Source of the DNA: Thalassotalea nanhaiensis
Lineage (GTDB): Bacteria; Pseudomonadota; Gammaproteobacteria; Enterobacterales; Alteromonadaceae
Length of the DNA: 64,000 bases
NCBI RefSeq assembly: GCF_031583575.1
Contig: NZ_CP134146.1
Coordinates: 3,038,001-3,102,000 of the forward strand
Direction: 5' to 3'
Shown: positions 1 through 64,000 of the stretch, in pieces
Layout: each line of letters starts with the position of its first letter
Numbering within the stretch: the first letter of the stretch is position 1
Translations under genes and position numbers: made by a program
The notes under the pieces: generated by a model
What the model was told of the DNA's origin: nothing
Seen by the model: the letters and a program-made list of their open reading frames with translations, nothing else
Databases searched by the model: none

Positions 1-285
1 AGTATCTGGACGATGAGCAACTGCTATTTTCCACAAGGTATCGGTTGTTAGAATAGGTCCATATGAGGCTTTATTATCTTCATCAAAATTTTGACTTGAA
101 GCGCTGGTATTTTCTGAATCCGTAAGCGCTGAGCTGGCAGTTGATGTGTTAACATTTTGACTTGTGTCACTCACCGGTACTAGTTCATCTTGTGCAAAAG
201 CATGCAAAGGTGAAACTAGAATGAAAGCAGCACAAATTGATTGTGTTATCGTTTTAAATAACGACTTATTGTTATTGTCAGCCAT
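1..285 (-). CDS. fimV: FimV-like protein, N-terminal part (runs off left edge)
   Basis: Only the first 95 codons are present, read leftwards from an ATG at 283-285. The protein begins with a short basic stretch and a hydrophobic segment ending in LHAFA, a plausible signal peptide. A Ser/Thr/Asn-rich linker follows, then YGPI-TTDTLWKIA, which matches the start of the FimV/LysM-like region of the Pseudomonas/Shewanella FimV family. FimV is a large inner-membrane, peptidoglycan-binding hub for polar localisation and type IV pili. The position downstream of asd and pdxB matches Shewanella-type gene order, which supports the call. The rest of the gene lies outside the window, so the cytoplasmic TPR part cannot be checked. 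Confidence 0.75.
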   Translation of the reverse strand, partial: MADNNNKSLFKTITQSICAAFILVSPLHAFAQDELVPVSDTSQNVNTSTASSALTDSENTSASSQNFDEDNKASYGPILTTDTLWKIAVAHRPDT

Positions 286-380
286 GAAAAGATCCGTCCT
301 ATTCTGAGGCAATTTTTTTATTTATGTTAGCAAAGAGGGTCTAGAATCTCTTTTGCTTATATTTTTAGCTATTAGATACT

Positions 381-437
381 ATAAACCAGAAATAACGCGG
401 ATCCTATTAATATTTTCCGAGCCAATTTCTGGTTTAT
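381..437. repeat. Inverted repeat between asd and fimV
   Basis: A 13-base arm, ATAAACCAGAAAT at 381-393, has its exact reverse complement at 425-437, with about 31 bases between. It lies between the asd stop and the fimV start and has no U-run after it. It may be an mRNA structure separating the two genes or an operator; nothing in the sequence decides between these. Confidence 0.5.
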
Positions 438-473
438 TTGACGCTGAATTTTACGAGTAAACGTTAAGCGTGT

Positions 474-1490
474 TTATAAATAATCTTTAACTAACAGTTC
501 TGCAATTTGAATACTGTTCGTTGCCGCGCCTTTACGCACGTTATCGGCAACAATCCACATGTTAATACCGTTTGGATGAGAGATATCTTCACGTACACGG
601 CCAATAAACACATCATCTTGACCGCTGGCATCACTCACTTGAGTTGGGAAGTCTTCATCTTTAGCAGCAAGTACAACACCAGGCGCTTGAGCAAGTAACT
701 CTTTTACTTCTTCTGCAGACGTTTGTTGTGTTGTTTCAATGTGCAAGGCTTCACCATGCCCATAAAACGATGGTACTCGAACAGCTGTAGGGTTAACCAG
801 AATACTTTCATCGCCAAGTATTTTCTTTGTTTCCCAAACCATTTTCATTTCTTCTCGGGTGTAACCATTATCTTCAAAAGAATCAATTTGAGGAATAGAG
901 TTAAACGCTATTTGGCGAGAGAAAGCTTCAACTTTCACTGGTTTGCCAGATAATAAATCAGCACATTGCTTTGCTAATTCTTCAATAGCTTCTTTACCTG
1001 CACCTGAAACAGATTGGTAAGTACTTACATTAATACGTTCAATACCAACTGCATCGTAAATAGGTTTAAGAGCGACCATCATTTGAATTGTTGAACAGTT
1101 CGGATTAGCAATAATATTGCGATTACGGTAATCAGCTAACGCTTGTGGATTAACTTCTGGAACCACAAGTGGAATTTCAGGGTCATAACGATATTCAGAC
1201 GTATTATCAATAACAATACAACCAGCATCGGCAGCAATAGGCGCAAATTTTGCTGACGTACTGCCACCGGCAGAGAAAAAGCCAATTTGAGCTTGGCTGA
1301 AATCAAACGTGTCGGCATCAAGAACTTCAACACTTTGGCCATTAAATTCAATAAATTCACCAGCACTACGGCTACTTGCTAATGGATAAAGGGTATTAAC
1401 CGGAAATTTTCGTTCTTCAAGAATTTCCATCATGTGCTTACCCACTAGGCCCGTTGCACCTAATACAACTACATCAAATTTTTGTGCCAT
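474..1490 (-). CDS. asd: Aspartate-semialdehyde dehydrogenase
   Basis: NADP-dependent enzyme converting aspartyl-4-phosphate to aspartate semialdehyde, for lysine, threonine, methionine and diaminopimelate synthesis. The Rossmann loop GATGLVG is at residues 11-17. The catalytic cysteine is C132 in NPNCSTIQ. The SVSGAGKEAIEEL and RVPSFYGHGEALHIE stretches are typical of the Vibrio/Shewanella-type enzyme, and 338 residues is normal length. E. coli has the inactive paralogue usg at this locus beside pdxB, but here the catalytic cysteine is kept, so a working enzyme is expected. It lies 56 bases downstream of pdxB on the same strand and is probably co-transcribed with it. A second asd copy elsewhere cannot be excluded. 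Confidence 0.93.
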   Translation of the reverse strand: MAQKFDVVVLGATGLVGKHMMEILEERKFPVNTLYPLASSRSAGEFIEFNGQSVEVLDADTFDFSQAQIGFFSAGGSTSAKFAPIAADAGCIVIDNTSEYRYDPEIPLVVPEVNPQALADYRNRNIIANPNCSTIQMMVALKPIYDAVGIERINVSTYQSVSGAGKEAIEELAKQCADLLSGKPVKVEAFSRQIAFNSIPQIDSFEDNGYTREEMKMVWETKKILGDESILVNPTAVRVPSFYGHGEALHIETTQQTSAEEVKELLAQAPGVVLAAKDEDFPTQVSDASGQDDVFIGRVREDISHPNGINMWIVADNVRKGAATNSIQIAELLVKDYL

Positions 1491-1546
1491 TTTCTTTCTC
1501 TACTTAATTCACTGGATTAATTTAATTTCTGCTACTACTTAATGCT

Positions 1547-2665
1547 CTAAACTTTAACCTTAAAGCCAAGGTTTTTTAATGTCTGTGGCCAGCTGTGCTG
1601 GGCCGATAATTCTAACGCACTAAACTCTCTTCTAACAGGGTAATTTTTACGTAAATAGTCAAAAGATTTAATATTTAGCTGTTCTCGGAAGATTTTATCA
1701 TCTCGCCTTACATCATAAACATCAAAAACTCTCTGTTTTACTGTAATTAGCTCGTTATTGGGATGCTGCTTTTCATACTCAAATTCGGCTTTAGGTAAAA
1801 ACTGCTCTAACTGTTTTTCAATGGGCTTATTAGCAAGTTTAGATAATGCCTGATAAAGCATCTCGGTGCCACGAGCTTTTCCTTCTAAGCTATAACCAGC
1901 AATGTGTGCCGTGGTTAACTCACAAAAGGCGATCAACTCCGTTAGAATCTTAGGTTCATTTTCCCATACATCCAACACAAGATGTGGTCCTCGATTATTC
2001 TGCTTTAATTGTAATAGTGCTTGATTATCAATGACTTCGCCGCGACACGCATTGATTAATATTTGCTGTGATGAGAGTTCTGTGAGCACAGCTTGATTAA
2101 ACATGTGATAAGTACTGTGTTCACACTCTTTAGTGATCGGTACATGCAATGAAATAATGTCACAGTTAACTATCTCGTTTAATGAACTAAATGTTCGAGC
2201 ATCACCAGACTTTTCTAACAAGGGATCACATAATAAATAGTTAATACCCAACGCATCTAACTTTTCAGATAAACGCGTTCCTGTATTGCCTGCTCCCACA
2301 ATACCTATCGTTTTTGTTTTTAAATCAAATCCTAACCGCTCTACCAACACCATCAGCGCACTTAAAACATATTCTGCTACTGATATGGCATTACAACCAG
2401 GTGCATTGGTAAAAACAACATTTCTTTGCTTTAAATAACTTTGGTCAATATGATCAAAGCCAATTGTCGCTGTGCCAACAAACGTTAACTTGGTATTTAA
2501 ATGCAATAATTGTTCATTGACCTTAGTAATGGAGCGTACTAATAAAACATCTGCATCTTTAACTTGCTCCGCACTTAGCTCTCTACCTGCAAACGGCACA
2601 AGCTCGCCAAAGTCATGGAAGAACTCCTTGGCATAAGGAATGTTTTCATCGTAAAAAATTTTCAA
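1547..2665 (-). CDS. pdxB: Erythronate-4-phosphate dehydrogenase
   Basis: Oxidises 4-phospho-erythronate in the DXP-dependent pyridoxal phosphate pathway. It is a D-2-hydroxyacid dehydrogenase fold of 372 residues. The N-terminus MKIFYDENIPYAKEFF matches the PdxB family. The NAD-binding loop GIVGAGNTGTRL lies near residue 123, and NACRGEVIDNQAL and the late HIAGYSLEGKARG contain family catalytic residues. The C-terminal dimerisation domain specific to PdxB is present (residues about 285-372). The start is a TTG at 2663-2665; it is chosen because the first coded residues align with the PdxB N-terminus and no ATG fits nearby. Upstream lies a 30-bp tandem repeat. Confidence 0.94.
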   Translation of the reverse strand: MKIFYDENIPYAKEFFHDFGELVPFAGRELSAEQVKDADVLLVRSITKVNEQLLHLNTKLTFVGTATIGFDHIDQSYLKQRNVVFTNAPGCNAISVAEYVLSALMVLVERLGFDLKTKTIGIVGAGNTGTRLSEKLDALGINYLLCDPLLEKSGDARTFSSLNEIVNCDIISLHVPITKECEHSTYHMFNQAVLTELSSQQILINACRGEVIDNQALLQLKQNNRGPHLVLDVWENEPKILTELIAFCELTTAHIAGYSLEGKARGTEMLYQALSKLANKPIEKQLEQFLPKAEFEYEKQHPNNELITVKQRVFDVYDVRRDDKIFREQLNIKSFDYLRKNYPVRREFSALELSAQHSWPQTLKNLGFKVKV

Positions 2666-2693
2666 TTTTATTTACTCAATACTAGTCATAGCA

Positions 2694-2776
2694 ATTAGGT
2701 CCGAATGAATTAGCCCTTCGGAGATTACGTCCGAATAAATTAGCCCTTCGGGGATTACGTCCGAATAAATTCGGAC
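2694..2776. repeat. Tandem 30-bp repeat ending in a palindrome
   Basis: Units start at about 2694 and 2724 and are nearly identical, with a third partial unit from 2754; the period is exactly 30. Each contains GTCCGAATRAATTAGCCC followed by TTCGG. The last unit ends in the palindrome GTCCGAATAAATTCGGAC (2759-2776). A diverged copy of that palindrome occurs at 28928-28948, also next to a terminator, so this is a dispersed family. Confidence 0.8.
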
Positions 2777-2784
2777 CAACAACC

Positions 2785-2816
2785 AAAAAGGGCCGGGATA
2801 TACCCAGCCCTTTAAA
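2785..2816 (-). terminator. Rho-independent terminator of fabB
   Basis: On the minus strand the sequence downstream of fabB forms AAAGGGCTGGG / CCCGGCCCTTT with a short ATAT loop, ending in a run of five T. It is placed 16 bases after the fabB stop. Confidence 0.85.
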
Positions 2817-2831
2817 ATAAACAATTAGTGT

Positions 2832-4043
2832 TTATTTATATTTCTTCATTACTAGTGTCGCGTTAGTACCACCAAAACCGAAGCTGTTTGACATAGCCAG
2901 GTTAATTTCAGTATCAAGCTTTTCAGTAATAATGTTTAAGCCTTCAGCTTTTTCATCTAACTCATCAACGTTAATTGAAGGAGCAACAAAGTTGTTTTCC
3001 ATCATTAGCATTGTATAGATAGCTTCATGAACACCTGCAGCACCTAATGCGTGACCAGTCATCGCTTTAGTTGCAGAGATCATTGGAGAGTCATGACCAA
3101 ACACTTCTTGGATTGCGCCAAGCTCTTTAACATCACCCACAGGAGTCGATGTACCGTGCGTGTTTAAGTAATCAACTTTGTCTTCAACACCGTGCATAGC
3201 TTGTTGCATACAACGTACTGCACCTTCACCACTTGGAGCTACCATATCGTAACCGTCAGATGTTGCACCGTAACCTACGATTTCTGCATAAATGTGTGCA
3301 CCGCGAGCAAGAGCATGTTCTAACTCTTCAACAACAACCATTCCGCCGCCACCAGAGATAACAAAACCATCGCGGTTTGCATCATAGGTACGAGAAGCTA
3401 GTTCTGGCGTATCATTATATTTAGTAGATAACGCGCCCATACCATCAAACATCATAGCTAATGAGTAATCAACTTCTTCACCACCACCAGCAAATACAAC
3501 ATCTTGCTTGCCTAGTTGGATTAACTCTGCAGCATGACCAATACAATGAGCTGATGTAGCACAAGCAGAACTAATAGAATAGTTAACACCTAAAATTTTA
3601 TATGGTGTTGCTAAACAGGCTGAACATGTACTCGACATTGTTTTAGGTACCGCATATGGGCCTACACGACGAATGCCTTTTGCGCGAAGCGTATCTGATG
3701 AATTAATTACGTTCATTGAAGAAGCGCCACCTGAACCGGCAACTAAACCAGTGCGAACATTTGATACTTGCTCATCAGTTAGTTTTGCATCATCAATTGC
3801 TTCTTGCATAGCAATATAAGCATAACCTGCAGCATCACCCATAAAGCGCATAACTTTACGATCTATATGCTCACTAGGAATAATGTTAGGTTGTCCCCAA
3901 ACTTGGCTTTTTAAGCCATTTTCATCAAAACTTTCTGCACGGCTGATGCCTGAGCGGCCATTTTGTAAAGATTCTAGTACTTCGTTTGCATTGTTACCTA
4001 TACTAGACACAATACCAAGACCTGTAATAACTACACGTTTCAT
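2832..4043 (-). CDS. fabB: Beta-ketoacyl-ACP synthase I
   Basis: Condensing enzyme of type II fatty acid synthesis, needed in gammaproteobacteria for unsaturated fatty acids. The protein starts [14 protein letters not shown]. The nucleophile is C161 in SSACATS, with [11 protein letters not shown] (about residue 295) and [10 protein letters not shown] (about 330) supplying the two active-site histidines. [10 protein letters not shown] closes the fold. Length is 403 residues from the ATG at 4041-4043; an in-frame ATG four codons earlier is possible but adds residues the family lacks. It is divergent from mnmC. The promoter region carries FadR-like and FabR-like operators, which fits FabB rather than FabF. 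Confidence 0.95.
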
Positions 4044-4100
4044 ATATTTAACCATCGTTAATTGATTTAATTGTGCGTATCATACTACGAAAAATTGTCG

Positions 4101-4117
4101 ATCTGGTCTGTCCAGTG
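4101..4117. promoter_or_regulatory. FadR-type operator upstream of fabB
   Basis: ATCTGGTCTGTCCAGTG contains the TGG-N5-CCA core of the FadR site (family consensus around AACTGGTCNGACCAGTT). FadR activates fabA and fabB in enterobacteria and vibrios. The site overlaps a FabR-like palindrome by four bases, the same arrangement of two regulators known at E. coli fabB. Confidence 0.65.
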
Positions 4118-4131
4118 TACAGTTGTACGCT
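4114..4131. promoter_or_regulatory. FabR-type operator upstream of fabB
   Basis: AGTGTACAGTTGTACGCT is an 18-bp near-perfect palindrome, very close to the FabR site AGCGTACA-NN-TGTWCGCT. FabR represses unsaturated fatty acid genes. The match is in the fabB upstream region, 71-88 bases from the fabB start codon. Confidence 0.65.
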
Positions 4132-4243
4132 GATTTACCTTAGACTTTAGTAGATAATCGCTCGACTAAGGGTTAAAATTTAACAAAATTAACAGTTTAA
4201 TGCACTATTTTTTGTTCATATTTAATAACAAGGTTTCTGCTTC

Positions 4244-6277
4244 GTGGTACAAATAAAAACGGCAAAAGTGAGTTTTAATGATGATGGAACCCCATTTTCT
4301 GCAGAGTTTGACGATATTTACTTTGATAGCAACCAGGGTTGTTCACAAAGTGTACAAGTGTTCGTTGAAGCAAATAATATCCCACATGTTTGGCAAGATC
4401 ACAGTGAAGATTCATTCGTTATTGTTGAGACCGGCTTTGGTACTGGCCTAAACTTTTTACTTACGTTAGATCGCTTCGTTAAATTTAAACAACAAAGCAA
4501 CTCTGCTTTGACCCTGCACTTTATCAGTACAGAGAAATTTCCATTAACTAAAAATGACCTCGCAACTGCCTTAGCTTTATGGCCAGAGTATGCAAAATAC
4601 AGCAGTGAATTACTCAGTCACTACGATTTGCAAGAGGAGCAACTAACCGTATCATTTGCAGATATTGATGTTAGCTTAACTATTTTGTTTTCTGATTCAA
4701 CCAAAGCATTAGCCAGTTTAAACATACCAGGCCAAGGGTTAGTCGACTGTTTCTATCTTGATGGTTTTTCACCTGTTAAAAATCCTGAAATGTGGAACAA
4801 GGGGCTATTTTTACAACTCGCCAGGATCGCCAAAAAAAATGCGACTCTAGCAACGTTCACCGTTGCCGGAATTGTCAGGCGCGGCTTGGAAGAAGTGGGA
4901 TTTAAAGTGAGTAAGCTCGCCCATGATAAAGCTGACATTCAAAACAATGAACGCCTAGCTGAAAAGTCGCAATCTTTAACTGCAACATTTAAAGGCTTGA
5001 GAAAAGGCAAACCATTAACCGGCTTTAAAGTACGTGAAAAAGTTGAAAGTTCAAAACATGCCACAATTATTGGTGGAGGCTTAGCCAGTGCTTGCGTTGC
5101 ACTAGCCTTGGCAAAAAAAGGCATTCAAGTAACCTTGCTATGCAAGGACGAAAACCTTGCTCAAGGTGCCTCAAGCAATGCTATTGGCGCTATTTATCCA
5201 TTGCTACATCAAAATAAAGATACGATAAGCAATTTTTATCAGCTCGGATTCGAGCGCTCATTAACGCTTTATCAAGACTTATTAGCGCAAGGCTACAAAT
5301 TCAGCCACGGCTTTAATGGTCTTATAGAAGTGTCATATAAAGAGGCACTGGTAAAAAGACAGGCTGTATTTGCTAAAAACCAGGTGTGGCCAGAAAACTT
5401 AATCCAAGCGATAACTGCACAGCAAGTAAATGATATAAGTGGTGTTGGGGTAAATCATCCAGGGCTATATATGCCAAGAGCCGGTTGGGTTTGCCCGCCT
5501 GAGGTTGTTAATGCGATAACCCAAGCAGCAATAGATACTGGTAAAGTAAAAGTGAAAACCAAGCGGACACTTGTTGCAATTAAAGCGTTAGAAAATGATC
5601 GTTGGCTTATTACAACTCAAAAAGGGCAAAAGCAAGAGCAAAAACAAGTGCAAAATCTGATCTTATGTACCGGAGCAGACAGTTTGCAAATTGATGCCTT
5701 AAACGACCTACCGTTATCGATAGTACGCGGTCAGGTTAGCCAAATGAAAACCAACGAAAAAATCAATAATTTAAAAACCGTGCTGTGCCACAAAGGCTAC
5801 CTTACGCCGGTAAATAACAGCGTGCATTGTATTGGCGCAACATTTGATAAAGATGATGCTGATTTATCATCTCGTTCAATCGATGATACGTATAATATTG
5901 AGATGTTAGAGCGCTGCTTGGGCGACATAGGCCACTGGACTGATGAAGATGTAATTACAAGTAAAGCTAGATTACGCTGCTGTACCCCTGATCATTTGCC
6001 TGTTGTAGGTCGTTTGCCTGAAATTGATTTACACAAACAATACTATGCACATTTAAGTAAAGACAAAAACTGGCATTACCAACAAGTTGCCCCATTAAAA
6101 AATGGCCTTTATGTTTTAACTGGTTTGGGCGCTAGAGGTTTATGCTCAGCCCCCCTACTTGCTGATATTCTTGCCGCCGAAATTTGCAACGAAGACTATC
6201 CTGTCGATGAAGAAATGCTCTTTAACTTATCACCAAACCGATTTGTGATCCGTGATCTGATAAAATCAAAGAGCTAA
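4244..6277 (+). CDS. mnmC: Bifunctional tRNA mnm5s2U34 synthesis protein MnmC
   Basis: Finishes the mnm5s2U modification at tRNA wobble uridine 34. The C-terminal FAD domain removes the carboxymethyl group and the N-terminal domain methylates the amine with SAM. Residues 1-245 hold the methyltransferase, with ETGFGTGLNFLL as the SAM loop and YLDGFSPVKNPEMW as the family signature. The oxidase starts near residue 270 with the dinucleotide-binding motif IIGGGLASACVALAL. At 677 residues it is full length, with both halves fused as in E. coli. The start is GTG at 4244. It is divergent from fabB, and yfcL follows on the opposite strand, as in the enteric mnmC-yfcL neighbourhood. Confidence 0.95.
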   Translation: MVQIKTAKVSFNDDGTPFSAEFDDIYFDSNQGCSQSVQVFVEANNIPHVWQDHSEDSFVIVETGFGTGLNFLLTLDRFVKFKQQSNSALTLHFISTEKFPLTKNDLATALALWPEYAKYSSELLSHYDLQEEQLTVSFADIDVSLTILFSDSTKALASLNIPGQGLVDCFYLDGFSPVKNPEMWNKGLFLQLARIAKKNATLATFTVAGIVRRGLEEVGFKVSKLAHDKADIQNNERLAEKSQSLTATFKGLRKGKPLTGFKVREKVESSKHATIIGGGLASACVALALAKKGIQVTLLCKDENLAQGASSNAIGAIYPLLHQNKDTISNFYQLGFERSLTLYQDLLAQGYKFSHGFNGLIEVSYKEALVKRQAVFAKNQVWPENLIQAITAQQVNDISGVGVNHPGLYMPRAGWVCPPEVVNAITQAAIDTGKVKVKTKRTLVAIKALENDRWLITTQKGQKQEQKQVQNLILCTGADSLQIDALNDLPLSIVRGQVSQMKTNEKINNLKTVLCHKGYLTPVNNSVHCIGATFDKDDADLSSRSIDDTYNIEMLERCLGDIGHWTDEDVITSKARLRCCTPDHLPVVGRLPEIDLHKQYYAHLSKDKNWHYQQVAPLKNGLYVLTGLGARGLCSAPLLADILAAEICNEDYPVDEEMLFNLSPNRFVIRDLIKSKS

Positions 6278-6301
6278 CTTTACGCTCTAATGTTATCAAG
6301 T

Positions 6302-6589
6302 TTATTGAGCACGACTGAACATAGGTTTAATTGCGCGCCAGAACTCAACAACAATGGCCTGATCAGGAGCAGATAACTCATCTTGAGCAGCAAGTATTTG
6401 CTTATCAACGTATGAGTAAAGGTTTGTTGATAATGGTTGTTGTTGGTGACCAAATTCAACGGCTGCCACTTCTAAGAAACCCCGCAGGTAACTACTAGCA
6501 AACAATTGATCATCACAATCTAATTCAATTAAGCCATCGAAATAACAGAATAATTGTTCAAGGTTTTCTACGTTTTCAGTGTTTATCAT
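6302..6589 (-). CDS. yfcL: YfcL family protein
   Basis: A 95-residue soluble acidic protein of unknown function. It matches the YfcL family in length and in the SSYLRGFLEVAAVEFG and PDQAIVVEFWRAIK stretches, and sits next to mnmC and epmC just as yfcL does in E. coli. The ATG is at 6587-6589. It ends 24 bases from the convergent mnmC stop, and the next gene upstream on its strand is the NAD-kinase-like gene 47 bases away, so one transcript is likely. No catalytic motif is visible. Confidence 0.8.
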   Translation of the reverse strand: MINTENVENLEQLFCYFDGLIELDCDDQLFASSYLRGFLEVAAVEFGHQQQPLSTNLYSYVDKQILAAQDELSAPDQAIVVEFWRAIKPMFSRAQ

Positions 6590-6636
6590 TTTCTACTTTT
6601 AATTTAAATCGTGAATGTGTTTGTGTGTTATTGCGT

Positions 6637-7773
6637 TTACTCTAAACCTGGGCTCGCAACGGGGTATAATACTTGGTCATGAAAACCGGTAACTACCGGT
6701 ATAAAACCAGATAATTCTTTATCTAATTGTTGGCAACCTGTATCAACAATAAGTGGGCGATTATTAAGTGCTTGTAGTTTACTTTTGGTGGCAACGACTA
6801 TAATATTATCCTTTCCAATAGCGCGGATCACTCGCGGACTTAATTGTTGATTGCCTCGACCAAAAATATGGCCCTGACCACCAATCACCGTAATAACCAA
6901 TTTAACCACAGATTCTGAATTCACTACATACTGATATAGCTCACTTTCAATCACGTCGCTGTGCAATAGCTCTTGCTCTTGCAACACATCAACACCCAAT
7001 AGAGTATTAGCGATAGCAAGTTCATCCATAATAGCTGCAACCGTTGAACCTGAGCCGATCACAAATAATTCGTCATCCATAAGCTCAATGACATGAGCCG
7101 CAATGTCCATCAGCACCATTTCATCCGTTTCTTTACCGCCCGACTTTACTGCTTGTATATATTGCAACTCGCTTGGAATTTGCATTTCACCATAGCGACG
7201 AGCTTTTACAACACCAGTTCGAAACGCTGCTTCATCAATATCCATAACATCAGCATCAAAAAATGACACCAATTCATTATTTATCATTTGCTCAACAACC
7301 CGACCGGCTGCTGTTGGTGTTAGTGCGTATACGCCCGAGTGAATTTTACAACCAGCAGGAATTCCTAACACAGGAAAATAACCATCAACTTGATGGCACA
7401 CATTACGGGCGGTGCCGTCACCACCAGCAAATAACAGCAAGTCTACGCCTTTATGCTGTAATGCTTTAACTAACTGCTCAGTATCTTCAGGCACAGATTG
7501 AGTGCCCGAGTATTGATATACTCGTTCAACATTAAAGCCCAACTCTGTTGCTATATCTTCGCCCATATCGTCATTGGCGGTAAAAATGGTAATTTTATCT
7601 TTATATGGAAGCAGCACTTCCAGTGCCAATTTAGCTCGTAAATTAGCCTTTGGTGTTGCCCCTAAGCCAAGAGCAATTTGAGCTGTATCTTCACCGTCAC
7701 TGCCCTTGAGCGCAACACTGCCGCCAATACCGGCAATAGGATTTACTAAAAATCCCAATTTAAATTGTGTCAT
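6637..7773 (-). CDS. ATP-NAD kinase-like protein (COG3199 type)
   Basis: A 378-residue member of the diacylglycerol/NAD kinase fold. The nucleotide loop LFAGGDGTARN (about residues 114-124) carries the GGDGT motif of that superfamily, and the N-terminus MTQFKLGFLVNPIAGIGGSV is characteristic of the COG3199 group. A true nadK is also present at 21487, so this is a distinct paralogue with an uncertain substrate; NAD or another phosphoacceptor is possible. The coding region starts one base after the epmC stop, which implies translational coupling with epmC. Confidence 0.78.
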   Translation of the reverse strand: MTQFKLGFLVNPIAGIGGSVALKGSDGEDTAQIALGLGATPKANLRAKLALEVLLPYKDKITIFTANDDMGEDIATELGFNVERVYQYSGTQSVPEDTEQLVKALQHKGVDLLLFAGGDGTARNVCHQVDGYFPVLGIPAGCKIHSGVYALTPTAAGRVVEQMINNELVSFFDADVMDIDEAAFRTGVVKARRYGEMQIPSELQYIQAVKSGGKETDEMVLMDIAAHVIELMDDELFVIGSGSTVAAIMDELAIANTLLGVDVLQEQELLHSDVIESELYQYVVNSESVVKLVITVIGGQGHIFGRGNQQLSPRVIRAIGKDNIIVVATKSKLQALNNRPLIVDTGCQQLDKELSGFIPVVTGFHDQVLYPVASPGLE

Positions 7774-7774
7774 A

Positions 7775-8359
7775 TTAAATTATGCTTTCCATTGCGACGG
7801 TTGTGTTTGTATTTGTTTGATATAGAGGATGACTAAATTCGAACATCTCTGCTGTTAATATCAAACCTGGTTGGTAAAAATCGATAAGTGCGTTAATAAA
7901 TAAACCGGCTCTGTTGGGAAAACCATGTTCTAAATAATTTAGAACTTGCTCAAAGACTTTAGTTTGAAAACCATACCTGTCGACTTCGATACCAGATAAG
8001 TTGTCGGCAGAAACATTAAACTTGAAGCCACTGGCAATACAAAATGCCCATTCAATTGCTTGTGGTTTAATTTCTACCTGTTCAAATTCTTTTTGCTGTA
8101 TTGCATCGCGCCCATCAGGAGCATACCAATAACCAAAATCTTCTAATAAACGTCGCTCTTTACCCGCGATACACCAATGTGATATTTCATGAAATGCACT
8201 GGCATAAAATCCATGGGCAAAAATAACCCTATGATAACTACAGCTTTTATCTGCTGGTAGGTATATAGGCTCATCATCACCTTTCACCAAGCGAGTATTT
8301 TCAGACAGTGAAAATTGTTCAGAGAATATATGAATTAAATCTTGATAGTTGTGCGTCAT
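7775..8359 (-). CDS. epmC: Elongation factor P hydroxylase
   Basis: EpmC (YfcM) hydroxylates the beta-lysylated lysine of EF-P. The metal-binding motif is visible as FHEISHWCIAG, an HExxH-type cluster; FGYWYAPDGRD and EWAFCIASGFKFNVS are conserved family stretches. The start is placed at the ATG 8357-8359, giving MTHNYQDLIH as in relatives. A TTG six codons upstream also stays open but adds residues without family support. It is the first gene of the epmC - NAD-kinase-like - yfcL run. Confidence 0.88.
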   Translation of the reverse strand: MTHNYQDLIHIFSEQFSLSENTRLVKGDDEPIYLPADKSCSYHRVIFAHGFYASAFHEISHWCIAGKERRLLEDFGYWYAPDGRDAIQQKEFEQVEIKPQAIEWAFCIASGFKFNVSADNLSGIEVDRYGFQTKVFEQVLNYLEHGFPNRAGLFINALIDFYQPGLILTAEMFEFSHPLYQTNTNTTVAMESII

Positions 8360-8519
8360 GGAAATAGGCAGTAACAAATAATTGCCGATATTTTAGCAAT
8401 AAAAACTGACAGCGTAAATCTGCGTGATTTTAAAATTATTAACCTGATCTAATATTCACTTTACGATATAGTGAGTGCTACTACCAACTTCACTAACAAT
8501 AATTTACAGAGAACCAACG

Positions 8520-8984
8520 ATGAAGAAGCTTGATGATGTCGACTTGCAAATATTAACCTTGTTATTCAAAGATGCGGACACCACCAACAAAGATCTTGCC
8601 GCATCTATTGGTATCGCCCCTTCTACCTGCTTGGAGCGAGTTAAACGGTTAAAATCTTCAGGGGTGATCAAAGGGTCTTTTATTGACGTAAATTACAACA
8701 CCATAGGCGGTAATATTCAGGCCATGGCAGCGATTCAATTACAGCCTTACTCTGAACAGATTGTAAATTTATTACGCGATGAGCTTCTACCCTTACCTGA
8801 AATTGTCAGTATGTTTCATATGGGCGGTGCATTTGATTTTTATATTCATATGTCAGTTAAAGACACTGAGCATTTACGACGATTTGTCTTTGAAGCAATT
8901 ACATCTCGGGATGAAGTAACAAATGTGGAAACTGCATTAGTTTTTGAACACAGTAGAAGCCCAGAAATACCTAATTTCAGTTAA
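8520..8984 (+). CDS. Lrp/AsnC family transcriptional regulator
   Basis: A 154-residue regulator. An N-terminal winged helix-turn-helix (residues 4-62; LDDVDLQILTLLFKDADTT, then AASIGIAPSTCLERVKRLK) is followed by a RAM/ACT-type ligand domain (about 70-145). The ATG at 8520 gives the usual MKKLDDVDLQ start; the open frame extends 15 codons further up but without family likeness. It is divergent from epmC and stands alone. The effector and targets cannot be inferred; it is not the canonical Lrp by sequence memory. Confidence 0.88.
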   Translation: MKKLDDVDLQILTLLFKDADTTNKDLAASIGIAPSTCLERVKRLKSSGVIKGSFIDVNYNTIGGNIQAMAAIQLQPYSEQIVNLLRDELLPLPEIVSMFHMGGAFDFYIHMSVKDTEHLRRFVFEAITSRDEVTNVETALVFEHSRSPEIPNFS

Positions 8985-9059
8985 TAAAGCCAAAGGGGAA
9001 TAGTAGCTTAATAAATAATATCAGCTACTCTCTCCTTTGAAGATTAATAGCCGTACGAT

Positions 9060-9788
9060 TTAACCCTCAAAGCTAAACGGCTGGTAATCATTTTCGTCAG
9101 GGCTAATTTTCAAATATAATTCATCGGCACGTTCACGAGCACTTTTAATTTGTTCTCTAGATAACTTTTTAGAGTCCATATTCATGCTTTGTTCTGCAGG
9201 TTCATAACCATTAAACGCGGCAACGCGATTCCAAATATAAGACTTTTCTATGTCTTTGCTAACACCTAAACCATCAAAGTATAGTAGCGCCAGGTTGAAT
9301 TGTGCCAAAGCAAAGTTTTGCATGGCAGCATCTTCATACCAAACAGCAGCATTGCGATAACTTTGCGTAACTACCTCACCCTTTTGGTACATCAGCGCCA
9401 GGTTGAATTGAGCTGCGGCCAAGCCTTTATCTGCAGCTCGACGAGTATATTCAAAACCTTGTGTTGTGTCTTTAGTACAGCCACGGCCTTCAAGATACAT
9501 CTGTGCGATGGCAAACTGAGCTTCAGCAATTCCTCGGTTTGCAGCACGTTGATATAGCTCAAATGCTTTAACCTGATCTCGCTTAACACCCTGACCATTT
9601 TCATAAAGGGTAGCTTGGTGATACAACGCCGGTGGATAACCCAAGTCAACAAGTGGCTTTAGCTCTTCAGTAGCTTCAATAAAGTCGCCCCTATTGATCA
9701 TATCTAACGCTTCATCATAACCAGATAATGCAGGGCTAGTAACGCTTATTAATAAGGTAAATAGTAAGAATTTTTTATTAGAAAACAT
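9060..9788 (-). CDS. Secreted Sel1-repeat (TPR-like) protein
   Basis: A 242-residue protein with an N-terminal signal peptide (hydrophobic LLFTLLISVTSPALS, cleavage likely before GYDEA). At least four Sel1-like repeats follow, with units such as LYENGQGVKRDQVKAFELY, MYLEGRGCTKDTTQGFEYT and LYFDGLGVSKDIEKSYIWN. Such solenoids mediate protein contacts in the periplasm. The C-terminus is acidic and not repeated. It is a single-gene unit, and a 23-bp perfect hairpin lies upstream between it and dnaJ. No specific partner can be named. Confidence 0.85.
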   Translation of the reverse strand: MFSNKKFLLFTLLISVTSPALSGYDEALDMINRGDFIEATEELKPLVDLGYPPALYHQATLYENGQGVKRDQVKAFELYQRAANRGIAEAQFAIAQMYLEGRGCTKDTTQGFEYTRRAADKGLAAAQFNLALMYQKGEVVTQSYRNAAVWYEDAAMQNFALAQFNLALLYFDGLGVSKDIEKSYIWNRVAAFNGYEPAEQSMNMDSKKLSREQIKSARERADELYLKISPDENDYQPFSFEG

Positions 9789-9933
9789 TCGGTTAACTCC
9801 TAATAATTGATGTTTTTATTATAGTCTAAATTATTAATCTGATGATATATATTTTTAGAAACGAGCAGAAAAAGTTCAGCCCTTCAATTTTGGTTGGCGT
9901 GAGCGTTATGGTGAAGCAAGCTTCCTATGAACT

Positions 9934-9989
9934 TCCTGAACTTGTTTCAGGATCTACCTTTATTCTTAGATCCTGAAACAAGTTCAGGA
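9934..9989. repeat. Perfect 23-bp inverted repeat
   Basis: The arm TCCTGAACTTGTTTCAGG with continuing bases ATCTA (9934-9956) is exactly mirrored at 9967-9989, around a 10-base loop. The arm is itself built from CCTGAAC...TTTCAGG, resembling widespread dispersed palindromes in gammaproteobacteria. It lies in the dnaJ/Sel1 intergenic gap, distinct from the dnaJ terminator. Confidence 0.85.
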
Positions 9990-10013
9990 AAAAATTAATA
10001 TAGATTAATTAAT

Positions 10014-10038
10014 AAAAAAGGCTGCAAATGCAGCCTTT
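10014..10038 (-). terminator. Terminator of dnaJ
   Basis: GGCTGCA/TGCAGCC hairpin with flanking A/T runs: on the minus strand it reads AAAGGCTGCATTTGCAGCC followed by six T. It begins 25 bases after the dnaJ stop. Confidence 0.85.
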
Positions 10039-10062
10039 ATTAATAACAGTTTTAGTAAGCTG

Positions 10063-11205
10063 TTATTTCAAACCGTCAAAGAAGTTTTTTACGCCATCAA
10101 AGAAGCCTTGTTCTTTTGGACGAAAATGGGCAGCGGCTTTACCTTCACCCATACTAGCTTGTAACTGCTCTAGTAATTCTTTCTGTTCAGATTTTAAGTT
10201 TACTGGTGTTTCTATGACAACCTTACACATTAAATCGCCAGTAATTGAACTTCGTACTGATTTAACACCTTTGCCACGCATACGGAACATTTTTCCAGTT
10301 TGAGTTTCGCTAGGTATTTTCAGTTTAACTTTACCGTCTAATGTTGGTACTTCAATTTCACCACCAAGTGCTGCAGTAGTAAAACTAATTGGTACTTCGC
10401 AGTACAAGTTATTTTCATCTCGAACAAATATGTCATGATCTCGTACATTAACTTGTACGTATAAGTCACCTGCAGGAGCGCCCATTTCACCGGCTTCACC
10501 TTCGCCAGATAAACGAATTCTATCACCAGTATCTACGCCAGCAGGAACCTTAGCAGATAATGTTTTAGTTTTCTCAACACGGCCTTGTCCACGACATGAT
10601 GTACATGGCTCTTTAATCACTTTACCGCGACCAGAACATGTAGGACAAGTTTGTTGTACAGCAAATAAGCCTTGACGCATTTGTACTTGGCCATGGCCGT
10701 GACAAGTTGAACAAGTACTAGCTGAAGTACCTTTTTTAGCACCGCTACCGCTACATGGATCACAATTTACATAAGTTGGTACTTTAAGCTCTACAGTTTT
10801 ACCTTTAACAGCTTCTTCAAGACTCATATCTAAGTTGTAGCGTAAGTCTGAACCACGTCGGTTTCGAGATTGACCACCTCGGCCACCGCCGCCGCCACCA
10901 AAAATATCACCAAAGATATCACCGAAAGCATCACCAAAACCGCCACCGCCGAATCCACCGCCACCACCGTGACCGCCTTGTTCGAAAGCTGCATGACCGT
11001 ATTGATCATAAGCAGCACGCTTTTGATCATCATTTAAAATTTCGTAAGCTTCTTTAACTTCTTTAAATTGCTCTTCCTTACCCTTATCACCTTTAGTTCG
11101 GTCAGGGTGGAATTTCATTGCTAAGCGTTTATAGGCTTTTTTAATATCACGTTCACCAGCGTCTTTCGACACACCTAGAACTTCATAATAATCACGTTTT
11201 GACAT
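10063..11205 (-). CDS. dnaJ: Chaperone protein DnaJ
   Basis: Hsp40 co-chaperone that delivers clients to DnaK and stimulates its ATPase. The J domain is residues 1-70, with the HPD motif in [11 protein letters not shown] Gly/Phe-rich linker follows, then four CxxCxGxG zinc-finger repeats ([33 protein letters not shown]), then the C-terminal substrate domains. It is 380 residues from the ATG at 11203-11205 ([11 protein letters not shown]); the longer open frame adds 12 unrelated residues. It lies downstream of dnaK with 108 bases between, containing hairpins. Confidence 0.97.
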
Positions 11206-11243
11206 AGTTATCTTTACTTTAAAATAATCGTTTGCAAACAATA

Positions 11244-11306
11244 AAGCGCTGACTAATCTTTTCGATAGCAGCGCTTCATTAAATATCTAATCTAAGCTGT
11301 GCTTAG
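11244..11306 (-). promoter_or_regulatory. Hairpins between dnaK and dnaJ
   Basis: Two inverted repeats lie in the dnaK-dnaJ gap: AAGCGCTG/CAGCGCTT (11244-11251 with 11269-11276) and CTAAGC/GCTTAG (11292-11306). Neither is followed by a strong T-run, so partial termination or mRNA stabilisation is more likely than a full stop. Confidence 0.5.
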
Positions 11307-11313
11307 TTAGCTA

Positions 11314-13236
11314 TTATTTTTTGTCGTCTTTAACTTCTTCAAACTCAGCATCTACTACATCGTCTGCAGATTGAGCTTGTTGCTCTTGACCTTCAGGAGC
11401 TGCGCCGCCTTGAGCTTGTGCTTTCGCTTGAGCGATTTCCATAAGTTTTGCAGACGCTTCAATTACTGCTTGAGATTTGGCATCAATTGCTTCTTTGTCG
11501 TCGCCTTTGATAACGTCTTCAAGTTCAGTTAAAGCAGCTTCAATTTTCTCTTTATCTTCAGCTGGTAAATCATCACCCGCTTCAGTAATTTGAGTACGAG
11601 TAGCATGAACCATACCGTCAGCTTGGTTACGTGCAGTAACTAATTCTTCAAACTTAGCATCCGCATCAGCATTAGCTTCAGCATCACGTACCATTTGCTC
11701 TACTTCATCATCAGACAAACCAGAAGATGCTTTAATGGTAATTTTTTGTTCTTTACCAGTATTTTTATCTTTAGCAGTTACGTGCAAGATACCATCGGCA
11801 TCGATATCGAAAGTAACTTCGATTTGTGGAGTACCACGTGGTGCAGCATCAATACCTTCAAGGTTAAATTGCCCTAAAGATTTGTTTAAAGATGCTTGCT
11901 TACGCTCACCTTGTACAACGTGTACAGTTACAGCAGATTGATTATCTTCAGCTGTTGAGAATGTTTGTGACTGCTTAGTTGGGATAGTTGTGTTCTTATC
12001 GATAACCTTAGTCATCACGCCACCCATTGTCTCAATACCAAGAGATAAAGGAGTAACGTCAAGAAGAAGAACGTCAGTAACATCACCTGATAAAACACCA
12101 GCTTGTACAGCGGCACCAGAAGCAACAGCTTCGTCAGGGTTAACATCTTTACGAGGTTCTTTACCGAAGAAGTTAGTAACTGCTTCTTGTACCATAGGCA
12201 TACGTGTTTGACCACCAACCATGATTACATCAGTGATATCAGACGTTGATAAGTCAGCATCAGCTAGAGCAATTTTTAATGGCTCTAATGTCGCTTTAAC
12301 CATATCTTCAACAAGTGACTCTAACTTAGCGCGAGTTACTTTGATGTTCATGTGCTTAGGACCTGAAGCATCGGCCGTGATGTACGGTAAGTTAACATCA
12401 GTTTGTTGTGCAGAAGATAACTCACACTTAGCTTTTTCAGCAGCTTCTTTTAAGCGTTGCATAGCTAGTGGATCAGTTGTTAAATCCATGCCTTGATCTT
12501 TTTGGAACTCAGCTACTAGGTAATTGATTAAACGGTTATCGAAATCTTCACCACCTAAGTGTGTGTCACCGTTAGTCGCAAGTACTTCAAATGTGTGCTC
12601 GCCTTCAACTTCATCAATTTCGATGATTGAGATATCGAATGTACCACCACCTAAGTCGTATACAGCAACTACGCGATCGCCTTCTTGCTTGTCCATGCCG
12701 TAGGCAAGAGCAGCAGCAGTTGGTTCGTTGATGATACGTTTAACATCAAGACCAGCAATACGACCAGCATCTTTAGTCGCTTGACGTTGTGAATCGTTAA
12801 AGTATGCAGGAACAGTGATAACAGCTTCAGTTACTGTTTCACCTAAGAAGTCTTCCGCAGTCTTTTTCATTTTTGCGATTACTTCAGCAGAAATTTGTGG
12901 TGGAGCTACTTTTTCGCCTTTAGCTTCAACCCAAGCATCACCGTTGTCAGCTTTAACAATACCAAATGGCATGATAGAGATGTCACGTTGAACTTCTTTG
13001 TCTTCAAAACGACGACCAATTAAACGCTTGATAGCGAATAAAGTATTTGTCGGGTTAGTTACAGATTGACGTTTTGCTGGTTGACCAACTAAAGTTTCGC
13101 CTTCAGCAGTGTATGCGATAATTGAAGGAGTCGTGCGATCGCCTTCAGCATTTTCAATAACACGTACGCTATCGCCATCTAATACAGCAACACATGAGTT
13201 TGTTGTCCCAAGGTCAATACCAATAATTTTGCCCAT
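11314..13236 (-). CDS. dnaK: Chaperone protein DnaK (Hsp70)
   Basis: Major ATP-dependent chaperone, 640 residues, with every family hallmark: N-terminal phosphate loop [45 protein letters not shown] and the interdomain linker [16 protein letters not shown]. The C-terminal tail is rich in Gln/Ala and ends [10 protein letters not shown], the EEVKD-type tail. A good ribosome site (GGAG) precedes the ATG at 13234-13236. A sigma-32-type promoter lies 49-76 bases upstream. Followed by dnaJ on the same strand; grpE is 7 kb away with its own heat-shock promoter. Confidence 0.98.
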
Positions 13237-13284
13237 TTGAGGATCTCCACTTAAAATATTTCAGATAATTCTTTGATATTCAAT

Positions 13285-13312
13285 AAGTGGGGTGGGCTGA
13301 ATTATATTTCAA
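13285..13312 (-). promoter_or_regulatory. Sigma-32 heat-shock promoter of dnaK
   Basis: On the minus strand, TTGAAA (13307-13312) is separated by 14 bases from CCCCACTT (13285-13292), close to the sigma-32 consensus CTTGAAA-N13-CCCCATNT. The position is about 50 bases upstream of the start codon. Confidence 0.8.
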
Positions 13313-13342
13313 TAGAAAAACTAAAAAAAAACTAAAAAAATT

Positions 13343-13392
13343 AAAAAAAAGTGAACTTTTTATTAAAACGCCGAAAAAACGGTGGTTCACTT
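13343..13392 (-). terminator. Terminator of the sensor kinase / HD-GYP operon
   Basis: On the minus strand, downstream of the HD-GYP gene, AAGTGAAC (13385-13392) pairs with GTTCACTT (13349-13356) and is followed by a long T-run. An inner CCG/CGG pair strengthens the structure. It lies between this operon and the dnaK promoter. Confidence 0.7.
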
Positions 13393-13456
13393 AGATAAAT
13401 AACGGCTATTTTTATATTATTTACTCGATTGGATTGAACAAAGAGGAGTTAATCTC

Positions 13457-14506
13457 CTATTCGTTGCCATATGTCGTACGTTCATGCTCATCTGCGTACT
13501 CAGTCATAATCTCTTTGATTTGCTCTATACAATTTTTAAACGGCTCGATTAAATCAGGATCAAAGTGCTTCCCGGCTTGTTCATCCAAGTAATTAAAAGC
13601 TTTTTCAACCGTCCAAGCATCTTTATAAGGGCGCTTAGACGTTAACGCATCAAACACATCTGCAATAGCCACAATGCGTGCACTTAAAGGAATGTCTTTG
13701 CCTTTAAGTTGGTGTGGATAGCCACTGCCATCAAATTTCTCATGATGATATATACAAACTTCAACGGCTAAACTAAGCAAGGGCGAGTCATGATTCCCCA
13801 AAATTTCAGCGCCATAATCAACATGACGCTGCATTTCTTTCCATTCAGACTCATCTAATTTGTCAGGTTTAAGCAAAATGTTATCGGCAATACCTATTTT
13901 ACCAATATCATGCATAGGCGCAGCATCAAAAAGCAACTCTGCCCAATCACAGTTAGCGTTAATTTCATCAGCCAAAAACTTTGAATAATAGCTCATTCTA
14001 ATAACATGCATGCCAGTTTCATTATCTTTGAATTCAGCAGCACGACCTAAACGTCGAATGATTTGAGCTCGAGTATTTTCCAGCTCTTTTGTTCTTGCCT
14101 TAACTTTGTTCTCTAATTCTCGTTGCTGATTATATAACGCAATTTGAGTTTTAACCCGAGCTTGCACAATTGGCACACTAACTGGCTTGGTAATATAATC
14201 AACAGCACCTAGAGCAAAACCAATTTGTTCGTCTTCAATTTCAGATTTAGCGGTAACAAAAATAACTGGGATATCAGAAGTAATCGGGCTCGCTTTTAGA
14301 CGACGACAAACCTCATGGCCATCCATGCCTGGCATCATCACATCGAGCAAGATCAGATCAGGCTTATGTTTTGAATTAGCTATCTTTAGTGCCAACTCCC
14401 CATTTAAAGCGGCTTTAACTTTATAAAATGGTCTTAAAATTCCATTCAATACGTCAATATTATCGGAGTTATCATCTACTACTAGCACTGTTGCTTGTTC
14501 GCTCAT
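13457..14506 (-). CDS. Response regulator with HD-GYP phosphodiesterase domain
   Basis: A 349-residue RpfG-like protein expected to hydrolyse cyclic di-GMP when phosphorylated. The receiver is residues about 6-120, with acidic DDNSDN, phospho-acceptor Asp in LILLDVMMPGMDG and Lys in DYITKP. A short coiled helix leads to the HD-GYP domain (about 150-330), which has HDIGKIGI and the HHEKFDGSGYP motif intact. The ATG follows the stop of the upstream hybrid kinase with no gap (TAAATG), so the two are coupled; the kinase is the obvious phosphodonor. It ends with a terminator. Confidence 0.92.
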   Translation of the reverse strand: MSEQATVLVVDDNSDNIDVLNGILRPFYKVKAALNGELALKIANSKHKPDLILLDVMMPGMDGHEVCRRLKASPITSDIPVIFVTAKSEIEDEQIGFALGAVDYITKPVSVPIVQARVKTQIALYNQQRELENKVKARTKELENTRAQIIRRLGRAAEFKDNETGMHVIRMSYYSKFLADEINANCDWAELLFDAAPMHDIGKIGIADNILLKPDKLDESEWKEMQRHVDYGAEILGNHDSPLLSLAVEVCIYHHEKFDGSGYPHQLKGKDIPLSARIVAIADVFDALTSKRPYKDAWTVEKAFNYLDEQAGKHFDPDLIEPFKNCIEQIKEIMTEYADEHERTTYGNE

Positions 14507-17500
14507 TTAAATTTCCATATCGTGAGTGTTTAAAAAATCTCGTAATTGCTCAGCCGCCAAGTCAAAATCATAACCTTCAATACTTGCTATAATTTTTTCA
14601 AACTGTTTTTTAATTATTGCATCAAATAGATCATCTGCAATTTTTTCAGCCAACTCGTTTGCATCTGTATCAAACTCGTTCACCATAGAAAGTAACTCAA
14701 TTAACTTGGGCTGCAATTTGTCCAAGGATACTTCTTCAACGGGTGAATGAGCTATGTCGGAAGGTGTTTCAACATTTTTATGTTCAAAAAACTCGATAAG
14801 CTCAGACATCACACTTTGTAATTTTTGGCTACATAACTGAAATTCGGTACTAATAACTTCAGTATCGTCTTTATTCGAACAAGCGGTTTCCAAAGTCCCT
14901 GCTTGCTGTTGCAAAGTGGTGGCGCCAATATTCCCTGCTGCCCCTCTTAATGTGTGGGCGATTAATACCGCATCTTTAAGTTGCCCTTCAGCCCAAACTT
15001 CACCAAAGTTAATATAAAAATCACTTTGATTGCTCATAAATTTTTTCAATAAACGAACGTAAAGTTCTGAGTTCCCACCACTTATCGCAAGTCCAGCCTC
15101 AACATTTATATGACTAAAATTAGCCAAAGCTATATCGTTTACGGCTTTATTTGAGTAATTGATACTAGTTATAGACTCTTCAACAACTCGTTTTTGACTG
15201 GCAGATAAACCCGAGGGTTTAAACCAGCGGTTCATGGTTGAAAACATTTCTCCTAGGTTAATAGGTTTAGCAATATGATCATTCATACCTGCATCAATCA
15301 CTTTTTCTTTATCACCTGCCATGGCATTGGCAGTCATGGCAATGATAGCTAAGTTAGGATGATCCTGACGAATAATACCTGTTGCAGTATATCCATCCAT
15401 AATTGGCATCTGTAAATCCATTAACACTCCGTCGTAACGATGAGCATTTACCATTTCTACTGCTTGCTCGCCATTTTGCGCAAGCTCTACAATGATGTCA
15501 GCCTGTTTCAACAACTCAATTGCTAACTCTTGGTTAAGCTCATTATCTTCAACCAGCAATATTTTACAACCTGCCAACGCTTGTTGATATTCTCTAATTT
15601 CATCAGTTTTCTTAATTTTACGTGTCGTCGCAATATATGATTGCCCCATCAAACGCATCATTTCATCAAACACTGATGATGCGGTTACCGGTTTTGCTAA
15701 AAAGCTGTCTATTGATTTTTCACCAATAGAATCGACATGCTGTTTTATTTCCTGCTCACCATGAGCGGTAACCATAATAAAGTGTTTGGTTTTATCTGAG
15801 ACTAAATTCTTTAGTTTATTAATTGTTTCAATGCCATCAATCCCCGGCATTTTCCAATCAATCATGGCAAAGTCAAATTCGCCTTCATAAGCTTGCGCAA
15901 CCGCGATAGCCTCCAAGCCATTACTAGCGGTTGTTACATTGCATTTAAATGAGTGCATAATGTTGCTTAATACATCAAGCGCCATAGCATTATCATCTAC
16001 GATCAATACATTTTTATCGGTTAACATTTGCATTTGTTCATTACTAAATTTTTGCTCTAATTCACCTTCAGGTAAATTAAGATAGATATCAAAAAAGAAA
16101 CAACTACCTTTACCGATTTCACTTTCAACCCATATATCTCCATCCATTATCTCTACAAGATTTTTACAGATAGTAAGACCTAGTCCTGTACCGCCATATT
16201 TACGTGTTGTAGATGAATCGGCTTGTGAAAAAGATTTAAACAACTTTTTCTGTTGCTCTTCACTCATGCCAATACCGGAATCTTGTACTGCAAAGCGTAA
16301 TTTAACTCTATTATCTGCAGAGCTGACGAGCTTAATCGAAATAACAATTTGGCCCTGCTCAGTAAACTTGCTTGCATTACTGGCTAGGTTAACAAGTATC
16401 TGATTTAATCGCAGTGGATCACCTTTTACAAAAACAGGCACATCGGTTGAAATGTTAAACAGTAACTCCAAACCTTTTTCGTGAGTTTGTATGCCAATAA
16501 TATTTGAGAGATCATGCATGACATCTTCAAGGTGAAAGTCGACATTTTCCAGCTCAAGTTTGCCCGCTTCAATTTTTGAAAAATCAAGAATATCGTTAAT
16601 GATGCCTAATAATGACTCTGCTGCTTTATTGACTTTCTGAATATAATTGCGCGGTTTATTTCCCATGTCGTATTCAAGCGCTAAATGTGACATACCAATA
16701 ATTGCATTCATTGGTGTGCGTATTTCATGGCTCATATTTGCTAAAAAATCTGACTTGGCTTTGCTGGCATCATCAGCTAAGTTTTTAGCTTCAAACAGTG
16801 CTTTTTTGGCCATGTTCTCTTGAGTAGTATCACGAATAGAAATAATTACTAAATCTTCACCGTGTAAAGAGACAGGCGTATATACAGATTCAACTTCAAT
16901 TGTTTGTCCACTTTTAGTGAGCATATCCAACGTACCGTCATCAATGCCACTACGGTGAATAATAGGGTCTCGCCAGTACTCATTGGTAAAAGCATGATGC
17001 TCATCCCGTCGGTGTTCTGGGACAATAGTGGCCAAGGGTTTACCTATTAACTGTTCAACTTCAAAACCTAGCATTCTTTCAGCGGTTGCGTTGGCTTGTT
17101 CGATGATGTCATTTTTGTTAACCACCAGCATAGTTATCGGGGCTGACTCTAATATTCGGTCTAAGCGCTCTCTTTCTTTTAACCTTCCGCTAATATCTTT
17201 AAACGCGATCACCGCTGCAAGTTCATCGCCCGCAGAAGTAATTGGCGCGACACTATATTCAACAAACACCTTATGGCCATCTTTATGCCAAAAGAAATTA
17301 TTAGGAACATGCACTACTTGTTGCGACGACAAAGCATTAAAAATAGGACTTTCACTTATCTGATGTTTGCTGCCATCTTCATTGGTATGATGAAATAATG
17401 TTAAGTGCGGCTGACCAATAGCTTCTTTTTCACTGTACCCGAGTAACTGACTTGCAGATTCATTAAAGAATACACATCGGCCGTCTTTATCAATGCCAAA

Positions 17501-19591
17501 AATACCATCGGCTACAGAGCTTAAAACCGTGCGGTTCTTACTTTCTGAACGCGCTAACGCTTTCGTTCTTTCATTTACAATCGCTTCTAATTCATCTTTT
17601 GAGCGGTTATTGATTTCATTGGCTCTACGAGAAATAATAAACATAAACGCTGAAAGCGCGATAATAATTAACGCTGTTGCAACCAGTATGCCGATCAATA
17701 AATCTCGTAATTGCAAATACTCTTGTTGCGACTCGTCAAAATCTATTTCCACAACAGTAGACAAACTAAACTTTTCATTCCATTGCCACATACCGACAAC
17801 ATATTGCTCTCGATAATCTATGTAACCAGTCAAATCTTGTCCGGAAGCCCCAAGTAACGTACTTTGCACAATGCTGTTTTGCTCTATATCTGGTAGCGAT
17901 ACGTTAAGAATACTTGATTGGTTTTTGGATAATTTACCCAAACTGACTAATTGGTTTGTAAATCGACTACCTGAAACTAAAAACCCGCTACCATCTATTG
18001 CATAAGCATCGAACGACTCTCCATATTTAGCGCGAGTAAATATACTGGTAAAACTTTTATTAGGGTTGAAATTTAACGCAAATACCGCGATTACATTACC
18101 TGTGCCATCCGTAACAGGTGTGGCGATATAAAGTAATGCCTCAGATGATTTTCCACCATTATTTTCAGAAGTTCTATCTCTAACGGCAGGAAAAAATTTA
18201 GTTTTGCCTGCAAGCACCTGATTAAATATGCCCGGACGTTCCTTTATTAACACACTGGTTTTTCCGGTTAATTGTTCTGCATTATTAAACAAGTTAACAC
18301 CATCTAAAGAGATAATATTAAAATCACGAGAATTGATTGTTGTTGATGGTCTGGCAGCAAAAAAGTCATGTAACGCATTTCTATTTATTTGCTCATTTTT
18401 AACATTTTTATTTTTTATTGAAGTATTAAGATCTCTCACTAACCTTTGAAATTTCTTTAACCGGCTTATGCCTTTAACGAGTGACTCTCGTGAGCTATAC
18501 CAGCCTTTTAAATCATCATTAATTATTTCTTGGTTTAATGCTAAGACCCCTTCGACTTTTACCAACGACTTTTTCTTATAGTCTTTTAAAAAAACGGTTG
18601 TCGCCACGCTCACAACCATCACAATTAATACGATAATCATGATGTAGATAGCTTTAAAGCGCTCTGTACCAAACTTAATTGCTATTTCATCTGCATATTT
18701 ACGACCTTTTAAAATAATAAGAACAACAATAATAAGTGCCAACAAAATAGATAAATAAAGAGGATAATTTATTTTTATTATCTCTATTGTTGGCTCGCGT
18801 TGGTCAAAGGAAGCACTCCAATCTAACTGCAGTTGTTGCCAGGCCTCTTCCCCCAGTTGCTCAATGCCCCAATTTAATATTTCAACTAACTCTGGCTTTT
18901 CAGTATCTACGCAAAACCCTAATTCAAATGGGGCGAAACCATCAAGGGCTATTGAACGAAAACGGTTCTCGCTTTGTTCCCTCTCGGCGTAAATTAGGTT
19001 TAATGACGTGGTAACAAAACCATCTAATTGCCCACGATTCATTTGTTCTAAACCTGCAACTAAATCAGTGACTTGTATGACATTTTCAGCGCCAACCAGA
19101 GCCTTAGCATGCTCGAAATTTGAGTATGCTTTAACCACGCCAATTTTTGTCGTTGATTGTATATCTGATATTGATGTTATGTGGGAAAGTGTTGGTACGA
19201 CCAAAACTGACTTTCTATTGAGAATTGGTTTAGTGAATAATACTTGTCCTTTGCGAGTGTCACTGCGAGCACATAGCGGTATTGCGTCAAGTTTGTGTTC
19301 TTGCACAGCTCTGTACTCATTTGCAAACGTTGTAGCAGAGATAACGATTAATTCAACAGGCAAAACTTTATTTAGCTGTTTGCGGTACTCTGAGCCAATA
19401 CCAACGGGAACCCCATCTTCATCAGTATAATCTAATGGAGCTAATCCAGAATCAATACCTATAGCTATTTGAGGGTTTGCTTTTGCCCAAGCTTTCAATG
19501 CTGGAGACAACTCGTTTGCTGATGTTGTAAAGCAACAGAGTAAGGCAATAATTGTTGCTATTAGGGCAATTAATTTATTTAAGTTATTCAT
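14507..19591 (-). CDS. Giant hybrid sensor histidine kinase (SBP3-Cache-PAS-HK-REC-REC-HPt)
   Basis: A 1694-residue inner-membrane kinase. Order by eye: signal peptide (1-25); periplasmic solute-binding-like domain (about 30-255, NPQIAIGIDSGLAPLDYTD); membrane helices near 275-297 and 313-333; a second extracytoplasmic Cache-like domain (about 340-635); a helix near 645-668; PAS domains near 690-800 and 815-935; HisKA with FLANMSHEIRTPMNAIIGM; HATPase with DSGIGM and TGLGLTI; receiver 1 (IVDDNAMALD, FAMIDWKMPG); receiver 2 (LVEDNELNQE, GVLMDLQMPIMDG); and a C-terminal HPt with AHTLRGAAGNIG. All phospho-relay residues are present. Two different periplasmic sensor modules in one chain are uncommon. 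It heads the operon with the HD-GYP regulator. Confidence 0.92.
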   Translation of the reverse strand: MNNLNKLIALIATIIALLCCFTTSANELSPALKAWAKANPQIAIGIDSGLAPLDYTDEDGVPVGIGSEYRKQLNKVLPVELIVISATTFANEYRAVQEHKLDAIPLCARSDTRKGQVLFTKPILNRKSVLVVPTLSHITSISDIQSTTKIGVVKAYSNFEHAKALVGAENVIQVTDLVAGLEQMNRGQLDGFVTTSLNLIYAEREQSENRFRSIALDGFAPFELGFCVDTEKPELVEILNWGIEQLGEEAWQQLQLDWSASFDQREPTIEIIKINYPLYLSILLALIIVVLIILKGRKYADEIAIKFGTERFKAIYIMIIVLIVMVVSVATTVFLKDYKKKSLVKVEGVLALNQEIINDDLKGWYSSRESLVKGISRLKKFQRLVRDLNTSIKNKNVKNEQINRNALHDFFAARPSTTINSRDFNIISLDGVNLFNNAEQLTGKTSVLIKERPGIFNQVLAGKTKFFPAVRDRTSENNGGKSSEALLYIATPVTDGTGNVIAVFALNFNPNKSFTSIFTRAKYGESFDAYAIDGSGFLVSGSRFTNQLVSLGKLSKNQSSILNVSLPDIEQNSIVQSTLLGASGQDLTGYIDYREQYVVGMWQWNEKFSLSTVVEIDFDESQQEYLQLRDLLIGILVATALIIIALSAFMFIISRRANEINNRSKDELEAIVNERTKALARSESKNRTVLSSVADGIFGIDKDGRCVFFNESASQLLGYSEKEAIGQPHLTLFHHTNEDGSKHQISESPIFNALSSQQVVHVPNNFFWHKDGHKVFVEYSVAPITSAGDELAAVIAFKDISGRLKERERLDRILESAPITMLVVNKNDIIEQANATAERMLGFEVEQLIGKPLATIVPEHRRDEHHAFTNEYWRDPIIHRSGIDDGTLDMLTKSGQTIEVESVYTPVSLHGEDLVIISIRDTTQENMAKKALFEAKNLADDASKAKSDFLANMSHEIRTPMNAIIGMSHLALEYDMGNKPRNYIQKVNKAAESLLGIINDILDFSKIEAGKLELENVDFHLEDVMHDLSNIIGIQTHEKGLELLFNISTDVPVFVKGDPLRLNQILVNLASNASKFTEQGQIVISIKLVSSADNRVKLRFAVQDSGIGMSEEQQKKLFKSFSQADSSTTRKYGGTGLGLTICKNLVEIMDGDIWVESEIGKGSCFFFDIYLNLPEGELEQKFSNEQMQMLTDKNVLIVDDNAMALDVLSNIMHSFKCNVTTASNGLEAIAVAQAYEGEFDFAMIDWKMPGIDGIETINKLKNLVSDKTKHFIMVTAHGEQEIKQHVDSIGEKSIDSFLAKPVTASSVFDEMMRLMGQSYIATTRKIKKTDEIREYQQALAGCKILLVEDNELNQELAIELLKQADIIVELAQNGEQAVEMVNAHRYDGVLMDLQMPIMDGYTATGIIRQDHPNLAIIAMTANAMAGDKEKVIDAGMNDHIAKPINLGEMFSTMNRWFKPSGLSASQKRVVEESITSINYSNKAVNDIALANFSHINVEAGLAISGGNSELYVRLLKKFMSNQSDFYINFGEVWAEGQLKDAVLIAHTLRGAAGNIGATTLQQQAGTLETACSNKDDTEVISTEFQLCSQKLQSVMSELIEFFEHKNVETPSDIAHSPVEEVSLDKLQPKLIELLSMVNEFDTDANELAEKIADDLFDAIIKKQFEKIIASIEGYDFDLAAEQLRDFLNTHDMEI

Positions 19592-19677
19592 TAATAGTTA
19601 ATTTTTTCAGCTTTTATTCTAGTATATAAAGAGAATGAGAAATTGCGACTTTTTAGTTTGAATTGAAGAGAACAAAC

Positions 19678-20574
19678 ATGCCACAAGATGCATTAGCGTT
19701 ACTACAGCAAAAATCGGTTCTTATCGTTAATTTCAATCCACAAGATGAACTTAACTTTGACTCCCGATTTAACGCTTTCAACTTCAGTAAAAACGTTGCC
19801 ACATCTGTTGAACAAAGTAAGAGTTATCTGCAAATTAAAAAGTTCGATTTAATTATTAGTTTTTGGGAGAACATAGATAATGAAAATATTTTTGAGTTAT
19901 TGAGTTTTGTTAGAAACAATGAACAAAATTACAAAATTCCTTTTATTGTTATTTCTAACATTATTACCCCAGTATTAATTGATAAACTTATTAAACATGG
20001 GATTACCGAATATATTGTACCGCCTTTTAACCAGGCTATATTGACCGAACGGTTACTGCATGCAATTAACTTTCCTATCAGAAATCAACCTCAAGCTATT
20101 GCTGACAAATTTAAAAGTAGCCGCTTTGCAGCAAAAACTACACTTGAAGAAATTCAGATTCTAGTGGTTGATGATGTAGCAATGAACATTGAAATTATTA
20201 TTGGAATTTTAAAGCCGACATATAAAGTAAAAGCAGCAAACAACGCGAGTTCAGCAATGACGGTTTGTTTGTCAAACTCACCTCCAGATATAATATTACT
20301 CGATATTATGATGCCTGATATTGATGGCTTAACCTTTTGTAAACAGTTAAAGCGCAACCCTCTGACGCAAAACATTAGAGTTATTTTTACAACGGCCTTA
20401 TCTGAGGTAAGTGACGTAATTAAAGGATTTGAACTTGGTGCAGTAGACTACATAACTAAGCCAATTATCCCTGAAATTTTATCAGCTAGAGTTAAAACTC
20501 ATTGCCAACTAATTCTGCAACACCACGCCATGCAATGGCAAATAGATAACTTAATCAGAAAAACAAGAGAGTAA
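19678..20574 (+). CDS. Double-receiver response regulator with degenerate first receiver
   Basis: A 298-residue protein divergent from the hybrid kinase. The second half (about residues 160-280) is a normal receiver with VVDDVAMN, phospho-Asp in IILLDIMMPDIDG and Lys in DYITKP; it closely resembles the receiver of the HD-GYP protein next door. The first half has the same layout, but the acceptor stretch reads FDLIISFWENID, with no Asp-Met-Pro motif, and the end reads EYIVPPF instead of DYITKP, so it is probably not phosphorylated. There is no output domain, so it likely acts by protein contact or as a phosphate sink. The ATG at 19678 has GAAGAG six bases upstream; the longer TTG start at 19663 is less likely. 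Confidence 0.82.
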   Translation: MPQDALALLQQKSVLIVNFNPQDELNFDSRFNAFNFSKNVATSVEQSKSYLQIKKFDLIISFWENIDNENIFELLSFVRNNEQNYKIPFIVISNIITPVLIDKLIKHGITEYIVPPFNQAILTERLLHAINFPIRNQPQAIADKFKSSRFAAKTTLEEIQILVVDDVAMNIEIIIGILKPTYKVKAANNASSAMTVCLSNSPPDIILLDIMMPDIDGLTFCKQLKRNPLTQNIRVIFTTALSEVSDVIKGFELGAVDYITKPIIPEILSARVKTHCQLILQHHAMQWQIDNLIRKTRE

Positions 20575-20588
20575 ATTACGAGGATGAC

Positions 20589-20613
20589 TGCATTGCTTCA
20601 TCCTTGAAGCAAA
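20589..20613. repeat. Dispersed intergenic repeat, short member
   Basis: TGCATTGCTTCATCCTTGAA followed by GCAAA matches the module TTGCATTCCATCATCCTTGA... at 28362-28387 and a diverged one at 28205-28230. The copy contains a small GCTTCA/TGAAGC hairpin. It lies just before a bidirectional terminator. Confidence 0.6.
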
Positions 20614-20647
20614 AAAAGAGCTAGAAAGATAACTTTCTAGCTCTTTT
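20611..20647. terminator. Bidirectional terminator between the double-receiver gene and grpE
   Basis: GAGCTAGAAAG-ATAA-CTTTCTAGCTC is an 11-bp perfect stem (20618-20643) flanked by seven A on the left and four T on the right. It serves the plus-strand regulator and the minus-strand grpE, which converge here. Confidence 0.9.
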
Positions 20648-20671
20648 AATCATCTAAATATATTCAGATGA

Positions 20672-21307
20672 TTAAGCTTTAGAAACCATAACCATAGCAG
20701 GACGAATTAAACGACCATTTAGCTCGTAGCCTTTTTGCATAACAGCAATAACAGTATTTGGCTCTACACCTTCAACTTCTTGCATAGACATTGCTTGATG
20801 CAACTCTGGATTAAAAGGTTGATCTTGTGGGTCAACGGCTTTAACACCAAATTTCTCAAGTCCTGATGATAAGCCTTGTAGAGTTAAGTTAACACCTTCA
20901 AATATTGCTTTTTGCTCTTCGGCTTCAGCATCAATGGTTGCTAAACCACGCTCTAGGTTATCAACTACGTTTAGCATTTCACCGGCAAACTTTTCTAATG
21001 CAAACTTTTTCGCTTTATCAACTTCTTGAGCACTACGACGGCGCATATTGTCAACTTCAGCTTTAGCTCTAATAACAGAGTCTTTTTGATCGGCAACTGT
21101 CATTTGTGCAGCAGCTAATGCTTGTTCAAGCTCAGCAATTTTTTGTTGCTCAGCACTCAACTCAACAACCACTTCTTCTTCAACCACTTCGGCTGTTGCT
21201 TCAGTTTGTTCAACATCGTTTTGCTCAACAACTTGCTCTTCAGTTGTATTTACTTCAGCTTCTGTTGCTGAAACGTCTTTATCAGTATTTGTTGACTCAG
21301 TAGTCAT
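20672..21307 (-). CDS. grpE: Nucleotide exchange factor GrpE
   Basis: Releases ADP from DnaK. Length is 211 residues from the ATG at 21305-21307 ([11 protein letters not shown]), preceded by GGAG. The first 60 residues are a disordered Glu/Val/Thr-rich tail. A long coiled coil follows (about 65-125, [20 protein letters not shown]), then the beta-wing domain with [17 protein letters not shown] and [18 protein letters not shown]. The open frame extends 16 codons further upstream but into the promoter region. Divergent from nadK, with its own strong sigma-32 promoter. Confidence 0.96.
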
Positions 21308-21365
21308 CGATAACTCCACAATATCATTTCGCCCAAGACAGGACTTATTTTTCATAATTGTGGTA

Positions 21366-21394
21366 ATTATGGGGGCTTTATTAAAGGTTTCAAG
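21366..21394 (-). promoter_or_regulatory. Sigma-32 heat-shock promoter of grpE
   Basis: On the minus strand the -35 element CTTGAAA (21388-21394) is followed after a 13-base spacer by CCCCATAAT (21366-21374), an essentially perfect sigma-32 promoter. It is about 60 bases upstream of the grpE start. Confidence 0.9.
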
Positions 21395-21486
21395 GACATT
21401 TTTTAACTATTTGCTAATTGCGCTCTTTACAATAGGAAAAATGTCGGTAAAACTGCCATAATAAACAATATATTAGCGCTATTCGA

Positions 21487-22368
21487 ATGAGTAAAATGTA
21501 TAAAACGATAGGCCTTATCGGAAAACCCGAACATGAAGGCGCATTAGCGACTATCGCTGCCCTTCATCATTATTTAGAAGGCAATGACTATATCGTCATG
21601 ATCGAAACATCGGTTGCCAATAAGTTAAATAAAGCAGATGCCCATACCTTTGATATTGTTGATATTGGCAAGCAGGCTGATTTAGCAATAGTTGTTGGCG
21701 GCGATGGTTATATGCTGGGGGCCGCACGAGTGTTATCCAGTTTCGACATTGCCGTGCTTGGTGTTAACCGTGGCAACTTGGGTTTTTTAACTGATTTATC
21801 ACCAGATAACTTAATAGAACCTCTTGAAGCAATTCTTGACGGACGTTCTAAAACTGAGCAACGCTTTTTAATTCAGGCCGAAGTATATCGACATGGCCAA
21901 TTAAAAAGCTCAAACAGTGCAATGAATGAAGCGGTACTGCATCCAGGAAAAGTTGCCAGTATGATGGAGTTTGCCGTTTATTTAGATGATGTATTCATGT
22001 TCTCGCAGCGCTCTGACGGTATTATTGTATCTACACCTACGGGTTCAACAGCATATTCAATGTCAGCTGGTGGCCCAATAATGACGCCAACCCTAAACGC
22101 CCTTTCGTTGGTGCCAATGTTTCCACATACACTGAGCTCTCGTCCTATTGTGGTTGATGGTGACAGTGAAATAAGACTGGTAGTAGCCACAAATAATCAT
22201 GAAGAATTGCAAGTGAGTTGTGATGGTCATGTGATTTTGGCTGTGATGCCTGGCGACGAAATACGCATAAAAAAATGTAAATATACACTTCGTTTAGTCC
22301 ACCCTCTCGATCATGACTACTTTAATGTTTTAAGAACAAAACTTAGTTGGGGCAATAAAGTTTATTAG
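21487..22368 (+). CDS. nadK: NAD kinase
   Basis: Phosphorylates NAD to NADP. At 293 residues it is full length. The catalytic GGDG motif is in [17 protein letters not shown] (about residue 72), followed by [13 protein letters not shown] and the later [21 protein letters not shown], both diagnostic. Start at ATG 21487 ([14 protein letters not shown]); an ATG three codons later is also possible. The grpE/nadK/recN/bamE order is the classic gammaproteobacterial arrangement. Confidence 0.96.
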
Positions 22369-22374
22369 CACATT

Positions 22375-22400
22375 AGGTAAAAGTAACAGTACTTTTACCT
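22375..22400 (+). terminator. Hairpin after nadK
   Basis: AGGTAAAAGTA-ACAG-TACTTTTACCT is an 11-bp perfect stem beginning six bases after the nadK stop. Only a short T-containing tail follows, so it may be a weak terminator or an mRNA-end structure. Confidence 0.6.
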
Positions 22401-22421
22401 TCTCAACTTGTCGGCGCAGCA

Positions 22422-22531
22422 TCATCCCTGAGCTCGCCGAATTGCTACCATCCATGGTAATTCGGCATACCTTCATCCCTGAGCTCGCCGAATTGGTACC
22501 ATCCATGGTAATTCGGCATACCTTCATCCCT
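22422..22531. repeat. Two 51-bp tandem copies of a palindromic intergenic element
   Basis: Units start at 22422, 22473 and (partial) 22524, so the period is 51; the two full units differ at one base in the part that can be compared. Each holds GCCGAAT...TACCAT-CC-ATGGTA-ATTCGGC, a 13-bp stem with a 3-base bulge. The core CCATCCATGG...TTC-GCATA...TGAGC recurs at 28299-28333 and 28398-28435. It lies between the nadK hairpin and the recN LexA box. Confidence 0.8.
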
Positions 22532-22575
22532 GAAGGTAATTTAAATTTGCATTCATAAATAAACACTGATAACTT

Positions 22576-22595
22576 TACTGTATAAATCAACAGTA
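22576..22595. promoter_or_regulatory. LexA (SOS) box upstream of recN
   Basis: TACTGTATAAATCAACAGTA matches the gammaproteobacterial SOS box TACTGTATATATATACAGTA in all conserved positions (CTGT-N8-ACAG). It lies 33 bases before the recN ATG, in the place where recN is LexA-controlled in E. coli. Confidence 0.9.
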
Positions 22596-22627
22596 CTTAT
22601 TTCATTAATCAATAATTGAGTGTGATC

Positions 22628-24292
22628 ATGTTATTAAATTTAGCCATAAGAAACTTCGCCATCGTCAGCTTTGTTGAAATAGACTGGCACAAAGGCATGA
22701 CCACCATCACAGGTGAAACCGGTGCTGGTAAATCCATTGCCATAGACGCATTAGGGTTGTGTTTAGGTAGTAGAGCATTAGCCAACACGGTTAGGCCAGG
22801 TACCAGTAAAGCTGAGCTAACTGCAACCTTTGACATTACCGATACCCCAAAAGCATTAAAGTGGCTTGCTACTCACGACTTACAACAAGATGATGAATGT
22901 ATCGTAAGGCGAGTAATAAGCGCCGAAGGTCGCTCTAAAGCATACATAAATGGCAGTCCTGTGCCTTTAGCTCAATTAAAAAATCTTGGCCAATACCTAT
23001 TAAATATTCATGGTCAGCATGATCATCAATTACTAATGAAAAACCAGGAACAACGTCAATTATTAGATGATTATGCGAATCATCAACAAATGTTAACTGA
23101 GCTTAAGTTTTACCAAAACCAGTGGCGTGAACTGAAAAGTGAACTAGAAATTCTTCAACAAAATAAACAACAACGACTTGCTCAACAACAGCTATTACAA
23201 TACCAAGTTAAAGAACTTGATGAGTTTGCCTTGCAGGCGAATGAATTTACCCAACTGGAAGCCGATTTCAAGCGTAACAGTAATGCGCAGCAATTACTGA
23301 TGCTTTCTGAACAATGCGTACAAGAAATATCAGCGGATGAGCAATTTAATCTTCTCAGTCAATTACAAAAAGCAACTGAACACTTAAATCAACTCGCAGA
23401 ACTCGACCCCAGCGTTGATTCGATTGCAACATTAGTGAATGAAGCGAGAATACAATTTGAAGAAGCAAGCCATGATCTAATTGAGTATCAGCAAAGTATC
23501 GACTTGAACCCGCAAACATTTGCATTAATCGAAGAGCGTTACTCTACCGCAGTAGATTTAGCGAGAAAGCATAAAGTAGCGCCAGAAAGTCTGGATAGTT
23601 TTCACAGTGAAATTTGTAAAGAATTACATGCTATTGCATCTGATGATTCACGCCTTGAACTCATTCATGATGAAATGGATGCTTGTCTTTTGGCGTACAA
23701 AGAGCTCGCTTGCAAACTTAGAGCAAGCAGAATTAAAGCTGCAACCAAGCTGGAAAAAGCGATCACTAAGTCGATTAGACAATTGAATATGCCCGATGCA
23801 ATATTTAAATTAGCGGTAGATGAAAAAGACATAAATGAGCCAACTGCACATGGTACGGATAATGTTGAGTTTTTAGTAAGTATGAATCCAGGGCAACCGG
23901 TAGAACCAATAGCCAAAGTTGCATCTGGTGGCGAGCTATCAAGAATAAGCTTAGCCATCCAAGTGATTTTAGCTGAAAAAATTGTCACTCCCACCCTAAT
24001 ATTTGATGAAGTTGATGTTGGGATAAGTGGACCTACAGCAGCCAAGGTAGGCCAGCAATTAAATAAACTTGGAGAATCTACACAAGTCATTTGTGTAACT
24101 CATCTGCCACAAGTAGCCAGTAAAGGGCACCAACAATTATTCGTAGCAAAGCTGAGCGACGGAAAACATACTCAAACCAGTGTTACAGAACTTAATCTTG
24201 ATGCCAGAGCAAACGAAATAGCTCGTTTATTGGCAGGGGATGAAATAACAAAAACAAGTTTAGCGAATGCGAAGGAACTTTTAGCGGGTTAA
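22628..24292 (+). CDS. recN: DNA repair protein RecN
   Basis: SMC-like ATPase acting on double-strand breaks. 554 residues from ATG 22628, starting MLLNLAIRNFAIVSFVEID. Walker A is GETGAGKS near residue 30. A coiled-coil arm spans roughly residues 150-380. The ABC signature is VASGGELSRISLAIQ, Walker B is TLIFDEVDVGISG, and CVTHLPQVASKGHQQ follows. A TTG four codons upstream keeps the frame open but is not needed. Controlled by the LexA box just upstream. Confidence 0.96.
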   Translation: MLLNLAIRNFAIVSFVEIDWHKGMTTITGETGAGKSIAIDALGLCLGSRALANTVRPGTSKAELTATFDITDTPKALKWLATHDLQQDDECIVRRVISAEGRSKAYINGSPVPLAQLKNLGQYLLNIHGQHDHQLLMKNQEQRQLLDDYANHQQMLTELKFYQNQWRELKSELEILQQNKQQRLAQQQLLQYQVKELDEFALQANEFTQLEADFKRNSNAQQLLMLSEQCVQEISADEQFNLLSQLQKATEHLNQLAELDPSVDSIATLVNEARIQFEEASHDLIEYQQSIDLNPQTFALIEERYSTAVDLARKHKVAPESLDSFHSEICKELHAIASDDSRLELIHDEMDACLLAYKELACKLRASRIKAATKLEKAITKSIRQLNMPDAIFKLAVDEKDINEPTAHGTDNVEFLVSMNPGQPVEPIAKVASGGELSRISLAIQVILAEKIVTPTLIFDEVDVGISGPTAAKVGQQLNKLGESTQVICVTHLPQVASKGHQQLFVAKLSDGKHTQTSVTELNLDARANEIARLLAGDEITKTSLANAKELLAG

Positions 24293-24443
24293 TTAATCTA
24301 TAGTCTTAATCTTGAAAACTGCAGGATTTCATAGGAAGGTAAGAATAATTATGATAAATTTTGCAAATATATGACAAAAACCTTTAATCTCTTAACTGGC
24401 TTGGTTATTATCCTTGCTCAGCAAAGATAGGAATAAAAAATAG

Positions 24444-24785
24444 ATGTTATCTCGCGCAATAATTTTAAGCTTGGCATTATGCTTAGTTTCGGGCTGTGTT
24501 TATAGAATAGACATACCCCAGGGTAATTACCTAGAACAAAAACAAATTGATAAATTACAAGTAGGTATGACTAAAGAACAAGTTAAGTATGTACTTGGAA
24601 ACCCAGTAATAAGAGACAGTTTTAACAGTGATACTTGGTACTATGTTTATGAGTTTCTTTCGGGTAAAGATGAAGCGTTTAATAAACGTAAAAAGTTAGT
24701 TTTAAGTTTTGATGGTGACATACTCACCAAAGCTGAAGGTGATTTTGAGGTTGGTGAAAACTTCCACGTACCTATGGGTCAGTAA
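24444..24785 (+). CDS. bamE: Outer membrane assembly lipoprotein BamE
   Basis: Small lipoprotein of the BAM beta-barrel assembly complex (formerly SmpA/OmlA). A lipoprotein signal peptide ends in the lipobox LVSGC with lipidated C18. The mature part carries the family stretches DKLQVGMTKEQVKYVLGNP and TWYYVYEF. At 113 residues it is normal length. It follows recN as in most gammaproteobacteria and ends in a strong terminator. Confidence 0.95.
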   Translation: MLSRAIILSLALCLVSGCVYRIDIPQGNYLEQKQIDKLQVGMTKEQVKYVLGNPVIRDSFNSDTWYYVYEFLSGKDEAFNKRKKLVLSFDGDILTKAEGDFEVGENFHVPMGQ

Positions 24786-24806
24786 TCACAGTATCTAAAA
24801 ATATTT

Positions 24807-24839
24807 AAAGCCCAGTATTTCACAATACTGGGCTTTTTT
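24807..24839 (+). terminator. Terminator of bamE
   Basis: AAAGCCCAGTATT-TCAC-AATACTGGGCTTT followed by TTT. The 13-bp perfect stem begins 21 bases after the stop. The A-run on the other side could also serve the opposite-strand operon ending at 24886. Confidence 0.92.
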
Positions 24840-24885
24840 AATTCATGGATGAATTAACTTAGAATTGCCAATTATCTATTTCTAA

Positions 24886-25818
24886 CTAAAACTGATAGCC
24901 ATTAGCCTTACTTAGTAACCCGGCAGCATCAATACGCTCAAGTACACAGTTCTTAACGTCTAACTTGTTAAAAACCAAAACTTTGTCTTTCGTTCGTCCA
25001 TGCTCTGTTGTTCCTGCACCTTTAATTATCATTGAAACATATTCAGAGTCGGGTAACTCTTTCAACCCACCACCATAACTACACAGAACATCAGTAATAC
25101 TTGTTTCTAGTTGTGCATAAAACATTTGTTGCTGTTTGGCTTTTTCAGCTTGTAATTTTTTCACTTTAGCTCTGTATTCATCAGCACGTTTTTTAACTTT
25201 TAACTTAGCCTGTTCAATCGCTGCTTTGCGCTTCTCAAGCTGAGCTACCTCTTGTTGATATTCCGCTTTTTCATCGTCATCTAAATGCAGCTTTTCATAG
25301 TTCAAATCACGCTCTTCACGTGCTAAATCTCTTAACTCATAAGAAAGCTCGCGTTCTTGTTCTCGCAATTCTCGCTGTTCTTCAACTTCATAACGCATAC
25401 TCTCATTTGCTATCTCCATCGCTATCGCAGCTTCTTCCATCGCTTCTTCAATAACGATCTCAAAATTTTCACCAAACAATTCCTCGCCTTCATGCCCTTT
25501 TGGACTGCGTGGCGCTAATGGAGCTCGCGGTGCTACTGGCATTACAGGCATAACCGGCGGCGCAACGCTATAACCATAATGTCTAACTCGTGACACATTA
25601 AGGTTAAACACAACACCCTGCCCTGCTAGGTAATGGCTTTCAATACGAGTAAGTTGAGCTCCTTTGTTGTCGTTTTGTTTCTTAATTGAGGTTTTAATAA
25701 TATCGCTCATAATGTCTAGCTGTTGATGCAATTTATCAAAATCCATAGCATTGGCATTACTGCCAAACATCACTGATGCCAATGCCAGAGGTAAAACCGC
25801 TTTGTTAATATTTTTCAT
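24886..25818 (-). CDS. Secreted Glu-rich coiled-coil protein of the ECF sigma operon
   Basis: A 310-residue protein I cannot assign to a named family. A signal peptide is clear (MKNINKAVLPLALASVMFGS, cleavage near NANA-MDF). A Pro/Val/Met-rich stretch with PVMPVMPVAPRAP lies near residue 85. A long, highly charged helix region (about residues 110-235, many Glu/Arg/Lys, e.g. EEQRELREQERELSYELRD) is predicted to form a coiled coil. The C-terminal 75 residues are a mixed fold with two cysteines. The start at 25816-25818 follows AGGAGC. Its ATG lies just beyond the anti-sigma stop, so it is the third gene of a sigma/anti-sigma operon and probably an envelope effector or sensor of that system. Confidence 0.75.
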   Translation of the reverse strand: MKNINKAVLPLALASVMFGSNANAMDFDKLHQQLDIMSDIIKTSIKKQNDNKGAQLTRIESHYLAGQGVVFNLNVSRVRHYGYSVAPPVMPVMPVAPRAPLAPRSPKGHEGEELFGENFEIVIEEAMEEAAIAMEIANESMRYEVEEQRELREQERELSYELRDLAREERDLNYEKLHLDDDEKAEYQQEVAQLEKRKAAIEQAKLKVKKRADEYRAKVKKLQAEKAKQQQMFYAQLETSITDVLCSYGGGLKELPDSEYVSMIIKGAGTTEHGRTKDKVLVFNKLDVKNCVLERIDAAGLLSKANGYQF

Positions 25819-25819
25819 T

Positions 25820-26524
25820 TTATTGCTCCTGCACAGGTTGTTCAAAGTTTGCTTTATTAAGCATTGGGGAATTTAATTTGTTATCAATTGATTGCGACTG
25901 CAATGCATATTCAAGTTTCTGAAAACGTAACTTTTGATCAATAGCGTCTTCGTCACGTTGCTCATTTACAAACTTAACAAAGCTCGAAATGTCTTCTTTA
26001 CGTTCTTGTCTGGCGGCACTCATTAAATAAGTGGCAAGTTTTAAGTTATTGTCTTGCTGGTCATCTTTTAAATCCGCTGCATAATTTGCCATAACAACTT
26101 GTTGCTCGGCGGCAAATTCTTTTAAACGTAGGTTAATAAGCTTGTCAACGTCGGCAGAATTATGTTGAACACTATTCCCACCAAAATTCACCAAAAGCCC
26201 ATTGTCTTGCATGACTAATTCAACTTTAAAAATGACCAGGCAAATAGCAAATAATGAAAATGCCATAGACATTGCGGGTAGTCCTTGCCATTGCCACCAG
26301 GGTTTTGACTCTACGTTAAAAGTACTTTCCCGATCCCAAGCTGGAACGTCTTGCTCTTCATAACAATGTACTTGCTGTTCAATGAAACGTGCTGTTGCAA
26401 GTCTTTGCTGCATAGCTTCGTCATCAGCAATATCTTGTTCAAATTTCATGCTTTGCTCTGGGCTTAACTTTCCATCTAACCATAATTTAAATTCATGATC
26501 TTTTTGATTTTCTGAATTAGACAT
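25820..26524 (-). CDS. Putative anti-sigma factor (single membrane helix)
   Basis: A 234-residue protein translated from an ATG overlapping the sigma-factor stop by eight bases. The N-terminus (FKLWLDGKLSPEQSMKFEQ) resembles the short helical anti-sigma domain of RsiW/RseA-like proteins. One transmembrane helix lies at about residues 82-102 (LPAMSMAFSLFAICLVIFKV). The rest, periplasmic, is helical and polar. Function is inferred from position and topology. No zinc-binding HxxxCxxC motif is seen, so it is not a ZAS-type anti-sigma. Confidence 0.75.
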   Translation of the reverse strand: MSNSENQKDHEFKLWLDGKLSPEQSMKFEQDIADDEAMQQRLATARFIEQQVHCYEEQDVPAWDRESTFNVESKPWWQWQGLPAMSMAFSLFAICLVIFKVELVMQDNGLLVNFGGNSVQHNSADVDKLINLRLKEFAAEQQVVMANYAADLKDDQQDNNLKLATYLMSAARQERKEDISSFVKFVNEQRDEDAIDQKLRFQKLEYALQSQSIDNKLNSPMLNKANFEQPVQEQ

Positions 26525-27065
26525 AATCTACCTCCAAAACACCTTTTAATTTATCCAGCGCGCTATATAAACGCGATTTGACCGTATTACTTGATATACC
26601 GAGTTGACCAGCGATCTCATCAAAAGTGAAATGCTGAAAGAATTTCAGTTCAACGACGGTACGTTGATTTATCGGTAATATTTTCATCGCCGTTGCTAAT
26701 GCTTCAGACTGTTGTGATTGTTTTATATCATTCTCAGGGCAACTATCACTAATGTTGGCTTCTTGCTCAGGTTCATCATCAAGAGATTGATGGGGCTTCT
26801 TCCGCCGGTAATATTCAATACAACGATAATGGGCGATTCGAAACAGCCAGCTTTTAAATTTACTATCGCCGCGAAACGAAGCTAAATTTTTAAATACTGC
26901 CATGAAGATATCTTGTAATAAATCAAGCGCATCATCAGGGTTACTAACCATTCGTAATGTATAGTTGTAAATCGGCTTTTCATAACGTTTTAATAACGTC
27001 ATCCAAGCAGATTTTTTCCCTTTTAAAGCAAGGTTTATCAACGTTTCGTCACTGCGCTCAAACAA
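26517..27065 (-). CDS. ECF-family RNA polymerase sigma factor
   Basis: A 182-residue sigma-70 family protein. Region 2 (about 20-90) includes MVSNPDDALDLLQDIFMAVFKNL and FKSWLFRIAHYRCIEYYRRKK. Region 4 (about 120-175) includes LPINQRTVVELKFFQHFTFDEIA and SSNTVKSRLYSALDKLK. It begins with TTG at 27063-27065 with AGGTAA upstream; no ATG is available in the right place. First gene of an operon with an anti-sigma and a secreted coiled-coil protein. The stimulus is unknown. Confidence 0.9.
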   Translation of the reverse strand: MFERSDETLINLALKGKKSAWMTLLKRYEKPIYNYTLRMVSNPDDALDLLQDIFMAVFKNLASFRGDSKFKSWLFRIAHYRCIEYYRRKKPHQSLDDEPEQEANISDSCPENDIKQSQQSEALATAMKILPINQRTVVELKFFQHFTFDEIAGQLGISSNTVKSRLYSALDKLKGVLEVDYV

Positions 27066-27195
27066 AATATTTACCTAGCGAATTAATCATTGTTATTTCT
27101 TTATTTATATCGATTTACTATATATGTAGGAAGGAATAGAAAAAAAGTTTGAAAGTTTTGAATTATTTTTCAACTTTATTTTCTTAAGACGTTTA

Positions 27196-28101
27196 TTAAA
27201 ACAAGTCAGTGATCACTTTAGCCAATAAATTAAAGGTTTCAGAGCGAAGACTGCCGTTTCTTTCCAGCATTGCAATTTCTCTATATGGGTGTTTATTTAG
27301 CTTTTGAACCGTTAAATATGCATGCCCGGCAATCCCCTTGTTTATCGCCATTTCAGGTAAAAAGGTTAAGCCATTATGGTGAATAGTCATTTGCAAAAGT
27401 GTAGCTAATGACGTTGCAGCAAAAGGGTTTATTTTCGATTGGTTCACTAATTTACACGCTGATAATGCGTGGTCAGTTAAACAATGCTCCTCTGATAATA
27501 AAAATACACTTTCGTCTGGTATATTTTTATATCCTTCATCGCTTATCACTTGTTTTACTAGCTCTTCGTTACCGGCCAAATAGAACTCATCGTTGCCTAA
27601 ATGGGTTTGTTTAAAGTTATGACTATGTTTGTTATCAATAGGTAAAGCGAGAATAGCAATATCAATGTCACCGTTAGCCAGTTGTTTGAGCAACTCATCG
27701 GTAGGTGCTTCTTTGATAAATAATTCAATATCAGGTAATAATTTTGAAGTGGCAGATATCACATCAGTTAATAAAAACGGTGCAATAGTAGGTATACAGC
27801 CTAAATATACATGGCCTTTACTTATTAGGCCCTGCGACATTGAAAACTCAACTAAATCAGTAGCACTATGAATTAACTGCTCTGCCATTTTTACAACAGC
27901 TTTACCATGTGCAGTAAAGACAAAACTTTTATGGTCACGCTCTATAAGCTGACAATCTAAAAGTTGTTCAAGTTTGATAATAGCGCTGCTGAGGGTTGAT
28001 TGACTGACAAAACACGCATCCGCGGCGCGATGAAAGTGTTGATGATCGTTTAATGCGAGTAGGTATTGCAGATGCTTTAAATTTGGTAAATGTGTGTTCA
28101 T
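27196..28101 (-). CDS. oxyR: Hydrogen-peroxide sensing LysR regulator OxyR
   Basis: A LysR-type regulator, 301 residues from ATG 28099-28101. The helix-turn-helix is at about residues 5-60 (FHRAADACFVSQSTLSSAI). The effector domain keeps the redox pair C207 and C216 in EEHCLTDHALSACK, the same eight-residue spacing as C199/C208 of E. coli OxyR, which makes OxyR more likely than another LysR protein. The extra cysteines C30 and C50 in the DNA-binding domain are not part of the known switch. No katG, ahpC or dps lies adjacent. The intergenic region upstream contains dispersed repeats. Confidence 0.88.
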   Translation of the reverse strand: MNTHLPNLKHLQYLLALNDHQHFHRAADACFVSQSTLSSAIIKLEQLLDCQLIERDHKSFVFTAHGKAVVKMAEQLIHSATDLVEFSMSQGLISKGHVYLGCIPTIAPFLLTDVISATSKLLPDIELFIKEAPTDELLKQLANGDIDIAILALPIDNKHSHNFKQTHLGNDEFYLAGNEELVKQVISDEGYKNIPDESVFLLSEEHCLTDHALSACKLVNQSKINPFAATSLATLLQMTIHHNGLTFLPEMAINKGIAGHAYLTVQKLNKHPYREIAMLERNGSLRSETFNLLAKVITDLF

Positions 28102-28164
28102 CGATATTTTCAATCAAATTTACAATAGTAGGTTAATAAATTTAATCTATAAATTGAGTTTTTG

Positions 28165-28435
28165 CCAATATTAAATTTATCAACCTAGAACAGGAAATGG
28201 CAATTTGCAGTCCATCTTCCTTGAAGCAAACAGAAAATAAACCGTTTTTAATAGGGATATTATATATGCCGCGCTAACATGGATGTTAATGAGCGGTCCA
28301 TGGCATTTCTGCATATAGCTCGTCCATGAGCTTTACAAACCTAGAACCATCCTTGGTGGTTTGCATTCCATCATCCTTGAAGCAAACAGAAAATAAACCA
28401 TCCATGGCATTTCTGCATATAGCTCGTCCATGAGC
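28165..28435. repeat. Cluster of dispersed intergenic repeat modules (fills the oxyR - small gene gap)
   Basis: This gene-free stretch is built from repeated modules. CCTTGAAGCAAACAGAAAAT with continuing AAACC occurs at about 28220 and 28374. A 35-base module starting TCCATGGCATTTCTGCATAT and ending GTCCATGAGC occurs at 28299-28333 and again at about 28401-28435. CCTAGAACC/CCTAGAACA occurs near 28184 and 28340. The second module contains the hairpin AGCTCGTCCATGAGCT. The modules share their core with the 22422-22531 repeats. Apparent open frames across them are not convincing genes. Confidence 0.75.
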
Positions 28436-28465
28436 AAAAAAAAAGCTCATCGATGTCGATGAGCT
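28436..28465 (-). terminator. Terminator of the DUF1161-like gene
   Basis: On the minus strand AGCTCATCG-ACAT-CGATGAGCT is followed by nine T. It lies 28 bases after the stop of the small secreted protein gene. Confidence 0.9.
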
Positions 28466-28493
28466 CTTCAGAGAAATTAGAATTTTAAAGGTT

Positions 28494-28739
28494 TTAGCCT
28501 TTATATAAGTTCTTGTATAGAACTTTTTGAGAGCCAGCTTCACAGCTGCCTACAACTTGATAACCATCATGATCTTCGACTTCATCATTATCAACAACTA
28601 ACAAATCAAAATTTTCTACGCCATTGTTTGAAATTTTTGTATGTATTTCATCTTTTAATTCATCACAGTCTTTAACTTCTGCTTGCGCTGAAACTGAGAA
28701 TAATAATGCACTGGTAATTAATACGATAAGTTTTTTCAT
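28494..28739 (-). CDS. Small secreted DUF1161-like protein
   Basis: An 81-residue protein with a clear signal peptide (MKKLIVLITSALLFSVSAQA) and a mature domain with two cysteines: DCDELKDEIHTKISNNGVE and VVGSCEAGSQKVLYKN. The CxELKxEIxxKI...VVGSCEGGxKKIVY pattern is what I recall for DUF1161, small periplasmic proteins of unknown function. The two cysteines may form a disulfide. Single gene with its own terminator. Confidence 0.75.
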   Translation of the reverse strand: MKKLIVLITSALLFSVSAQAEVKDCDELKDEIHTKISNNGVENFDLLVVDNDEVEDHDGYQVVGSCEAGSQKVLYKNLYKG

Positions 28740-28927
28740 GGATGATTCCTTAAGTAAGTTGACTGGGGATATATTAACAACCTGCCTAAATAATACTGCA
28801 ATAGTTTGTTAGTAATTTGTTACTTTAATGTTAACGCAACTTTTCATTCCATGGCTTTGCATTCTTCCAATACTAAAGCTGTATACGCGCAAACAAGTTC
28901 ATGCCAACTAAAGTACTCACCTTGGTT

Positions 28928-28948
28928 GGTTCGAATTTATTCGGACGT
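28928..28948. repeat. Second copy of the GTCCGAATAAATTCGGAC palindrome
   Basis: GGTTCGAATTTATTCGGACG is, on the opposite strand, CGTCCGAATAAATTCGAACC, one base different from the palindrome closing the 2694-2776 tandem array. As there, it is followed by a terminator with AACCAAAAAGG-CC. Confidence 0.7.
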
Positions 28949-28955
28949 TAAAACC

Positions 28956-28987
28956 AAAAAGGCCAAGCGATATGCTTGGCCTTTTTA
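28956..28987 (-). terminator. Terminator of the pit operon
   Basis: AAAAAGGCCAAGC-GATAT-GCTTGGCCTTTTT: a 13-base perfect stem including the A/T flanks, bidirectional in form. It ends 20 bases from the pit stop codon. Confidence 0.92.
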
Positions 28988-29006
28988 TTCGATAATGTAA
29001 AAGCGT

Positions 29007-30272
29007 TTACATGAACGCGCCTTTAATCATCCAGAAGAACATAATTGATAAACCGGCACCTACAGGTAACGTAACAACCCAAGACACAACAATGTTGCGT
29101 ACTACACCTAAGTTGATTGCAGCTATACCGCGGGCCATGCCCACACCTAATACAGCACCAACTAAAGTTTGTGTAGTTGAAATAGGCAAACCAGTACCAG
29201 AGGCAACAACAACCGTACAGGCTGCTGCAAGTTCAGCAGCAAAACCTCTACTTGGTGTTAAGTGAGTAATACCTTTACCAATTGTCGCGATTACACGATG
29301 ACCGAACAAAGCAAGACCGGCAACAATACCAATACCACCTAGAGGTAAGATCCACCATGCTAGTGCAGATTTAGATGCGATTTCACCATCGTTTCCTACA
29401 ATAGAAACAACAGCGGCTAATGGACCGATTGCATTGGCAACATCATTTGAACCATGAGCAAATGCCATACCACACGCAGTAATTACCATTAATACAGCAA
29501 AAACTTTCTCAACATTAATGTAGTTAGCTCGACGGTTTTTAGACTCTTTAAATTTCAATCTTGAAATAAAGAATTTACCAATAATTGCTACACCAACCGC
29601 TACAGCAATTGCATACAAGTAACCTTCTACTGAGCCAATGTTTAAACCAATATGTTTTAAACCTTTTTTGATTGTCACTAAAGACAATACAAAACCAGCT
29701 AAAAACATATAAAGAGGAACCCATTTTTTTGCTGATGCTAAAGGGTTATCGGTGTCGAAAATAAGCTTTTGCGCACTGTTAAATATCACAAATGCGAAGA
29801 CCCCGGCTATAAGCGGCGTTATAATCCAACTACCAACAATACCACCAACTGAACCCCAATCAACGGTATGCATACCAACACCAATTGCTGAGAAGCCAAC
29901 AATGGCACCAACAATTGAATGCGTAGTAGACACTGGCCAGCCCATATAAGATGCGATAAGCAACCAGGTACCCGCTGCAAGCAGTGCTGAGATCATACCG
30001 AACACTAGGAGTTCAGGTGTATCAATGTAAAAACTTGAATCTATTATGCCTTTACGAATAGTAGAAGTAACTTCACCACCCGCTAAATATGCACCGGCAA
30101 ATTCAAAAATCATTGCAATAATAATTGCTTGTTTAATCGTTAACGCTTTCGAGCCTACAGAAGTACCCATAGCGTTAGCAACGTCATTTGCACCAATGCC
30201 CCAAGCCATAACAAAGCCGACTATGGCAGCGAAAATAACTAGGGTAGAACCGTAATTAGCTAAAATATCCAT
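29007..30272 (-). CDS. Low-affinity inorganic phosphate transporter, PiT family
   Basis: Membrane phosphate:cation symporter of 421 residues. The duplicated PiT signature is present twice, GANDVANAMGTSVGSKALT near residue 27 and GSNDVANAIGPLAAVVSIV near residue 275, with about ten hydrophobic helices. It is 11 bases downstream of a DUF47 gene, the usual partner thought to regulate PiT. Together with phoU-pstBAC this puts low- and high-affinity phosphate uptake side by side. No Pho box was seen in front of this pair. Confidence 0.93.
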   Translation of the reverse strand: MDILANYGSTLVIFAAIVGFVMAWGIGANDVANAMGTSVGSKALTIKQAIIIAMIFEFAGAYLAGGEVTSTIRKGIIDSSFYIDTPELLVFGMISALLAAGTWLLIASYMGWPVSTTHSIVGAIVGFSAIGVGMHTVDWGSVGGIVGSWIITPLIAGVFAFVIFNSAQKLIFDTDNPLASAKKWVPLYMFLAGFVLSLVTIKKGLKHIGLNIGSVEGYLYAIAVAVGVAIIGKFFISRLKFKESKNRRANYINVEKVFAVLMVITACGMAFAHGSNDVANAIGPLAAVVSIVGNDGEIASKSALAWWILPLGGIGIVAGLALFGHRVIATIGKGITHLTPSRGFAAELAAACTVVVASGTGLPISTTQTLVGAVLGVGMARGIAAINLGVVRNIVVSWVVTLPVGAGLSIMFFWMIKGAFM

Positions 30273-30283
30273 TAGAATCTACC

Positions 30284-30961
30284 TTATCTTGCTAACATAA
30301 TTTCTAGTCGAGCACCTACACGCTCAGCTAGATCTGCTAAATCACCAACCCATTCGATAATTTGATATAAAAACATTACATCAATAGGGTTCATATTTTC
30401 TTCTAAGGCCATTAAAGCTCTACGAAGTTTGATTTGCATATAATCAGTATCGTCTTCAATAGAAGCCAATTCGATTATCATTTTTTCTACTAGCTTTACT
30501 TCACGGCCACGAAAGCCAGTCTCTAGTAAATCATCAAGTTCATTGATGGCATCTGCAGCTTGCTTTATCGCATCGATACAACGCGTTAAGTAGCTATTGA
30601 AATCATCTGATAACTCAGCTGGTATAACCAATTGACGACCTAAAATACGTCCTGAGATATCTTTTGCTTTATTGGCAATTTTATCTTGTTGGCTTACAAG
30701 CTCTAAAACATCAGTACGCTGTACTGGCATAAAAATTCCGCCCGGTAATTCATTACGAATATCGCGCTTCATTTTATCTGCAGCTTTTTCAAGCGAAGAA
30801 ATATCTTTACGAATTTTCTCAGCTTTATCCCAATCACCTGCGGTACAAGCAACAAAGAAAGAAGGAAGAAGATCAGCACATTCATTTACTTTACGAATAT
30901 GTTGCTCTAACGGCTTTAACGGCGATTTTGCAAAAACGCCAAGGATTGTATTTCCACTCAT
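30284..30961 (-). CDS. DUF47 / PhoU-like regulator of phosphate transport
   Basis: A 225-residue all-helical protein matching the TIGR00153/DUF47 family: start MSGNTILGVFAKSPLKPLEQH, then AADKMKRDIRNELPGGIFMPV with the acidic metal-binding residues typical of PhoU-like bundles, and end DLAERVGARLEIMLAR. The DUF47-pit pair is a common two-gene operon. It is probably an accessory of the PiT transporter. There is a 233-base gap to phoU. Confidence 0.9.
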   Translation of the reverse strand: MSGNTILGVFAKSPLKPLEQHIRKVNECADLLPSFFVACTAGDWDKAEKIRKDISSLEKAADKMKRDIRNELPGGIFMPVQRTDVLELVSQQDKIANKAKDISGRILGRQLVIPAELSDDFNSYLTRCIDAIKQAADAINELDDLLETGFRGREVKLVEKMIIELASIEDDTDYMQIKLRRALMALEENMNPIDVMFLYQIIEWVGDLADLAERVGARLEIMLAR

Positions 30962-31194
30962 ATTTTTTATCCTGCAACTATATAGTGTTGCTTGTTAAAA
31001 TCTTGGCAAATATACCTTATTTACCAGATAATTTAAAAGTTTAACTTATGAAAAACATGCTATTTTTTCTAACATAACCTAATATGTTCAAAAAAAATAC
31101 AACTTGTTCTAAAACGACTAACTTTGCATCAAGTTTAGCTTACTTATTGCAAAATTAAATTTTTTAATTCCATATTTAACTAGCTCAATTATTG

Positions 31195-31899
31195 CTAGAA
31201 AATACTGGGAACATCCTTTTCTGATATGTGACGTATTACCTTACCTTTTACAAAGTAAATAATATATTCACAAACATTTTGACATCGGTCACCAATGCGC
31301 TCTAACGCTCTGGCAGACCAAATCACCGACATAATTGATGGTATAGAACGAGGGTCTTCCATCATGTATGTCATTAATTGTCGCATTAAAGCCTCGTATT
31401 CACGATCAATACGACTGTCACTTTGATGTACTTTTAATGCAGCATCAAAATCCATTCGAGTAAAAGCATCTAAGGTGTCATGCAAAGTTCCTAATACTAA
31501 ACGACCTAGGTTATCCAAGTTTAATAATAAATCTTGTTGTTTAGCATTAAATTGTTCTAAGGCTACTTTAGCAATCTTTTCAGCTTCATCTGCTATGCGT
31601 TCTAAATCAGCAATGGTTTTTATAATTGCCATCACTAAACGTAAATCACTTGCCGCTGGTTGGCGCTTTGCAATAATACGAGTACACTCTTCATCAATGG
31701 TTACTTCCATTAAATTTATTTTGTAATCGCTGGAAAGTACTTTTCTAGCCAACTCTTCGTTATTTTCGCTTACCGCAGTTAATGCATTTTTAAGCTGCTG
31801 TTCTACCATGCCGCCCATGTTCATCACATTATTGCGAACTGCATCAAGCTCTTGGTTAAATTGGCCAGAAATATGACGGCCTGTATCAAACGTATCCAT
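31195..31899 (-). CDS. phoU: Phosphate signalling protein PhoU
   Basis: A 234-residue helical-bundle protein linking PstSCAB to the PhoR kinase. The two PhoU repeats each carry their metal-binding acidic motif: KINLMEVTIDEECTRIIAK and LVMAIIKTIADLERIADEAE in the first, SRIDREYEALMRQL and SVIWSARALERIGDRCQNV in the second. GGAG precedes the ATG. It lies 16 bases after pstB, the normal end of a pst operon. Confidence 0.96.
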   Translation of the reverse strand: MDTFDTGRHISGQFNQELDAVRNNVMNMGGMVEQQLKNALTAVSENNEELARKVLSSDYKINLMEVTIDEECTRIIAKRQPAASDLRLVMAIIKTIADLERIADEAEKIAKVALEQFNAKQQDLLLNLDNLGRLVLGTLHDTLDAFTRMDFDAALKVHQSDSRIDREYEALMRQLMTYMMEDPRSIPSIMSVIWSARALERIGDRCQNVCEYIIYFVKGKVIRHISEKDVPSIF

Positions 31900-31915
31900 T
31901 AATATTTCTCCTTAA

Positions 31916-32740
31916 TTAACCATAACGGCCGGTAATATAATCTTCTGTCTTTTTCTTTGCTGGGGTCGTAAATAGCGTATTGGTATCGCTGTACTCGATT
32001 AGGTCGCCCATGTACATAAACGCAGTTTGGTCTGATACTCGTGCAGCCTGCTGCATGTTGTGAGTAACAATAACTACTGTGTACTTTTCTTTTAGCTCAG
32101 TAATTAGTTCTTCAATCACCAAGGTAGAAATAGGATCAAGTGCCGATGTTGGCTCATCGAGCAACAGTACTTCTGGTTCAATTGCAATTGCTCTAGCGAT
32201 TACTAAACGTTGTTGCTGACCACCAGACAACCCTAAGGCGCTGTCATGAATTCTGTCTTTCACTTCTTCCCACAATGCGGCAGCACGAAGTGATTTTTCA
32301 CAGGCTTCATCTAATACACGACGGTTGTTTTGGCCAATTAAGCGCAAACCATAAACTACATTTTCATAAATTGATTTTGGAAAAGGATTCGGACGCTGAA
32401 ACACCATTCCAACTTTACGACGAAGCTGTGCAACATCGACATGTTTACCATAGATATTTTCACCGTGCAGATCAATTTCACCGTCAATTTTACAGATATC
32501 AACCAAGTCATTCATGCGGTTAATACAACGTAATAACGTGGATTTACCACAACCACTAGGGCCGATAAACGCAGTTACTTTACCTTTTGGTATTTTCATT
32601 GAAATATTATTAAGCGCTTGTTTATCACCGTAGTGAAGGTTTAGCCCTTTAATTTCCAGTGCAACTTGTTCAGCGGGTAAATCATTAATATCTACCGTTT
32701 GCTGGTTTTGCATTAATACTTCTGGAGCTACATTAATCAT
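31916..32740 (-). CDS. pstB: Phosphate ABC transporter ATP-binding protein
   Basis: ATPase of the high-affinity phosphate importer, 274 residues. Walker [21 protein letters not shown] is the PstB form, the signature is [16 protein letters not shown], Walker B is [14 protein letters not shown], and the H-loop is [13 protein letters not shown]. There is a short N-terminal extension of about 28 residues before the ABC core; the ATG ten residues further in (MQNQQTVD) is an equally possible start. Confidence 0.96.
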
Positions 32741-32785
32741 CGTAAATTTTACTCTGTTTAAATTTTAAATTTATTGTGCTTAGTA

Positions 32786-34420
32786 TCAGTGCTCTAACGA
32801 ACGATACTTTTCACGTAATCTGTTTCGAATAGACACTGCGGTCATATTCAGGCCAACAATAATGGTGACCAATAAAAATGCTGTCGCGTACACCAACGGT
32901 CTAGCCGCTTCAACGTTAGGGCTTTGAAATCCTACGTCATATATATGGAAACCTAAGTGCATAAACTTGCGTTCTAAATGTAAGAACGGGAAGTTACCAT
33001 CTAGTGGTAATGTAGGTGCCATTTTAACAACCCCCACTAGCATTAATGGTGCAACTTCGCCGGCAGCACGGGCAATTGCCAATATAATTCCGGTCATAAT
33101 TGCAGGGCTTGCGATAGGTAAAATAATACGCCATAAGGTTTCTGCTTTCGTTGCGCCTAAGGCTAACGAGCCATGACGCATACTAGAAGGAATACGTGCT
33201 AAGCCTTCTTCAGTAGAAACAATGACCACAGGTAACGTAAGTATAGCTAACGTAAGTGCCGACCATAGAACGCCTGGTGAGCCGAACGTAGGGTTTGGCA
33301 ACGATTCAGGGTAAAATATTTGGTCAAGTGAGCCACCTACCATATATACAAAAAAGCCTAAACCAAACACACCATAAACAATTGACGGTACACCGGCTAA
33401 ATTGATCACCGCAATACGAAGTAATTTAGTAAAGCCATTATTACCAGCATATTCATGTAAATAGATAGCAGCAACAACACCAAGTGGCGCAACAATAACG
33501 GTCATTAGCAATACCATTAACACCGTACCAAATATGGCAGGGAACACACCGCCTTCTGTATTCGCTTCTCTTGGGTCGTCAATTAAAAAACTGCTTATTT
33601 GACTGAAAAACTTACCAATTTTTTCTATTAAAGTTAACTGGTTGTTAAAGCTAACTTGCATTACCTGTTCAAGGTTAATTTCTACTTGCTCACCGCCCAT
33701 AGCACGTACAACAATTTTGTCGCGTTGTACGGCACTGCGCATAACATTAAGCTCTTCTTCTAAGGCAAGATACTCATCATTAAGTGATTTTCGTTGCTGT
33801 GCAAATTCAGCTTTAAGATCATCGGTTAAGGTGTTTTCAATTTCAGCTTTACGCTCTTTTAAGCGAATAGTCTCCAAACCATAATTAATTGCACCAATAT
33901 CCGTTTTTTGCAAATCTTCAATGTCATCTTGTAAGGTGTTTACTCTTTCTAAAAAGCTGTCTAGTTCGCTAATAGATACTTGCTTACCATCCATGAACAC
34001 TTGTTCTATGAAGCCGTAAAAATTACCATTTGTACGACGTTCAATAACAACCACATCTGCTGGCTGGGTTTGCTTGGTGATAAGTGGCTCAACAATCCAA
34101 CGAAAGTCTAAACTTACTAATTCACGGTTACCGGTTTTTATTAAAAATCGTTCAATAGTAGCAGCATCTTTAGTGTCAATATTGGTATGCGCCAATTGTT
34201 CTACAGGGATGCGTTCAACATCATATATTTCACCAATAACTGTTGAAGTCTCGCCGCTTGGACTGATCATTTCAAACTGGTGAATCTGTGCTGGCCAAAA
34301 GTAAGTTAAGCCACGAGACGCAATTAACCACAATAAACCCACAACCGAAATCAAACTGATTGATACGCCTGCTGCACTTAGCCAAACCCAAGGAGAGCCT
34401 GATTTAAACCATTTATTCAT
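32786..34420 (-). CDS. pstA: Phosphate ABC transporter permease PstA, extended
   Basis: Inner-membrane permease of 544 residues, about 250 longer than E. coli PstA. A membrane helix (about 15-37) is followed by a large insertion (about 40-285) containing a coiled coil (RLKERKAEIENTLTDDLKAE, about 175-220), predicted outside the membrane. The usual permease core then follows, with the EAA-type loop GSLALGATKAETLWRIILPIA and the end RNRLREKYRSLEH. Large forms are found in vibrios and Alteromonadales. Between pstC and pstB in one operon. Confidence 0.92.
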   Translation of the reverse strand: MNKWFKSGSPWVWLSAAGVSISLISVVGLLWLIASRGLTYFWPAQIHQFEMISPSGETSTVIGEIYDVERIPVEQLAHTNIDTKDAATIERFLIKTGNRELVSLDFRWIVEPLITKQTQPADVVVIERRTNGNFYGFIEQVFMDGKQVSISELDSFLERVNTLQDDIEDLQKTDIGAINYGLETIRLKERKAEIENTLTDDLKAEFAQQRKSLNDEYLALEEELNVMRSAVQRDKIVVRAMGGEQVEINLEQVMQVSFNNQLTLIEKIGKFFSQISSFLIDDPREANTEGGVFPAIFGTVLMVLLMTVIVAPLGVVAAIYLHEYAGNNGFTKLLRIAVINLAGVPSIVYGVFGLGFFVYMVGGSLDQIFYPESLPNPTFGSPGVLWSALTLAILTLPVVIVSTEEGLARIPSSMRHGSLALGATKAETLWRIILPIASPAIMTGIILAIARAAGEVAPLMLVGVVKMAPTLPLDGNFPFLHLERKFMHLGFHIYDVGFQSPNVEAARPLVYATAFLLVTIIVGLNMTAVSIRNRLREKYRSLEH

Positions 34421-34440
34421 TTCTATAATTCCTAAAATTC

Positions 34441-36681
34441 TTACAGCGAGCTATATTTTTCACGTAAACGCTGACGTACAAACTCAGCGAGCGTGTTAAA
34501 AATAAAGGTGAATATAAACAACACAAAGGCTGCTAAGAATAAAATTCGATAATGAGAGCTGCCCACTTCTGACTCAGGCATTTCTACCGCAATATTTGCT
34601 GATAACGTACGCATGCCCTGGAATATGCTCCAGTCAATAACAGGTGTATTACCGGTTGCCATTAGTACAATCATAGTCTCACCTACAGCACGGCCTAAGC
34701 CCATCATTACTGCAGAGAATATACCTGGGCTGGCAGTAAGTAATACCACTTTAATCAAGGTTTGCCATTGGGTAGCGCCAAGCGCTAATGAACCCGAGGT
34801 TAAATGCTTTGGTACTGAAAATATTGCATCTTCGGTCATTGAGAAAATAGTAGGGATAACAGCAAAGCCCATTGCTATACCAACAACCAATGCATTACGT
34901 TGGTCAAAGTCTATGCCTAAGTCATTGGTGATGTATTGGCGCATGTCGCCGCCAAACATGACATCTTCAATAAATGGCGAAATTTCAAATGCCAATAGTC
35001 CGGCAACAATTAGTACAGGCAATAAAATAAGTGGCGCAAACGCTTCAGGTAAAATCAATTTGATTTTTTTAGGCACCTTGTACCATGCAAATGCGGTTGC
35101 AAACGTTGCCAGTGGTAATAGGATAACCAATAAGAATACCGCGGGTAGATATTCCTCAATAAGCGGTGCTAACCAAAGCCCCGCTAAGAAACCTAATATA
35201 ACCGTTGGAAGTGCTTCCATTAATTCAATAGTAGGCTTAACCGTTTTACGCATTACCGGAGGCATGAAATAAGCGGTATAAATGGCTGCTGAAATCGCAA
35301 TTGGCACAGCAAACAACATTGCATAAAGAGCGGCCTTCATGGTACCAAATGAGATAGGTACTAATGAGAACTTTGCTTCAAAGTCATCAGAGCCCGAAGT
35401 AGATTGCCAAATGTAGTCTGGCTCAGGGTAACCTTCATACCAAACTTCTTGCCACAATGCCGACCAGGTAACTTCTGGGTGTTCATTATGAACACTGAAA
35501 AGCTCAATCGATTGTGCATTACCAATTACTACACCATTTGCTCGTGGTGCGATAGCAAACGGTTGTTCGGCATTATCAAGTAGCTTCCCCTGCCAAAGCT
35601 CAGCTTCAGAGGTGGTATAGTAAACACCTACTTGCCCGGTTGGGGTTACCGCATAAAAGCTTTTGCGATAAGTTTCAGGATAAATAGCAGCAACAGCTTC
35701 GTTGTCGCTTACATTAAATGAACGAATTAATTGAAAATTTCGGCCTTTTTCACCAGCAACCTCAAAGTATTGATGCACCTTGCCGTCACTTGTACCAAAC
35801 AACACCGAGCTACTGCCAGACAATAATGTAGTAGACGTTATGTTTGCGCCAGATTCATAAACTGGATTAAAGATGGCCTTAACAGGCACGTCGTATTCAT
35901 CGCTTAAATCAAAAATACTTACAGAGTTATTTTCAACAGCAATTGCCATAGATAAGTCTGGTGTAATTTCAACAAAGTCGAGACTTTCTACATCGTCTTT
36001 AATTAATTGAAATTCTGTTGAAAACTCAGGGTCGTAATTAAAGTCATCTTCAGCAATTAAAGAGGTTTTAATTAAGCGGTTATCATTGGTTAAGGCAACA
36101 ACAACTGCGCGCTCTTCGGTCATTGCAAATGAGAATATTGATAAAGCGTTTTCATATTCATCAATAATGATAGGTTGTTCACCCAATGGGTAAGCAACAC
36201 TTGGGCTAATTGTTCGTGTATCAGCAACAAAGCTGGCCTTAAACGTAGGTTGAATAACCCTGATTAAACCATCGGTTGTTAACAATACATATTGATTGGT
36301 GTTCGTGGTAAATACATCTAGTAATGTATCTTGCTCAGAAATTAGTTTTTCAGAAAGCAATAAATCACCAGTTTGGTGAGTATCATTTGCTTTCAGTTGG
36401 TAAAAATTGATCTCACCGTTACTGTTAATATTAAAAGTTATTTCTTTTAACTCATCAACGCCAACAGCTAGGTTTTGTGAAACTTGAGTGTCTAATTTTG
36501 TTTCTATCAAAGCAAGTTGTTCTACACTTGCTGATTCAAAAACAGGTTTAACTACATACACTAGGTACATGAAAATAAGCACGAGGGTAAACAATACACT
36601 CACACCACCAACAGAAATAAGCCATTTTGCCAGTTTGTTTTTAACTTGCCTTGGCTCAAAAGATTTTGCAGAAATTGTCAC
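34441..36681 (-). CDS. pstC: Phosphate ABC transporter permease PstC, extended
   Basis: Inner-membrane permease of 746 residues, over twice the E. coli length. One helix (about 20-42) precedes a large periplasmic region (about 50-440) of beta-strand-like repeats with segments such as EYENALSIFSFAMTEERAVV and SSVLFGTSDGKVHQYF, suggestive of a beta-propeller. The permease core is about 445-740, with the conserved loop GSLALGATQWQTLIKVVLLTA and end FVRQRLREKYSSL. First gene behind the Pho box. No pstS precedes it; the binding protein must be encoded elsewhere. Confidence 0.92.
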   Translation of the reverse strand: MTISAKSFEPRQVKNKLAKWLISVGGVSVLFTLVLIFMYLVYVVKPVFESASVEQLALIETKLDTQVSQNLAVGVDELKEITFNINSNGEINFYQLKANDTHQTGDLLLSEKLISEQDTLLDVFTTNTNQYVLLTTDGLIRVIQPTFKASFVADTRTISPSVAYPLGEQPIIIDEYENALSIFSFAMTEERAVVVALTNDNRLIKTSLIAEDDFNYDPEFSTEFQLIKDDVESLDFVEITPDLSMAIAVENNSVSIFDLSDEYDVPVKAIFNPVYESGANITSTTLLSGSSSVLFGTSDGKVHQYFEVAGEKGRNFQLIRSFNVSDNEAVAAIYPETYRKSFYAVTPTGQVGVYYTTSEAELWQGKLLDNAEQPFAIAPRANGVVIGNAQSIELFSVHNEHPEVTWSALWQEVWYEGYPEPDYIWQSTSGSDDFEAKFSLVPISFGTMKAALYAMLFAVPIAISAAIYTAYFMPPVMRKTVKPTIELMEALPTVILGFLAGLWLAPLIEEYLPAVFLLVILLPLATFATAFAWYKVPKKIKLILPEAFAPLILLPVLIVAGLLAFEISPFIEDVMFGGDMRQYITNDLGIDFDQRNALVVGIAMGFAVIPTIFSMTEDAIFSVPKHLTSGSLALGATQWQTLIKVVLLTASPGIFSAVMMGLGRAVGETMIVLMATGNTPVIDWSIFQGMRTLSANIAVEMPESEVGSSHYRILFLAAFVLFIFTFIFNTLAEFVRQRLREKYSSL

Positions 36682-36722
36682 TTTGCAACCTTAAAATAAG
36701 TGTTCTTTATTCGACACTAGAA

Positions 36723-36745
36723 ATTATAAGACAGTTATGTGACAG
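36723..36745 (-). promoter_or_regulatory. Pho box and -10 element of the pstCAB-phoU operon
   Basis: On the minus strand CTGTCACATAACTGTCTT (36728-36745) matches the PhoB direct repeat CTGTCAT-A4-CTGTCAT. It is immediately followed by TATAAT (36723-36728), as expected where PhoB replaces the -35 element. It lies 42-64 bases upstream of pstC. Confidence 0.88.
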
Positions 36746-36997
36746 TTTTATTACAACAAAGAAATAGTCGACATTTAGTCGTTCAAACCTCCTCCCAAAC
36801 AAGGCATACAGGGAATTACGTTTATTGGTAATAACCCTAGTGTAAACATTATTTTCCTTAACGTTCATATACTAAAAGCATAATTCAGCCCGTAAATAGC
36901 ACTTGGCAACCAAAGCCATTACTATCGTATTAATTTCAGTTTGATTATATAAAAAACAAAAACTGTATCTCATCACGTTAAATCTCAAGGAGGATTT
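36746..36997. other. Intergenic region between pstC and the VOC gene
   Basis: With the Pho box this gap exceeds 300 bases. I see no gene in it. Near the right end CAAGGAGGA is a strong ribosome site for the VOC gene and TTTGATTATATAAAAA could contain a -10 element. Nothing else is recognisable. Confidence 0.5.
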
Positions 36998-37417
36998 ATG
37001 TCCAACTGCTTACATCTTGCCATTCCTGCGGGCGATCTCAACACAGCGATAACATTTTATTGCGACGTACTAGGTTGTAAAACGGGTAACCGCGAAGAAG
37101 GTCGCTGGATAGACATTGATTTTTGGGGCAATGAATTAACCATACACCAGAGTGAAGAACGTTTACCAACCGTAAGACATAACGTTGATATGGGTGCAGT
37201 AGCTGTCCCCCACTTTGGTATACATTTACCAGAAAGCGAGTTTCAAGCATTAAAACAGCGCATTGAAAAGGCAGGTGTTCCTTATTTAGACGAGCCTTAT
37301 CGTCGTTTTGTCGGCACTGAATATGAACAAGAAACCTTTTTTATTGAAGATCCTAACGGTAATGTTCTTGAAATGAAAACCATGGTAACCCCAGAGGTAA
37401 TGTTCAAAGTCAATTAA
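36998..37417 (+). CDS. VOC / glyoxalase-fold protein
   Basis: A 139-residue single-domain vicinal-oxygen-chelate protein. The beta-alpha-beta-beta-beta repeats are visible as LHLAIPAGDLNTAITFYCDV and HFGIHLPESEFQALKQRIEK; IEDPNGNVLEMKTM is the typical C-terminal strand with a metal-ligand Glu, and H7 could be the N-terminal ligand. It may be a lyase, dioxygenase or resistance protein; the substrate cannot be told. AAGGAGGA precedes the ATG. Stands alone before the cassette region. Confidence 0.85.
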   Translation: MSNCLHLAIPAGDLNTAITFYCDVLGCKTGNREEGRWIDIDFWGNELTIHQSEERLPTVRHNVDMGAVAVPHFGIHLPESEFQALKQRIEKAGVPYLDEPYRRFVGTEYEQETFFIEDPNGNVLEMKTMVTPEVMFKVN

Positions 37418-37433
37418 GCAATACACTTATGCA

Positions 37434-37458
37434 AGGGGCAATGAGCAATATTGCCCCT
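37434..37458 (+). terminator. Hairpin after the VOC gene
   Basis: AGGGGCAAT / ATTGCCCCT, a 9-bp stem with a short AT loop, 17 bases after the stop. There is no clean T-run, so it is a weak terminator candidate. The AT-rich 170 bases between it and 37630 contain CTGTTATAAG just before the next gene, possibly the end of an older attC site. Confidence 0.5.
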
Positions 37459-37629
37459 ACTTCACCTCTTCAAATCACACATTTTTTCATTGTTTACTTT
37501 TAGTAATAAATATTTTTTAATTTTAATTGTATGATATTTATAGATATTAATGTAAGTTGGTGCTTATCAAAGTAGACTGTAATTACTGATAGTTCTACAT
37601 AATAAGCTGTTATAAGTCGCTGGAGAATT

Positions 37630-38094
37630 ATGGCTCGTCGAAAGGAGTTAGGCAGTATCGCTAGCGGTATTATCGGTTCATTCAATAGTCGAAATAATGA
37701 TATTGATGGCTATTGGGCTATCGGTAAACTTTACAATCTTGTCGTTCAGCATGAAATAAAGGCAGTCTTTGTCGACTTGAGAAGTAAAAAAATAACTCCA
37801 CTTTCAAACGACTTTGATTTGATGATTAGCAATTATCACAATATGCTCAATCGATTGTTGGTAAAACATAATATCCCATCGGAATGGGTTATCTCGGTAA
37901 AAATCTCTGTAGCATTTGAAGCAGAGTACGAAAACAAACATCACTATTGGCGAAGCGCATTAGGTAACCCTTGCAATCTTAAGTGTGATATTTTGGATGA
38001 TAATGGTCGCCATCATGTAGCATATGCTTATAACAACTGCATGCCTCACGATCCGAGTAGGGAAAGTCAAAGCAGTAGAGTAGGCAACTTATAA
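37630..38094 (+). CDS. Unknown cassette-type protein (154 residues)
   Basis: I do not recognise a named family. It is a soluble protein with no signal peptide, beginning MARRKELGSIASGIIGSFNS; aromatic and His-rich segments (YWAIGKLYNL, EAEYENKHHYWRSALGNPC) and two or three cysteines lie in the second half. GGAG is four bases before the ATG. The stop codon lies inside the TTATAACAAG that starts an attC-like site, the hallmark of an integron gene cassette: one small promoterless gene per attC. Confidence 0.6.
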   Translation: MARRKELGSIASGIIGSFNSRNNDIDGYWAIGKLYNLVVQHEIKAVFVDLRSKKITPLSNDFDLMISNYHNMLNRLLVKHNIPSEWVISVKISVAFEAEYENKHHYWRSALGNPCNLKCDILDDNGRHHVAYAYNNCMPHDPSRESQSSRVGNL

Positions 38095-38187
38095 CAAGCC
38101 AATTAAGCGGGATTGCTAACAGTTTGATGGCACCGCCTCGTACACATTTTAGCAAGCTATTTTCAGCCCCTTAAATGGGCGCTATAC
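38089..38187 (+). other. attC-like recombination site 1
   Basis: A 99-base site running from R'' box TTATAAC (38089-38095) to R' box GCTATAC (38181-38187). The interior has TTGCTAA (38113-38119) with its exact complement TTAGCAA (38149-38155), and the end TCAGCCCCTTAAATGGGCGC strongly recalls Vibrio cholerae repeats (CAGCCCCTTAGGCGGGCGTTA). The R' box has GCT rather than GTT at the cleavage triplet, so recombination may be impaired. Confidence 0.7.
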
Positions 38188-38201
38188 GTATCAAGGAGTT
38201 C

Positions 38202-38666
38202 ATGGTGTTCTTTTCAAATCTCTTCGGGCGAAAAAAGAGTGTTACATTTGAAGTTCCTGAATTAGGGGCGTTTGAATACTTTAAAGATGAAGTAGATGAA
38301 TATTGGCAGATTGAGAATCCTGTCGGAAAACTTCCAGAAAAATTTGATTTCGGAGCCATAGATGGAAATCTAAATGGCCCGAGAGAAGATGCTTTGAATG
38401 AATTTATCAAATTAGCAAGAAAACCAGAAGTTTTATTCACCTACTTAAATGATCTTTTTTTCCGAGAAATTAAGCCTACTTTCGGTCAATTGTCAGTGGA
38501 AGATGTGCGTTCAAAGTTTTACCTTAAATCGCTAACGTGCTCGGAGAAAGGAAAATTTGAATTTGGCTTTCACGCTATTGAAAAAGACGTGTTTGTAGAG
38601 CTTTTCTTCAGAAATGGAATAGTGAAGGAAGTACATATTGATGAAGGTTGTTGTAAATACGTATAA
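38202..38666 (+). CDS. Unknown cassette-type protein (about 154 residues)
   Basis: Family not recognised. It is a soluble acidic protein; the N-terminal part has VTFEVPELGAFEYF and EYWQIENPVGKLPEKFDFGA, the C-terminal part a beta-rich segment with FGFHAIEKDVFVELFF. The frame is open from 38175, but that ATG lies inside attC site 1; AAGGAG at 38193-38198 points to the ATG at 38202 or, by spacing, the GTG at 38205. Its stop codon is within the R'' box of attC site 2, as expected of a cassette gene. Confidence 0.6.
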   Translation: MVFFSNLFGRKKSVTFEVPELGAFEYFKDEVDEYWQIENPVGKLPEKFDFGAIDGNLNGPREDALNEFIKLARKPEVLFTYLNDLFFREIKPTFGQLSVEDVRSKFYLKSLTCSEKGKFEFGFHAIEKDVFVELFFRNGIVKEVHIDEGCCKYV

Positions 38667-38761
38667 CAAGACAATCGAGCGGGACTGCCAACAGTTGGCT
38701 TTGCTCCTTCGTAGCCAATCTTAGCCAACAAATTTTTTTGCCCATTGTTAGGGCGTTATGT
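38661..38761 (+). other. attC-like recombination site 2
   Basis: A 101-base site from GTATAAC (38661-38667) to GTTATGT (38755-38761). The arms pair as ACAAT...GGG with CCC...ATTGT, and the interior has TGCCAACAGTTGGCT, AGCCAA and TTAGCCAACAAATTT, the typical L'/L'' arrangement of Vibrio/Shewanella-type sites. The cleavage triplet G-TT is intact. This is the best-preserved site in the window. Confidence 0.85.
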
Positions 38762-38772
38762 GTACAGGAATT

Positions 38773-39129
38773 ATGCGTCCGGAGTTGAAGCAAAAGTTAG
38801 ATAAGGAGATATCAAAAGGTAAACACAAAAACTTTCGTGTTTGGTCTTTGGCTTTTCTTGCCTTAATTATTATTCTCTGGCTTGTTGTAGGACTCTCTTC
38901 TAACAATTCTATAGCTGTTAATGGAGTTGTTATCAGCCAACACGCATCATTACGTGATGATGGACACAAAATTTATCTCATGGTCAAAGTGCCAGACAGA
39001 GAAACTCTCGTAAAAGCACCTCTGCCTAAGCATTTACCGATTAGACGCAATGTTAAAGTTGAGTTGCGTAAACATCAGTCGACTTTGTTCGATACTTATA
39101 GATATTCGTTTGTGCGTTACTTAGAGTAA
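38773..39129 (+). CDS. Small membrane-anchored cassette protein
   Basis: About 118 residues, no recognised family. A basic N-terminal helix (MRPELKQKLDKEISKGKHKN) leads to one membrane helix (about 23-46, FLALIIILWLVVGLS) and then a short beta-rich domain (about 50-118) with KIYLMVKVPDRETLVKAPL and VKVELRKHQSTLF. The frame is open from ATG 38758 inside the R' box of attC site 2; the ATG at 38773, after AGGA, gives a more natural N-terminus. Followed by a half attC site. Confidence 0.6.
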   Translation: MRPELKQKLDKEISKGKHKNFRVWSLAFLALIIILWLVVGLSSNNSIAVNGVVISQHASLRDDGHKIYLMVKVPDRETLVKAPLPKHLPIRRNVKVELRKHQSTLFDTYRYSFVRYLE

Positions 39130-39134
39130 AGTAA

Positions 39135-39170
39135 ACATAACAAGCTGTTTAGCAAGGACAAAAAACAGTT
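39135..39170 (+). other. Truncated attC site (left half only)
   Basis: ACATAACAAGCTGTTTAGCA then AGGACAAAAAACAG reproduces the R''-L'' half of a Vibrio/Shewanella-type attC, but no matching right half follows before the next gene at 39245. The site is a relic. Confidence 0.65.
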
Positions 39171-39244
39171 TATGGATGTGTCAAAATCGCACAATCTTAT
39201 GTAGACTAAGATTAAAACAATATGAATTAATCAAAGGCTAAGCA

Positions 39245-39946
39245 ATGAATGTACCGAAACTCCCTTGGAACAAGATAATCGGTGAAGGCGCCCTGATTAT
39301 CGTAGCCGTGTACTTAGCGATATTCTTAGAAGGAGTTTCACAAGATCGAGTAGCGAGGCAATCAGCTCATACAGCACTGGCCCAAATGCTAGAGGAAATG
39401 CGAGAAGATCGAGCCGACGTTAACGAAATCCGTGCAGAGCAATTCATCAGAGATAAACAATATCAAGCGTTGGAAAAGTGGTTTTCAAATCCCGACTCTA
39501 TACCTTTGGACTCAATGAAAGAAGCAATTGACGCAATATTTCTTGAAAATAGAACACTATATCCACGACGTTCGGCGTGGGCAACAATGGTTGCCGCGGG
39601 GCAATTAAGCAAGCTAGATGCGCCTGACTTGGTGGCACGTCTTGGTAATTTTTACGAGAGCAGAACAGCACGAATTATCGATAACGGCAATGATTTCGAC
39701 GAAGGGCTAAATGATTTGGGACGCAATTCAGTCCCGAAAGTTTGGGATTCGGGTAATGCTCGACTGCTGACGACTGATGCTCGCGAGCTTGCTACTGTTC
39801 GAAATCAATTTCGCTACATTCATATCGGTTGGAACTTGTGGTATCTCGATGCGTTGGACAGCTATGGGAAAACCCTAGATTCTCTAATATTCGAAATAGA
39901 GACATACCTTGAGAAAAACAACTTTGAAATGAAACCTGTAGAATGA
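39245..39946 (+). CDS. Unknown membrane-anchored cassette-type protein (233 residues)
   Basis: One membrane helix near residues 12-30 (IIGEGALIIVAVYLAIFLEG) precedes a long cytoplasmic or periplasmic helical domain rich in Arg/Glu (ALAQMLEEMREDRADVNEIR). The helix context GEGALIIVAVYLAIFLEG resembles hypothetical proteins of the DUF6090 kind, but I cannot confirm it. AAGGCTAAGCA before the ATG is a modest ribosome site. After the stop, CACATAACAAGCTGCGGC (39953-39970) looks like the first bases of another eroded attC site. The 39971-40100 gap holds nothing else recognisable. Confidence 0.6.
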   Translation: MNVPKLPWNKIIGEGALIIVAVYLAIFLEGVSQDRVARQSAHTALAQMLEEMREDRADVNEIRAEQFIRDKQYQALEKWFSNPDSIPLDSMKEAIDAIFLENRTLYPRRSAWATMVAAGQLSKLDAPDLVARLGNFYESRTARIIDNGNDFDEGLNDLGRNSVPKVWDSGNARLLTTDARELATVRNQFRYIHIGWNLWYLDALDSYGKTLDSLIFEIETYLEKNNFEMKPVE

Positions 39947-40100
39947 CCTCATCACATAACAAGCTGCGGCACTGGCTTTATGATGTCTCTTAAGGATATT
40001 TAATTGGAACAGTACTTTGATGGATTGATGAGAGTTAAAATAAAGTCAAAGATAGAAGAGTGGAAATGAAACTCTACTAGAAGTCACTACAGAGAAAATT

Positions 40101-40478
40101 ATGTCTAATTACATTGATGGCTTTGTCTTTCCCATTTCTCGCGTTCGCCTAAACGAATACAAGTGTTTAGCTGAAGCAGCTGCAAAGATTTGGAAAGAAC
40201 ATGGTGCGCTTGACTACTGCGAATTTGTTGGTGACGATATGGAGCTTGCAGGTACACGTTCGTTTACTGATGTTTTAAAGGCAACAGAAGATGAAACCAT
40301 AGTGTTTGGCTGGGTAGTATTTGATTCTCGTGAAACACGTGACTTGGTAAACCAGAAGGTCGCGGCTGATCCAAGAATGGCTGATTTGATTGAAGTTTCT
40401 AATTCTGGGTTTAATGCTGAGCGAATGGCTTACGGTGGCTTCAAGCCTCTCGTTGAAACTTCTACTCCAAACGCCTAA
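40101..40478 (+). CDS. DUF1428 family protein (YbaA-like)
   Basis: A 125-residue protein matching the DUF1428 dimeric alpha/beta-barrel family: YIDGFVFPISRVRLNEYKC at the start, then IWKEHGALDYCEFVGDDME, FGWVVFDSRETRDLVNQKV, DPRMADL and a final ERMAYGGFKPLVE. The function of the family is unknown; these proteins commonly travel as integron cassettes. The stop is followed by TAACAACTTATTTTAAAGCA, the beginning of an attC-like site. Confidence 0.88.
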   Translation: MSNYIDGFVFPISRVRLNEYKCLAEAAAKIWKEHGALDYCEFVGDDMELAGTRSFTDVLKATEDETIVFGWVVFDSRETRDLVNQKVAADPRMADLIEVSNSGFNAERMAYGGFKPLVETSTPNA

Positions 40479-40555
40479 TAACAACTTATTTTAAAGCAGA
40501 ACTGCAAATATTTTGCTTGGTTTCGCTTCACACATATTTTGCCAATTATTACTAA
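40476..40555 (+). other. Degenerate attC-like site after the DUF1428 gene
   Basis: TAATAACAACTTATTTTAAA and the inner GCAAATATTTTGC, TTCGCTTCACAC and ATATTTTGCCAATTATTACT follow the order of an attC site, but the right-hand GGGCGTTA is missing. Probably inactive. Confidence 0.5.
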
Positions 40556-40573
40556 AAGAAAAAAGGATTCTTT

Positions 40574-41302
40574 ATGCGCCGCTTTTCAATTGTCCCCCTG
40601 TTACTCAGTTGTTTTTTCTCAAGTACCTTATTAGCAGAAGAACGTATTAATCAAATAAATTATGCTGCCGTCGGCAATGTCCCTAACGATACAATGAAAG
40701 AAATAGAAGAGACTGTTGATTTACACTACAGGCGGATAATTAAAAATTTCAACGTAAAAGATATGCCACCTGTAAGCATTAAAATTTGGCAAGACCGTAA
40801 TGAATTTGAACAATCATATGGAGATGATGCTAAATATGTTCAAGGTTACGTAGTCCAAGATTTATGGGAGGCTCGCTTTTTTAATGGGCGACCTGAGTTA
40901 GGCTTGGGTGTTGTGCACGAATATACTCACCTAGTGACATTAGCAGTTAACCCTACTTTCAATAACAATCCTCGTTGGTTATGGGAAGCTACCGCTATTT
41001 ATGAATCAGGCCGCCCACCTGTGCCTGATATATCCAAGTTAAAATGTTTTTCTGCAAACTCCTATCCAACTATAGAAAGTTTGGAGCAGCACCCATTCAA
41101 CATTTACAAGGTTGGCTACTTTTTGACAGACTTTATTATTTCAAAATGGGGACATGACAAACTAGTAGAGTTAGTGAAATCTAATGGCAATATTAACTTA
41201 ACTCTTAAAGTTACAGTTAAAGACTTCGAGAAAATGTGGCTGTCGTTTTTACAAAAGAAACACAAACTCAATTTTAGTGAAACATCTGAGAAAAATTGCT
41301 AA
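40574..41302 (+). CDS. Secreted gluzincin-like metallopeptidase (peptidase MA-like)
   Basis: A 242-residue protein with a signal peptide (MRRFSIVPLLLSCFFSSTLLA). The zinc motif is HEYTH in GLGVVHEYTHLVTLAV (about residue 116), with a downstream acidic residue in LWEATAIYESG as the likely third ligand, the Glu of the peptidase-MA pattern (WLxEGxAxYxxG). YKVGYFLTDFIISKWGHDKL is a typical C-terminal helix. The usual catalytic glycine in WLxEG is replaced (WLWEATAIY). The gene stop lies in TTGCTAACAACTTTC, another attC-like beginning. Confidence 0.8.
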   Translation: MRRFSIVPLLLSCFFSSTLLAEERINQINYAAVGNVPNDTMKEIEETVDLHYRRIIKNFNVKDMPPVSIKIWQDRNEFEQSYGDDAKYVQGYVVQDLWEARFFNGRPELGLGVVHEYTHLVTLAVNPTFNNNPRWLWEATAIYESGRPPVPDISKLKCFSANSYPTIESLEQHPFNIYKVGYFLTDFIISKWGHDKLVELVKSNGNINLTLKVTVKDFEKMWLSFLQKKHKLNFSETSEKNC

Positions 41303-41356
41303 CAACTTTCTTTTTATGGCAACATAACAGGATGTTTAAAACGGGGAAAGGTCAGC

Positions 41357-41806
41357 ATGCATAAATCCATCTCATTAGGGAGATATGTTAAAAAGCGAAA
41401 TGGTGTACCATTAGGGGCGCCTGGCTCTTTACAAGCCATGCTTAAGCGGTCGTTTGGTGCAGAATCTTTTTATGTATTCTGGCAATACTGGAACCCTATT
41501 TGGGGCTACTATTTATCTCGCAATGTTATGCGGCCTTTAAATAGAGTACTCCCCATTTGGCTCTCAATTTTATTAACTTTTACAGTAAGTGGTGCACTTC
41601 ATGATATTGCTGTAACAGTCATTAAATGGCAGGCAACTTTTTTCTTTGCGCCATGGTTCACATTAATGGGAATTATTGTATTAGTTTCAAAATTATATAA
41701 TATTTCATATCAAGGTGATTCTTTGCTTATCCGTTCATTGTTTAATTTGTTTTATATTGTGTTTAGCTTCTGTTTAACAATAGTTTTTCAGCGTATGTAT
41801 GGCTAA
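41357..41806 (+). CDS. Membrane protein resembling an MBOAT-type acyltransferase fragment
   Basis: A 149-residue protein with three or four membrane helices. VPLGAPGSLQAMLKRSFGAE and FWQYWNPIWGYYLSRNV lie before helices near 63-82, 95-112 and 125-145. SGALHDI places a histidine where MBOAT acyltransferases carry theirs, and compact proteins like this are known to me from cassette arrays. Enzyme activity is only a guess. AAAGG precedes the ATG. The stop lies in GGCTAACAAGCAGTTAAA, the first bases of an attC, followed within 15 bases by CCTC-TTAAT-GAGG, so that site appears internally deleted. Confidence 0.6.
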   Translation: MHKSISLGRYVKKRNGVPLGAPGSLQAMLKRSFGAESFYVFWQYWNPIWGYYLSRNVMRPLNRVLPIWLSILLTFTVSGALHDIAVTVIKWQATFFFAPWFTLMGIIVLVSKLYNISYQGDSLLIRSLFNLFYIVFSFCLTIVFQRMYG

Positions 41807-41847
41807 CAAGCAGTTAAAAACCTCTTAATGAGGTATTAGAGAAATTA

Positions 41848-42105
41848 GTGAAAAAATTTAAATTCAGCATACTTATATTAATGTCTATGGTTTTGTTTTA
41901 CCTCTACGCAGTGGCGAGCTCTCCTTTGCCTGTTCAAGTTATTGATAGCGATAACTCGGGTATCGTTTCTTTAATAGAGGCCATGGATACATTTGATATC
42001 GCTGAGCGTTCAATCATTCGAACAACTGAAAATTGTACCCAATATTATTGGCTTAAAGATGGTTTAACGGTTCATGAGGTATGTGTAGCAAAATCATCGA
42101 ACTAA
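41848..42105 (+). CDS. Small exported or membrane-anchored protein (85 residues)
   Basis: It starts with GTG at 41848 (MKKFKFSILILMSMVLFYLYAVASS), a signal peptide or anchor. The short outer domain includes IDSDNSGIVSLIEAMDTFDI, whose D-D-S spacing and following hydrophobic pattern resemble an EF-hand-like calcium loop, and two cysteines in ENCTQYYWLKDGLTVHEVC. No named family. Its stop lies in GAACTAACAAGGTATTTAAG, again an attC beginning, cut off by the 42149 repeat. Confidence 0.55.
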   Translation: MKKFKFSILILMSMVLFYLYAVASSPLPVQVIDSDNSGIVSLIEAMDTFDIAERSIIRTTENCTQYYWLKDGLTVHEVCVAKSSN

Positions 42106-42148
42106 CAAGGTATTTAAGCAGGAAGTGCTTGAGTACAAAACAAACGAG
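42103..42148 (+). other. Interrupted attC-like site
   Basis: CTAACAAGGTATTTAAGCAG starts like the R''-L'' half of an attC after the 85-residue gene. The remainder is replaced from 42149 by a 55-bp repeat and gene relics, so the array ends here. Confidence 0.5.
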
Positions 42149-42203
42149 TCTTGGATTCCCGCCTTCGCGGGAATGACATCTACAAAATGTGAGCAGTTAC
42201 CGC
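42149..42203. repeat. 55-bp direct repeat, copy A
   Basis: Identical over 55 bases to 44422-44476. It contains the common palindrome ATTCCCGC-CTTC-GCGGGAAT and reaches into the last codons of a dsbA-like gene at the other copy. The offset between copies is 2273 bases. Confidence 0.92.
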
Positions 42204-42231
42204 ATCATAACTAACCTGCCAATGTTGATAA
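42180..42231 (-). pseudogene. C-terminal relic of a dsbA-like gene
   Basis: Read on the minus strand, the 16 codons before TAG (42180-42182) give YQHWQVSYDAVTAHIL, against YQHWQTSYEAVTAHIL at the end of the intact dsbA-like gene at 44453. Several differences are synonymous. Homology stops at about 42231, where another relic overlaps. It is a fragment with no start. Confidence 0.7.
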
Positions 42232-42454
42232 AGCCACTATAAAAGACTTTATTATATTGGGTATAAAAGAACCTTTTGAATTGGTTGGTAGAGATCCATA
42301 TAAAATGTATAACGACCTTTGTAAGGTAACCAATCAACACCATGATCCTTGTGTTATCGATGTTTTTATTTCTGCTGTTCGGTATATGGAAGGTGGAGCT
42401 GCTAAAAAATGGTGGGAATTTACCTCAGAGAGAAAAGAACATCAGAGTAAATAA
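42215..42454 (+). pseudogene. Truncated helix-hairpin-helix protein (Cdd1 / pathogenicity-locus family)
   Basis: The frame from 42215 gives PANVDKATIKDFIILGI, then GRDPYKMYNDLCKV, HHDPCVIDVFISAVRYMEGG and KKWWEFTSERK, which match the small DNA-binding-like Cdd1 family (usual form LPNVGKATA...LLGI...GRDPYxLYxxLC...HDPCVLDVF). The N-terminal 10-20 residues with a start codon are missing: TAA precedes the first homologous codon. The only start-like codon left is TTG at 42257, which would lose the first hairpin. The rest is intact, so loss is recent or a short product may persist. Confidence 0.75.
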
Positions 42455-42794
42455 AACTCATTTAATAGCCTATGAGCATAATAGGCCTGTTATTTCTGAC
42501 ACGATTGAGTTTCGTTTTTAATTAAGTTAACGCAATCAATACCTTACTCACTGTATTTAACAGCAGGCTTTCTTTCAGAAAATAGATTGTTAAATTTATA
42601 AGAATTCTAATCAAATAATAAAATTGTACATCCTTGCAATATTGATTTTTTGAACTATAACTAACGGCATATTTAAAGGATTAACGGGTATTTCATTGTC
42701 AAGGACGTCCACCAATCTCGTCCTGCTGTTTTCAACTTTCATATCGCAGTAGTTAATCTTTCCTTTAACGGATGTTAATAGGGAGGGAATCATC
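42455..42794. other. AT-rich intergenic region before the orphan secreted protein gene
   Basis: I see no gene. AGCCTAT-GAGCATA-ATAGGC near 42470-42490 is a small hairpin that could end the cassette transcript. A minus-strand open frame at 42611-42826 has no family likeness and overlaps the next gene start. The right end carries AGGGAGGGA, a strong ribosome site for the gene at 42795. Confidence 0.5.
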
Positions 42795-44303
42795 ATGTTT
42801 GCATCCATTGTTTGCTCAAATACCACTCAAAATACTAACCTCAATTTCTTTGTTAAAATTACTATTTGTATAACCTTAAGCCTACTCATAGCTATACCCG
42901 CAAATGCGGCAAAAGGTGGAAATGGTAAGGGAAATGGAGGGAATGATCCAGGCGACCCACCAGAGCCTTTTATAGATGTTGTATATACATCACCTGACAA
43001 ATTTCTTGATGGGTTATCAAATCCCTATGAATTCTTCTGTAGCAGCAGAAATGGAAACACGTTGTCATGGGACTTTTGCTTAGGTGCAATATTCTCTGAC
43101 GAATTAAGGCTTAGCCACATCAATGAAGAAAATAATGTAAATCATGGTAACACTTTTGGAACTTGGTCTCCATCTGGTGATTACTTATTGCTTAATAATG
43201 ACCGCCAAGTTCTAAATGAAGGATCAGACTCTGAATTAGAAATTGAGCATTTTTCAATATCCGATTATCCAAAAATAGTAAAGACAGACTCTAGTGGTGC
43301 TGTTGGAGATGGCACTGACGATTCTCCCCATATAAGAAAGGAAGAACAAAAATTTCGTTTACAAGTAAATCAATTAGACTTGCCTGAAGGAGCTGAGCAT
43401 TTGTATAACCAATTTGGAATATTTGGACGTACACAATGGATATCATATAAAGGTACACAGTATATATTAGCCTTAGCGGCAGATCGCTATATTCCTGATG
43501 GGCAAAGTGTTTTCTATAAAAAAGTATATCTAGCTTTTTGGGAAGTAATTAATTGTGGTGAACATTTATGCATTGGTGGCTCAGGTGAAGATCCGGTACC
43601 AAACAATGAAGCTCTTCCTCCGGCCTATTTCGCTAATAAAGTCTTTCAACTACCAACTACTAGGTCTGATCCTCTAGAGTTTCATGCTGTGAACTGGGGA
43701 GGGATAAATGATGAACCAGATTATATAGTTTATAAAGCTGCAAATGCTGTGGATTATGATAATGGATTTTGGAATGAACAAATTATTGCTTTTGAACTCG
43801 ATTACTTCCTCGGTGTATCTGAACCAGAGGAGCTAGTTGAACCAGGTGTTATAATTGAAGAAGGAACTGCGAAGCTTAGCGGTAGGGATACACCATTAGA
43901 TTTGAGGGGCTATTCGGTTTTTGATGGTGGCATTATCTTCAATCAATTCGGTCCCAAAAGTAAAGGCGGAAATAGCCAAATACTATATTACCACTGTCCT
44001 AGGAGTGATGAAGATACGATACCTAACTGTGGTTGTACAGACGATTATTTTGATTCCTGTTCCATGGCAACGCTCATTTTAGATACAAACTGGTTCGAAG
44101 GTTCGGAAGTTACCCCCTCAATTTCCTTTGCAGTATCTTCTGACGGTAAATATGCTTTAAGTGGTGCTGACGATGGTACTTATCTTCTTGATTTAGCCGA
44201 GGCTATTGGAAGTCAAGGTAATACTTCAGCGAATTGGATAAAAATTAGTAATACTACTCACTATGAATCTAAACTGTCATTCAAGCCAATGAGTAAAAAT
44301 TAA
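42795..44303 (+). CDS. Large secreted protein of unknown family (502 residues)
   Basis: A membrane-crossing N-terminus with a late signal peptide (FFVKITICITLSLLIAIPANA, residues about 18-38) is followed by a Gly/Asn/Pro-rich linker (KGGNGKGNGGNDPGDPPEP) and a 440-residue beta-rich domain. WSPSGDYLLLNNDRQVLNEG and SFAVSSDGKYALSGADDGTY resemble TolB/WD-type propeller blades, separated by cysteine-containing loops. No function can be named. SD AGGGAGGGA is seven bases before the ATG. It ends with a terminator and is bracketed by the 55-bp direct repeats, so it may have arrived with them. Confidence 0.75.
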   Translation: MFASIVCSNTTQNTNLNFFVKITICITLSLLIAIPANAAKGGNGKGNGGNDPGDPPEPFIDVVYTSPDKFLDGLSNPYEFFCSSRNGNTLSWDFCLGAIFSDELRLSHINEENNVNHGNTFGTWSPSGDYLLLNNDRQVLNEGSDSELEIEHFSISDYPKIVKTDSSGAVGDGTDDSPHIRKEEQKFRLQVNQLDLPEGAEHLYNQFGIFGRTQWISYKGTQYILALAADRYIPDGQSVFYKKVYLAFWEVINCGEHLCIGGSGEDPVPNNEALPPAYFANKVFQLPTTRSDPLEFHAVNWGGINDEPDYIVYKAANAVDYDNGFWNEQIIAFELDYFLGVSEPEELVEPGVIIEEGTAKLSGRDTPLDLRGYSVFDGGIIFNQFGPKSKGGNSQILYYHCPRSDEDTIPNCGCTDDYFDSCSMATLILDTNWFEGSEVTPSISFAVSSDGKYALSGADDGTYLLDLAEAIGSQGNTSANWIKISNTTHYESKLSFKPMSKN

Positions 44304-44315
44304 ATGTCTGCTGTT

Positions 44316-44341
44316 AGCAGTCCTTTCAGGACTGCTTTTAG
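44316..44341 (+). terminator. Terminator of the orphan secreted protein gene
   Basis: AGCAGTCCT-TTC-AGGACTGCT followed by TTTTA-type tail, 13 bases after the stop. Confidence 0.85.
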
Positions 44342-44421
44342 TATTTAAAGATAATCTACAATTGAAAATGTTTAAGGTAAAATTAAATGATTTTAGCCGA
44401 CTTTGGCACAAAGTAGCCCTA

Positions 44422-44476
44422 TCTTGGATTCCCGCCTTCGCGGGAATGACATCTACAAAATGTGAGCAGTTACCGC
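44422..44476. repeat. 55-bp direct repeat, copy B
   Basis: Identical to 42149-42203. Here the right half is the last eight codons and stop of the dsbA-like gene, and the left half its 3' flank with the ATTCCCGC/GCGGGAAT hairpin, which may act as its terminator structure. Confidence 0.92.
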
Positions 44477-45067
44477 TTCGTAGCTAGTCTGCCAATGCTG
44501 ATAATCAATTGGTATCGCCTTTAACTCTCCGTTAATTGATAATACCAATGAGGGAAACCCTCGTATCGGCATATCACTCACAAAGCCGATTTCATCAATT
44601 AATTGCAGCTGTACCTCATTACTTAGCATCTGCTGTTCAAACATCGCAGCATCAAGGCCTAACTCAGTTGCAAGGCTAACGAGTGTATCAATATTAGATG
44701 GGTTCTTTGCGTTTAAGTAATACGCTTGCTGAACGGCTAAATACATTTCTTGTTCAAGGTTATGCTGTCGAGCAATTAACATCGCACGACACGCAGGGTA
44801 AGTTGATCGCCTTGGCTGGCAAGACGTCCAAAAATCATGGTTGAATTCGGTGCCCAAATGCGTCGCTATTTTATGCCAAGTTTGTTGCAAAAAATTCTGC
44901 ATATCAGTCGGCATTGGAACATCACTGTCTGGCGCTAAACCACCAACTTTGTATTGTATGTTTACCAGTGGTTGCAGCTGTTCTTGTAACGTCTGCCAAG
45001 TAGGCCTATATCCCCAACACCAACTGCACATCGGATCATATACATAATATAACGTAGGCTTATTCAT
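44453..45067 (-). CDS. DsbA-family thiol-disulfide protein (COG3531-like)
   Basis: A 204-residue thioredoxin-fold protein with the redox motif C14-S-W-C17 in YDPMCSWCWGYRPTW, and the cis-proline loop in MPIRGFPSLVLSING. The helical insertion between is typical of DsbA. There is no signal peptide, so it is cytoplasmic like FrnE/COG3531 proteins; substrates unknown. It lies 18 bases downstream of the sensor kinase gene on the same strand and may be read with that operon. Its 3' end is copy B of the 55-bp repeat. Confidence 0.85.
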   Translation of the reverse strand: MNKPTLYYVYDPMCSWCWGYRPTWQTLQEQLQPLVNIQYKVGGLAPDSDVPMPTDMQNFLQQTWHKIATHLGTEFNHDFWTSCQPRRSTYPACRAMLIARQHNLEQEMYLAVQQAYYLNAKNPSNIDTLVSLATELGLDAAMFEQQMLSNEVQLQLIDEIGFVSDMPIRGFPSLVLSINGELKAIPIDYQHWQTSYEAVTAHIL

Positions 45068-45085
45068 CGCTAATCCAAGTAATGG

Positions 45086-46438
45086 CTAAAAGGTTAATCT
45101 GAACAGAGCGCCGCCCATTGCGCTTTGCTCTAATTTCACATTACCACCATGCGCTACCATTACCTGTCGAGTTAATGCTAAACCAACGCCAGACCCTTCT
45201 TTTTTTGTAGTGAAAAAAGGCACAAATATCTTTTTAGCGATTTCTTCAGGTACGCCATCGCCATTATCAGCAATATCAATAACGGCATGACCACGTTTAT
45301 TCAAATAGGCACTCATTGTTACCGCAGGGTTTGCTACATGGCTTAGCGCTTGTTCTGCATTTTGTAATAGGTTTATTAGCAGTTGCTCAATCATATCTTT
45401 ATCAACATTAACATCTAATTCTGCGGGCTGAATGTTCGAGCTAAAGCTAATACCTTTATCTAACCATTGTTGGGTGCCAAGCAGGGTAACTTGGCTAAAT
45501 ATATCGTTAAGTTTTACCATTTTCTTTTTAGGCGGTGGCAAACGTGTTAAACGACGATAACTGCCAACAAACTTGGTCAAACCATCACTTCGGCGTGCAA
45601 CGGTATGTACTGCATCCGACACGTCTTCTAATGACTCAGCCAAGTCAGGGTGGTCGGTTATTTTAGACTTTGCATCATCTAATAAGTCGACCGCGGTTTT
45701 CGATAATGACGCTACAGGCGTAATACTGTTCATTATTTCATGTGTTAATACTCGTACTAAGTCTTGCCAGGCTTGCAGTTGCACTACATCTAACTCGCTT
45801 TGAATATTTTGCATACTCATCAGCTTTTCTTGTTTACCGGCAATAATAATTTGAGTCGATAAAATGGTGAGTTGCTGCTCCATGTCATCAACTTCAAAAG
45901 TAACCAGGCGTCGCTCTCCCGGTTGAAGTGTTTTTATAAGGTTAGCGAACTCCTCGCCAAATTGGCTTAAGTCGTCAAGCTTAGTAACATGGTTTGAACC
46001 AAATAACCGGCGTGCACTATTATTCCACAGGGTTATTACCCCGTCTGAATGCACACTCATTAATGGTACTGGAACATGTTCAACCATCGCTTTTAAATGC
46101 CTAAGCTCTTCCTCTTGGTTGGTACGTACCGCTTGAAAGCGCTTAAGAATATCGGTAAAGGCATTACCTAACTCGCCAAATCCAGCGCCTAAGTTTTTCA
46201 TTTCAAATCGTTGTGAATAATCAGCATAGCGGGCAGCATCTAAAAACCGAGCCAATTCGGCATTTGTTTTAGTAATAAAGCGAAACACCATAATGCACTG
46301 CACAATTAAAAACAGTGACGTTAATATTGTTGCGGCGTGATAACCGGGAGTGGTGATTAAAAAAGTTAACAAAATAAGCGTTAGCATAACCACAACGGTA
46401 CGTAAGGCGATCATTAATGAGAATTTTTTAAAACCCAT
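45086..46438 (-). CDS. NtrY-like sensor histidine kinase
   Basis: A 450-residue kinase. Two N-terminal membrane helices (about 10-50, with little periplasmic sequence between) precede a HAMP/linker (AARYADYSQRFEMKNLGAG) and a PAS domain (about 115-200, PLMSVHSDGVITLWNNSARRL). The phospho-accepting H is in LVRVLTHEIMNSITPVASLS. HATPase follows, with LLINLLQNAEQAL, DNGDGVPEEI, FFTTKKEGSGVGLALTRQ. It overlaps the regulator gene by 11 bases. With so small an outer domain it may sense the membrane itself or a permease. Confidence 0.9.
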   Translation of the reverse strand: MGFKKFSLMIALRTVVVMLTLILLTFLITTPGYHAATILTSLFLIVQCIMVFRFITKTNAELARFLDAARYADYSQRFEMKNLGAGFGELGNAFTDILKRFQAVRTNQEEELRHLKAMVEHVPVPLMSVHSDGVITLWNNSARRLFGSNHVTKLDDLSQFGEEFANLIKTLQPGERRLVTFEVDDMEQQLTILSTQIIIAGKQEKLMSMQNIQSELDVVQLQAWQDLVRVLTHEIMNSITPVASLSKTAVDLLDDAKSKITDHPDLAESLEDVSDAVHTVARRSDGLTKFVGSYRRLTRLPPPKKKMVKLNDIFSQVTLLGTQQWLDKGISFSSNIQPAELDVNVDKDMIEQLLINLLQNAEQALSHVANPAVTMSAYLNKRGHAVIDIADNGDGVPEEIAKKIFVPFFTTKKEGSGVGLALTRQVMVAHGGNVKLEQSAMGGALFRLTF

Positions 46439-47858
46439 GTTTTTCCATCCTTCTATAAAGCGTAGCGCGCGTTAAACCTAAATCTTTTGCCGCATGACTT
46501 ATGTTGTAATGATGTTTTTGCAATGCTTGTTTAATCGCGTTTTTTTCTAACCTATCAAGGTTTAAATCGTCATTATCTACTTCGCTACTACTATTATTTA
46601 ACGAAACTGGGGCAACCATATCGCCAGCTTGATTGGGCGTTGGGTCCAGTTGAAAATCTATCGGCTCTAATTCGCTGCCTTGCGACAAAATTATCGCTCT
46701 TTCAATGGCATGCCTTAATGCTCTTACATTACCAGGCCATGGATAATTTTCGATGGCGGTTAAAGCACTTGCTGACAATGGTTTATCGGGTTTGTCATAT
46801 TTTCGGGCATATAATTTAATGTAATGATTGGCGATCATTTCAATATCTTTATTGCGCTGTCTAAGGGGTGGTAAATCGATTTCTACAGTGTTTAACCTAA
46901 ACAGCAAATCTTGCCTAAACCTAGACTCTATAGACAAATCTTGTTTGCTCACATTCGTTGCAGTTATCACTCTTACATCGATTGGCACTGCTAAATTTGC
47001 ACCTATTGGGGTAACCATACGTTGTTCTAGCACAGTTAATAACTTGGCTTGTAAATGTAGTGGTAAGTTACCTATTTCATCTAAAAATAAACTACCGCCG
47101 TTAGCCGCTTGTAACCGCCCTACTCTGTCTTCTTTGGCGCCAGTGAATGCGCCTTTTTTATGACCAAATAGCTCACTTTCAAATAATGACTCTGATAATG
47201 AGCCCAAATCAACAGACATAAACACTTCATTACAGCGTAAACTTTGGGCATGAATTTCACGGGCGATAAGCTCTTTACCTGTACCGTTTTCGCCTAAGAT
47301 TAATACATTAGCATCGGTTGGCGCAGTGCGTTCAATTAATGAAAACACCGTTTTCATTGCTGGTGAATTACCAAGTAGCGCTTGACCTGACTTTGCGCCA
47401 CTGACTTCTGCCAACACCTTATTAGTATTGCGAAGAACTTTTGCTTCTGTTCTTGTTCGGCCTAACTGTACAGCTGCTGAAAGCGTTGCTACAACTTTTT
47501 CATTTTGCCAAGGTTTTGCAATAAAATCGGTAGCTCCCAACTTCATCGCGTCAACGGCAACATCAACACCACCATGAGCAGTGATCATGATCACGACTGC
47601 TTGCGGATCAATCTCTAGAATTTTTTCAAGCCACAAATACCCTTGTGCACCACTACTCTCGCCAGGGCCAAAATTCATATCCAATAAAATGGCATCAAAC
47701 TTTTGCCCACTCAATAAACGGGGAATATTTTCTGGCTGATTGCATATCTGCACACTTGAGAAATGTCTTTTAAGCAATAACTTACCTGCAACTAATATAT
47801 CTTCATCATCATCTACGATGAGTATTACGCCATCTTGCTTCACGTTAACCCTAAACAA
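46428..47858 (-). CDS. NtrC-family sigma-54-dependent response regulator
   Basis: A 476-residue activator. Receiver (about 12-130) with DDDEDI, Asp in AILLDMNFGPG and the Lys of DFIAKPW. AAA+ domain (about 165-395) with Walker A GENGTGKE, the sigma-54 contact loop GAFTGA and LFLDEIGNLPLHLQ. A C-terminal Fis helix-turn-helix ends ISHAAKDLGLTRATLYRR. All parts needed for sigma-54 activation are intact. It is divergent from the exporter operon, and the gap holds three repeated operators and a -24/-12 promoter; it is very likely the direct activator of 48073-55248. Confidence 0.94.
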   Translation of the reverse strand: MFRVNVKQDGVILIVDDDEDILVAGKLLLKRHFSSVQICNQPENIPRLLSGQKFDAILLDMNFGPGESSGAQGYLWLEKILEIDPQAVVIMITAHGGVDVAVDAMKLGATDFIAKPWQNEKVVATLSAAVQLGRTRTEAKVLRNTNKVLAEVSGAKSGQALLGNSPAMKTVFSLIERTAPTDANVLILGENGTGKELIAREIHAQSLRCNEVFMSVDLGSLSESLFESELFGHKKGAFTGAKEDRVGRLQAANGGSLFLDEIGNLPLHLQAKLLTVLEQRMVTPIGANLAVPIDVRVITATNVSKQDLSIESRFRQDLLFRLNTVEIDLPPLRQRNKDIEMIANHYIKLYARKYDKPDKPLSASALTAIENYPWPGNVRALRHAIERAIILSQGSELEPIDFQLDPTPNQAGDMVAPVSLNNSSSEVDNDDLNLDRLEKNAIKQALQKHHYNISHAAKDLGLTRATLYRRMEKHGF

Positions 47859-47878
47859 ATTTTTAACAATTTAATAAC

Positions 47879-47939
47879 TGTTCATTATCGTACATCAACT
47901 GTTCGTATTCGTACAGTAGCTAATGTTCATTATCGAACA
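47879..47939. promoter_or_regulatory. Three 16-bp operators (enhancer) for the NtrC-type regulator
   Basis: TGTTCATTATCGTACA (47879-47894), TGTTCGTATTCGTACA (47900-47915) and TGTTCATTATCGAACA (47924-47939) share TGTTCRTWWTCGWACA and are imperfect palindromes; the middle one extends to CTGTTCG...CGTACAG. Spacing is 21 and 24 bases. They lie 40-100 bases upstream of the sigma-54 promoter, as enhancer sites do, and also upstream of the regulator gene, so autoregulation is possible. Confidence 0.85.
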
Positions 47940-47978
47940 CACAAACAACAAAACAAGCAAATACAATGACTTACGATA

Positions 47979-47994
47979 TGGCACGGTAGTTGCA
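47979..47994 (+). promoter_or_regulatory. Sigma-54 (-24/-12) promoter of the exporter operon
   Basis: TGGCACGGTAGTTGCA fits the RpoN consensus TGGCACG-N4-TTGCA exactly. It lies 78 bases before the adaptor gene start. Confidence 0.93.
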
Positions 47995-48072
47995 ACTTTA
48001 CCGGTAGAGCAAAGCAAATTACTCACGTTATCGACTAACCGGGTAATTTAGCTTAATGAGGACAGTTAAGAT

Positions 48073-49419
48073 ATGGGTACAATTACACCAATGGAACAAA
48101 CATCGAAAGCCAAAAAAGAAATTAAAATGCCAGCGAAGAAATCTAATAACTCTTCAAAAGCGGTATCTGGTGCTGGCATGGACCGCAAGGTAACCCGTAA
48201 ACAAAATCCGTTAAAAAAATGGTCTGGTATTGCAGTGTTAGCAGCCGCTATTTTTTATCTTGGCTACCAATTTATTACATCACCAAGTGGCAGATCATTA
48301 AGCGTTGATCAAAACCGAATCGTCGTTTCTACCGTCACCAGTGGTACTTTTGAAGACTTCATTCCTGTTAGAGGCAGAGTAACTCCAGCAAAAACCGTTT
48401 ATTTAGATGCCATAGAAGGCGGTCGAGTAGAACGAATTTTAGTTGAAGATGGCAGCGACTTAACCAGTGGCGACTTAATCGTTGAACTATCAAATGCATC
48501 ATTACAACTTAATGTGTTAGGTAACGAAGCTAGAGTTGCCGAGCAGTTAAACAATATGCGTTCAATCGAGTTATCGCTTGAGCAAAACCGCCTACAACAC
48601 AAACGTAACTTAGTTGACATTGATTACCAAATTAAAATGTTAACTCGCCAATTAGAACGTGAACAACAATTGGTAAACACAGGCTCGGTTGCGCAAACCA
48701 AATTTGACGATACTCGCGATACGTTGCAGTGGTATAAAAATCGTTTAACCATAACCCTGGAAAGCCAAGCATCAGATACCCGCATGCAAAGTGAACAATT
48801 GCAGTTTTTAAAAGAAACCAGCAAACGTTTGGAAGGTAATTTAGAAATTTCACGTAAAAACTTAGAAAACATGAATGTGCGTGCCCCAGTAAATGGCAAG
48901 TTGTCAGGTTTTAATGTTGAAGTTGGACAAAGCATTGGCCGCGGCGAACGTCTTGGCCAAATAGACACCCCGAATGATTACAAACTTACGGCAAATATTG
49001 ATGAATTTTATTTAGGCCGAGTTGATTTAGGGCAAAAAGCTCAATTTGATGATTACCAACTGGTGATCTCAAAAATATACCCACAAGTTCAAAATGGTCA
49101 GTTTGAGGTAGATTTTAAATTTATTGGTGAACAACCTTCAAACATCCGCCGCGGTCAAACTATTCAAACCAAATTAACCTTAGGCGATGAAACCAAAGCC
49201 CTGTTAATTCCAAACGGTGCCTTTTTTCAAGATACCGGCGGCAACTGGATTTTCGTAGTTACCGCAGATCAAAGCCAAGCAGTGAAACGCACTGTTCGTT
49301 TAGGCCGCAGAAATAGCCGTTTTATAGAAGTATTAGATGGCCTAGAAGAAGGCGAGCAAGTGGTAACAAGCCCGTACAGCAGTTACCAAGATATGGAACG
49401 TTTGAACTTAAGCAATTAG
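48073..49419 (+). CDS. HlyD/MacA-type periplasmic adaptor
   Basis: A 448-residue membrane-fusion protein. A long basic cytoplasmic N-terminus (about 1-50) and one membrane helix (about 55-72, WSGIAVLAAAIFYLGYQFI) lead to a lipoyl half-motif (VEDGSDLTSGDLIVELSNASL), a coiled-coil hairpin (about 155-265), the second lipoyl half (VRAPVNGKLSGFNVEVGQSI) and a beta-barrel/membrane-proximal domain. GAGGA lies before the ATG; an ATG six codons later also fits. First gene after the sigma-54 promoter; no outer-membrane TolC gene is in the operon. Confidence 0.9.
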   Translation: MGTITPMEQTSKAKKEIKMPAKKSNNSSKAVSGAGMDRKVTRKQNPLKKWSGIAVLAAAIFYLGYQFITSPSGRSLSVDQNRIVVSTVTSGTFEDFIPVRGRVTPAKTVYLDAIEGGRVERILVEDGSDLTSGDLIVELSNASLQLNVLGNEARVAEQLNNMRSIELSLEQNRLQHKRNLVDIDYQIKMLTRQLEREQQLVNTGSVAQTKFDDTRDTLQWYKNRLTITLESQASDTRMQSEQLQFLKETSKRLEGNLEISRKNLENMNVRAPVNGKLSGFNVEVGQSIGRGERLGQIDTPNDYKLTANIDEFYLGRVDLGQKAQFDDYQLVISKIYPQVQNGQFEVDFKFIGEQPSNIRRGQTIQTKLTLGDETKALLIPNGAFFQDTGGNWIFVVTADQSQAVKRTVRLGRRNSRFIEVLDGLEEGEQVVTSPYSSYQDMERLNLSN

Positions 49420-49508
49420 TAATAATTACTTAATTAAATAACAAATAAATTTACCAACAATAACTTTATAACGAATACGAATTACAACGATATATAGGAA
49501 TAATAATC

Positions 49509-50189
49509 ATGTTAAAACTACACAATCTATCTAGAGTTTATCAAACCGACGAAGTTGAAACAGCAGCATTAAACAGCGTCAACATTGAAATTGAACAGGG
49601 CGAGTTTGTTGCCATTATGGGACCGTCTGGTTGCGGAAAATCAACATTATTAAATATTGTTGGCATGTTAGATAACCCGTCGACTGGCCAGTATATGTTT
49701 ATGGATGAAGACATTTCAGATTATAGCGAAGCACAACTTGCCGCTATTCGTAAGCATAACATCGGCTTTATCTTTCAAAACTTCAATTTAATTGAAGAAC
49801 TGTCAGTACAAGAAAATATCGAGTTGGCACTGCTTTATCACAACATCCCTGCAGCAGAGCGTAAAGAGCGTGTGGCTAAAGTAATGGACAAAGTAGGTAT
49901 TGCTCACAGAGCCAAACATATGCCAAGCCAATTATCTGGCGGACAACAACAGCGTGTTGCCGTAGCGCGTGCGGTGGTTGGCGATCAAGCGATGATCCTT
50001 GCCGATGAGCCAACAGGTAATTTAGACAGTGCCCATGGCCAAGAAGTTATGGAAATGCTGCAACAGTTGAACAAGGAAGGCACCACAATAGTAATGGTAA
50101 CGCATAGCCCGGCACATGCCGATTATGCTCGTCGTACTATTAATTTATTTGACGGTCATGTAGTGACTGAAAATGTAAGAGCCGCTTAA
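49509..50189 (+). CDS. ABC exporter ATP-binding protein (MacB/LolD type)
   Basis: A 226-residue ATPase of the LolD/MacB group. Walker [22 protein letters not shown]-loop FIFQNFNLIEELSVQEN, signature [15 protein letters not shown], Walker B MILADEPTGNLDS and H-loop VTHSPAHADYA are all present. The ATPase is a separate chain, unlike E. coli MacB, and must work with one or both of the FtsX-type permeases downstream. Confidence 0.95.
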   Translation: MLKLHNLSRVYQTDEVETAALNSVNIEIEQGEFVAIMGPSGCGKSTLLNIVGMLDNPSTGQYMFMDEDISDYSEAQLAAIRKHNIGFIFQNFNLIEELSVQENIELALLYHNIPAAERKERVAKVMDKVGIAHRAKHMPSQLSGGQQQRVAVARAVVGDQAMILADEPTGNLDSAHGQEVMEMLQQLNKEGTTIVMVTHSPAHADYARRTINLFDGHVVTENVRAA

Positions 50190-50237
50190 TCATATATTCA
50201 AGCTTAGTAAAATTTTTGCATCAACAAGGACACCATC

Positions 50238-52757
50238 ATGTTTCGTAATTACTTAATTACAGCGTGGCGTAACATCATCAAAAACGGCATGTTTTCGTTC
50301 ATTAATATCTTTGGCTTAGCCATTGGCTTAATGAGCTGTATTTTAATCATGTTATTTGTGCGTGAAGAGACGGGCTATGATCAATGGATCAAAGATAGCG
50401 ATCGATTAGTTAGGTTGCATACCGCATATTTAATGCCTGATAGACCGCCATTTTTAACCGTAAACTCTGCGGGCAAAATGATGGAGGCGCTGCGAGATTA
50501 TGCTAAAGGCGAAATTGAAGACGGTGTAAGAGTACTTAATTTTGGTACCACGGTTAGACAAAACAATGATGCATTTTCAGAAAGGATCAACTTAGTCGAC
50601 GGTAGCTTTTTTGATATTTTTGACCTGCCATTTGAACATGGCTCGAAAGTGAGTTCATTTAAAAAGCCTTATGATTTGGTTATTACTGAAGAGTTGGCGA
50701 TAAAGTATTTTGGTAAAACGGACGTTATTGGTGAAACGATGACCATTTGTTGCGTTGCTGATGATCCGACTACATTGCCAATTACCGGGGTGTTAAAAGA
50801 ATTACCCGGTGCTACTCACCTTGATTTGAATATGATTGTGTACTTACAACCTTCGTTGTTTGCCGACCAACCAAATATTTTAGATACCTGGAATAGTGTC
50901 AATGTAATGACCTATTTTAAGATGCACCAAGGCGTGAGCGTTGCTCAGTTGCAAGAGCGTATTGAGTATTGGATAAACAATGAAAGCCCTTTTGTGCAAA
51001 TGTTTAAAGAAAACATGGGTGAGCTACCAACCGATACCAAACTCACTGATATGGTAAAACACCGAGTAATGGCCGTTCCCGATTTGCATTTACAAGCAAG
51101 AGAGCATGCCGGAAGCATGGGAGATGTTACTCCTATGGGCGATTTAAGAATGATATACACCTTCATGATTGTTGCCGGCTTAATACTACTGATTGCTTGT
51201 ATAAACTTTATGAACTTGGCAACAGCAAGAGCGAGTCAACGAGCGAAAGAAGTCGCAATGCGCAAGGTAATGGGTGCGAGTCGTAGACAAGTTGCAACTC
51301 AGTTTTTAGGTGAGGCTATTGCCTTAGTACTTATTTCACTGTTGTTTGCTTTAGTCGCTGTTGAGGCTGCATTGCCTTTATACAATTCGGCGCTGGGTCG
51401 TGAGCTTGAGTTACGTTTATTTGAAGACGCTGATTTAATTTTATCACTGGTAGGTACATCTTTGCTGGTTGGCTTAGGTGCTGGCATTTACCCTTCGCTT
51501 TACTTATCACGCTATTTACCTGGACACATATTAAAATCTAGTAAGGGTGCTGAATCAACAAGTTCATCAACACTTCGTACTGCTTTAGTTGTGTTTCAAT
51601 TTGCCACATCTATTGCACTTATTATAAGTACGGCTGTGGTTTACGGACAAACGGTATACGCAAACTCTATGGATGTTGGTTATGAAACCCAAAACAAGCT
51701 GATATTAAATATTAGAAGCGCCGATAACTTAGAAAGTTTAAAACAAGAACTGTTGAACTTGCCAGAGATAAGCTCTGTGGTATTTTCATCTGAATCGCCA
51801 ACTCAAGACAATGAAAATAACAACGGTTTCAAATTATTAGGGCAAGAGCAAGAAGGCTCTAAGAGTCAAGGCGAGTTACTTAATTACCACAACATGGGCT
51901 ACGGATTTTTTGAAGCATACGATATTAAACCTGTTGCTGGCCGCCTATTTGATCAGGCCCATGCTACTGATGAAATAAAGCCCATAGCAGAAGACGAAAA
52001 CCGCATTGGCAACGCTAACGTAATATTAAACGAAACTGCGGTTAAAAAGTTTGGCTTTACCAGCCCACAACAAGCGATAGGTAAAACACTTGAAACCGAT
52101 GTATTTAGAGCTGGTAAGTATCACCTAACGATTATTGGCGTGATACCAGATGTTTATTTCCGTTCAATAAAGTTTGGTGTAAGAGCTAGTGCTTACATGT
52201 TGAACCCTGAACGTTTTCGTATGGCAAGCTTATCGTTTAACACTAATGATGTCTCAAGCCTGCTACCTAAAATAGAAACAATTTGGAAAGCCAATGTGCC
52301 TATGCAGCCTATTAACTTACAATTTTTAAGTGAAATGATGAAAGCGCAATACGCTCAAGAAATGGCGCAAGCGAAATTATTTTCTGCCTTCTCAATATTA
52401 GCAATACTGGTAGCTTGTTTAGGATTATATGGTTTGGCCGCTTTTACAGCAGAGCGAAGAACAAAAGAAATTGGCATACGCAAAATAATGGGTGCCAGAG
52501 TAAGAGACATCGTATCACTACTGATTTGGCAATTTTCTAAGCCAGTTATCATTGCCATGTTATTCGCTTGGCCATTGTCAGTGTACTTAATGCTGCAATG
52601 GTTAGAGGCTTTCCCATATCGAATTAATACCTATTGGTTATTACCTATTTGCTTAATTGCAGGAGGTAGCGCCTTATTAATTGCTTGGTTAACCGTTGGT
52701 GGCAATGCAGCGAAAGTTGCCCGTTCAAACCCAGTTAACGCACTGCGTTACGAGTAA
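50238..52757 (+). CDS. FtsX/MacB-type ABC permease 1
   Basis: An 839-residue inner-membrane permease with duplicated halves. The N-terminal helix (about 20-42, FINIFGLAIGLMSCILIMLF) and a MacB-like periplasmic core (about 45-270) lead to an FtsX domain (about 285-420, with the cytoplasmic KEVAMRKVMGASRRQV loop). A second helix and core (about 435-690) and a second FtsX domain (about 705-830, KEIGIRKIMGARVRDI) follow; the end is RSNPVNALRYE. Such eight-helix permeases export hydrophobic or peptide compounds or mechanically drive adaptors; the substrate is unknown. Confidence 0.9.
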   Translation: MFRNYLITAWRNIIKNGMFSFINIFGLAIGLMSCILIMLFVREETGYDQWIKDSDRLVRLHTAYLMPDRPPFLTVNSAGKMMEALRDYAKGEIEDGVRVLNFGTTVRQNNDAFSERINLVDGSFFDIFDLPFEHGSKVSSFKKPYDLVITEELAIKYFGKTDVIGETMTICCVADDPTTLPITGVLKELPGATHLDLNMIVYLQPSLFADQPNILDTWNSVNVMTYFKMHQGVSVAQLQERIEYWINNESPFVQMFKENMGELPTDTKLTDMVKHRVMAVPDLHLQAREHAGSMGDVTPMGDLRMIYTFMIVAGLILLIACINFMNLATARASQRAKEVAMRKVMGASRRQVATQFLGEAIALVLISLLFALVAVEAALPLYNSALGRELELRLFEDADLILSLVGTSLLVGLGAGIYPSLYLSRYLPGHILKSSKGAESTSSSTLRTALVVFQFATSIALIISTAVVYGQTVYANSMDVGYETQNKLILNIRSADNLESLKQELLNLPEISSVVFSSESPTQDNENNNGFKLLGQEQEGSKSQGELLNYHNMGYGFFEAYDIKPVAGRLFDQAHATDEIKPIAEDENRIGNANVILNETAVKKFGFTSPQQAIGKTLETDVFRAGKYHLTIIGVIPDVYFRSIKFGVRASAYMLNPERFRMASLSFNTNDVSSLLPKIETIWKANVPMQPINLQFLSEMMKAQYAQEMAQAKLFSAFSILAILVACLGLYGLAAFTAERRTKEIGIRKIMGARVRDIVSLLIWQFSKPVIIAMLFAWPLSVYLMLQWLEAFPYRINTYWLLPICLIAGGSALLIAWLTVGGNAAKVARSNPVNALRYE

Positions 52758-52815
52758 CTAAGCCGAAATAAATAAGAATTAAACCGAATTAAATACAAAA
52801 AATAAAGGAACACTT

Positions 52816-55248
52816 ATGTTTCAAAATTATATAAAAATAGCGATACGTGCATTAGCAAAAAATAAGCTTTATGCCGCGATAAATGTAATAGGTTTAGCCA
52901 TTGGTCTTACGGTTTATTTATTCGGAGGCATTATTGCCGAATACGAAAAAAATCATGACACCATGTATGAAAACCATCAACGTACATACACCGTTGGTTC
53001 AATCATGTCTCCTACTGCAAACATTGGTGTTAAAGAGCTCGACAATACCTATTCAGCAATGGGGCCATTAATTGGCGCCGAGCTTGAAGAATTGGATGCG
53101 TTTGCTCGCACAATTAGACGTGGTTACCTGTTAACCATTGGCGATAATCATTTTCATGAAACCGTTAAGTTTACTGACAAAGAGTTATTGGATATTTTCA
53201 ATTTCAATTATATTGCTGGTGATGCCAAGGCTCTTGTAGACCCTAAAGGTTTAGTATTAACTCGCGACACAGCGATGAAGTTTTTTGGCCGAACAGATGT
53301 TGTTGGTGAAACGGTATTATTGAATCACGAATTCGATTTACACGTTACCGCAGTAATTGAAGAAATCCCGCAAAATAGTCACTTTAATTCGTCGTTTATC
53401 AGCGGCGCAGTAACTATGTTCGCGCCATTAGAAGCGCTTAACCGTATTGATGATTGGGATTTAGCCGGTAATTGGAACAACATAAGTGGTGGTAACCAGG
53501 TTTACGTGATGACTAAAGAGGTTATGCCGCTAGATGAGCTTAATCTTAAGTTGAATGCCATTTTTGACCGTCATGTAGAGCCTGAAATGAAAGAAAAATT
53601 TATGGCTTCTTTAAACGCTCACCACCTTAAAGATACTAATGTTGCCATTTGGGATATGGTTGGCATGCCAGTTATTGAAAGTATTCAAATATTAGGCGTA
53701 TTGGTGCTTATTATCGCAATAGTTAATTACACGAACCTTGCTACCGCACAAAGTATTGGCAGAGCCAAAGAAGTTGGTTTGCGTAAAACATTAGGGGCAA
53801 AACGTCGTCAGCTCATGATGCAGTTTTTGACCGAGAGTATGACCATAGCCTTTATATCAATGATTTTGGCGATTGTATTTTTGGAGCTGTTGGTACCTCA
53901 ATTTAACAACGCCACCGATAAAGTCGTAATGTTAGATTATATTGGACTACTTCCATGGTTACTTACGACGACAGTAATCGTTGGCCTTATTGCCGGTGCT
54001 TACCCAAGTTATTTGATCACCAAAACTACTCCAATTGATGCATTACGAGATCTAAACGGCAAGGGCGCAAAAGGTAGCTTTTTCCGCTCGTTAATGATCG
54101 GCACGCAATTTATGCTGTCTATTTTTATGCTCGCTTTAGTAATGATAGTATTTTTTCAAAATGAAAAAGTACAAGAAAGCAGTAATATTTACCCAAAAGA
54201 TGAAGTGTTAGTACTTGAAAAAATGTCGGTTGAATCGATACGTAAAAGAGAAAACACCCTGCGCAATGAATTATTGCAATTACCTGATATAAGCAGTGTG
54301 ACCTTTACAGCTCAAGTACCATTTGAACAAAGCAACAGTCAACGGGAAGTGAGTAGAGTTAAAGGAGATGAAAACAGTGATGTTCAAGCAAACATAAATG
54401 AAGTTGATCATGACTTTTTAAAAACCTTTGACGTACCGTTGGTTGCAGGCAGAGACTTCTCAAGAGATGTGCTTGGTGATGAACGACGCGATATTGAAAA
54501 CCGTAGAGCCAATGTTATTGTCAACGTGTTATTAACCAAAAAGCTTGGTTACACAACCCCAGAAGAAGCTGTAGGGGAAACATTTTGGGGTGAGCAAAGT
54601 GAAGAAGTAGAATCATTTCAATACGATATTGTCGGTGTAATGGAAGATCAAAATCTATTAGGCTTGCATAATAAAATGAAAGCGTGGATTTTTATTAACA
54701 ACCCCGTTCCACATCGCTATGGTGCAATTCGAATTCGAAAAGGCGCTTCTGCCAATATAATTTCAGAAATAGAAGAAGCATGGAAACGAGTATTACCCGA
54801 CTACCCTATTCAGCATAAGTTTTTGGATGGCTTATTCGCCCAGATTTATCAAATTTATAAAACCATGAATGGCGTGTTAGCGGGGTTTGCAGGTATCGCA
54901 TTATTGCTGGCATTAATCGGCCTATTTGGTCTGGCTGCATTCATGGCACGCTCTCGTACCAAAGAAATCGGCATTCGCAAAGTTATGGGTGCTTCACTAC
55001 CACAAATTGTTAAATTGCTATTGTGGCAGTTTTCAAAGCCGGTAATGTGGGCGATTATTTTTGCCCTCCCATTGGCTTACTTTACGTCAAACATGTATTT
55101 GCAATTTTTTGCCGAGCGAATCGACTTACAAATACCAATTATTTTAATGTCAGGCATTATCGCGGTAGGTTTAGCTTGGATTGTAATTGCATTGCACGCC
55201 TTTAAAGTGGCAAGGGCAAATCCAATATCGGCACTGCGTTACGAATAA
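52816..55248 (+). CDS. FtsX/MacB-type ABC permease 2
   Basis: An 810-residue permease with the same two-half plan as its neighbour: KNKLYAAINVIGLAIGLTVY helix, core, FtsX with KEVGLRKTLGAKRRQL, second core, FtsX with KEIGIRKVMGASLPQI, end RANPISALRYE. The two permeases have clearly related ends but differ in length and core sequence, so a heterodimer is likely. Last gene of the plus-strand operon; a terminator follows that overlaps the convergent RND gene. Confidence 0.9.
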   Translation: MFQNYIKIAIRALAKNKLYAAINVIGLAIGLTVYLFGGIIAEYEKNHDTMYENHQRTYTVGSIMSPTANIGVKELDNTYSAMGPLIGAELEELDAFARTIRRGYLLTIGDNHFHETVKFTDKELLDIFNFNYIAGDAKALVDPKGLVLTRDTAMKFFGRTDVVGETVLLNHEFDLHVTAVIEEIPQNSHFNSSFISGAVTMFAPLEALNRIDDWDLAGNWNNISGGNQVYVMTKEVMPLDELNLKLNAIFDRHVEPEMKEKFMASLNAHHLKDTNVAIWDMVGMPVIESIQILGVLVLIIAIVNYTNLATAQSIGRAKEVGLRKTLGAKRRQLMMQFLTESMTIAFISMILAIVFLELLVPQFNNATDKVVMLDYIGLLPWLLTTTVIVGLIAGAYPSYLITKTTPIDALRDLNGKGAKGSFFRSLMIGTQFMLSIFMLALVMIVFFQNEKVQESSNIYPKDEVLVLEKMSVESIRKRENTLRNELLQLPDISSVTFTAQVPFEQSNSQREVSRVKGDENSDVQANINEVDHDFLKTFDVPLVAGRDFSRDVLGDERRDIENRRANVIVNVLLTKKLGYTTPEEAVGETFWGEQSEEVESFQYDIVGVMEDQNLLGLHNKMKAWIFINNPVPHRYGAIRIRKGASANIISEIEEAWKRVLPDYPIQHKFLDGLFAQIYQIYKTMNGVLAGFAGIALLLALIGLFGLAAFMARSRTKEIGIRKVMGASLPQIVKLLLWQFSKPVMWAIIFALPLAYFTSNMYLQFFAERIDLQIPIILMSGIIAVGLAWIVIALHAFKVARANPISALRYE

Positions 55249-55278
55249 ATCTTCGGGTTTTACCTAAAAAACAACTCT

Positions 55279-55316
55279 AAAGGGACTTCACATAATGTTA
55301 TGTGCAGTCCCTTTTT
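55279..55316. terminator. Shared terminator overlapping the 3' end of the RND gene
   Basis: AAAGGGACT-T-CACATA-ATGT-TATGTG-C-AGTCCCTTT with TTTTT to the right: a 15-bp stem with one mismatch. It terminates the plus-strand exporter operon, but its right arm is the final codons and stop (55288-55290) of the convergent RND gene, so coding and terminator functions overlap. Confidence 0.88.
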
Positions 55317-57603
55317 CATTACTTGAGGGTGTTAATGCTAAAGAATAGAGCGCAGGTAATAGCACTATATCTGCCATTAACGCGGCAACAAACGTAACAC
55401 TTGCAATGACTCCCATATCATTAATTGCAATCAGTTGATTACTCGTCATAGATAAAAACCCTGCAACTAATGCTAGTGTCGTATACATAACACCTTTACC
55501 TGCATGGTCTAGCATGGATTTAATTTGCAGTTGCGCTGACAAGCCTTGTTTCGCTAAAAGCCTTAGTTTTGTGAGTAAATGAAAGCTGTTATCTACCACA
55601 ATACCAATAGCGATAGCTAACACAACCGCGGTGCCAATCCTTACCTGTATGCCAGTGAATGCCATAAAGGCAAGAGGAATTAAAATAGGTAAAAAATTTA
55701 TAATTACGGCGATTATTATTAACCGTTTTTCTTTTAAAGCGACCATAATAATGGGAATTATAATGATGAAAGCTGCGCATAAAGTGATGATCATATCCAT
55801 CAATATTTGATCCATCCCTTGTTGGGCTAACCACCACTGCCCTACTATATCCACCTTAAACTCTCTGCCTAAATACTGCTTAGCTAAAGATTCTATCTGT
55901 TCTTTATACAGCATTGCTTGCTTAGAGCCGATGTCTGAAATACGAACTTGCACAGCAATTACTGAATTATTGTCATTAATTAATTCAGCAAGGTTTAATT
56001 GCTCCGCAGGTAGTTGGTGTAATTGCTTTATATAATATTGATATTGGGGTTGCTCGTAATGTTGAGGAAAAAAATCAAAAATAGAACGTACTGAATCGGT
56101 ATGTTTTAATGCTTTAATTGCCGACACAAAAGTGCTGATTTTATCGGCTGAGTGTTTAGTTAATATCTCACTTTCATCAACTCTGCTGACGCGAATATCG
56201 GGCCCCAAAAAACCACCAAACTTTTGCTCTAATAATGTTTGCGCAATACGTACAGAATGCTGTTTAGATAACTCTTCATTAAATTTTTGCTCTATGTTTA
56301 TAAAGTTAAAACTAAGTAATGAAACCACAACAACGCCAGCGGTAAACAAGAGAACTCGGTATGGTTTAAGCGATGCGAAGTTAGCCAACTTATACATTAT
56401 TACCACTGCGGTTTTGGTCAGATAATTTTCAACAACCTGAGGTTTCAAGGCAATATTTCTCAGTAAAAATGGAATTAACAATTGGTTTGCCAGCCAAAGC
56501 TGAATAACTGCAACAGCAACTACCAGTCCAAAATCTTGGATGATAATAAGCTTCGCCATAAGCAAAGAAAAGAACCCGGCAGAGGTAGAGATAGACGTGT
56601 AAAAGCATGCTGGCGATGTACTGAACAGCATTTGTTCAATCGCTTCTTCGGTATTTTTATTTTTTGAATATATCCGCAGAAAAGCAATGACCATATGAAT
56701 CGCATCGGCAACACCTATAACCAGTATAATCGCAGGAACCACACTGTTGATTATGGTAACAGGTATATTAAACCACCCCATAACACTAAGGCAGGAAACA
56801 ATAACCAAAAACACCGGAGTGAGCACTACAACTAATACGCGCCATTGTTTAAGTACTAAATAGATCAATAACGCTACGAATAATGTCGTTAAGGTAGTTG
56901 CAATTAATTGGTCAATTAAAATCTGATCAGCATAAGTTGCTTCAACGATTGACACGCCAGAGCGATACACTTGGGTATCGGCAGGTACGTAGCTATTAAT
57001 GTAAGCATCTATTGTGTCAATAATAGCCCGTCGTTGCTGTAAATCAGTTAACGGAGGAATAAGCTTAACGGCTAACAGGGTATACTTTTGATCTTTTGAT
57101 AACACCAAACGGTATGCTTCAACATTCTCAGCAATTTGCTGCAAATGTTTGTCCAATTTTGGTTGCTCATTATAAATTTCAGCTGGAAACTGCGGTATTA
57201 GTTTTAAGGTTGGTGGGTCAACCAATGATGGCACCGCTGTTAAGTTTGCCAAAGTGGTTAAGCTAACCACTTGCGATACACCATTAACGCTTTGTATTTG
57301 TGACGACAACTCGTTTAGGCTTGTCACAAAACTTGGCTGTAAGATATGCTGATTCTGCAAAATAAAAATAACATAACTACCTGAAGCCTGACCAAATGTT
57401 TCCTCAAACTGCTGGGTTATATGATATTGCGAACTTTGCGTCAGAAAAAAAGGTTTGAATGAGAAATCATAGCGAAGCTGAAAAACACCAAGGCTTAATG
57501 CGCACCAAACAATAAAACACGGCAGTAAAGTTAACAGCTGCTTTTGGCCAATCAGCTTCTGCAAGTTTAGATACTTAAGATGAACCTTAGTATAGAAATC
57601 CAT
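55288..57603 (-). CDS. RND/MMPL-family exporter of the biosynthetic operon
   Basis: A 771-residue inner-membrane transporter. A first helix (about 28-48), a large periplasmic loop (about 50-220), five clustered helices (about 222-400, with GVADAIHMVIAFLRIY containing the transport-type Asp), a helix near 415, a second loop (about 440-635) and a final helix cluster (about 635-760, with AIGIVVDNSFHLLTKLRLL). This is the SSD/MMPL plan rather than AcrB. The ATG at 57601-57603 (MDFYTKVHL) is chosen; a TTG two codons upstream is the other option. Seven bases follow the carrier-protein stop, so it is the last gene of the operon and probably exports the product. Confidence 0.88.
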   Translation of the reverse strand: MDFYTKVHLKYLNLQKLIGQKQLLTLLPCFIVWCALSLGVFQLRYDFSFKPFFLTQSSQYHITQQFEETFGQASGSYVIFILQNQHILQPSFVTSLNELSSQIQSVNGVSQVVSLTTLANLTAVPSLVDPPTLKLIPQFPAEIYNEQPKLDKHLQQIAENVEAYRLVLSKDQKYTLLAVKLIPPLTDLQQRRAIIDTIDAYINSYVPADTQVYRSGVSIVEATYADQILIDQLIATTLTTLFVALLIYLVLKQWRVLVVVLTPVFLVIVSCLSVMGWFNIPVTIINSVVPAIILVIGVADAIHMVIAFLRIYSKNKNTEEAIEQMLFSTSPACFYTSISTSAGFFSLLMAKLIIIQDFGLVVAVAVIQLWLANQLLIPFLLRNIALKPQVVENYLTKTAVVIMYKLANFASLKPYRVLLFTAGVVVVSLLSFNFINIEQKFNEELSKQHSVRIAQTLLEQKFGGFLGPDIRVSRVDESEILTKHSADKISTFVSAIKALKHTDSVRSIFDFFPQHYEQPQYQYYIKQLHQLPAEQLNLAELINDNNSVIAVQVRISDIGSKQAMLYKEQIESLAKQYLGREFKVDIVGQWWLAQQGMDQILMDMIITLCAAFIIIIPIIMVALKEKRLIIIAVIINFLPILIPLAFMAFTGIQVRIGTAVVLAIAIGIVVDNSFHLLTKLRLLAKQGLSAQLQIKSMLDHAGKGVMYTTLALVAGFLSMTSNQLIAINDMGVIASVTFVAALMADIVLLPALYSLALTPSSNEKGTAHNIM

Positions 57604-57610
57604 ACCCAAA

Positions 57611-57835
57611 TTAATCTATGTTAAACAGTTCCTGCAATTGACCAACATTTTCAACACTTTTCAATTCTATTTGGCCAAAACTGATCCCGTACAACTCTTG
57701 CATTTCGATGATCAGCTCAACTAAAGTGAATGAATTATCGACTAAATCCAGCATTTTAGTTTTTGCGTTAATTTGCTCTTTCGGACATGCCAAAATATTA
57801 GCCATGTCTGAAAAGAATTGTTTTTCATCTACCAT
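57611..57835 (-). CDS. Acyl carrier protein (carrier 2)
   Basis: A 74-residue four-helix carrier protein. The phosphopantetheine attachment Ser is S35 in LVDNSFTLVELIIEMQE, the DS-hydrophobic pattern followed by the recognition helix. Acidic surface as usual. It lies between the ferritin-like protein and the RND exporter. The fatty acid acpP is not expected here, so this is pathway-specific. Together with carrier 1 it implies two carrier-bound intermediates or a hand-over. Confidence 0.85.
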   Translation of the reverse strand: MVDEKQFFSDMANILACPKEQINAKTKMLDLVDNSFTLVELIIEMQELYGISFGQIELKSVENVGQLQELFNID

Positions 57836-57859
57836 TTTGTCCCCCTTACCGGTACGGGC

Positions 57860-58417
57860 CTAAGCCGTAACCATCATGGTTTCGATTCTGTCCTGATACT
57901 CATCTGTTACTTTTAGGTAAGCATCTTTATCTGCCTGCATAAAACGTTTAATTGTTGACTGTACTTCATTAACGCCATATTCAGCTTCCATATCTTTTAG
58001 GGCTTTACGTACCCACTTTAAGTGCCAAACTTCTTCACCAATAATAGTATCTAATGTTTGTAGTACAATTTTTGGTTGTGTAATTATTTTTCTATGATGA
58101 GAATATTGCTCAAAAACCCTTAACTCAAACACATGGGTAATGGCCAAAACTTCCATTAAATTTGAAGGCAAACCCGCGGCCTTTAAATAATAATCCTGAT
58201 AACTCCTTTCAAGTTTTATTGGCTGCATGTTTAATTGCTTTAAACAATTCCCCCAATACCTTGAATGCTGCGCTTCATCAGCAAATTGTTGAGTCATGTT
58301 GTGTTGAATAATACCGGGTTTCATACTGCGCGCCAGCTGGCCAAAAAACAGCGCACCGGATATTTCAGATGTCCGATAAAAACTCAATAACCAGCGTATA
58401 TTTTCGTTAATATTCAT
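57860..58417 (-). CDS. Ferritin-like diiron protein
   Basis: A 185-residue all-helical protein from ATG 58415-58417, preceded by AAAGGAG. Iron-ligand motifs fit a ferritin-like four-helix bundle: Glu in FYRTSEISGALFFGQLA, ExxH in FADEAQHSRYW, Glu in HVFELRVFEQYSHH and ExxH in IIGEEVWHLKWV. The family beyond this is unclear; it recalls MiaE/PhaF-like or ferritin-like oxidases of unknown substrate. Its ATG overlaps the stop of the PPTase gene (ATGA). A second diiron enzyme next to an AurF-like one suggests two oxidations. Confidence 0.75.
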   Translation of the reverse strand: MNINENIRWLLSFYRTSEISGALFFGQLARSMKPGIIQHNMTQQFADEAQHSRYWGNCLKQLNMQPIKLERSYQDYYLKAAGLPSNLMEVLAITHVFELRVFEQYSHHRKIITQPKIVLQTLDTIIGEEVWHLKWVRKALKDMEAEYGVNEVQSTIKRFMQADKDAYLKVTDEYQDRIETMMVTA

Positions 58418-59031
58418 ATTGAACTCCTTTGACAAAATGCGACACATAACGCACCAACACCATTAACAATACATCTATAGCGTAATTGCCAATGTGGATG
58501 GTTAACAACGGTAGCTACACCAGCACTTGCACTGGGTTTATCTAATTTAAAATCAATAAGTCCTAATTTTTCATTGTTCATTGTGGCTTTAAATAATGCT
58601 TCTTTAACGGTCCAAAGTCGGACAAACTCCCGATCAAACTCTTTACTGCATAAAGAGGATAACCAACGCTGCTCTGCGTTATCTAAAAACCACTCTGCCA
58701 TTTTTGGCTTAACCTTGTGCCAAGTTTCAAAATCAATCCCTACTCCGCAAACATCACTTATTGCAACGGCAATAGCTGAGCCATTACTGTGGGTTAAGGA
58801 GTAAGATGAATTAGGAAAACTTAATTGTTCTGTATCTAAGCTTCCCCCTCTTTTTTGCAATAATGTTTTTAATGCATTACGCCCTTTTAACCAGTCGGTT
58901 TTACGTGACTGTGTCGTAAAAGAGTCATATTGCTTTCTTTCATTGATAGTCAATTTTGACAGTGCTAACGGTTGCGTGCACATTTCGACTGTCACGTCTT
59001 TACCTGACCATTGGCTTAGCAATTTATTCAT
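58414..59031 (-). CDS. 4'-phosphopantetheinyl transferase (Sfp/EntD type)
   Basis: A 205-residue enzyme that converts apo carrier proteins to the holo form with coenzyme A. The signature residues are present: GVGIDFETW (Mg-binding Asp/Glu) and RLWTVKEALFKA (W-x-x-K-E-A-x-x-K). SLTHSNGSAIAVAIS is the conserved substrate segment. A pathway-dedicated PPTase in the operon is consistent with the two unusual carriers. The start overlaps the reductase stop by eight bases. Confidence 0.92.
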   Translation of the reverse strand: MNKLLSQWSGKDVTVEMCTQPLALSKLTINERKQYDSFTTQSRKTDWLKGRNALKTLLQKRGGSLDTEQLSFPNSSYSLTHSNGSAIAVAISDVCGVGIDFETWHKVKPKMAEWFLDNAEQRWLSSLCSKEFDREFVRLWTVKEALFKATMNNEKLGLIDFKLDKPSASAGVATVVNHPHWQLRYRCIVNGVGALCVAFCQRSSI

Positions 59032-60157
59032 CGACCTTCACTCCTTGCTTGGCAATAGCGATACTTTTGTTGGGGCTGATTGCTTTGCCCCATTTATTGT
59101 TGATTAAGTATGAGCAAATCTTCGGGAGCATGTCTTTCACTTTAAAATTAAGATCTACTGTAGTCTGTGACTGAGCTCTTGAGTTTTTGACTATTTTGTT
59201 TGTATATAATTGCTGACTAAAAGGCGCCATAACAGCAAGCGCTTGGCCTAATATACTGCCTAAAGATTGTGTGCCATCAATAAGCTTTTGAAATGTTGGC
59301 CAGCTGGCAAATCGGGGTTTTAATATTCTTTTCTGCTTAAATTCATCGTATAAGTTGAACTGGCAATACACTTCATCAATGAGGTTTCCTAATGCCAAAG
59401 AGTGTTCATCATCAATTGATGAATGGAAAAAGCCACGGCTTTCATTAAGTAGTAGCTGACCACATAATTGTGCAGACGTATCTCTTGTAGTTAAATAGAT
59501 TTTTGTCGACTCTTCACCAGGCATTACGGCCAGTAGGCCATAAAAAAGTAACCGCAAGGTTTGATGAAATACATTATATTGATGTACTTCGCCTAAATCA
59601 TTATCGGCCACTATGGTAGCCACTCGCACAATTTGCCAAGGCAAAGCAGCAAATTCGTCTAGGAGTACCTGTTCGGCGTTAAACTTGGACCATTCATAAT
59701 GATTGGCAAATGTCGGCGTTGGGCTAATAGGCTGCTCGTTAATAACCTTGGTATCCAAGCCGGCGACATATAATGTGCTGATCAGTGAAACACATTTAAG
59801 TTGTTGGCAACGCTGAGCAAACTGTAAAAGCTTGCGTGTGCCCAACACATTTACCTGATAAGCATCTTCTTTTTCGACGGCAAAGTTTGTCAGCGCAGCA
59901 CTGTGAATAATATGAGTGATCTCTGCTGAGTTTACATCCGCAAATACCGTGTCATCAGTAAGATCGCCATAATAAAAATGGCAACGCGAATTGTTTAAAA
60001 GAGTTGCCAACCGTTGCTTTTTAAGCTCGATTGATTGTTGAGACGACGCCTTCACCCATAAGCACAATTGTAAATTGCTGTTAGCAAGTAAATAGCGGGC
60101 AATTGCATGACCAAGATAGCCATCAGCGCCGGTAATTAACACCATACCTTTACTCAT
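59024..60157 (-). CDS. NAD(P)-dependent thioester-reductase-like protein
   Basis: A 377-residue extended SDR of the NAD-binding-4 / thioester reductase type. The Rossmann motif TGADGYLGHAIARYL (about residues 6-20), the HSAALTNF loop and the catalytic Y-x-x-x-K in HYEWSKFNAEQVL are present, with IVRVATIVADN after it. The last 130 residues are a helical region without recognised motifs. It is expected to reduce a carrier-bound thioester to an aldehyde or alcohol. Ribosome site GGGAGAG is before ATG 60155-60157; the open frame extends 19 codons further but inside the ligase gene. Overlaps that gene by eight bases. Confidence 0.8.
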   Translation of the reverse strand: MSKGMVLITGADGYLGHAIARYLLANSNLQLCLWVKASSQQSIELKKQRLATLLNNSRCHFYYGDLTDDTVFADVNSAEITHIIHSAALTNFAVEKEDAYQVNVLGTRKLLQFAQRCQQLKCVSLISTLYVAGLDTKVINEQPISPTPTFANHYEWSKFNAEQVLLDEFAALPWQIVRVATIVADNDLGEVHQYNVFHQTLRLLFYGLLAVMPGEESTKIYLTTRDTSAQLCGQLLLNESRGFFHSSIDDEHSLALGNLIDEVYCQFNLYDEFKQKRILKPRFASWPTFQKLIDGTQSLGSILGQALAVMAPFSQQLYTNKIVKNSRAQSQTTVDLNFKVKDMLPKICSYLINNKWGKAISPNKSIAIAKQGVKVDE

Positions 60158-61058
60158 AACTCTCTCCCAACGGCCAAGAAGCGATGTTTTTGCCATGTTG
60201 GTAAAATAAAGCAAACAACCAACGCTCTAACCCGAATGCAACGCAAGCAGACTTTGCCGGTTGCTCTCGGTAAGAAATATTGTAGCAATCGGCAAAAAAG
60301 CTACGGTGATCATTTATTGATGCAATGGCTAAACCACTCTCTAAACTTAATTCTTGCTTCACGGGCTCAACAATTTGGCTTATGGCTTTAGTGTCATGGC
60401 AAGGATCAAAAAATGGGTCTGTAGCCTGTCGCCAAGTAGCTTTAATACCGAGTTCATCAACAAGTGAAAGGATAAATGCTTTCGCACTTTCCAGAAAATC
60501 GCTTATCCCCTCAGAGTCAGAAAAACAGACAACCTCACGCATAGTAAAGTTCCACTGACGCTGCAGTGGCGCATAATATTCTTCACGGCGATGACACATA
60601 CATTTGGTCGTTAGATATGTGGTGTCAGCAATATTATTATCTTTAAAGCGATGATAAAAATGATAACAAGCAGCAGGTGTTAAGACTTGTTTAGTCGCTT
60701 GCCAGTCGACATTGTCTGTCACTGCAGTTTTACTGCCTTGTTTAAACTGATGTAGATTGTCTACTTCAAGTTTTGGCGTATGGGCAAACGTGGCCAAATG
60801 AGGAAATGATGCACAGTACCCCGTTGGTGCAAGGTCTTGCACTGAAATGAAATTTGGAAATAAAAACTCAGTTGCATTGAGTTTCTCAGCCCACTGTAAA
60901 ATACGCGCATCTAACAGAGTTAAACATTGTAATAAATCACCTGAAATAGCAGCATGACCATCCATATGCCACTGTAATCCGTGCCATTGAAATTCACGCC
61001 AATTCGATTCATCTAATTGCTCAATACGATTAATACCAGTTCCCATTTCAGCACACAT
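60150..61058 (-). CDS. Aminoacyl-tRNA-synthetase-like amino acid:carrier-protein ligase
   Basis: A 302-residue class II synthetase-like protein lacking a tRNA-binding domain. It matches the atypical seryl-tRNA-synthetase homologues that load amino acids onto carrier proteins. The likely zinc ligands are in place: C131 (TPAACYHFY), E175 (NFTMREVVC) and C272 (SACVAFGLERW). CHRREEYYAPLQRQW is motif 2 and FGLERWLFALF motif 3. Known members load Gly, Ala or Ser; which residue cannot be told here. Start at ATG 61056-61058, six bases after GGAGG; it overlaps the carrier-1 gene, its expected partner, by 11 bases. Confidence 0.85.
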   Translation of the reverse strand: MCAEMGTGINRIEQLDESNWREFQWHGLQWHMDGHAAISGDLLQCLTLLDARILQWAEKLNATEFLFPNFISVQDLAPTGYCASFPHLATFAHTPKLEVDNLHQFKQGSKTAVTDNVDWQATKQVLTPAACYHFYHRFKDNNIADTTYLTTKCMCHRREEYYAPLQRQWNFTMREVVCFSDSEGISDFLESAKAFILSLVDELGIKATWRQATDPFFDPCHDTKAISQIVEPVKQELSLESGLAIASINDHRSFFADCYNISYREQPAKSACVAFGLERWLFALFYQHGKNIASWPLGESYE

Positions 61059-61311
61059 CACAAGCCTCCAAGGTATAAAATGTATTTGCTATTATCGAAA
61101 TGGTTTTAAAACACCCTGGCGTTAGCTGTTCAATAACAATTCTGTTTCCGCTGCTTTGTTCAAGTAATAGTAATAGGTCAAGTACTTGAAATGACGTTAT
61201 CAGCCGATTTTCAAGCAAAGGCGTTGCATTACTTATGCTATTAAAATCAGTACTTGAATTAACGCGCTGCAAACATTGACGAACTAATTTTTCTGCTTCT
61301 AGTTTATTCAT
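61048..61311 (-). CDS. Carrier protein 1, partner of the amino acid ligase
   Basis: An 87-residue carrier protein. The attachment serine is S40 in LLENRLITSFQVLDLLLLLE. The preceding residue is Thr rather than the usual Asp, which is a deviation from DSL that PPTase must tolerate. Helix-loop-helix layout and length fit aminoacyl carrier proteins (AMP-ligase partner type). ATG at 61309-61311 overlaps the oxygenase stop (ATGA), and its own 3' end overlaps the ligase gene. It is likely the acceptor loaded by the ligase. Confidence 0.75.
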   Translation of the reverse strand: MNKLEAEKLVRQCLQRVNSSTDFNSISNATPLLENRLITSFQVLDLLLLLEQSSGNRIVIEQLTPGCFKTISIIANTFYTLEACDVC

Positions 61312-62165
61312 GCCACATCTCCAAGTAATTGTTGATGGTAAAACCATGCTAACCGTTTGTGCTGTAGTTTATCTCTGTGTTGCTTAGCTGGTTCGCTATT
61401 AAATACAGTCAGACTTAAACTGGCACAATCGGTTAAACCTGCGTCAAAATATGCATCAGGACAATAAAATTGCTTCCAGGTATTATGCAAAAAGCCATTC
61501 AGGTGTTGGTTTATCTGCTGCAATTTATGTTCATCAATACGATCATGCAACTCAGTTAACCAATACTTTAAAAAGCCTAAGCCAAAAGCTAAATGGCGCG
61601 ACTCTTCTAGATGATGTAAACGGTTAATTTCACTAACAATACCAACAACCTTACTATCACCAGCGATTTGACGGTTATATTCATCAACGATGGTTTCAAA
61701 GATATAAATTCGAGCAAACAGTAAAAGCAGCTCTATCTCATCATCTCGGGGAGCACCTATTTCCAACGCGCGTAATGGATAAATTTTATTGGCATACTGA
61801 ATACAAAAGCGCGAAAAATACATCATATGTTTCGCTTCTTCTTCAATAAAGTGCAGTAAATATTCTGACATCTCTAACGATGGAAAATTGAATAAATGAC
61901 TGCTAACGGCGTTTATCAAATATTTCTCACCGTGCACATTTAAACTGAAAAAGTTTATTGCTTCATAAAAGCTTAATTTCTTTTTCTGCGCATCAGTAAA
62001 CTCATACCATTGCTCGCTGCCATATATTGAGATTAACTCAGGTTTGAAGCACCATTGGTTTTTCGGTAACACCGAAGGCCAGCTAAGGGCGTCAGGGGTT
62101 AAAAACTGCTGCTCTGACATTTGCGTTAACTTTTTCAGTTGGGTAGTAAACTTTGCAGTATTCAT
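61308..62165 (-). CDS. AurF-like diiron N-oxygenase
   Basis: A 285-residue helical protein. The iron-binding pattern is visible as FIEEEAKHMMYFSRF, FETIVDEYNRQ and HHLEESRHLAFG, the E...ExxH / E...ExxH plan of the AurF family, which oxidises amines to hydroxylamines or nitro groups and in other members hydroxylates carbon. YEAINFFSLNVHGEKYL is in the family N-terminal helix. Starts at ATG 62163-62165 (MNTAKFTTQL); the frame above it lies within the KAS III gene. Overlaps that gene by four bases. Probably acts on a carrier-bound amino acid. Confidence 0.75.
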   Translation of the reverse strand: MNTAKFTTQLKKLTQMSEQQFLTPDALSWPSVLPKNQWCFKPELISIYGSEQWYEFTDAQKKKLSFYEAINFFSLNVHGEKYLINAVSSHLFNFPSLEMSEYLLHFIEEEAKHMMYFSRFCIQYANKIYPLRALEIGAPRDDEIELLLLFARIYIFETIVDEYNRQIAGDSKVVGIVSEINRLHHLEESRHLAFGLGFLKYWLTELHDRIDEHKLQQINQHLNGFLHNTWKQFYCPDAYFDAGLTDCASLSLTVFNSEPAKQHRDKLQHKRLAWFYHQQLLGDVA

Positions 62166-63112
62166 ACTTTTTCTACCACCATACATTGCCAATTACTGCC
62201 AAACCCTGCCATAAACAGTAATATCAGTTGGCCTTTTTTTATTTTTCCACTGTCATCGAGTTTTGATAGATTAATGATATTGTCAGCGCTGATCACATGG
62301 CCTACGTGCGCTAATGACTCAAACCACGCTTTGTCCTCATCAATGCCTAAAAGGGCGGCAAGAATTGACCAAGCTTTAGCATTAGTATTTTGCGGAATAA
62401 CCCAGTCGATAGCGTCAATGGGTTTATTTATTTGCATCAGGGTTTCGTTAATTAACTGATGTATATATGAGAAGTAACTGCCCACGGTTTCATCATCACT
62501 TGCACATGCCTGTGCACCGTTGGTAATGTGCTTAACCGTTAAAATTCGAAATCCTTGTGGTTTTCTCGACACTAAACAAGCAGCACCACCATCTGAAATT
62601 AGATTGTACGCTTGCTCGTAATATGCATTCTCAGGGAAGTTATCAGCGCTAATGCATAGCACGTTGTTAATATTTTCTTCCGCTGCTAAAAAGTTTTTAG
62701 CAATGCGAATACTACCTAACATACAAGTACATGCTTGTTGGGTTAAACCAATAACAAAAGCGTTCTCCATGCCAAATTTCACTTGCAGTTTACTGGCAGG
62801 AAACACCATTAAATCTTTTACATCTCGACTCTGTTCAAACACTTCATGTTGATGACAGTTAGCATTTTGCGGTAGACAATTTGCGTAAATAATACAGTCA
62901 ACGTCAGCCGTATTTATTTTACTATCTTGCAATGCTTTACATGCCAGTTGATATGCGTTTTCATCAGCAGAGCAAACAAAGTGCTGTTCAAATCCAGACG
63001 CTTGCAAAGCTTGAGCTGAAGAAACTAATACACCGGCCTTTTCAGCCTCACGAATTGTTCTTAGCTCAGAGCCCAATGAAGTCCCCAATTGTTGTAAGTA
63101 GGTATCAGTCAT
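62162..63112 (-). CDS. KAS III (FabH-like) condensing or acyl-transfer enzyme with altered active site
   Basis: A 316-residue thiolase-fold protein. The nucleophile is C128 in LTQQACTCMLGS, and VLCISADNF and GFGSNW complete the fold. The FabH histidine motif PHQAN reads PQNTN here (His to Gln) and the FabH GNTSAA loop reads GHVISADN (Asn to His). So the canonical Cys-His-Asn triad is absent, but a histidine appears at the third position. This suggests a family with acyl transfer or special condensation. ATG 63110-63112 is preceded by AGAGG. Nine bases separate it from the methyltransferase. Confidence 0.8.
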   Translation of the reverse strand: MTDTYLQQLGTSLGSELRTIREAEKAGVLVSSAQALQASGFEQHFVCSADENAYQLACKALQDSKINTADVDCIIYANCLPQNANCHQHEVFEQSRDVKDLMVFPASKLQVKFGMENAFVIGLTQQACTCMLGSIRIAKNFLAAEENINNVLCISADNFPENAYYEQAYNLISDGGAACLVSRKPQGFRILTVKHITNGAQACASDDETVGSYFSYIHQLINETLMQINKPIDAIDWVIPQNTNAKAWSILAALLGIDEDKAWFESLAHVGHVISADNIINLSKLDDSGKIKKGQLILLFMAGFGSNWQCMVVEKV

Positions 63113-63121
63113 AGTTACCTC

Positions 63122-63688
63122 TTATGGCAACTTAGCAGGGATAAAACGGCCAGTAGTGCTCATATACCCTTGGTACTTGCTACCAAATACTTGAGTTAAT
63201 CGCGTCTCTTCACGTTTAGCTGTTAGTGTTAGGACAATACAGCTATAAACGCAGCACCCTAAAATCAAATAGTGTGGAAATAACAGTAAGCTTGCACAAA
63301 ATGCTAAGAAAAATGCAGAATAAAACGGATGTCTTATTCTTTTATATGGTCCCCAAGTGACCAACTCTTGTGGCTGATCATTTACTTGATGCCATAACGC
63401 CGGTTTAAACTCATGCGCATGTATTGTGCTTGCGATAAGACCGATTGAAGCAATACTAAATAATGCCGCGCAGATTTGAGCTAATTCAAACCACAGTTGT
63501 GAGGGATATTTTAAGCTCGTTAACATGCCAACAAAACCCAAAATTAACACCACAACCACAACCAAAAACGGTAATGCCGTGCAACACCATTTTAGATTAA
63601 ACGAACCATCACGACGGAATATGATTAACGGTAAGCTGGCAATTAAAGCGAAATTGCTCATTACCAAAGTGAAAGATACGGTATCCAT
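63122..63688 (-). CDS. ICMT/PEMT-type membrane methyltransferase
   Basis: A 188-residue protein with about five membrane helices. The C-terminal half carries the isoprenylcysteine/phospholipid methyltransferase pattern: WGPYKRIRHPFYSAF (RHPxY), EETRLTQVFGSKYQGYMSTT and GRFIP. In E. coli-like bacteria such proteins methylate lipids or unknown substrates; in this operon a methylation of a hydrophobic intermediate or product at the membrane is a fair guess. Its ATG shares one base with the upstream ligase stop (TAATG). Confidence 0.85.
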   Translation of the reverse strand: MDTVSFTLVMSNFALIASLPLIIFRRDGSFNLKWCCTALPFLVVVVVLILGFVGMLTSLKYPSQLWFELAQICAALFSIASIGLIASTIHAHEFKPALWHQVNDQPQELVTWGPYKRIRHPFYSAFFLAFCASLLLFPHYLILGCCVYSCIVLTLTAKREETRLTQVFGSKYQGYMSTTGRFIPAKLP

Positions 63689-64000
63689 TATTCGACCTCC
63701 TTCTGTTGAGCGTGTTGTTGCACAATTTGTTCAACCTGTATGCGTTTAATTTTTCTTGTAGTTGAACGAGGTAAATCTTGCGAAAGTACAATAACGATAT
63801 TAGGTCGCTTCCAACGTGCAAGCGTCTCACTTTTTTGTTCAATAATGTCTGTGAGTCTGTGCTCAAGTGCATGTTTGTTTTGATTTAGCTCTGCAATTAA
63901 TTCATCACTTGCCACAACAACAGCACACACTTGTAACCGGCCTTTATTGATTCCTTTATTGGCCGTTAAAGCGACCACACAACCCTCTTTAATATCAGGA
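63688..64000 (-). CDS. AMP-forming acyl/aryl ligase, C-terminal end (runs off right edge)
   Basis: About 104 codons remain. They match the C-terminal swinging domain of adenylate-forming ligases: the hinge segment DIKEGCVVAL, LARWKRPNIVIVLSQDLPRS and the catalytic Lys stretch TTRKIKR. The N-terminal adenylation core lies outside the window, so substrate choice cannot be read. It shares its last base with the methyltransferase start codon, so it is part of the same operon. It would activate a carboxylic acid as acyl-AMP for CoA or one of the carriers. Confidence 0.8.
   Translation of the reverse strand, partial: PDIKEGCVVALTANKGINKGRLQVCAVVVASDELIAELNQNKHALEHRLTDIIEQKSETLARWKRPNIVIVLSQDLPRSTTRKIKRIQVEQIVQQHAQQKEVE

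Follow-up and report, generated by a model that had tools for sequence, protein, structure and literature searches.

Eleven minus-strand genes at the right-hand end of the window (the whole stretch of 64,000 nucleotides from Thalassotalea nanhaiensis that was analysed) form a single operon. We propose, with a probability of about 55%, that it encodes a complete pathway based on stand-alone carrier proteins and leading to an exported, nitrogen-oxidised amino-acid lipid. A single biosynthetic operon had been claimed in the original prediction. This claim is now well supported by the conservation of the gene set across seven phyla, since the recurrence of the same set at distant loci identifies a conserved pathway rather than a chance run of genes. 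The wide distribution of the set, glycine as the probable amino acid and the invariance of the KAS III replacements go beyond what was first predicted.

The operon extends from position 55288 of the window to the equivalent of 65445, with each gene overlapping or lying near the next. At least ten tightly packed genes were first predicted, and there are 11 open reading frames; those listed within 55288–64000, all on the minus strand, overlap or are separated by gaps of 1–24 bases. Extending the sequence to the right, where the operon was expected to begin, completed the AMP ligase, whose 3′ end alone lies in the window (63688–64000, minus strand). The whole gene encodes 585 amino acids (L002:10688-12445; genome C1:3101688-3103445), starts with ATG, has AGGTGA upstream and is the first of the operon. 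Because the neighbour beyond it is a divergent gene at a distance of about 540 bases, the operon comprises 11 genes. No promoter consensus was found upstream of the operon, and a terminator-like match within the last gene, which encodes the exporter, was put down to chance. The gene families named in the prediction are all present by profile matches of the Pfam or NCBIfam type.

Two congeners carry all 11 orthologues in the same order and at the same chromosomal site, with 66–97% identity. The full set of 11 orthologues was also found in a different family, with the order changed and identities of 25–45%. A wider search of gene neighbourhoods, as suggested earlier, was made by scanning the genome collection with the KAS III alignment as query; it revealed 31 further loci in seven phyla and brought the total to 34 loci in seven phyla, some of them from MAG contigs for which misbinning is possible. 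The AurF gene is present at 30 of the 31 further loci and the reductase gene at 28, and most absences coincide with contig ends. A scan of the same collection with AurF as a single protein gave no matches. At GC-rich loci, genes were identified by homology search and not by ORF picking. Four Catellatospora and one Allorhizocola have a core by itself, consisting of the KAS III-like enzyme, the AurF-family oxygenase (AURF), a carrier protein (ACP1), an amino acid:carrier protein ligase (AACL) and a thioester reductase-like protein (TR). Such minimal clusters lack the ferritin-like protein (FER), the methyltransferase (ICMT), the second carrier (ACP2) and the AMP ligase, which are thus dispensable for the core. 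The last gene of the operon (55288–57609, minus strand) encodes an MMPL/RND exporter of the HAE3-like type (Pfam MMPL, 3.3e-24; TIGR00921, 4e-44), with orthologues at L015 and L016 (74–75%) and also at L017. The exporter type differs between loci (MMPL, MMPL with a LolA-like protein, or a LolD-like ABC transporter with a LolA-like protein), and all are of lipid type. If our proposal holds, a compact pathway is common to Streptomyces, gammaproteobacteria, myxobacteria and uncultured phyla.

AACL (60150–61061, minus strand) is a class-II aaRS-like ligase. It matches NF005479, "amino acid--[ACP] ligase", with an E-value of 1.8e-38, yet scores 132 against an equivalog cut-off of 357, and its best solved match is Bll0957 (3mey; E = 8e-24). 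Conserved across its orthologues are C132, E176 and C273, which we take, from archaeal SerRS and the Bradyrhizobium ligase, to be zinc-site positions. The substrates of Bradyrhizobium-type ligases are glycine or alanine. ACP1 (61048–61311, minus strand), the candidate aminoacyl carrier, sits between AurF and AACL wherever both are found adjacent, and its Ser40 occurs in 20 of 20 orthologues; the single-sequence profile matches of the two carriers, ACP1 and ACP2, are weak (E = 0.006 and 0.06). The operon also encodes a 4′-phosphopantetheinyl transferase (PPTase; 58414–59031, minus strand; Pfam ACPS, 1.5e-12).

The Ketobacter-like clusters, the only clade without AACL, have a stand-alone adenylation (A) domain instead. 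In the one case tested, the domain scored above the TIGR01733 cut-off. Among solved structures it is closest to LgrA and to 4oxi, the latter being AlmE, a glycine ligase (PMC11253843), and by motif registration it carries the Leu and Cys with which AlmE selects glycine. These AlmE-type relatives and pocket residues make glycine the likely amino acid of the pathway, an assignment based on one clade's replacement ligase and not on AACL. Amino-acid loading, which had been predicted, thus gains support at the sequence level from the relatives of AACL and from the A-domain swap in this clade.

AURF (61308–62165, minus strand) is a predicted N-oxygenase, as judged from its family and the conservation of its active site. 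It scores 89.5 bits against Pfam AurF (PF11583; E = 2.7e-25; cut-off 29.6), and only about 16 bits in a profile search against the solved AurF. Its invariant residues E89, E119, H122, E166, H193, E197 and H200 fit E..ExxH..E..HxxxExxH, presumably the AurF diiron ligand pattern. With the start set at ATG 62165, the gene overlaps that of KAS III by 4 bases. The likely substrate is a carrier-bound alkyl amine. Relatives of AurF can also yield oximes or N-hydroxyls, or oxidise other nitrogens. The second diiron protein, FER (57860–58417, minus strand; Pfam Rubrerythrin, 2.7e-5), has conserved E19, E49, H52, E99, E130 and H133. Its model (pLDDT 89) is ferritin-like and lies nearest to 3ez0, PaaA/PaaC and aldehyde deformylating oxygenase, with no fold match below E = 0.001 and a protein of unknown function as the best. 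An identity as an aldehyde deformylating oxygenase was rejected on these grounds.

The KAS III-like enzyme (62162–63112, minus strand; Pfam ACP_syn_III_C, 4e-16) has an altered catalytic triad. Cys128 and Gln241 are present in all 35 alignment rows and His272 in 34 of them; the FabH decarboxylation residues His244 and Asn274 are replaced by Gln241 and His272, so that the FabH set is absent. The model (pLDDT 89) has a thiolase fold with an active-site Cys and matches FabH structures (E = 1.7e-23). ACP2 (57611–57835, minus strand), with Ser35 in 23 of 23 orthologues, is probably the fatty-acyl carrier, and the AMP ligase falls in the PRK06187 long-chain fatty acid ligase subfamily (E = 4.5e-95). 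TR (59024–60157, minus strand; NAD_binding_4, 3e-32) is an SDR protein in which the NAD(P)-binding TGxxGxxG residues T9, G10, G13 and G16 and the Ser/Thr-Tyr-Lys catalytic residues T128, Y154 and K158 are conserved; against TIGR01746 it scores 88 bits, under the cut-off of 213. ICMT (63122–63688, minus strand; Pfam PEMT, 4e-7; ICMT, 3e-6) is a membrane methyltransferase of the ICMT/PEMT type with a conserved RHP motif (119–121), Y123, E160 and E161. Family membership and active-site conservation suggest acylation, reductive release, methylation and export as the corresponding reactions.

From this gene set we infer a route in which the PPTase would arm both carriers, and AACL would charge ACP1 with an activated small amino acid, most likely glycine. 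The amino group, still tethered, would then be oxidised by AURF, while the AMP ligase would place a fatty acid on ACP2. The AMP ligase may alternatively form an acyl-CoA instead of loading ACP2. In an order that is itself conjectural, the acyl chain would be transferred from Cys128 of KAS III to the oxidised aminoacyl-ACP1 without decarboxylation, either through a C–C bond to an alpha carbon activated by a nitro group or through an amide or hydroxamate bond; TR would free the product as an aldehyde or alcohol; and FER and ICMT would oxidise and methylate it. The MMPL pump would export the product.

How nitrogen oxidation and acylation are joined admits several chemistries. In one version, which we regard as rather unlikely, AURF takes glycyl-ACP1 to nitroacetyl-ACP1, whose acidic alpha carbon serves as the nucleophile when KAS III, having lost its decarboxylation residues, performs a non-decarboxylating Claisen condensation with the fatty acyl group. 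A weak hint in favour is that, in three other lineages, the AurF–ACP–AACL triplet adjoins FMN proteins annotated as nitronate monooxygenase, a match at superfamily level only. If true, this nitro route would amount to a nitro-Claisen reaction in biology, a new way of forming C–C bonds spread over many bacterial phyla; its products would be 2-nitro-3-oxo lipids and, once reduced, nitro lipids of a sphingoid-like type. The chief alternative within the same overall pathway, which we consider possible if somewhat doubtful, is that AURF only N-hydroxylates glycyl-ACP1 and KAS III acts as an N- or O-acyltransferase like CerJ and ChlB3; the resulting N-acyl-N-hydroxy-glycyl thioester would be reduced by TR and O-methylated by ICMT. 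The missing decarboxylation residues of KAS III and the fold matches of its model to ChlB3 and CerJ favour this, as does the acylated N-oxide at the end point of ham (PMC11659414), although the FabH fold matches are as good or better.

The oxidised amino-acid lipid that we favour also has to be weighed against two products of other kinds. A diazeniumdiolate or pyrazine-N-oxide signal of the ham/pvf type would share the logic of an aminoacyl carrier, an AurF-type oxygenase, a reductase and a second diiron protein. AURF and FER would build an N-hydroxy or N–N unit on the tethered amino acid, the aldehyde released by TR would cyclise or dimerise, and the acyl chain would be attached as in fragin. 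FER, however, is ferritin-like, unlike HamA, which is reported to be heme-oxygenase-like, and the operon lacks the NRPS, cupin, cyclase and aminotransferase of ham, and we think such a product improbable. An ordinary fatty-acid tailoring operon of the aryl-polyene or alkylresorcinol type, with AURF hydroxylating carbon and the amino acid a minor decoration, seems very improbable to us. AMP ligases, ACPs, PPTases and MMPL pumps are common in such clusters too, and some AurF-family proteins are not N-oxygenases, but KAS II, chain-length factor, dehydratase and ketoreductase are all absent from the operon genes, and the invariant AurF–ACP1–AACL–TR–KAS core is centred on an amino acid.

Among the closest counterparts are the ham/pvf/mgo systems (fragin, valdiazen), where an AurF-like enzyme, HamC, oxidises valine while it is bound to an NRPS bearing a reductase domain (PMC11659414). 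They would share with the operon a carrier-tethered amino acid, AurF-like N-oxidation, reductase release and a nearby second diiron protein, here ferritin-like. The NRPS (HamD, ending in a reductase) is split here into an aaRS-like ligase, a free ACP and a free reductase; KAS III, the fatty acid ligase, ICMT and the MMPL pump are additional, whereas the cupin, cyclase, aminotransferase and condensation domain are absent. In the Bradyrhizobium Bll0957 system, the ligase is homologous to AACL, with the zinc-site positions kept and a free carrier protein adjacent, but here AACL would be embedded in a pathway of oxidation, condensation and reduction. AlmEFG glycylation and Dlt D-alanylation likewise use a stand-alone ligase to put a small amino acid on a free carrier, but they pass it on to an envelope polymer, where here it would be oxidised and reduced; the ligase that replaces AACL in Ketobacter-type clusters resembles AlmE, while the window's ligase has a different fold.

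AURF shares its Pfam family and diiron ligand pattern with the AurF/CmlI arylamine N-oxygenases and Dob3, and KAS III shares its thiolase fold and active-site Cys with FabH, CerJ and ChlB3, differing family-wide in the His-to-Gln and Asn-to-His replacements. The nocuolin (noc) cluster likewise contains fatty acyl-AMP ligases, ACPs, distant AurF-like proteins and an acyl-ACP reductase, but was set aside as PKS/NRPS-based, with no aaRS-like ligase described and another gene set and order (PMC5333925). Also rejected were the dob diazo cluster, where Dob3 acts on a hydrazone from lysine–glycine enzymes absent here, and the isonitrile fatty acids amycomicin and aerocyanidin, whose accessible descriptions give P450-based steps and no matching gene set. 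The claim that the operon is undescribed stands for the open-access literature and plasmid records, in which no described cluster with its gene set was found; nor did the open-access literature yield an aaRS-like carrier ligase together with AurF. The operon would represent a new class of natural-product cluster, its core free of NRPS and modular PKS genes, which rule-based miners keyed to NRPS/PKS may overlook, and its pathway would bring together an aaRS-like ligase, AurF chemistry and a KAS III whose active site has been rewritten.

The minus-strand genes with overlaps or tiny gaps described in the original prediction are present at window positions 55288-64000, where they overlap slightly or are separated by 1–24 bases, and Pfam and NCBIfam profile searches confirmed their families. 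Extending the sequence rightward (L002) located the operon start. The AMP ligase gene, cut off at the window edge, is whole in the genome; it encodes 585 aa (L002:10688-12445) and opens the operon, with ~540 bases and then a divergent secreted hydrolase gene upstream. The operon therefore comprises 11 genes, transcribed in the order AMP ligase, membrane methyltransferase (ICMT), KAS III-like enzyme (KAS), AurF-family diiron oxygenase (AurF), aminoacyl carrier (ACP1), aaRS-like amino acid:carrier protein ligase (AACL), thioester reductase-like SDR (TR), PPTase, ferritin-like diiron protein (FER), second carrier (ACP2) and MMPL/RND exporter (MMPL). Directly past its 3′ end lie convergent genes for a LolD/MacB-like ABC ATPase and two large FtsX-type permeases (window 49509-55248); at least one permease is kept beside the operon in both congeners that carry it.

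Among 16 further genomes from the genus, these two congeners have all 11 genes in unchanged order (66–97% identity), in the same place and flanked by the same neighbours; no further match was found among 397 genomes of the family. One genome of a different family (L017) has the full set at 25–45% identity in another gene order; there the MMPL pump gene is followed by a LolA-like gene. With the KAS alignment as query, a collection of ~85,000 species yielded 31 loci, spread over Actinomycetota, Pseudomonadota, Acidobacteriota, Omnitrophota, Melainabacteria, Myxococcota and Bdellovibrionota. The neighbourhood of ligase, AurF, KAS III and reductase recurs: across 34 loci (these 31, the two congeners and L017), AurF is present in 33, ACP1 in 32, TR in 31, and AACL and the AMP ligase in 29 each, as counted with profiles built from those same loci and in agreement with a first-pass tblastn using the window and L017 genes. 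Missing genes mostly reflect contig ends. The cluster occurs in 2 of 398 sampled genomes of the phylum, the window's own included, which suggests that it is rare. In a midpoint-rooted tree, the cluster AurF proteins form one supported clade, apart from five AurF sequences of other contexts. The gene set is one unit.

In alignments across the loci, AurF retains its ligand pattern, FER its ligands, AACL its Cys/Glu/Cys, TR its Thr/Tyr/Lys, ICMT its RHP...EE motif and both carriers their serines. KAS has a predicted FabH fold (pLDDT 89) and keeps Cys128 in all 35 alignment rows. In 35/35 rows Gln stands where FabH has its decarboxylation His, and in 34/35 His replaces the FabH Asn, the remaining locus being a truncated contig. 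Because both decarboxylation residues are gone, acyl transfer or non-decarboxylating condensation is the favoured putative activity; normal malonyl-ACP use seems unlikely.

The predicted loading of an amino acid on a carrier gained support from three Ketobacter-like clusters that lack AACL. Each has a nearby AlmE-like stand-alone adenylation domain as an apparent replacement (L030:17958-19517, L031:18581-20122, L035:15518-17089), and the single domain scored against TIGR01733 exceeds its cut-off. The closest solved relatives are LgrA, best matched in the stretch of its module 2, the glycine module, and 4oxi. The latter is AlmE with glycyl-AMP, its glycine pocket shaped by Asp247, Leu248 and Cys316 (PMC11253843); motif registration puts Asp, Leu and Cys at the matching positions of the Ketobacter-type domains. 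This non-orthologous replacement supports an amino-acid-loading role for AACL, with glycine as its probable substrate.

AurF, ACP and AACL also occur as a triplet on plasmids, adjoining FMN proteins annotated as nitronate monooxygenase, in Tistrella mobilis pTM2 (L061:11947-15232), Streptomyces NBC_01431 (L062:12013-14961) and Agrobacterium vitis F2/5 (L065:9747-12750). These loci probably represent a second, smaller pathway type sharing the loading and oxidation triplet. Since the oxidoreductases match at superfamily level only (FabK 88–121 bits vs a cut-off of 453), they are a weak hint that a nitro-acyl carrier is what the triplet produces. In a Streptomyces NBC_00335 plasmid cluster, the triplet is accompanied by ketosynthases, pabB and two AMP-binding proteins (L066:704-12711). 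Streptomyces clavuligerus plasmids encode an aaRS-like ligase, carrier protein and PPTase with no AurF gene nearby (L064:11947-14131), close to one condensation-domain and one phytanoyl-CoA dioxygenase gene. A stretch of a Nostoc plasmid encodes an AurF-family protein and a protein with an adenylation domain, with no annotated aaRS-like ligase (L063:5828-10888).

Four Catellatospora and one Allorhizocola carry, of the set, only KAS-AurF-ACP1-AACL-TR, which defines the core; conserved DUF3419 (BtaA-like) and GNAT proteins follow (L040:13960-16139). FER, ACP2, ICMT, PPTase, the AMP ligase and a lipid-type exporter are additions. The exporter varies among loci (MMPL, MMPL plus LolA-like, or a LolD-like ABC system plus LolA-like), and such lipid-type exporters fit a hydrophobic product.

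The claim that no described pathway has this exact set agrees with the searched open-access library, in which we found no published description; 'undescribed' accordingly means not found rather than proven. Our best reading is that AACL would load glycine on a carrier, AurF would N-oxidise it there and KAS would join the oxidised aminoacyl unit to a fatty acyl group, through either a C–C bond at a nitro-activated carbon or an N-acyl bond, before reductive release, methylation and export. The nearest described logic is that of ham/pvf, in which valine, tethered to an NRPS that carries a reductase domain, is oxidised by HamC (PMC11659414; PMC11705231). In the present system three separate proteins take the place of that NRPS, and genes for condensation and lipid functions are added.
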